Positions 1-21,241 of a DNA stretch of 21,241 nt are shown here, one piece after another. Numbering within the stretch: the stretch's first letter is position 1; every line of letters starts with the position of its first letter. The position numbers and the translations under genes were made by a program. Under the pieces are notes generated by a model. That model did not search any database. It had not been told where the DNA came from and was given only the letters and a program-made list of their open reading frames with translations. This stretch comes from a virus, in the IMG/VR virus record IMGVR_UViG_3300009154_000332, positions 1-21,241 of that record. One strand, given 5' to 3'.

Positions 1-702
1 AACTCAGCGAGGCCCGACGGCGTGATCGAGACGCAGGAAGAGATCCCGGCCGAGGCTCAGGCCCGATTCCGCGATCAGTGGCGGGAGATCTACGGCGGGC
101 CGAAGAAACGCGGCAGCACGGCGATCCTGCCCAAGAAGACGCAATTCAAGGCGATCGACAGCAACAGCAACGAAGCGAACCAGTTCATGGAACTTCGCAA
201 GAGCATGTTGCCAGACATCGCCCGTGTCTACGGCATCCCGACAACGCTGCTCGGCGACGACGCGATGGCGAAATACTCAAACGTTGAACAGGAGTTCGTG
301 ACCGCCCACGTGTTCGGCCTGCTGCCTTGGCAGAAGCGTTTTGAGGGTGCGATCGACCGCTCGATCCTGCGGACATACGACAACCCGATGGACGGCCGGC
401 ACTACTGTCGGCTCGACAGCCGGGCACTACTGCGTGGCGACACTCAGGCCCGCGTGGCGCTGTACCAGTTCCTCTTCAACTGCGGCGCGATCTCGCCCAA
501 CGAGCTCCGCGACTTGGAAGACCTTGACCTGCTGGAGAACCCAGCGGCCAACGCAACCTACATGCAGCTCGGCTTTGCGCCGCTGGGCACGTCGGCGACT
601 GGAAACTCGCCTGACGTTCAGATTGACCAAACGCAAACGCAGTTTCCGTCAGACACGATCGAGCCGCAGGACATTCCGCAGATGGAGCCTACCGATGGCT
701 GA
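1..702 (+). CDS. Phage portal protein, HK97 gp3-like (5'-truncated by window)
   Basis: The frame is open from base 1, so this is the C-terminal part (about 233 residues) of a larger protein. The portal forms the dodecameric ring at one capsid vertex through which DNA is packaged and ejected. The fragment shows typical HK97-family portal features: a stretch around EANQFMELRKSMLPDIARVY, the 'YGIPTTLLGD' motif, a following 'YSNVEQEF' and 'WQKRFEGAIDRSIL' helix, and a Gln/Pro-rich tail. The GTG at 22 is an internal valine, not a start. The stop overlaps the protease start by 8 bp, the usual portal-protease coupling. The family call is from memory of conserved motifs; terminase genes would be expected just upstream. 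Confidence 0.9.
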   Translation, partial: NSARPDGVIETQEEIPAEAQARFRDQWREIYGGPKKRGSTAILPKKTQFKAIDSNSNEANQFMELRKSMLPDIARVYGIPTTLLGDDAMAKYSNVEQEFVTAHVFGLLPWQKRFEGAIDRSILRTYDNPMDGRHYCRLDSRALLRGDTQARVALYQFLFNCGAISPNELRDLEDLDLLENPAANATYMQLGFAPLGTSATGNSPDVQIDQTQTQFPSDTIEPQDIPQMEPTDG

Positions 703-1693
703 ACAAGAAATCGAACGGCGCTACGTTCCGTCGGTCGTCGAGCCGATCGAGCTCGAGGAGCGGTCGGCGGCCTCGCCGACGATCAAGGGCATCAGTCCGC
801 CGTTCAATTCCAAAAGCGAAGACCTTGGAAACTTCCGCGAGGTCTTTGCCCCTACGGCATTTGACAAGATCGTCGGCCGCCACCGGAACGACCCTCGCGG
901 CGGCATGGACGTCGTGGCCCTGTTCGACCACGTGGGGCAGCCTATCGGCCGTACCACGAACGATACGCTCAAGCTGGCAATCAACGAGCGTGGACTGGCC
1001 TACTCGATCAGCCCGCCCGACACCACGCTCGGCCGCGACATCGTGACGCTCGTTCGTCGAGGTGATCTCTACGGCGCGTCATTCGCGTTCTCGGTGGCCC
1101 CAGGCGGCGAGTCGTGGACGCAGGAGGCCGACGGGTCGGCCGTGCGGACAATCAGCGAGGTGGGAAACCTGTACGACGTGTCTGTCGTGACCCGGCCGGC
1201 CTACCCGCAGTCATCGGCCGCCATCCGATCGCTTGACGCTTGGAAGGCTGCCGTGAAGCAGATTCAGCAGCGTGCCGAGGGCTCGGGCCTCGTCATCTCG
1301 CTTGACTACGACCGGACGTTTACGGCCGCGCCGGGAATGTGGCGATCGTTTGTGGAACTTGCCAACGAGCGCGGCAACCGCGTTGTGTGCATCAGCCGAC
1401 GTGAAGAGACGGAGCAGAACGTCGAGGAGATCCGGGCGGCATTCTCTGGCCTCGACATCAGAGAGATTGTGCTGTGCGGCTCGGCCACGCAGAAGCGAGA
1501 CGCCGCGGCCACTCGCGGCATCGCGGTCGACGTGTGGATCGACGACTACCCGGAAGGGATCGTGGCAACCGAGTCGAGATCAGCCGCCGACGACGCAGCC
1601 GACAAGCGCCGCCGCTGGTCATACGCACTGACGGCAGCTTCCGCCCGGCTGATCTCTGCGAGGCTCAAGTCGAATGCACCACGAATCAAGTAG
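695..1693 (+). CDS. Prohead protease fused to a C-terminal HAD-like phosphatase domain
   Basis: A protein of 332 aa. Residues about 20-180 are an HK97-type (S78/U35) prohead protease, which cleaves the capsid delta domain and itself during maturation. Visible catalytic candidates are H79 in 'FDHVGQPIGRT', S129 in 'GDLYGASFAF' and E155 in 'SEVGNLYDVSVVTRPAYP'. Most such proteases end soon after the last motif. Here the frame runs on: residues about 197-290 carry the four HAD signatures, namely D204-x-D206 in 'LDYDRTFT', S234 in 'VVCIS', K267 in 'TQKRDAA' and D283-D284 in 'VWIDDYPE'. The second half resembles small stand-alone phage HAD proteins. ATG 695 overlaps the portal stop; the longer frame upstream is a shadow of portal. 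The protease role is firm. The HAD activity and substrate (phosphatase, possibly nucleic-acid 3'-phosphatase) are inference. Confidence 0.9.
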   Translation: MAEQEIERRYVPSVVEPIELEERSAASPTIKGISPPFNSKSEDLGNFREVFAPTAFDKIVGRHRNDPRGGMDVVALFDHVGQPIGRTTNDTLKLAINERGLAYSISPPDTTLGRDIVTLVRRGDLYGASFAFSVAPGGESWTQEADGSAVRTISEVGNLYDVSVVTRPAYPQSSAAIRSLDAWKAAVKQIQQRAEGSGLVISLDYDRTFTAAPGMWRSFVELANERGNRVVCISRREETEQNVEEIRAAFSGLDIREIVLCGSATQKRDAAATRGIAVDVWIDDYPEGIVATESRSAADDAADKRRRWSYALTAASARLISARLKSNAPRIK

Positions 1694-1841
1694 GTCGTGC
1701 CGCAAGTGCGGCAGCCGCTGCCGCGTGATCACGTCGCGCCGTGCCGGCGACGATCAGGTCCAGCGTCTGGAATGCACTTGCTGCCACGCCCGCCGAAAAA
1801 GACTGGTGCCAGCCACCGAGATCTGGAGCCGCAAGCGATGA
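1674..1841 (+). CDS. Small zinc-ribbon protein (55 aa)
   Basis: The protein is short and very basic, with C9-x2-C12 and C34-x2-C37 forming a probable zinc ribbon. Extra cysteines lie at 16 and 36, and Arg/Lys-rich segments follow both knuckles. It begins inside the end of the protease gene (20-bp overlap) and ends in an ATGA junction with the next gene, which fits a coupled operon. The size and layout recall phage zinc-finger regulators such as Com of Mu, or TFIIS-like ribbons, so nucleic-acid binding is plausible but not shown. No strong Shine-Dalgarno sequence is visible, and translation may depend on coupling to the protease gene. The regular cysteine spacing and the start/stop fit argue that it is real. 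Confidence 0.65.
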   Translation: MHHESSRSCRKCGSRCRVITSRRAGDDQVQRLECTCCHARRKRLVPATEIWSRKR

Positions 1842-2194
1842 ACGCCGATGACTCGATCACCACCGTCTCGGCTCGGCTCAACGCGTTTTTCGTGTCGGCC
1901 CGCGAGCAGGCACGCGACGGGCTCACGTGGAAGGAGTTCGGCCGACTGCTCGTGCAGTTGCTCTACATGGCAGTCGACGGCCTGGAAGCTGTGTCCACGC
2001 TGACGGGCCAGCAGAAACGCGATGTCGCTATGGCGGCCGCCGCGGTGCTGTTCGACTCGCTGGCCGACAAGGCTGTTCCCGTGGCCGCGTGGCCCGCGTG
2101 GATGATCCTGCGGCCGGCCACTCGCGTCCTCGTTCTCTCGCTCGCGTCTGGTGCAGTAGAGGCCCTGCTGTTGATTCTCAGGAGCTCAACATGA
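1838..2194 (+). CDS. Small conserved-looking phage protein, possibly membrane-associated
   Basis: A protein of 118 aa. The ATG at 1838 is chosen over upstream frame-compatible starts because a GGAG lies 9 bases ahead and the upstream part would only repeat the zinc-ribbon gene in another frame. Residues about 30-50 form an amphipathic helix ('EFGRLLVQLLYMAVDGL'). Residues about 60-110 are hydrophobic with Trp-Pro breaks ('AAWPAWMILRPATRVLVL') and a second hydrophobic helix near the C-terminus. I do not recognise a named family. The hydrophobicity and neighbours make a membrane-associated role, possibly holin-like, conceivable. The stop overlaps the next start (ATGA). Confidence 0.7.
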   Translation: MNADDSITTVSARLNAFFVSAREQARDGLTWKEFGRLLVQLLYMAVDGLEAVSTLTGQQKRDVAMAAAAVLFDSLADKAVPVAAWPAWMILRPATRVLVLSLASGAVEALLLILRSST

Positions 2195-2751
2195 TTTCCG
2201 CACTTTTCGTACTCGGAGCCGTCTATCTGATCGCGGGCAAGCAGATCGCCGATCGGTTGCTTTCGCTTTTCGCGAAAACGGAAATGCCAGCCGTGGACGC
2301 CAAGAGCGCGGTGGCAGTTGCCTTGCTGGTGGCAGCCGCTGCAATGTACATGCCGCACATGGACACCACGCCGTCCCCTGCCCCGGCTCCCGAGCCGCCC
2401 AACGGTTTCACGCTCAAAGGAAAGTTCATCGGCCCGACTGCCAGCCAGGACGCCGCCACGCTTGGCGCCCTGTGCGACGAGCTGGCCAACGTCCTCGACT
2501 ACGACTGGGCACAGGCCGAGCCAAGGATCAAGACAGGGGCGGCTATCGAGGATCTGCGTCTCGCAGCTCGAGAGGCCCGTCTCCGCGGCGTGTCGCTCGG
2601 TGCCCGGCAGCCATACGCCCGCGATGCCGTGAAGGCGTATCTGGATCAGGTCGCTGGGACGTCTGGCGGGCCTCTGACGCCAGAGCAGCAGTCGGCGTGG
2701 GTCTCCGCATTCCGTGACGTCGGGAGGGCTGCAAACGATGCCGCGCGATGA
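2191..2751 (+). CDS. Membrane-anchored small protein of unknown function
   Basis: A protein of 186 aa with a clear AGGAG six bases before ATG 2191. The N-terminus is hydrophobic (residues 1-16 'MISALFVLGAVYLIAG'). A second hydrophobic segment follows at about 38-52 ('AVAVALLVAAAAMYM'), then a Pro-rich linker ('PSPAPAPEPP') and a soluble, mostly helical domain of about 120 residues. This is the layout of a small membrane-tethered protein with its C-terminal domain outside or inside depending on topology. It starts in an ATGA junction and overlaps the papain-like peptidase gene by 14 bp. It could be a holin, a spanin-like element or a peptidase partner. I recognise no family. Confidence 0.75.
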   Translation: MISALFVLGAVYLIAGKQIADRLLSLFAKTEMPAVDAKSAVAVALLVAAAAMYMPHMDTTPSPAPAPEPPNGFTLKGKFIGPTASQDAATLGALCDELANVLDYDWAQAEPRIKTGAAIEDLRLAAREARLRGVSLGARQPYARDAVKAYLDQVAGTSGGPLTPEQQSAWVSAFRDVGRAANDAAR

Positions 2752-3835
2752 AAACGGCGACCTGCTGGTCTACGACCCGATGTCGTGGCGTGCCATCGTC
2801 GGTGGCATCCTTGTGGCCGTGGCCGCGTGGATGGCCACGCGGGCGCTGTGGCACGCCGAGCGTGCGATCACCGGCAACACGAACTACGGCTACACGCCAG
2901 ACCCTGTCGGTACGCGACAGTTTCTTGACGAGCTTGAGCAGCCAAACTTCCGCCAGGCGGGCGCAGACGCAGTCGCCAAGGCAAAGGGCGTCGACACGTT
3001 CCTGTATCGTGCCGCCGACAAGGCCAGCCGGGCCGTCTACGCCAAGCCTTTCGCGCCGTGGAATCAGGGCAACGCTGGCACGTGCGTGTCGTTTGGATGG
3101 GGCATGGGTTCGTGGATCGGTCAGAGCGTGGCGTGGGCGGCCGGTGAGCTTCCTGCGCCGCCCAAGATGGTTGCCACCGAACCGATCTATGGCGGCTCCC
3201 GCACAGCAGGACGACTGCCGCCAGTGACGTTTGCCGGCTACTCCGACGGATCGTATGGAGGTGCAGCGGCTCGCTGGGTGTCTGGCAAGTGCAGGGACTC
3301 TGCCGTCGGCGGCATCCTGTATCGCGAGAAGTACGCAGGCGTTGATCTGTCGCACTACTCGATCCCGCTGTCTCGCGAGTGGGGCAACAGCGGCGTGCCC
3401 CTCGAGCTCGCCCGCCTGGCCCACGACCACACGGCCACAGCCGTGGCCCAAATCAACGACTACGACTCGCTTGTGGCCAGCATCGAATCGGGCTACCCGG
3501 TGCCGATCTGTAGCAACGTCGGATTTGCAGCTACCAACGTCAGGGACAAGGACGGATTCCTGCCCCGTGGCGGCACGTGGAGCCATTGCATGGTGATTGT
3601 GGGGTGTCGCCACGCAGCCACCAGCGGACGCGACGGCGTGCTGGTCCTGAATAGCTGGGGCAATTTCTGCTCAGGCCCAAAGTGGCCGCCGGATCAGCCC
3701 GACGGCTCCTTCTGGATCTCCAAGGCAGACGCTACCAGCATCATCGCTCAAGGCGACTCGTTCGCGATCGGCTCTGTCGGCGGCTTTAAGTACCGAGATT
3801 TGCACAACGGCAACTGGATGGAGGTGGCCAAGTGA
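2738..3835 (+). CDS. Papain-family (C1) cysteine peptidase with N-terminal membrane anchor
   Basis: A protein of 365 aa. The papain triad is readable in order: Q110 (oxyanion hole) and C116 in 'NQGNAGTCVSFGWG', H283 in 'WSHCMVIVG', and N305 in 'VLVLNSWGN'. A hydrophobic helix at about 18-34 ('AIVGGILVAVAAWMATRALW') suggests membrane anchoring. I see no typical propeptide, only a helical stretch of about 75 residues before the catalytic core. ATG 2738 is preferred to GTG 2714 because GGGAG precedes it. Phages rarely encode C1 peptidases in the head module. The context (small membrane proteins on both sides) suggests a lysis or cell-envelope role, cutting envelope protein or peptide cross-links. 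That role is inference; the peptidase family is well supported. Confidence 0.9.
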   Translation: MPRDENGDLLVYDPMSWRAIVGGILVAVAAWMATRALWHAERAITGNTNYGYTPDPVGTRQFLDELEQPNFRQAGADAVAKAKGVDTFLYRAADKASRAVYAKPFAPWNQGNAGTCVSFGWGMGSWIGQSVAWAAGELPAPPKMVATEPIYGGSRTAGRLPPVTFAGYSDGSYGGAAARWVSGKCRDSAVGGILYREKYAGVDLSHYSIPLSREWGNSGVPLELARLAHDHTATAVAQINDYDSLVASIESGYPVPICSNVGFAATNVRDKDGFLPRGGTWSHCMVIVGCRHAATSGRDGVLVLNSWGNFCSGPKWPPDQPDGSFWISKADATSIIAQGDSFAIGSVGGFKYRDLHNGNWMEVAK

Positions 3836-4059
3836 GCGTGTTTATCTTCCTGGCGTTCGGTGCGATGGCAGGCGGCGTCGCCAAGTGGTTCATGCCTGGC
3901 AAGTGTCCGGCCGGATGGCTGCCCACGATCGCCCTGGGCGTGGTCGGCTCGTTCGTCGGCGGCCTGCCGTTCGGCGGCCACCCGGCAGGATTCGTCGGCT
4001 CCGTGATCGGTGCCTGTGTTGTTCTCTATGCCTACTCGATCTGGAGTGACGACCGATGA
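3832..4059 (+). CDS. GlsB/YeaQ/YmgE-like small membrane protein
   Basis: A protein of 75 aa starting with GTG in a GTGA overlap with the peptidase stop, with GAGGTGG upstream. It matches the family often named 'transglycosylase-associated protein': a hydrophobic N-terminus, then 'GGVAKWFMPGK', then glycine-rich membrane helices ('LGVVGSFVGGL', 'GFVGSVIGACVVLYAYSIW'). Three membrane segments are likely (about 2-17, 27-45, 50-68). The family is usually chromosomal and its function is unclear despite the name. In this cassette it is a holin candidate or an envelope stress protein. It overlaps the next gene by ATGA. Confidence 0.8.
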   Translation: MSVFIFLAFGAMAGGVAKWFMPGKCPAGWLPTIALGVVGSFVGGLPFGGHPAGFVGSVIGACVVLYAYSIWSDDR

Positions 4060-4319
4060 GCAAGGACGACGTCCGAAAGATCTCGATCGCCGTGATCGTG
4101 GCCGTGGCTGTCACGTGGTGCGCAGCGACGAGCGACTACTCGCCGATCAAGCCGCAGCAAGACCGGCCGGTACTGCGTCTGATCAAGCGGCTGGCGCGTG
4201 TCGGCCTGTGGGTCATGTGGTGCGCAGAGCCGCCACCTCCTGCAGCCAACATGGTCTACCACGCACAGGCGTACGACCGAGAAGGAAACCGTGTTCTTGA
4301 CCACGCGAAAGGCTGGTGA
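4056..4319 (+). CDS. Small single-pass membrane protein, unknown
   Basis: A protein of 87 aa. After a short charged head (MSKDDVRK) comes one hydrophobic segment, about residues 9-25 ('ISIAVIVAVAVTWCAA'), then a basic stretch ('LIKRLARVG') and a second short hydrophobic patch with Trp and Cys ('LWVMWCA'). A Pro-rich and charged tail follows. The start is in an ATGA overlap with the GlsB-like gene. It may be a signal-anchor protein of a lysis cassette. No family is recognised. Confidence 0.65.
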   Translation: MSKDDVRKISIAVIVAVAVTWCAATSDYSPIKPQQDRPVLRLIKRLARVGLWVMWCAEPPPPAANMVYHAQAYDREGNRVLDHAKGW

Positions 4320-4322
4320 CGC

Positions 4323-4475
4323 ATGTGGGCTTATCTGCTCTCGCTGCTGACGAGCTGGTCCGCCGACCCGGCTGCCATCGATCAGGAACATCCTCGAGCT
4401 GCGGCAGCTGTTGCGTACGCGTACGTGGCGATGTCGCCAGCACGCGAAGCAGCTCCAGAGAAAAATCTACCGTAG
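4323..4475 (+). CDS. Tiny putative exported or membrane peptide (50 aa)
   Basis: The frame from ATG 4323 starts 3 bases after the previous stop and encodes a hydrophobic N-terminus (MWAYLLSLLTSW), an Ala-rich middle (RAAAAVAYAYVAM) and a charged end. The preceding gene ends in AAAGGCTGG, a weak ribosome site. The overlapping frame beginning at GTG 4316 gives an arginine/serine-rich product with no hydrophobic start and is less credible. Judged real only from position, spacing and the signal-like N-terminus. Confidence 0.45.
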   Translation: MWAYLLSLLTSWSADPAAIDQEHPRAAAAVAYAYVAMSPAREAAPEKNLP

Positions 4476-4558
4476 ATCAGACCAACTTCGACGGCCAGCC
4501 GTGACCGGCGAAAGTGTGCGAGTCGTTCACGACACCGACCCACATTCCCGAGGACACC

Positions 4559-5779
4559 ATGAACAAGCTCCGACTCGCCCAGGACGAAATCTCCGCCCTC
4601 ATCCCGCAGATCGAGAACCTGCGGAACGTCGACCCGGCCGACGACAAGGACGGCGCTGCGGCGGCCGCCCTGGAAAGGGCGCTGACGCGTGCGGACGAGC
4701 TCAACGTGGTCGTTGAGCGCGAGAACGCGATCGAAGCCCGCCTCGCCTCTGCTCGTGCCAAGCTCACGCCCGTCTCCGACAGCGAGCCCCGCGCCGCCGT
4801 CGAGAAGGGCGAAGTGGCCGGCGACCGTGCCGACATCCGCTCGGGCGTCAAGGCGTTCAGCTCCTCCAAGGCAGCGGCCCTGGTGGGCGGCTACCTCCGG
4901 CAGCTTTACACCGGCGAGATCCGGGCGATGGGCGAGACCAGCTCGACCTACGACGCCAAGGGCGCCGAGTACGTGATCGGTGAGCTCTACAACGCCATCG
5001 TGAACCGCCTGCAGTACGCGTCGGTCGGCCTGCAGCTCGCGACGGTCATCCGGCCCGCCGGTGCCAAGATCAGCTTCCCGAAGGTGGGCGACGCCACAGC
5101 GTCGTTCGTGGCAGAAGGCACGGCGTCGACCGATCAGGATCTGTCGACGAGCGTGGCCGACCTGACCCTCTACGAGATGCGTGCCAGCGTGGCCGTGTCT
5201 CGCAGCCTGCTCGAGGACTCGCCGATCGACGTGGCCGGCCTCGTGGCCGAGCGGTTCGCCCTGTCGTACGCCCAGAAGTTCGACGCCGTCTGGCTCGGTG
5301 GCAACTCGTCCAGCCCGTCCATCACCGGCCTCGCCGGTGCGGTAGCGGCTGGCAACACCATCACCGTCGGGGCCTCTGCCGCGACCACGCTCGCCAACCT
5401 TGCCGACGTCGTCGGCAAGGTCGACGAGACCGTGATGGGAACTAGCTCGTGGGTCTGCAGCCGTGCTGGCTGGGTTGACCTGATGAAGATCTGGTCGGCA
5501 CAGCAGACCACCCAGACGGTCGGCGGCGGCCGCGTGGTGCCAACCGTGTTCGGTGCTCCGGTCTACATCGTCAAGGGCCTGCCCTCGACGACGCTGGCTC
5601 TCTACGGTGATTTTTCCATGAGTTCCGTGGTCGGCATCAAGGACAGCGGCCTTGAGATCGAAGCTGGCCGCGAGATCCTCATGCGGAATCGCCAGGTGCT
5701 CTACGTGGCCAACACCCGGTTTGGCGTGGCCAACCACGCCCCCGAGTTCGTCGGCCGGCTCGCCAAGGCCGCGTCCTAA
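4559..5779 (+). CDS. Major capsid protein, HK97 gp5 family
   Basis: A protein of 406 aa. ATG 4559 follows GAGGA with 4 bases between. Residues 1 to about 100 are charged, helical and coiled-coil-like, as in the scaffolding delta domain that the upstream protease removes. The following fold shows the family signatures: 'AEYVIGELYNAIVNRL', 'TVIRPAGAKISFPKV', 'LTLYEMRASVAVSRSLLEDS', 'WVCSRAGWVDLMKIW', 'GAPVYIVKGLPS' and a C-terminal 'VLYVANTRFGVANHAPEF'. Codon use is strongly C/G-ending and more uniform than in the fibre genes, as expected for a highly expressed gene. The 83-bp gap before it and the hairpin after it suggest it can be regulated as its own unit. Confidence 0.93.
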   Translation: MNKLRLAQDEISALIPQIENLRNVDPADDKDGAAAAALERALTRADELNVVVERENAIEARLASARAKLTPVSDSEPRAAVEKGEVAGDRADIRSGVKAFSSSKAAALVGGYLRQLYTGEIRAMGETSSTYDAKGAEYVIGELYNAIVNRLQYASVGLQLATVIRPAGAKISFPKVGDATASFVAEGTASTDQDLSTSVADLTLYEMRASVAVSRSLLEDSPIDVAGLVAERFALSYAQKFDAVWLGGNSSSPSITGLAGAVAAGNTITVGASAATTLANLADVVGKVDETVMGTSSWVCSRAGWVDLMKIWSAQQTTQTVGGGRVVPTVFGAPVYIVKGLPSTTLALYGDFSMSSVVGIKDSGLEIEAGREILMRNRQVLYVANTRFGVANHAPEFVGRLAKAAS

Positions 5780-5800
5780 TCCGGCAGCGTGACAAACTGA

Positions 5801-5831
5801 GCGGCCGGGGGCGCCGAATGCCCCCGGCCGC
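5801..5831 (+). terminator. Perfect 12-bp hairpin after the capsid gene
   Basis: GCGGCCGGGGGC at 5801-5812 pairs perfectly with 5820-5831 across a 7-nt loop. It lies 21 bases after the capsid stop and 25 bases before the next start. The tail 'atctctatct' is pyrimidine-rich but is not a classical U-run. It is therefore either a leaky terminator that lowers transcription past the capsid gene or a 3' stabilising or processing hairpin. Confidence 0.6.
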
Positions 5832-5856
5832 ATCTCTATCTCCAAGGAATCGCGCC

Positions 5857-6042
5857 GTGCCAAACATGAAATTCATCCGCGACGGCTGGGGCCACAAGGC
5901 CGGCGACGTCGTTGAGAAGCTGCCCGACTTTGCCCTAGTCCTCGAGCAGGAGGGCTACGCGGTGGAAACCACCGAGGCCCCGATCGTCGAACGTGCAGTC
6001 GCCCCCGAGCCGGAGAAGCGAACCGCGAAGCTGGAGAGGTAA
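5857..6042 (+). CDS. Small head-region protein, unknown (61 aa)
   Basis: GTG 5857 is chosen because AAGGA lies 8 bases upstream. ATG 5866 (third codon downstream) is an alternative; further upstream codons run into the hairpin. The product starts 'MPNMKFIRDGWGHKAGDV', has a helix ('LPDFALVLEQEGYAVE') and a charged, Glu/Pro/Lys-rich end. Its place between capsid and connector genes is typical of small accessory head proteins or assembly cofactors. No family is recognised. Confidence 0.65.
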   Translation: MPNMKFIRDGWGHKAGDVVEKLPDFALVLEQEGYAVETTEAPIVERAVAPEPEKRTAKLER

Positions 6043-6045
6043 CCG

Positions 6046-6645
6046 ATGAGGCTCCGCTCTCTCGCAGTCGCCACGCAGCCGATCGTCGAGCCAGTCTCGC
6101 TGGCAATGGCCAAGGCCCACCTGTCGCTACTGCCCGAGCAGGAAGACGACGACACGCTGGTCGTGTCGATGATCGCCACGGCCCGCAGGCTCATTGAGCG
6201 GCGGCTGGGCGTGGCCCTGGCCCCGCAGCAGCTCCGGGCCAAGTTCGACGCCACCGACGGCATGGGCTGGACACGCGGGCCTGACAACGTCGGCCCTGTG
6301 GTGCTACGGCTGCCGGTGGTGCCAGTGCTGACCGGCGGCAGCTACCCGGTGGCACTGGATGTCGACGGCGCGTCCGTCAGCTTGTCCACGTACACGGTCG
6401 ACGCCGACGCCGGCCAGATCCGCTTCTCGTCGGCTCCGCAGATGTCGGACCTGACCACGCTGACGGTCACGTACTGGGCCGGGCAGGCCACGGTCTCGCC
6501 GCAGCTCCGCACGGCCATCCTGCTGTATGTCGGGCATCTGTACTCAAACCGCGAGGCCGTGATCGCCACTGGTGCCCAGCCGGTCGCCATCCCGATGGCG
6601 TTTGAGACGCTCTTGGCCAGCGAGTCTGTCAGCGGGAGGTGGTGA
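6046..6645 (+). CDS. Head-tail connector protein, gp6-like
   Basis: A protein of 199 aa with GGAGAGG before ATG 6046. The N-terminal helical part reads 'EPVSLAMAKAHLSL' then 'ARRLIERRLGVAL'. The C-terminal helix 'QLRTAILLYVGHLYSNREAV' is the hallmark of the HK97 gp6 / phiE125 gp8 connector group, where helices flank an inserted beta region (about residues 80-145). These proteins form the ring below the portal. At about 200 aa it matches the phiE125 gp8 size class rather than the shorter HK97 gp6. The stop directly abuts the next start. Confidence 0.85.
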   Translation: MRLRSLAVATQPIVEPVSLAMAKAHLSLLPEQEDDDTLVVSMIATARRLIERRLGVALAPQQLRAKFDATDGMGWTRGPDNVGPVVLRLPVVPVLTGGSYPVALDVDGASVSLSTYTVDADAGQIRFSSAPQMSDLTTLTVTYWAGQATVSPQLRTAILLYVGHLYSNREAVIATGAQPVAIPMAFETLLASESVSGRW

Positions 6646-6978
6646 ATGGCCATTCCAGCAGGCAGCCTGCGAGAGACGGTCGTGATCGAGAAGCAGAGCG
6701 AGACGCGGAACGCGTTCGGCGAGGCCACCTCGAGCTGGTCGACGCACGCGACCAGGCGGGCGGCCGTCGAGTCGATCAGCTATTCCGAGACGCAGCAGCA
6801 GAACCGCGTCGGCGGATCTGCCAAGTGGGTCGTCACATGCCACTACGTGGAAGGCGTGAGCGGCAAGATGCGTATCCGGTGGAAGAGCCGCGGCGACCGC
6901 TACCTGTACATCTCGTCGGTCGTCGAGTTAGGCACGCGGCAAGAGCACGAGCTCACGTGCGAGGAGAAAGCCACGTGA
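6646..6978 (+). CDS. Phage head closure / head-tail adaptor protein
   Basis: A protein of 110 aa starting immediately after the connector stop, with GGGAGG ahead. It follows the SPP1 gp16 / HK97 gp7 pattern: an 'AGSLRETVVIEKQ' opening, 'RNAFGEATSSWS', a central 'ATRRAAVESIS' and a C-terminal beta strand 'GDRYLYISSVVELG'. Family members plug the portal-connector channel after packaging and provide the tail attachment surface. Its length is normal for the family. It overlaps the next GTG start (GTGA). Confidence 0.85.
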   Translation: MAIPAGSLRETVVIEKQSETRNAFGEATSSWSTHATRRAAVESISYSETQQQNRVGGSAKWVVTCHYVEGVSGKMRIRWKSRGDRYLYISSVVELGTRQEHELTCEEKAT

Positions 6979-7466
6979 TCGAGCTATTTCTAAAGAACGA
7001 CCCAGTGGCCGCTTGCCAGGCAATGATCGCCCGGTTCGATGAGTTTCCGCGGCACATCGCCAGAAAGCACATTCAAGCGTCGATGCGGCGGGCTATCAAA
7101 AACGGAATCCCGGTAATGCGGTCTGTTACGCCTCCGGTCGGTGTTCGCCGAGGCCGCCGCAAGAAGGGCGAGAAGCGATCGACAGGTGCCCTGCGTCGAT
7201 CAGTCACCACTAAGGCCAAATACGTTGCCAAGCCTGGCTACGGGGCCGTGTACGGCGTGATTGGCTACAAGGGCGGCTTTGAGTCTCGCAAAGCGATCTG
7301 GCTGCAGTACGGCACACGCCGAGGTCTTGCATCGCGGCAGATGCTTGAGCAGTTCCATCGGCAATACGACAACGTGTCGCTGGCCAGGCTGACGACCGAG
7401 CTGGCCGTTGGCATCGAGAAGGCTGCAGCAGAACTGGCAGCCGGAAAGAACCCCGGAAGGAAATAA
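6975..7466 (+). CDS. HK97 gp10-like tail/neck protein
   Basis: A protein of 163 aa starting at GTG 6975 in a GTGA overlap, with GAGGAG upstream. It has an amphipathic N-terminal helix, a very basic middle ('GVRRGRRKKGEKRS'), then 'STGALRRSVTTKA' and 'WLQYGTRRG', the last like the 'E-x-GT' segment of gp10-family proteins. The C-terminus is a helix rich in Ala and Glu. Position between head closure and the DUF3168-like gene is the standard one for this family. Exact role (neck or tail completion) is inferred from family and order. Confidence 0.75.
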   Translation: MIELFLKNDPVAACQAMIARFDEFPRHIARKHIQASMRRAIKNGIPVMRSVTPPVGVRRGRRKKGEKRSTGALRRSVTTKAKYVAKPGYGAVYGVIGYKGGFESRKAIWLQYGTRRGLASRQMLEQFHRQYDNVSLARLTTELAVGIEKAAAELAAGKNPGRK

Positions 7467-7865
7467 ATGCCAAACCCAGAGCAGTGGCTCAAAGTTGCAA
7501 TCGAGGCCGCCGGCGGCTGTCTGGCCTGGCCGATGGAGGCGCCCGAGAGTGCCGCCCTGCCATACGTGATTTACGGCCGGACGTCGACGCAGCGCGAGAC
7601 GATTATGGCCGGCGTGACGCCTATCAACGTCAACCCGTCGGCCACATTCTCAGTCCTGCTTTATGCGTCTACCTACTCTGGCGTTAAGTCGCTTGCCGAC
7701 TCTGTTCGCGTCGCTCTGCACAACTTCAACGGCACCGCAAACGGCGTGACAATCCGCGAGTGCCTGATCACTGAGGAGCGCGACGGATCGCCGGACTACC
7801 TCGACGGCCAGGACAAGCCCACATATAGCGTCGAACACACGTACCAGATCCGCTGGGAGGAGTAG
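7467..7865 (+). CDS. Tail completion / tail terminator protein, DUF3168-like
   Basis: A protein of 132 aa whose ATG directly follows the TAA of the previous gene. The sequence fits the DUF3168 / gpU-like type: an N-terminal helix, 'LPYVIYGRTSTQR', 'ATFSVLLYASTYSGVKSLAD' followed by a helix, and a terminal strand 'TYSVEHTYQIRWEE'. Such proteins form the ring that ends tail-tube polymerisation and joins it to the head. Length and order match the family. Confidence 0.75.
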   Translation: MPNPEQWLKVAIEAAGGCLAWPMEAPESAALPYVIYGRTSTQRETIMAGVTPINVNPSATFSVLLYASTYSGVKSLADSVRVALHNFNGTANGVTIRECLITEERDGSPDYLDGQDKPTYSVEHTYQIRWEE

Positions 7866-7867
7866 CC

Positions 7868-8212
7868 ATGCCGGCAGTTGCTGATTCACAGGGAACGACG
7901 TTCACGTTTAACAGCGTCACGTTTGTCGCCAAGAACGTGAAGGTCAAACGTACGGCGGCGTACATCGACGTCACGCCTCTCTCGGCGACCGCCGGATCGA
8001 CTCGCATCCTGCAGGTCGCCCCGCTCGTCGACGGCGACCAGATCACCTGCGAATACATGGGCACGACTGCCCCTGCCCGCGGCACTGCCGCCGCGATCAC
8101 GTGCTCGACTCTCGGCATCAGCGGCACCGCAGTCTGTGAAGACTTTGAGCTGACTGCGGCTGTCGGCGAGCTGATCATGGGAAATGCCACGTTCAAGCTG
8201 ACCGGCACCTGA
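7868..8212 (+). CDS. Tail tube-like protein 1
   Basis: A protein of 114 aa. It is beta-rich and low in charge, opening with 'SQGTTFTFNSVTFVAKNVKV' and containing 'YIDVTPLSATAGSTRILQ', which suits a tail tube protomer fold. The next gene opens in the same way (SQG-x4-FN-x-V), so the two appear to be paralogues. Position just after the tail completion gene and before the chaperone genes is where the major tail protein is expected. Which of the two is the main tube protein cannot be told from sequence. Confidence 0.65.
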   Translation: MPAVADSQGTTFTFNSVTFVAKNVKVKRTAAYIDVTPLSATAGSTRILQVAPLVDGDQITCEYMGTTAPARGTAAAITCSTLGISGTAVCEDFELTAAVGELIMGNATFKLTGT

Positions 8213-8230
8213 TTGGCCGGGAGGTGACCC

Positions 8231-8623
8231 GTGCCGAATATCCCAAACAGTCAGGGCGCAGTTCTGTATTTCAACGGCGTCGAGCTTGGCGTCTTGCAGA
8301 ACGTAGCGCCGTCGTTTGCTGTCGGCAACAAACACGAAGTTACGAGCATGCGGTCCCCCGTCGCGGGCTTTGGCCAGAACGCTCGCGTGCTCAAGCAATA
8401 CAACGTGACGAGCATTGAGCCCGGCACGATCACGGCTCGTTTTCTAGGCTCGCCAGACCTTGCAAGAAACGACATCGGAGGCCCCGGCTTCCTGTCGTTT
8501 GAGTGGGGCTCGGACGCGACTCTGAGCGGCCAGGCGTTTCTTGAAACGCTTGACGCTGAGTTTGCCAAGGGCGAGTTGATCCAGTGGGCTGCTGTGTTTC
8601 AGTTCTCGGGGTTTGACGCGTAA
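8231..8623 (+). CDS. Tail tube-like protein 2 (probable paralogue of the preceding one)
   Basis: A protein of 130 aa. GTG 8231 sits 3 bases after a very strong ribosome site (GGGAGGTGA, 8219-8227), so high expression is likely. It shares the opening 'SQGAVLYFNGVELGVLQNV' pattern with the previous gene and a later 'T-E/G-x-M...G...R-I/V-L-x-x' segment. The C-terminus ends in a beta strand 'LIQWAAVFQFSGFDA'. A tandem pair of tube-like genes may give a mixed tube, or one may serve a special ring such as the distal end. Confidence 0.6.
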   Translation: MPNIPNSQGAVLYFNGVELGVLQNVAPSFAVGNKHEVTSMRSPVAGFGQNARVLKQYNVTSIEPGTITARFLGSPDLARNDIGGPGFLSFEWGSDATLSGQAFLETLDAEFAKGELIQWAAVFQFSGFDA

Positions 8624-8632
8624 GGAAACAAC

Positions 8633-8977
8633 ATGGGACTGGCAGAAGATATTCTTGGCATCGACGACATCCGCCCGCCGCAGAAGCTGCACGTTAAGGC
8701 ATGGGGGCGCGAGGTTTACCTCCTCGACCCGACCGCAGACATCCGCGACGAGTGGGAAATCTACTGCAGCACCAACCAAGGCAAGCGTGCGAGCTGGCGG
8801 GCGAAGCTGGCAAGCCTGCTGCTGTGCGATGAGCAAGGCACGCGGCTGTTCACGACCGACGCAGACGTGGCCAAGCTCGGCAAGAAGAACGCGCGGGCCA
8901 TGCACGAGATCTGGCAGGCAGGACAGAAGCTACTGTCGATCACCGACGAGGAAATTGAGGAACTCGAAAAAAACTGA
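8633..8977 (+). CDS. Tail assembly chaperone G
   Basis: A protein of 114 aa from ATG 8633 with AAGGA upstream. It is charged and helical, with 'HVKAWGREVYLLDPTADIRDEWE' type features seen in gpG-like chaperones and a C-terminal acidic helix 'TDEEIEELEKN'. Its last two sense codons and the A before them form the slippery heptamer A AAA AAC, immediately ahead of TGA. The normal product ends here. A fraction should shift frame to make GT. G and GT coat the tape measure protein and recruit tube protein during tail assembly. Confidence 0.8.
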   Translation: MGLAEDILGIDDIRPPQKLHVKAWGREVYLLDPTADIRDEWEIYCSTNQGKRASWRAKLASLLLCDEQGTRLFTTDADVAKLGKKNARAMHEIWQAGQKLLSITDEEIEELEKN

Positions 8978-9300
8978 GGAGCCGGCCGGACGACGTATTC
9001 GTCTACAGGCTGGCCCTCGAGCTCGGAATACCAAACCCGGAGGGATGGAAGCGGCGGCTGACGCTGCGGCAGTTGAGGAAGTGGATGGCCTATTGGCGTG
9101 TCGAGCCTTTTGGAGACAAGTGGCGGATGGCCGCCAGGACGTCACTCACAGCTGCGGCCGGAATGGGCGCGAAGGCAGACCCGGAGGCCGAGGAGCGATT
9201 CTTGCCTAGCTACAGAGACAAGCCGCAGACCGAGGAAGAACTGAGACGTGAGCTCATGAAGATCCCAGCATTCCGAGAGCAAATGCAGAAGGGCGAATAG
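8633..9300 (+). CDS. Tail assembly chaperone GT made by -1 frameshifting (join 8633-8974, 8974-9300)
   Basis: After AAC at 8972-8974, slipping back one base lets reading continue as CTG AGG AGC for 108 more codons, giving about 222 aa. The T part has no start of its own before ATG 9073. Yet the conserved-looking region begins well before that: 'DVFVYRLALELGIPN' and then 'LRQLRKWMAYWRVEPFGD'. That resembles the T-domain motif of phage tail chaperones (arginine-glutamine, 'W-M-A-Y-x-R-x-E-P-x-G'). This shows the frame is translated through the slip site and not from 9073. The end overlaps the tape measure start by one base. Confidence 0.85.
8968..9014 (+). promoter_or_regulatory. Programmed -1 ribosomal frameshift signal
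   Basis: The slippery heptamer A AAA AAC lies at 8968-8974 in the correct phase. The spacer is 6 nt (8975-8980). The hairpin has an outer 7-bp helix, 8981-8987 with 9008-9014 (one G-U), and an inner 6-bp helix, 8988-8993 with 8999-9004 (one G-U). It has a 5-nt loop and a 3-nt bulge on the 3' side. A GAGGA at 8957-8961 upstream may act as the internal Shine-Dalgarno stimulator known from dnaX. I paired the bases by hand and computed no energies. Confidence 0.8.
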
Positions 9301-10835
9301 TGGCAACGATCGGAAAAGTATCCGCTGTGTTCTCTGCCAGCACCGCAGGCCTCAAGTCTGGCGTCAACGAGGCTTCTGCGTCTTTTAAAAAGCTGTCTGC
9401 CGACGTTGCATCGCTGCGTTCTAAAATGGGTACGCTCATGGCGATTCAGGGTGCCAAGCTGTTCGGCCAAGTGGCGTCAGCGGCGAGAGATGCCGCCATG
9501 TCGTTGGTGAATATGGGTTCTGCCCAATCGGAGACGATAGACAAGACAAGCAAGCTCAGCCGGCGGCTCGGAATGACATACGGCGAGCTCTCGGGGCTAG
9601 CTCTTGCTGGCGATCTGGCTGGCGTGTCGATGGATCAGATTGGAGTGGCGGCTACAAAGGCGGACGTGGCGTTCGTCAAGGCCGCACAAGGCTCCAAGCA
9701 GGCCCAGTCAGCCTTAGCTGGCGTCGGGCTGTCTGTCGACCAGCTCCAGAACAAAACGCCGGCAGAGCGTTTTAAGATGATGGCAGACGCAATCGCTGGG
9801 TTGCCTACTCCAGCCGAGAGGGCCAGGGCATCTATTCAGTTGTTTGGCAAAAGTGGTGCCGACTTGCTGCCGCTGTTCGATGGCGGCGCCGGATCAATCC
9901 GCAAGGCAACAGAAGAGGCCGAGCGGTTCGGGCTGGCCCTGACAGACGAGCAGGGCGTGGCCGTGGAGGGAATGAACGACGCGTTCACGCGAGCGTACCA
10001 AGCCGTTCAAGGCGTCGTCGGCCAGGTCGTGGCCTACCTTGCCCCTGCCCTGCAGGGTGTCACCGACACGTTTACCAACCTCATTGGAGGAATTGGCGGC
10101 GCGAACATTGGCCAGTTCATCGGCGAAGGAATCATCGCCGGTGCTGAGTTTTTCGCTACGGTGGCCGATTCGATCATCTCGGGCCTGACGTCTGTCTGGG
10201 AGTTTGTGTCCACGGTCGTCGAGCAGTTCGGTGGTGTGACTTCTCTTTTCAGCGCGGCCGGCTCGGCATTGCAGGCAGTATGGTACGCGGGCGAGGCGGT
10301 GTTTAAGGGCATTGGCGTGATCCTAATGCAGTCGGTTGCTAACTGGGCTGGGCTGCTTGCTGAACTGCCGCAAGCCGTAGTTGGGTCTGGCTGGGCTGAG
10401 TTTGGGAAATCCATGGAAGCGTCTGCCGGGAAGCTCGCCCGAGAGGCTGAAGCGGCCGGTGGCAAGGCAGCCAACAGCGCGCTCAATGTTGTCGGCATGG
10501 GTGACAAAGGGTCCGTCGGTGCTGCTGCACTTAAGGGGCCTATTTCAACAATTCTCGAAGACGCGGCGAGGGCCTCTCGCGACGCCGCCGCCACAAAGAA
10601 CGTCGCGCCGCCAACAACGGTTCCGCAGAAGCCAGCGGCAGAGCCTGTCGGGGCCTCAACCCAACAGCTCAAGGGCACAGACAGCCGGTCAAAGGAAGGC
10701 ATGGCCGAGATGTTCCGCCTGATGCGGAGTACGGGCGACGACGTGCAGGAGCAGCAGCTCGGCGTGCTCGAGCAGATCCGCGATGCCGTCTCCGAAGGCG
10801 ACGGCATGGAAACAGTCGGCATTATGGGAGCGTGA
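9300..10835 (+). CDS. Tail tape measure protein
   Basis: A protein of 511 aa. GTG 9300 shares its G with the T-frame TAG. The N-terminus is helical with an Ala/Ser/Lys-rich pattern. It contains the tape-measure signature region 'SETIDKTSKLSRRLGMTYGE' and 'RARASIQLFGKSGADLLPL'. A central hydrophobic part (about 255-365) with 'LIGGIGGANIGQFIGEGI' would span the membrane on ejection. The C-terminal part is Ala/Pro-rich and disordered-looking. Tape length sets tail length at roughly 0.15 nm per residue, so this predicts a rather short tail of about 75 nm. It immediately follows the chaperone genes, as in lambda-like phages. Confidence 0.9.
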   Translation: MATIGKVSAVFSASTAGLKSGVNEASASFKKLSADVASLRSKMGTLMAIQGAKLFGQVASAARDAAMSLVNMGSAQSETIDKTSKLSRRLGMTYGELSGLALAGDLAGVSMDQIGVAATKADVAFVKAAQGSKQAQSALAGVGLSVDQLQNKTPAERFKMMADAIAGLPTPAERARASIQLFGKSGADLLPLFDGGAGSIRKATEEAERFGLALTDEQGVAVEGMNDAFTRAYQAVQGVVGQVVAYLAPALQGVTDTFTNLIGGIGGANIGQFIGEGIIAGAEFFATVADSIISGLTSVWEFVSTVVEQFGGVTSLFSAAGSALQAVWYAGEAVFKGIGVILMQSVANWAGLLAELPQAVVGSGWAEFGKSMEASAGKLAREAEAAGGKAANSALNVVGMGDKGSVGAAALKGPISTILEDAARASRDAAATKNVAPPTTVPQKPAAEPVGASTQQLKGTDSRSKEGMAEMFRLMRSTGDDVQEQQLGVLEQIRDAVSEGDGMETVGIMGA

Positions 10836-10838
10836 CGC

Positions 10839-11714
10839 ATGACAGTCGTTGCCTGTCTGGAAACCGCCCGCGGCACTGGCGTGAGCGGCAAGTTTGGCGA
10901 ATCGTTCACGTTCACACGCAAGTGGATTGTGCGGGTCGACTCACCGCTGACTCCGCGGACGCTGATCTCTCGCGCTCCTGGCATTGTGTTTGGTGCTGGC
11001 CATCCAGACTTTGCCAGCCACAAGGCAATGGAGTTCGACTGCACAGAGGAGAGCGGCGACGGGATGATGTGGTCGATCACCGTGCGTTACTACATTCCGC
11101 CGGTCGAAAAAACGCCTGACCCTGCTACCGGCATGCCGAAAGACAGTTGGTCTGGAAGCGGCACGACGATCACCATCCCGGTCTTTGAGGATAAGGACGG
11201 GGGCAAGATCATCAACTCCGCAAAAGACCCGCTTGAGGGTGCCGAGCGCGAGTCGAGCGAGTTCACGCTCAACCTGACCAAGTGCTACTCAGACCTGGCG
11301 TGGTCTCCGATTGCTAAGGCGCAATCCAACACGGTCAACAGCTCGACGTGGAACGGCTCGCCGGCCAGGACGTGGAAGGTGGCGTTCAGGGGCGCTTCCA
11401 AGAAGGAGGCCACCTCGAGCTCGGACGACACGACCAAGCCTTACTGGGAAACCACGTGGGAGTTCTGCTACCGCGAGGAGACGTGGGACTACAAGCCATG
11501 GGACGTGGGGTTTAATCAGCTTGTTACGAGCGACGGAACGCCGTCTTCGTCTGGCACGAAGCGGGCCGCTGTGCTGGGGGCTGACAAGAAGCCCGTCAAA
11601 TCGCCCGTGGCACTTATCAACGGCGTGGCTAAGGATGCCGGCTCTGCCCCCAGCGCGCTCACGTTCAAGCTCTACCAAGAAACAAACTTCTCCGTCTTTG
11701 GGACGCCAGGCTAA
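10839..11714 (+). CDS. Tail protein downstream of tape measure, unknown (distal-tail candidate)
   Basis: A protein of 291 aa with GGGAGCG ahead of ATG 10839, three bases after the tape measure stop. The sequence is mostly beta ('FGESFTFTRKWIVRVDS', 'MMWSITVRYYIPPV', 'WETTWEFCYREETWDYKPW') and rich in Trp and Tyr. No motif gives a family. The place right after the tape measure is that of distal-tail or tail-tip proteins such as Dit, so a tail-tip role is inferred from order only. Confidence 0.7.
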   Translation: MTVVACLETARGTGVSGKFGESFTFTRKWIVRVDSPLTPRTLISRAPGIVFGAGHPDFASHKAMEFDCTEESGDGMMWSITVRYYIPPVEKTPDPATGMPKDSWSGSGTTITIPVFEDKDGGKIINSAKDPLEGAERESSEFTLNLTKCYSDLAWSPIAKAQSNTVNSSTWNGSPARTWKVAFRGASKKEATSSSDDTTKPYWETTWEFCYREETWDYKPWDVGFNQLVTSDGTPSSSGTKRAAVLGADKKPVKSPVALINGVAKDAGSAPSALTFKLYQETNFSVFGTPG

Positions 11715-12139
11715 TGGCCAAGCCACCGCGACAATCTGGGCGGAAGGTGACCTTCACGCCGGAGGCCGCCGAGCGGATCGCTCGCGCCGTCGTGGCAGTC
11801 GAGAAAGGCGACCGCTCGATTGATGCTGCCGGCCGCCAGTCGGCTGCTGGCGACGACGCCCTGGTCCGTGGCACGTTCACGGGCTCGTGGGACAAGGGCG
11901 CGACGAAAACTGTCACAGACGCCACGCTGTCGGCGGTGACATACACGGCCAAGAACTACGTGGCCTCGCTGCTACCGTCCGGCACCATGCCTTGCCAAAT
12001 CGCTTACGTCGCCGGCGAGTGGGTGCTGATCGCGTGGGATTGGACTGGCCTGTCCGGCTACAGCGGCTCGACGCAGCAAGTTCTGACGCACAACACGAGC
12101 GGCCAACTCGTCTGGGTCTCCACCACGGCCTGCACATAA
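11714..12139 (+). CDS. Small tail-region protein, unknown
   Basis: A protein of 141 aa in a TAATG junction with its neighbour. Residues 1-50 are charged and helical ('FTPEAAERIARAVVAVEKGD'). From about 51 there is a beta domain with many Thr and Trp ('VLIAWDWTGLSGYSGSTQQ'). The layout (helical anchor, then a small beta head) suits a tail-tip accessory protein. No family is recognised. It ends in another TAATG overlap. Confidence 0.65.
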   Translation: MAKPPRQSGRKVTFTPEAAERIARAVVAVEKGDRSIDAAGRQSAAGDDALVRGTFTGSWDKGATKTVTDATLSAVTYTAKNYVASLLPSGTMPCQIAYVAGEWVLIAWDWTGLSGYSGSTQQVLTHNTSGQLVWVSTTACT

Positions 12140-12945
12140 TGCCACTTGCCACCAAAAACGGATCGCTCATTGTCAAGGACGGCGGCATTGCAGAGAACTG
12201 CGACTGCTGCGGTAGGTGGTATTGCTATTGCGAAAACGATTGCAGCACAACGCCAGCGTGTTCGTATTGCCTTGGATCATGCCCGCCATATCGCGCACCA
12301 GAGAGTTTCACGGCCACGGTAACTGCGTCTGATTACGTCAATAGGATAATGGGCCGAGTCTACGCTAACATTAATGGAAATTCTGGAGCGGGAGTTGGAC
12401 TCACTAGTTATTTCAAGGGAAGCGCATTGTCTGGGACGCACACGCTCAGCCGAGTTAGCGCAACCCGATACGAGGCAAACCTTCCTGACAGCCCGGCGTG
12501 TTCGTCATCAGGAGTTGCAGCGTCTAGCATCTCTTTTGACTTAGCAAGCTGCTATTTCGCAGCCTCCGTGCGCGGACAATTTGAATCAAGCCTAGCTAGC
12601 TATCCTTCAGATACCGTTCCCCGCGCCGGTGCCGACCTAGGGTGCAGCACTCAGACTTGCCCGAACCCCTACTCATGCGCTACAGCAAGCTCATCATGGG
12701 TGTTAAGGAACTTCACGTCTTTTCCTTTCGGCAAGTTTGTTTCGTGTAATGAAATAACTTCCTCTTCTCCTGTTGTGTTCACGCTAACGCTACCAGAAAA
12801 ATGGTGGGCGGAAGGGTCATATGTCGGATTTGCCTTTACATCCTATCCGGGGTTTACAGGCCCATACGGGTATGTATCCGACCCAGTGGTATACGAGCAG
12901 ACTGGGTCTCGCACCGTCACCGTGTCTGTCGTTCCCAATTATTGA
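12139..12945 (+). CDS. Cysteine-rich tail protein 1, receptor-binding candidate
   Basis: A protein of 268 aa. Residues 21-48 hold nine cysteines (C21, C23, C24, C29, C31, C35, C41, C44, C48), a density typical of metal-binding or disulfide-knotted domains. The rest is a beta-rich, Ser/Tyr/Gly-rich domain with further paired cysteines near 'DLGCSTQTCPNPYSCA'. Base composition here is visibly lower in GC, with many A- and T-ending codons, unlike head and tube genes. That suggests horizontal exchange or relaxed selection, common for receptor-binding parts. No family is recognised. Start ATG is in a TAATG overlap. Confidence 0.65.
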   Translation: MPLATKNGSLIVKDGGIAENCDCCGRWYCYCENDCSTTPACSYCLGSCPPYRAPESFTATVTASDYVNRIMGRVYANINGNSGAGVGLTSYFKGSALSGTHTLSRVSATRYEANLPDSPACSSSGVAASSISFDLASCYFAASVRGQFESSLASYPSDTVPRAGADLGCSTQTCPNPYSCATASSSWVLRNFTSFPFGKFVSCNEITSSSPVVFTLTLPEKWWAEGSYVGFAFTSYPGFTGPYGYVSDPVVYEQTGSRTVTVSVVPNY

Positions 12946-12958
12946 CCGAGGCTGCTGA

Positions 12959-13747
12959 ATGCCGTGCAGAAAAGTTGCAACTTATAACGGGAAATATGGC
13001 GCAGGGAAACTTGATGGCGGCGGCGGCTACGCCACCGAAGCCGAGTGCAACCAAGCCTGCAAAGAGGGCGCGTGCTGCGAGGGCACGACGTGCAGCGTCA
13101 AGCCAGCGTGCCAGTGCCAAGGGACGGGGAAGACGTTCAAGGGCATCGGGACGGTGTGCAGCCCAAATCCGTGCGTGAACTGCCACGGGTGCGTAGCTCC
13201 TCATCCGACATATATGAACGTGACGTTTTCTCAGACTGCGCCCATCAGCGGCGGGTATCACCAATCTCTTATTGACCTGTCTGGCTCGTATTCCGTGCCG
13301 TCCAGCGGGTTTGGGAATGGAAACGCAGACATTGGATGTAATTTCTGCGGTCGATTTTCAAAAACGTATGCCAATGCTGTTGTGACTTCGTCAGGAACTT
13401 TCAGTTTGGTTGTGAATTATTTCATCATTGCTTCTATCTGGCGTGACTCTAAGTCGATTGGCATCGCCATGTACGGCGCGCAGATGAACGCTGGAGACGT
13501 TCAGGACCGAGGCCCCGGGATTTACCAATTCAGCGTCTCGACTGGTGGCTTATATGCCATGATTTCACCCAGTTGCGAATTTGCCAATGCCGAGCAATTG
13601 CAATCATTTGATTCATGCGAAGGAAACACATACCAAGCCGTGAGGGCCGGATGGACGGCAGCGTCTCCGACAAATAACAGTCAGTACCGCATAACCTTAA
13701 ATCAAGACGCAGTAGTGTGCGGGAGCTTTTCATGGGCGAAAGCGTAG
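12959..13747 (+). CDS. Cysteine-rich tail protein 2, receptor-binding candidate
   Basis: A protein of 262 aa. Twelve cysteines fall within the first 78 residues. Residues about 37-72 read GACC...GTTC...C-x-C...GKTFKGIGTVC...C, the pattern of short cysteine repeats I associate with planctomycete exported proteins ('ACC...G-x-C...C...G-x-F-x-G-x-GT-x-C'). The remainder is a beta-rich Ser/Gly/Tyr domain with three more Cys pairs. The GC content falls towards the 3' half. With gene 12139-12945 it forms a pair of the same layout: cysteine-rich head plus beta domain. A role in host recognition is inferred. Confidence 0.65.
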   Translation: MPCRKVATYNGKYGAGKLDGGGGYATEAECNQACKEGACCEGTTCSVKPACQCQGTGKTFKGIGTVCSPNPCVNCHGCVAPHPTYMNVTFSQTAPISGGYHQSLIDLSGSYSVPSSGFGNGNADIGCNFCGRFSKTYANAVVTSSGTFSLVVNYFIIASIWRDSKSIGIAMYGAQMNAGDVQDRGPGIYQFSVSTGGLYAMISPSCEFANAEQLQSFDSCEGNTYQAVRAGWTAASPTNNSQYRITLNQDAVVCGSFSWAKA

Positions 13748-14127
13748 CAGTTTGCGCTGGCGACGGTGAGGTTTGCAGCGCATGCCTTCACCCACTGCCA
13801 GCGGCGGGAGTCATTCGCGCATGCGGCGGTTTGTCGCACCGGCCGCTGCCAGAACTGCCAGCACCACCAGCGAGCGGCCCCGGCACCGAGCTAAAGAAGC
13901 TCCTCGCCAAGGTCGGCATCACCGCCACGCCCGACTGCGCGTGCAACGCCCGAGCCGCAGAGATGGACCGCCAGGGCGTCGAGTGGTGCGAGGCCAACCT
14001 AGACACGATCGTCGGCTGGCTCCGCGAGCAGGCCGAGGCTCGCGGGCTGCCGTTCCTCGACCTAGCCGGGCGGATGCTTGTGCGGCGGGCGATCAGCAAC
14101 GCCCGGAAAGCCGCTGGCGGCAGCTAG
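13732..14127 (+). CDS. GTELKKLL / CxCNARAxxMD-domain protein, unknown function
   Basis: A protein of 131 aa. ATG 13732 is preferred to GTG 13717 because GGGAG lies just ahead. It overlaps the previous gene by 16 bp. N-terminal cysteines (C8, C15, C18, C31) could bind metal. Residues about 48-127 are a domain I recognise but cannot name: 'GPGTELKKLLAKVGI', 'CACNARAAEMDRQGVEWCE' (C69, C71, C86) and 'TIVGWLREQAEARGLPF'. This domain appears in many phage and planctomycete proteins with no known function. The three fixed cysteines suggest a metal site. It is in the tail-tip region, which hints at an adhesion or envelope role. Confidence 0.7.
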   Translation: MGESVAVCAGDGEVCSACLHPLPAAGVIRACGGLSHRPLPELPAPPASGPGTELKKLLAKVGITATPDCACNARAAEMDRQGVEWCEANLDTIVGWLREQAEARGLPFLDLAGRMLVRRAISNARKAAGGS

Positions 14128-14194
14128 GCGAGACTTCAACGATCAACGCCCACAGCCACAATTCAGAGCCTAGACCCACCGCAGGAGCTCAGGC

Positions 14195-14581
14195 GTGGCC
14201 ACAGCGTTCGTCCAGACCCCGGCTGACATGTCGATTGAGTTCGTCGTCGGCGACGAGCTCAACGTCGGCCTGGCGTTCACCTCGAGCTCGACGCGAATCA
14301 ACCTGACTGGCTACACGCTGGAGGCCAAAGTCTTCCGGCCCGTGTTTGCCAACCCGGACGGCTCATTCAGCCAGGGGGCCTACACGGTCGGTGCCACGGC
14401 TGCCACGTTCACCGTATCGGCCGTATCGCTCAGCGGCGGCACCGTGAACATTGGTCTGACGGAAACACAGACGTCGGCCCTCAGTCCGGCCACCGGCTAC
14501 CGCTGGTACTTCCGGTGGGTCGACACGGCCGGCGTGACGCTGACCGTATTGTCTGGCACGTTCACCGCGAGGATTCCGTGA
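14195..14581 (+). CDS. BppU-like N-terminal-domain protein 1
   Basis: A protein of 128 aa from GTG 14195, with AGGAG upstream. The sequence resembles the N-terminal domain of baseplate upper proteins: 'VGDELNVGLAFTSSSTRINL', 'GYTLEAKVF', 'GTVNIGLTETQTSAL' and 'YRWYFRWVDTAGVTLTVLSG'. Such domains connect fibres to the baseplate. It stops in a GTGA overlap with the fibre gene, and a paralogue lies at 18478-18795, after the second fibre. Confidence 0.7.
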   Translation: MATAFVQTPADMSIEFVVGDELNVGLAFTSSSTRINLTGYTLEAKVFRPVFANPDGSFSQGAYTVGATAATFTVSAVSLSGGTVNIGLTETQTSALSPATGYRWYFRWVDTAGVTLTVLSGTFTARIP

Positions 14582-17088
14582 GTATTACCGTTACCGTCAA
14601 CGGGCAGTCTGGCCCGAACGTCACCGCGACAAACGGAGACACGATCGCCGTCACGGTGTCGCCGTCTGCCGCTCCGGGCGCCACGGGGCCAACAGGACCG
14701 GCAGGCCCGTCAAACAGCCTGGCGATCGGCACTGTCACGACCGGCACTGCAGCGGCGACAATCACCGGCACGGCTCCAACGCAGACGTTAAACCTCGTCC
14801 TGCCAGCTGGTGCGACCGGAAGCCAAGGCCCACAGGGCGGCGTTGGTGCGACTGGTCCTGCTGGGCCTGCAAACAGTCTGGCGATTGGCAGCGTGTCGAG
14901 CGGCAGCTCGGCGTCGGCGACCATCACCGGATCATCGCCCAGCCAGACGCTAAACCTCGTGCTGCCTGTCGGTGCCACCGGCGCGACTGGTGCCACTGGC
15001 CCGCAAGGCCCAGCGGGTAGCGTCAACCTCGCGGACGAGACGCCGCAGCCGCTCGGCACAGCGTCGGCAGGCACGGCCCTGTCAGCAGCTCGAGCTGACC
15101 ACGTTCACGCACAAGGCTCGATCGCTTACTCGGGCCTCTCTGGTATTCCAAGCACATTCGCACCATCGGCACACTTCCACGCCGTGAGCGACGTGACTGG
15201 CTTGCAGACGGCGTTGGATTCCAAGCAGGCGGCTGGCACATACGCCACGCTGGTGGGTGGCACCGTGCCCTCGGCGCAACTGCCGAGCTACGTCGATGAC
15301 GTGGTTGAGTACGCAAATCTCGCTGCGTTTACGGAGCAATCGACCGGCAAGATCTACGTTGCTCGCGACACCGGGAAAATCTACCGCTGGAGCGGCTCTG
15401 CTTACGTCGAGATCTCGCCGTCCCCAGGCTCGACGGACAGCGTGACTGAGGGATCTACAAACCTCTACTACACCAATGCACGAGCCTCGGCAGCGGCTCC
15501 AGTGCAGAGCGTAGCGGGCCGCACGGGGACGGTGACGCTCGCGAAGAGTGACGTGGGCCTCGGCAACGTGGACAACACGGCAGACGCCAGCAAGCCTGTC
15601 TCGACGGCGCAGGCTGCCGCTGATGCAGTCGTTCAGGCATACGCGATCCAGCGAGCCAATCACACCGGCGCGCAAGCGATCTCAACTGTGACTGGATTAC
15701 AGACGTCGCTGGACGGCAAGGCCGCTACGTCACACACGCACTCTCTCTCCGACATTTCTCAATCGTCTGCCACCACGGGCCAGGTGCCGACGTGGAACGG
15801 ATCGGCGTGGGCTGCTGCAACGCCAAGCGGTGGTGGCGGTTCGTACACGCTGCCGACTGCTACGTCGTCAGTCCTTGGCGGCGTCAAGGTCGGCTCGTGC
15901 CTCACGATCACTGATGGAGTGCTGGCGGCCACTGGCGGCGGCGGCTCTGGCCTCACATGGTCTAGCGTGCCAGCTTCAGCGTCTGCGACGGGGACGGCGG
16001 GGCAGATCGCGTATGACGCCAATTTTGAATACACATGCGTGGCTGCTAGCACTTGGATCAGAACTCCGCTGCCAACGTGGAACCGTGACGCAGATTTTGT
16101 TTACTTCGGCGGCACGTTTACTTCTGCCTCATATTCCGCAGGCCCAACGCACGGGCGAGGCTCCACGGCGTTTCTTGGCGGAGTCACGCTGGCAAACGGC
16201 AATGTTGCTCTAGTGCCTTATAACTCTAGCACCATTGGCATATACAACCCAACAGCGAACACATACACGAATGGACCAACACATGGAGTCTCTTCTCCAG
16301 CGTTTGCAGGTGGTGCGTTGGCTGCAAATGGGAAGGTGATATTCGCACCTAACTCATCTGTCATCGGCATCTACGACCCTGTTGCGAACACTTACGCAAA
16401 CGGTCCGACTCACGGGCAAGGCGACTCTGCCTTTTATGGTGCTGTGACAATTCCTGACGGCAAGATTGCGTTGATACCGCACAAATCAGCATATATAGGT
16501 ATCTACGATTGCTTTGCAAACACTTATACCAACGGCCCTGCGCACGGGCGAGGCGATGCGGCGTTTGTTGGCTGCTGTACTTTAGTATCCGGCAAGGTTG
16601 TTCTTGCCCCGTTCGCCTCAACTGTCATCGGCATCTATGACCCTGTTGCGAACACTTACGCAAATGGTCCGACGCACGGGCAGGGTGCGAGTGCGTTCGA
16701 TGGCTGCGTCCAGATGCCAAGCGGCAAGGTGTGTCTGGTCCCCAATTACTCTGCCAATATCGGCATCTACGATCCGCTGACAAACACCTACACAAGCGGG
16801 CCGACGCACGGGCAAGGCACGAATGCCTTCGCTGGAGGCGTGTTGCTTCCCAGCGGAAAGGTTCTGCTTGTGCCTTACGGTGCCAGCTATGTCGGCATCT
16901 ACGACCCCGTCGCAAATACTTACACAAACGGCCCATCCGCCACAGGGTTCTTTGGTGGAATGCTACTTCCAAGCGGAAAAGCTGCATTGATTCCGTTGGC
17001 GGCGTCCAGCGTAGGCCTTGTAACGCCCAGCCCACTTACTGCGACCACCAGCGACATTGCGACAGGACAATACCTCAACAAGTTCTAG
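14578..17088 (+). CDS. Large collagen-like tail fibre with seven propeller-type repeats
   Basis: A protein of 836 aa from GTG 14578 (GTGA overlap). Collagen-like triplets lie at about 34-44, 78-97 and 132-147, separated by two copies of a 'NSLAIG-x-V...ATITG...QTLNLVLP' module. Two 'VTGLQT-x-LD-x-K' fibre repeats follow (about 215 and 390), with 'SDVGLGNVDNTADASKPVST' (about 334-353) as in many phage fibres. From residue 519 to near the end come seven repeats of 43-44 aa with the pattern 'GIYDP-x-x-NTY-x-x-GPTHG', which together should form one seven-bladed beta-propeller. The C-terminal propeller is the likely receptor-binding tip. The longer reading from 14515 overlaps the BppU-like gene and is rejected. 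Confidence 0.88.
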   Translation: MSITVTVNGQSGPNVTATNGDTIAVTVSPSAAPGATGPTGPAGPSNSLAIGTVTTGTAAATITGTAPTQTLNLVLPAGATGSQGPQGGVGATGPAGPANSLAIGSVSSGSSASATITGSSPSQTLNLVLPVGATGATGATGPQGPAGSVNLADETPQPLGTASAGTALSAARADHVHAQGSIAYSGLSGIPSTFAPSAHFHAVSDVTGLQTALDSKQAAGTYATLVGGTVPSAQLPSYVDDVVEYANLAAFTEQSTGKIYVARDTGKIYRWSGSAYVEISPSPGSTDSVTEGSTNLYYTNARASAAAPVQSVAGRTGTVTLAKSDVGLGNVDNTADASKPVSTAQAAADAVVQAYAIQRANHTGAQAISTVTGLQTSLDGKAATSHTHSLSDISQSSATTGQVPTWNGSAWAAATPSGGGGSYTLPTATSSVLGGVKVGSCLTITDGVLAATGGGGSGLTWSSVPASASATGTAGQIAYDANFEYTCVAASTWIRTPLPTWNRDADFVYFGGTFTSASYSAGPTHGRGSTAFLGGVTLANGNVALVPYNSSTIGIYNPTANTYTNGPTHGVSSPAFAGGALAANGKVIFAPNSSVIGIYDPVANTYANGPTHGQGDSAFYGAVTIPDGKIALIPHKSAYIGIYDCFANTYTNGPAHGRGDAAFVGCCTLVSGKVVLAPFASTVIGIYDPVANTYANGPTHGQGASAFDGCVQMPSGKVCLVPNYSANIGIYDPLTNTYTSGPTHGQGTNAFAGGVLLPSGKVLLVPYGASYVGIYDPVANTYTNGPSATGFFGGMLLPSGKAALIPLAASSVGLVTPSPLTATTSDIATGQYLNKF
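16132..17040 (+). repeat. Seven tandem propeller repeats in the fibre gene
   Basis: Six full repeats run from 16132 to 16920 (44, 43, 44, 44, 44, 44 codons) and a seventh, divergent one from 16921. Each holds 'x-x-G-K-V...P' and 'IGIYDP-x-x-NT-Y-x-x-GP'. DNA identity is partial, so this is an old protein repeat rather than a recent expansion. Repeats 2 to 6 are the most alike. Confidence 0.85.
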
Positions 17089-17092
17089 TGTC

Positions 17093-17251
17093 ATGACCGA
17101 CTCCGAGACCATCACCGTCGCCCTCGCCTACGCGGCTCTCGCGTTGGTCGGCCCGTTCATCCTCACGCGGCTCATGCGGTGGGCTGAGAGCGACGAGGCG
17201 GCGAATCTGGCGGTCGAGATTGGAATGGCGATTGAAGGGGTGGCGAGATGA
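17093..17251 (+). CDS. Small single-pass membrane protein between fibre genes (52 aa)
   Basis: From ATG 17093, with one hydrophobic helix ('[20 protein letters not shown]') flanked by charged ends and a C-terminal amphipathic helix. No clear ribosome site is visible and it starts 4 bases after the fibre stop, so coupling is likely. Its end overlaps the next ATG (ATGA). It could be a small holin-like protein lying outside the main cassette. The reality of the gene rests on the hydrophobic helix and the tight junctions. Confidence 0.5.
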
Positions 17252-18315
17252 GCGACATCTCCGCGTCTGTGACATCGCAGCCGATCACGGCCACAGTCTC
17301 AGGCGGCACGGTCTCGGCGTCTGTGACGAGCTCGAGCTCGTCGGTGTCGATCGCCGGCGGCGTTGGGCCGCAAGGATCATCGGGGCCGGCTGGAAGCGTT
17401 GGATTAACAGGCCCCGCGAACACACTGTCGATCGGGTCTGTCGCTGGCGGCAGCTCGGCAGCGGCTACGATCACGGGAACCGCTCCTTCTCAGGTACTCA
17501 ACCTGGTACTGCCAAGGGGTGACACAGGGGCGGCTGGCGTTGCTGGACCGCAAGGAGCGCAAGGGCCGCAAGGCTTGGCAGGAGCTACGGGAGCGCAAGG
17601 CCCTCAAGGCGTGGCAGGAGCCACGGGCAGCGTCGGCCCGCAGGGACCAGCAGGAGCCACGGGCAGCGTCGGCCCGCAGGGACCAGCAGGCAACTCGGCT
17701 TCAGCGACAACGTCGGCATCCGACCTGACCAGCGGCACGCTGGACGATGCGAGACTCTCATCAGCGGTTGCCCTGCACTCGCAGATCAACACAACGCTGG
17801 GGCAGGCGTCTGGTGTGATTGACGCTGTGTCGCGAGTGAACTGCGGCTATGGCGTGACTGCCGTTGCTGGTCAGGCGTTGCTCTCGTTTTTCACGCCCAC
17901 GGCAACTATCACCGTGTCGCAGATTGCGATGTGTACCTACACCACTGCCGCAGCAGGGCTAACGCTCGCACGCATGGGTATTTACACGTACACGGAAGGT
18001 GGCAGTGCAACGCTGGTGGCTCGCACCGCCAGTGATACGACGCTATTTGCGGCAACTAACACAACCTTTACGCGGTCACTGGACACCGCAGGCGGATACC
18101 CGTCGTCCTACACCCTCAATGCAGGGACTCGCTACGGCGTGGCGTATATCTGCGTTGGAACGACGCAGCCGCAGTTGGTCGGCCGGGTTGTTTTCACCGC
18201 CGCAGCCGCTTTGTCTCCGCGAGTGTCTGGCAGCTCTTCGACAAGTCTTAGCGATCTGCCAACTTCGTTCACACCAAACGCCAATAGCCAAGCACCATAC
18301 GCGAGGCTCTCATGA
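17248..18315 (+). CDS. Second collagen-like tail fibre
   Basis: A protein of 355 aa. ATG 17248 is preceded by GAAGGGG and overlaps the previous stop. The N-terminus is Ser/Thr/Val-rich, followed by one 'NTLSIGSV...[17 protein letters not shown]' module (from 17419), the same as the two in the large fibre. A run of about 19 Gly-X-Y triplets follows (17518-17688), including a tandem 36-bp repeat. The C-terminal domain (about 190-355) is beta-rich ('[20 protein letters not shown]', '[10 protein letters not shown]') and may be a second receptor-binding or structural tip. The shared modules suggest the two fibres are related by duplication or recombination. Confidence 0.85.
17615..17686 (+). repeat. 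Perfect tandem 36-bp repeat in collagen region
   Basis: Bases 17615-17650 and 17651-17686 are identical, coding [12 protein letters not shown] twice. It keeps the Gly-X-Y phase, so copy-number change would lengthen or shorten the fibre stalk without a frameshift. Perfect identity, including third positions, points to recent duplication by slippage or recombination. Confidence 0.95.
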
Positions 18316-18491
18316 CCACCACATACCTCGGCATCATTGACGGTCTGCACACATGGGAAGTGCGAGACGAGGATGGCGTTGTGATTGGCTCCAACCGCTC
18401 GCCGTACCCGCCATGCCCAGGCGATGGCTGGACGCTCGATGAGGTGAACTGCGTGTGGGTACAACAGGAGACGACTGATGCCAACGTATGA
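18312..18491 (+). CDS. Small protein, unknown (59 aa)
   Basis: ATG 18312 overlaps the fibre stop (ATGA) and the frame runs 59 codons, reading '[19 protein letters not shown]', then Pro/Cys-rich 'PPCPGDGW' and '[11 protein letters not shown]'. It overlaps the next gene by 14 bp, as its neighbours do. The low bias against Trp/Cys and the start/stop fit argue that it is coding. No family is recognised. Confidence 0.6.
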
Positions 18492-18795
18492 CCAGCTTCC
18501 TGCCACGATGAACATGCGCTGGCGCGTCGGCGATGACTTCTCGGCGCTCATCGACTTCGACATCGGACTGACCAACTACACGGCAGTGGCCACCGTCTAC
18601 TCGACGATCACCGGCAACGCTGTCGCCACGTTCACGACCACGATTCCCGACGCCGCGGCGGGGAAGGTGAACGTCGCCCTGACTGACACGCAGACCACGT
18701 CCATCGGTGCCGGTACGTTTGCGTGGCAGCTCGTCTGGACTGTAGGCACTGTTACACGAGCCGCGATGGCAGGGTTTATCGACGCTATCCCGTAA
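18478..18795 (+). CDS. BppU-like N-terminal-domain protein 2
   Basis: A protein of 105 aa with AGGAG 7 bases before ATG 18478. It is paralogous to 14195-14581: 'WRVGDDFSALIDFDIGLTNY' against 'FVVGDELNVGLAFTSSS', 'KVNVALTDTQTTSI' against 'TVNIGLTETQTSAL', and 'AWQLVWTVGTVTRAAMAGFI' against 'RWYFRWVDTAGVTLTVLSG'. Together with the first it brackets the two fibres, so each may serve its own fibre. Confidence 0.7.
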   Translation: MPTYDQLPATMNMRWRVGDDFSALIDFDIGLTNYTAVATVYSTITGNAVATFTTTIPDAAAGKVNVALTDTQTTSIGAGTFAWQLVWTVGTVTRAAMAGFIDAIP

Positions 18796-18809
18796 GGCTG
18801 GAGGCGGCG

Positions 18810-19037
18810 ATGGCCAAGAAATCCAAACGATTCTGGGTCGGCGACCCGGACGGATTCGGGATGCCAGACGAGGACCAGGTCGAGGGGTCGCTGACCCCGG
18901 ACGATGACGGGTGCGTCTATCTCAACCGTCGGCGTCCTGCCGACCAGGAGGCCAAGGATGGCAAGAGCGGTAATGCCGAAGCATCGTCGAAACGCAAGCG
19001 ACCCTTGGACGGTCGAGACGCTCGAGGGCGGCGTTAA
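18810..19037 (+). CDS. Small polar protein, unknown (75 aa)
   Basis: ATG 18810 follows GGAGG by 5 bases. The product starts 'MAKKSKRFWVGDPDGFGMPD', has an acidic middle and a Lys/Arg-rich end. The last 26 codons overlap the phosphoesterase gene in another frame, so the C-terminus is less certain than the N-terminus. It may couple translation to the phosphoesterase gene. No family is recognised. Confidence 0.55.
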   Translation: MAKKSKRFWVGDPDGFGMPDEDQVEGSLTPDDDGCVYLNRRRPADQEAKDGKSGNAEASSKRKRPLDGRDARGRR

Positions 19038-19863
19038 CAGGCTGACGTTCAAGGCCAGGCTGTGGGTGCTGCTCACAAGCGACTGGCACTGGGACTCCGT
19101 GAAGTGCGACCGAGAGAAGCTGGCAGCGGATCTTGCCGCAGCGAAGAAGGTCAACGCAGCGGTGTTGTCCATCGGCGACCACTTCGACGTGATGGGCGGC
19201 AAGTGGGACCCACGCTCCAACGGCAAGAACGACATCAGGCCGGAGTTCCAGCGTGGCAACTACTTCGACGACATCGTGACGCAGTGTGCCCAGTGGCTGG
19301 AGCCGTACCGAGACCAGATGGCCCTGATCACGCCCGGCAACCACGAGACGGCCGTCCGTAAGCGGATGGAAACCTGCCTGACGACCAGGCTGGTTGAGCG
19401 GCTGCGGATGAACGGCGGCCGTGTCCGCCAGGGCGGCTACGCAGGCTGGGTGCTGTTTCGAGCTATGCACGGCGGGAACTGCGTGGCCCTGTACCGTCTG
19501 TGGTACCACCACGGCTACGGCGGCGGCGGGCCTGTGACACGCGGCGTAATCGACTTTTCCCGCTACCTCGTCGACACCGATGCCGACTGCGTTCACGCCG
19601 GCCACATTCACCAGCGGACGCTGATCGAGGCTACCAGGCAGCGGCTCTCGCCGAGCGGTATCCCGCAGATCAAACCGATCCATTTGGTGAGGAGCTCGAC
19701 ATATAAACAGGAATGCCTTACTGATGGGTGGGCCGTGGAAAAGGGCATGTCGGCCAGACCGCTCGGCGGCTGGTGGATGCTGTTGAAATGGAACAGCGAC
19801 AAGACCGGCCTGGTGGCCTCGTTCCACGACCAACCCGGAGAAACTTGCGATGACGACGAGTGA
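18958..19863 (+). CDS. Calcineurin-like metallophosphoesterase
   Basis: A protein of 301 aa. ATG 18958 follows AGGAGG by 6 bases; ATG 18973 is an alternative. Metal-binding motifs appear in the family order: D42-x-H44 in 'LLTSDWHWD', G-D74-x-x-D in 'SIGDHFDVMGG', G-N128-H129-E in 'TPGNHET', H185 in 'YHHGYGG' and G-H216-x-H218 in 'HAGHIHQ'. This makes a two-metal hydrolase of phosphomono- or phosphodiesters likely. The target could be nucleic acid (as in SbcD-type enzymes) or another phosphoester. Its position after the fibre genes and before the integrase is at the end of the late region. Confidence 0.88.
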   Translation: MARAVMPKHRRNASDPWTVETLEGGVNRLTFKARLWVLLTSDWHWDSVKCDREKLAADLAAAKKVNAAVLSIGDHFDVMGGKWDPRSNGKNDIRPEFQRGNYFDDIVTQCAQWLEPYRDQMALITPGNHETAVRKRMETCLTTRLVERLRMNGGRVRQGGYAGWVLFRAMHGGNCVALYRLWYHHGYGGGGPVTRGVIDFSRYLVDTDADCVHAGHIHQRTLIEATRQRLSPSGIPQIKPIHLVRSSTYKQECLTDGWAVEKGMSARPLGGWWMLLKWNSDKTGLVASFHDQPGETCDDDE

Positions 19864-20221
19864 CACTTACGCCATGGAGCCGTCTGCACCAGAGCGGCCC
19901 GGCTCGCTGCCGTTCCTCGAGCTCGTCGAGGAGCTGCGGCAGCTCCACCTGGCGAAGACGGCACAGTACGGAGACGAGGCCGACCCGTTCGCCAACGTCT
20001 CCGCGTCCGCAAAGTGCGGAGTGGAGCCTTGGCGCCGGGCGCTGTGCGACCTGTCGGACTGCGTGGTCAGGCTGCAACGTTACGCCAGCGGCCAGCCAGT
20101 GGACATCGAGAATGCAGCACTGGATGCCGCCAACTGGGCGCTGATTTGCCTGCTCAAGATGCGGGAGGCTCAGGGTCGAGCCGCAGAAGCGGCATCACGG
20201 CACGCTCTTCTGGGCAGATGA
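19850..20221 (+). CDS. Small helical protein, MazG/DUF1599-like
   Basis: A protein of 123 aa. ATG 19850 has GGAG 9 bases upstream and overlaps the phosphoesterase stop by 14 bp. The pattern 'LHLAKTAQYGDEADPFANV' then 'LCDLSDCVVRLQRYASG' and 'AALDAANWALICLLKMRE' follows the DUF1599 type: K-x-x-x-YG, D-x-F-x-N, then DAA-x-D/N-x-A-x-x-L. That group is linked to MazG-like nucleotide pyrophosphohydrolases and nucleotide-modification loci. The call is from pattern only. Its 3' end overlaps the integrase gene on the other strand by 68 bp. Confidence 0.6.
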   Translation: MTTSDTYAMEPSAPERPGSLPFLELVEELRQLHLAKTAQYGDEADPFANVSASAKCGVEPWRRALCDLSDCVVRLQRYASGQPVDIENAALDAANWALICLLKMREAQGRAAEAASRHALLGR

Positions 20222-21059
20222 CTGGATCGACGTATACCTCCTGCATTTTCGGGTCTGCGTGATCAAGCATCCGCGTCGCTGCTGCCCGTCCGCCGGCCAG
20301 GGCGGCGTATGAGGCTGCCGTACGCCTGAACCCGTGGAAACCTCTGTAACGCACTCCTGCGGATCGACAGAGCAGCTTCAGGCTTGTCCACTGGCTGCGG
20401 CTCTTCCTGTCCCAGATCCACACCAGCCCATCTGGCGGGCCTTTGTAGGCCGCCATCGTCTTGGCGAGGTCTGGGGTGATGTCACGCTCGATGTCACGTG
20501 TCTGCCCTTTCCTGGTCTCGCCAAGGAACACCAGCTTGCAGCGTTCCAGATCAACCTGAGCCCATCGGATTGACGTCAGGGCCGTGTATCGCTCACCGCT
20601 GCAGAACGCTGCATACACCAGCGTGCTCCACCACCAGGCCGATGGCACGCCGCCGGTGTTTCCGCGCCGCAATCTGGCCCTGATGATCAGCTTCTCGACG
20701 TCTTCGGTGGTGTACGCCCGGCCGTTTGGCAAACGCTTAGGAACCCTGATTCTTGGCAGTTCTGGGAACTGGTCCACCCACTTTTTCTTTGCCGCCAGCG
20801 TCCACGCTGCGGCGATCATGTGCTTGTCCTTGGCGACCGTGGCTGGCTTTGGAATCTGGCCTCGCCACGCAGGTGTTTCGGCCCGCCATCTCAGGTATCG
20901 GCTCATCACCAAGTCGTCGAGGTCAGCCGTCGTGGCCTCGCGCCCGAGAAACAGTTTCAGCCTGTCTGCAAGCATCCCGTAAAGCAGGGCCGTTTTGCTA
21001 TCTAAGTTCCTCAGAGTCACGTATCGATCGAGCAGTTCACGCATCGTGATCGGTTCCAT
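20154..21059 (-). CDS. Tyrosine-type phage integrase
   Basis: A protein of 301 aa on the minus strand. Catalytic residues readable in order: R157 in 'CSGERYTALTSIRW', K184 in 'TRKGQTR', H242-x-x-R245 in 'GFHGFRRTAAS', H267 in 'MLDHADP' and Y276 in 'EVYVDP'. The N-terminal half is a helical core-binding domain. ATG at 21057-21059 has AAAGG about 7 bases upstream. It catalyses integration and excision at attP/attB. It is convergent to the late operon with 68 bp overlap, and no excisionase is visible. It places the prophage end near the window's right edge. Confidence 0.92.
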   Translation of the reverse strand: MEPITMRELLDRYVTLRNLDSKTALLYGMLADRLKLFLGREATTADLDDLVMSRYLRWRAETPAWRGQIPKPATVAKDKHMIAAAWTLAAKKKWVDQFPELPRIRVPKRLPNGRAYTTEDVEKLIIRARLRRGNTGGVPSAWWWSTLVYAAFCSGERYTALTSIRWAQVDLERCKLVFLGETRKGQTRDIERDITPDLAKTMAAYKGPPDGLVWIWDRKSRSQWTSLKLLCRSAGVRYRGFHGFRRTAASYAALAGGRAAATRMLDHADPKMQEVYVDPVICPEERAVMPLLRLDPEPPAS

Positions 21060-21088
21060 CTCTTTGCCTTTTTCATGTTTTGGGCGTT

Positions 21089-21117
21089 AGTGTACGCCTG
21101 TTCATGAACAGGTGCAA
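21089..21117 (-). promoter_or_regulatory. Probable integrase promoter with palindromic operator
   Basis: On the minus strand, TTGCAC (21117-21112) and TACACT (21094-21089) are separated by 17 bases. The -10-like element is close to consensus; the -35-like element is weak. The spacer is almost filled by the perfect 16-bp palindrome CCTGTTCATGAACAGG (21097-21112), so a dimeric repressor bound there would block the promoter. It lies 30-58 bp ahead of the integrase start. Confidence 0.5.
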
Positions 21118-21241
21118 CAGTCCCGCCGCCTCCAGTCATACATTGAAAACACGGTCTCGATCCTACGGCCGGGTCGAGTAGGGCAGCAAAAATTGGTGGT
21201 TTGACTCGATTACGCCGGGCAATACGATTGCAGGGATGATC
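21118..21241. other. Non-coding stretch at window edge
   Basis: No supported gene. A hairpin with 8 paired bases (one G-T) lies at 21156-21178 (CTCGATCC / GGGTCGAG, 7-nt loop). The stretch is A/T-richer at 21186-21205. attP/attR or a repressor promoter may lie here or just beyond, but I cannot identify a core site. Confidence 0.3.

Follow-up and report, generated by a model that had tools for sequence, protein, structure and literature searches.

An optional HAD-type domain inserted in HK97-type prohead proteases of viral contigs

Introduction

Prohead proteases are usually seen as pure assembly enzymes, which enter the prohead and then self-destruct; those of HK97 and T4 cut the capsid delta domains or the scaffold there, and themselves. 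What would a phosphatase-like domain do in such a protein? The question is raised by a gene at positions 695–1693 (plus strand) of a 21,241-base metagenomic viral contig, the whole of which was analyzed and is referred to below as the window. The original prediction had read this gene as an in-frame combination, not previously described, of a prohead protease and a catalytically complete HAD phosphatase domain. We consider here whether the combination is real, how it is built, where the HAD domain comes from, and what it might do.

Results

The gene and its protease core

A single open frame, without interruption, leads from the ATG at 695 to the stop codon at 1691–1693 and encodes 332 aa, comprising an S78 prohead protease core, an inserted HAD domain, and a conserved C-terminal tail. 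The gene sits between those of the portal protein (22–702, plus strand; C-terminal part only, as the window start truncates the gene; PF04860, E = 1.1e-35) and of the HK97-type major capsid protein, the presumed substrate of the protease (4559–5779, plus strand; PF05065, E = 2.9e-26). The end of the portal gene overlaps the protease gene start, and the protease gene ends 2.9 kb before the capsid gene.

The protease core (residues 1–183; 695–1243, plus strand) was delimited by the Pfam S78 match, invariant alignment columns, the structural model, and the end of DNA homology. Domain searches agree with the assignment of this half in the original prediction: Peptidase_S78 (PF04586) covers residues 22–180 (E = 7.6e-35; 120.9 bits vs. 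the curated cut-off of 21), and TIGR01543 (proheadase_HK97) is also matched above its cut-off (E = 5.3e-21; score 75.3 vs. 59). In the whole-protein prediction, the core resembles the T4 gp21 fold (5jbl; Z 11.3, rmsd 3.2, 143 aligned). Two of the three proposed active-site residues stand, as the catalytic His and Ser, H79 (929–931) and S129 (1079–1081), are invariant across 35 family members. The third one, E155, is probably misassigned, since elsewhere in the same alignment this position holds D, N, K, Q, or R, while D161 (1175–1177) is invariant.

The in-frame combination recurs in many viral contigs

As the window is a viral contig from a metagenome, an assembly or sequencing artefact merging two genes might have produced the observed frame, e.g., via a frameshift at 1240–1280. 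An IMG/VR scan with the HAD half alone retrieved 80 loci, 77 of which have an S78 protease upstream in the same frame, the other three being truncated by the contig start. In a wider set, 139 of 150 members are fused, the remainder being eight stand-alone genes from GenBank and the three contig-cut loci mentioned above; a scan with the protease core of a distant member yielded 54 fused loci out of 59, the other five being cut. Overall, considerably more than 100 viral contigs share the architecture (these counts refer to contigs, not independent phages, and the records are fragments), which hence is no assembly accident. Moreover, the same junction is found in many independent samples, some of them strongly diverged in sequence. 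The same-frame junction across the locus sets rules out a frameshift or a chimera, and the probability of an artefact is practically nil.

In L044, L066, and L078, whose stop-to-stop frames are very long, a triple fusion with the portal gene was considered and rejected, as the upstream part does not encode portal protein in this frame and the protease begins at its own ATG. One fused gene (L061:175-1152) shifts frame immediately past motif IV of HAD, probably due to a sequencing error.

Literature searches in open-licence full texts retrieved no earlier description of the combination, and none of the 701 records of GenBank phages matching the protein covers at least 80% of its length, or both of its parts. 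Thus, the domain matches, the uninterrupted frame, and the HAD fold described below bear out the central claim of the original prediction, including its novelty within these sources.

The HAD domain is an internal, optional insertion

Relatives were selected by the capsid protein alone, a bait unbiased as to HAD. Among 39 such relatives holding a protease, 25 have the HAD domain and 14 lack it. The HAD-less proteases have a length of about 235 aa (220–240 aa) with the same core and tail as the window protein, and in the closest HAD-less relatives the capsid protein is up to 95% identical. Blastn alignments with seven HAD-less relatives run from window positions 1–13 to 1243 (84–90% identity) and resume, in all seven, at 1573 or 1585 (84–86% identity); the DNA between these borders takes about 40–50 nt in the HAD-less relatives vs. 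329 nt in the window (1244–1572, plus strand; residues 184–293), and the protein alignment defines the same inserted segment. A short segment such as AENLTSHELEQLVEQQ stands in place of HAD, probably forming a helical linker between the core and the tail. The C-terminal tail (residues 294–332, 39 residues; 1574–1690, plus strand) is kept with or without the insert, sharing the sequence AADKRRRWSYALTAASARLISARLKSNxPRIK; perhaps, and this is a guess, it serves prohead or scaffold targeting. An end-to-end fusion, with HAD at the protein end, is therefore not what we observe: HAD is an internal insertion, optional between close relatives and followed by a conserved tail. The same plus/minus pattern is seen in more distant protease lineages (L226 and L230 vs. 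L012-type proteins).

No HAD was found elsewhere in 16 fragmentary records of HAD-less phages, and thus its function is dispensable and accessory. A comparison of genes unique to HAD-less or HAD-containing phages gave no convincing candidate for a replacement (crude gene calls, 11 records).

The lambda C/Nu3 pair is an example of an internal start that yields a separate product. In the window, an in-frame GTG at 1253, preceded by the Shine–Dalgarno-like GGAAGG, is a possible internal start for a product consisting of HAD and the tail; it is conserved in the window's clade only. As a general feature such a start was rejected, since one is present in just 12 of 71 representatives.

Family, fold, and motifs of the HAD domain

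Pfam (HAD_PNKP, PF25109, included) and NCBIfam scans of the HAD part produced no meaningful match, nor did a PDB sequence search, whether the query was the whole protein or the HAD profile. The HAD part matches two phage families of unknown function, phrog_4919 (E = 1e-19) and phrog_4256 (E = 1e-16), both of which are matched by all 20 members of set A2. In the whole-protein model, residues from about 175 to 300 resemble HAD phosphatases. The AlphaFold model of HAD alone, with 33 family sequences as input, has pLDDT 90.5 (97–98 in the core), and its best solved match is the T4 Pnkp 3′-phosphatase (Z 10.6, rmsd 3.1, 99 aligned); bacterial Pnkp1 scores Z 9.1, and these two outrank the acid phosphatases, lipins, and sugar-phosphate phosphatases. 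A Foldseek search with the HAD model gave nothing below E = 0.001, and thus the fold assignment relies on the second aligner and the motifs. The hhalign comparison of the HAD family profile with the T4 Pnkp phosphatase domain revealed no sequence kinship (hhalign probability 1%). Residues 197–290 (1283–1564, plus strand), the region that the original prediction had expected to form a HAD fold, are indeed predicted to do so.

The HAD motifs, all within this region, also agree with the original reading: D204 and D206 (motif I, DxDxT), K267 (motif III), and D283 and D284 (motif IV) do not vary among 35 family members, and Ser or Thr is found at position 234 (motif II, with R236). Strict patterns for all four motifs are matched by 97 of 102 distinct inserts; four of the other five retain the catalytic residues and differ only at a neighboring pattern position, and in one insert (L075) the first Asp of motif IV is replaced by Glu. 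The dN/dS ratios (Nei–Gojobori, 19 pairs) are 0–0.42 for HAD and 0.02–0.19 for the protease, i.e., well below 1, which indicates purifying selection on HAD. As the motifs are kept in essentially all inserts and dN/dS is low, the domain is likely an active phosphatase.

These data bear on the suggestion that HAD is needed not for catalysis but as a spacer with a structural or regulatory role, affecting the timing, the dimerisation, or the release of the protease. HAD does replace a short linker, probably a helix, at a site that may be sensitive to length and geometry; however, the retention of motifs I–IV with invariant active-site columns, and the persistence of empty proteases in close relatives, make the spacer quite improbable.

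Probable capture, gain or loss, and exchange

Relative to stand-alone homologs, the HAD inserts form one clade (support 97/95), and since they fall on one side of a branch, a single capture is the simplest reading. When mapped on a tree built from 84 protease cores, the presence or absence of the insert switches six times, with at least four changes forced by strongly supported branches.

In several phage pairs, the portal and HAD regions are about 88–99% identical, and the protease core and the portal C-terminus have been exchanged for diverged counterparts (about 60–65% identity); the right breakpoint of the swapped segment coincides with the protease/HAD border. Comparison of protease genes with about 1.5 kb flanks showed such a cassette (protease core plus portal C-terminus) swapped between near-identical phages in L053/L051, L064/L066, L047/L048, L043/L044, and L035/L033. 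The breakpoints recur about 270 nt upstream of the protease start and at the border between protease and HAD. One sample is the source of both L041 and L044. The reverse exchange, a common protease with different HAD domains, is seen in L012/L145 and L047/L150. Judging by these sequence comparisons, the protease and HAD are both mobile as modules.

Such exchange among near-identical phages, with breakpoints at the portal end and the protease/HAD border, could also be expected if the HAD DNA were a neutral by-product, that is, a recombination anchor or a hitchhiker in a mosaic head-gene region. This is very improbable, given the purifying selection on HAD and the retention of its motifs.

Stand-alone relatives and the likely substrate

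The relatives sampled outside the insert clade are small stand-alone phage proteins of about 110–160 aa, and all 80 IMG/VR loci nearest the stand-alone type lack an S78 protease in their flanks (up to 2.5 kb on each side). The stand-alone gene adjoins MazG in 4MG and GAP31, lies near DNA polymerase and phosphoesterase genes in ECBP2 and Bas88, near thymidylate synthase in Motura, and near ribonucleotide reductase in RHph_I3_11. Recurrent families among 87 IMG/VR neighbors are DNA polymerase A, Pnkp-type HAD, calcineurin-like phosphoesterase, thymidylate synthase, dGTP diphosphohydrolase, MazG, and polynucleotide kinase. One stand-alone relative is located beside a Thoeris inhibitor family gene (Tad3), and one, beside a T7 gp5.9-type RecBCD inhibitor. 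The Pnkp-like fold and these gene contexts favor a nucleotide or polynucleotide phosphomonoester as the substrate; nucleic-acid or nucleotide substrates would fit better than phosphoproteins, a suggestion, not proof, which rests on fold and context due to the missing sequence-profile link to T4 Pnkp.

The same contexts can be taken to mean that HAD works only in the infected cytosol, e.g., in nucleotide salvage or in phosphate removal from defence signals or damaged ends, with packaging being incidental and the protease gene merely securing late, high expression. The location of the stand-alone relatives in replication and nucleotide-metabolism regions and, in single cases, by the inhibitors named above, speaks for this option, as does the insert being optional and exchanged like an accessory gene. 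On the other hand, a separate gene would do as well, yet the inserts remain one clade inside the protease, and the 16 HAD-less records have no separate HAD gene. We regard a purely cytosolic role as possible, though somewhat unlikely.

Other genes of the window and the host

A papain-like gene (2714–3835; motifs NQGNAGTCVSF, HCMVIVG, and LNSWG) without a Pfam or PHROG match lies between the protease and capsid genes, and HAD-less relatives have similar genes at the same place. At 12150–13750, two or more cysteine-rich proteins of unknown function are encoded, e.g., CCEGTTCSVKPACQCQGTG. Two putative tail-fibre genes (14515–17088 and 17248–18315) contain collagen-like Gly-X-Y stretches, and the former also has several YDPVANTYTNGPTHGQG-type repeats, as in a propeller. 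A calcineurin-like phosphoesterase (18904–19863) is assigned to DNA repair exonucleases (phrog_7339). The presence of an integrase (20154–21059, minus strand; phrog_1, E = 1.2e-24) suggests a temperate phage.

The genome scan for a host with the fused protein found nothing. In the scan with the capsid protein, a single 6.2-kb contig was hit; it belongs to a freshwater MAG with the label Alphaproteobacteria and may be a phage contig binned there in error.

Discussion

At the level of sequence, the comparisons demonstrate the insertion architecture with its natural empty state, the single clade of inserts, their repeated gain or loss, purifying selection, and intact motifs. In the explanation that we prefer, an HK97-type prohead protease acquired, probably in a single event, a minimal, catalytically complete HAD of the phrog_4919/phrog_4256 type at the hinge that joins its core and tail; recombination among related phages afterwards led to gains, losses, and exchanges of the insert. 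The insert would be an active phosphomonoesterase, with nucleotides or the 3′ ends of nucleic acids as its most likely substrates. More tentatively, we propose that the protein continues to enter the prohead, since its core and tail, which may direct this step, are unchanged, and that HAD would be carried there at the protease copy number; by analogy with the general biology of HK97 and T4, such packaging is plausible. HAD may act in the infected cell ahead of assembly, within the prohead, or once self-cleavage of the protease has set it free. Taken together, we consider this account reasonably probable.

A bolder version treats the hinge as a natural cargo slot: the phosphatase would be carried in, freed by protease cleavage, and kept in the head. 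Its target would be the ends of the packaged DNA, or it would accompany the genome into the next host, e.g., to counter nucleotide-based defence. Taken as a whole, this chain of events seems unlikely.

The widespread, optional, and selected HAD provides a natural plus/minus pair of close phages, which allows one to ask whether domains borne by the protease are packaged, released, or injected. The site suggests an insertion point where proheads could be loaded with a protein. In addition, phrog_4919 and phrog_4256, families of unknown function, acquire a predicted fold and a likely activity class.

Comparison with known systems

The T4 Pnkp 3′-phosphatase domain is the closest solved fold and, like the window HAD, has an arginine after the Ser/Thr of motif II; the window HAD is smaller, without a kinase domain and without detectable profile similarity. 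Class C/B acid phosphatases (e(P4), AphA) share the HAD core (Z 7–10), but are larger bacterial enzymes with 10–20% identity and no sequence match found. Proteins of phrog_4919/phrog_4256 (e.g., from Suseptimavirus ECBP2, Seunavirus 4MG, and Moturavirus) belong to the same HAD family, with the same motifs and 25–36% identity to the window domain, and differ in being encoded by stand-alone genes. Polyvalent phage proteins, large multidomain, multi-effector proteins that, according to PMC5512222, are likely carried in the capsid, resemble the window protein in the idea of a capsid-carried multidomain phage protein; no HAD phosphatase within a prohead protease turned up when that paper was searched by term. 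Finally, HK97-type prohead proteases (S78, PF04586, TIGR01543, T4 gp21 fold) are similar to the window protein in the core domain with its His and Ser, and in the gene place from portal to major capsid protein; the window protein differs by the HAD inserted between this core and the C-terminal tail.
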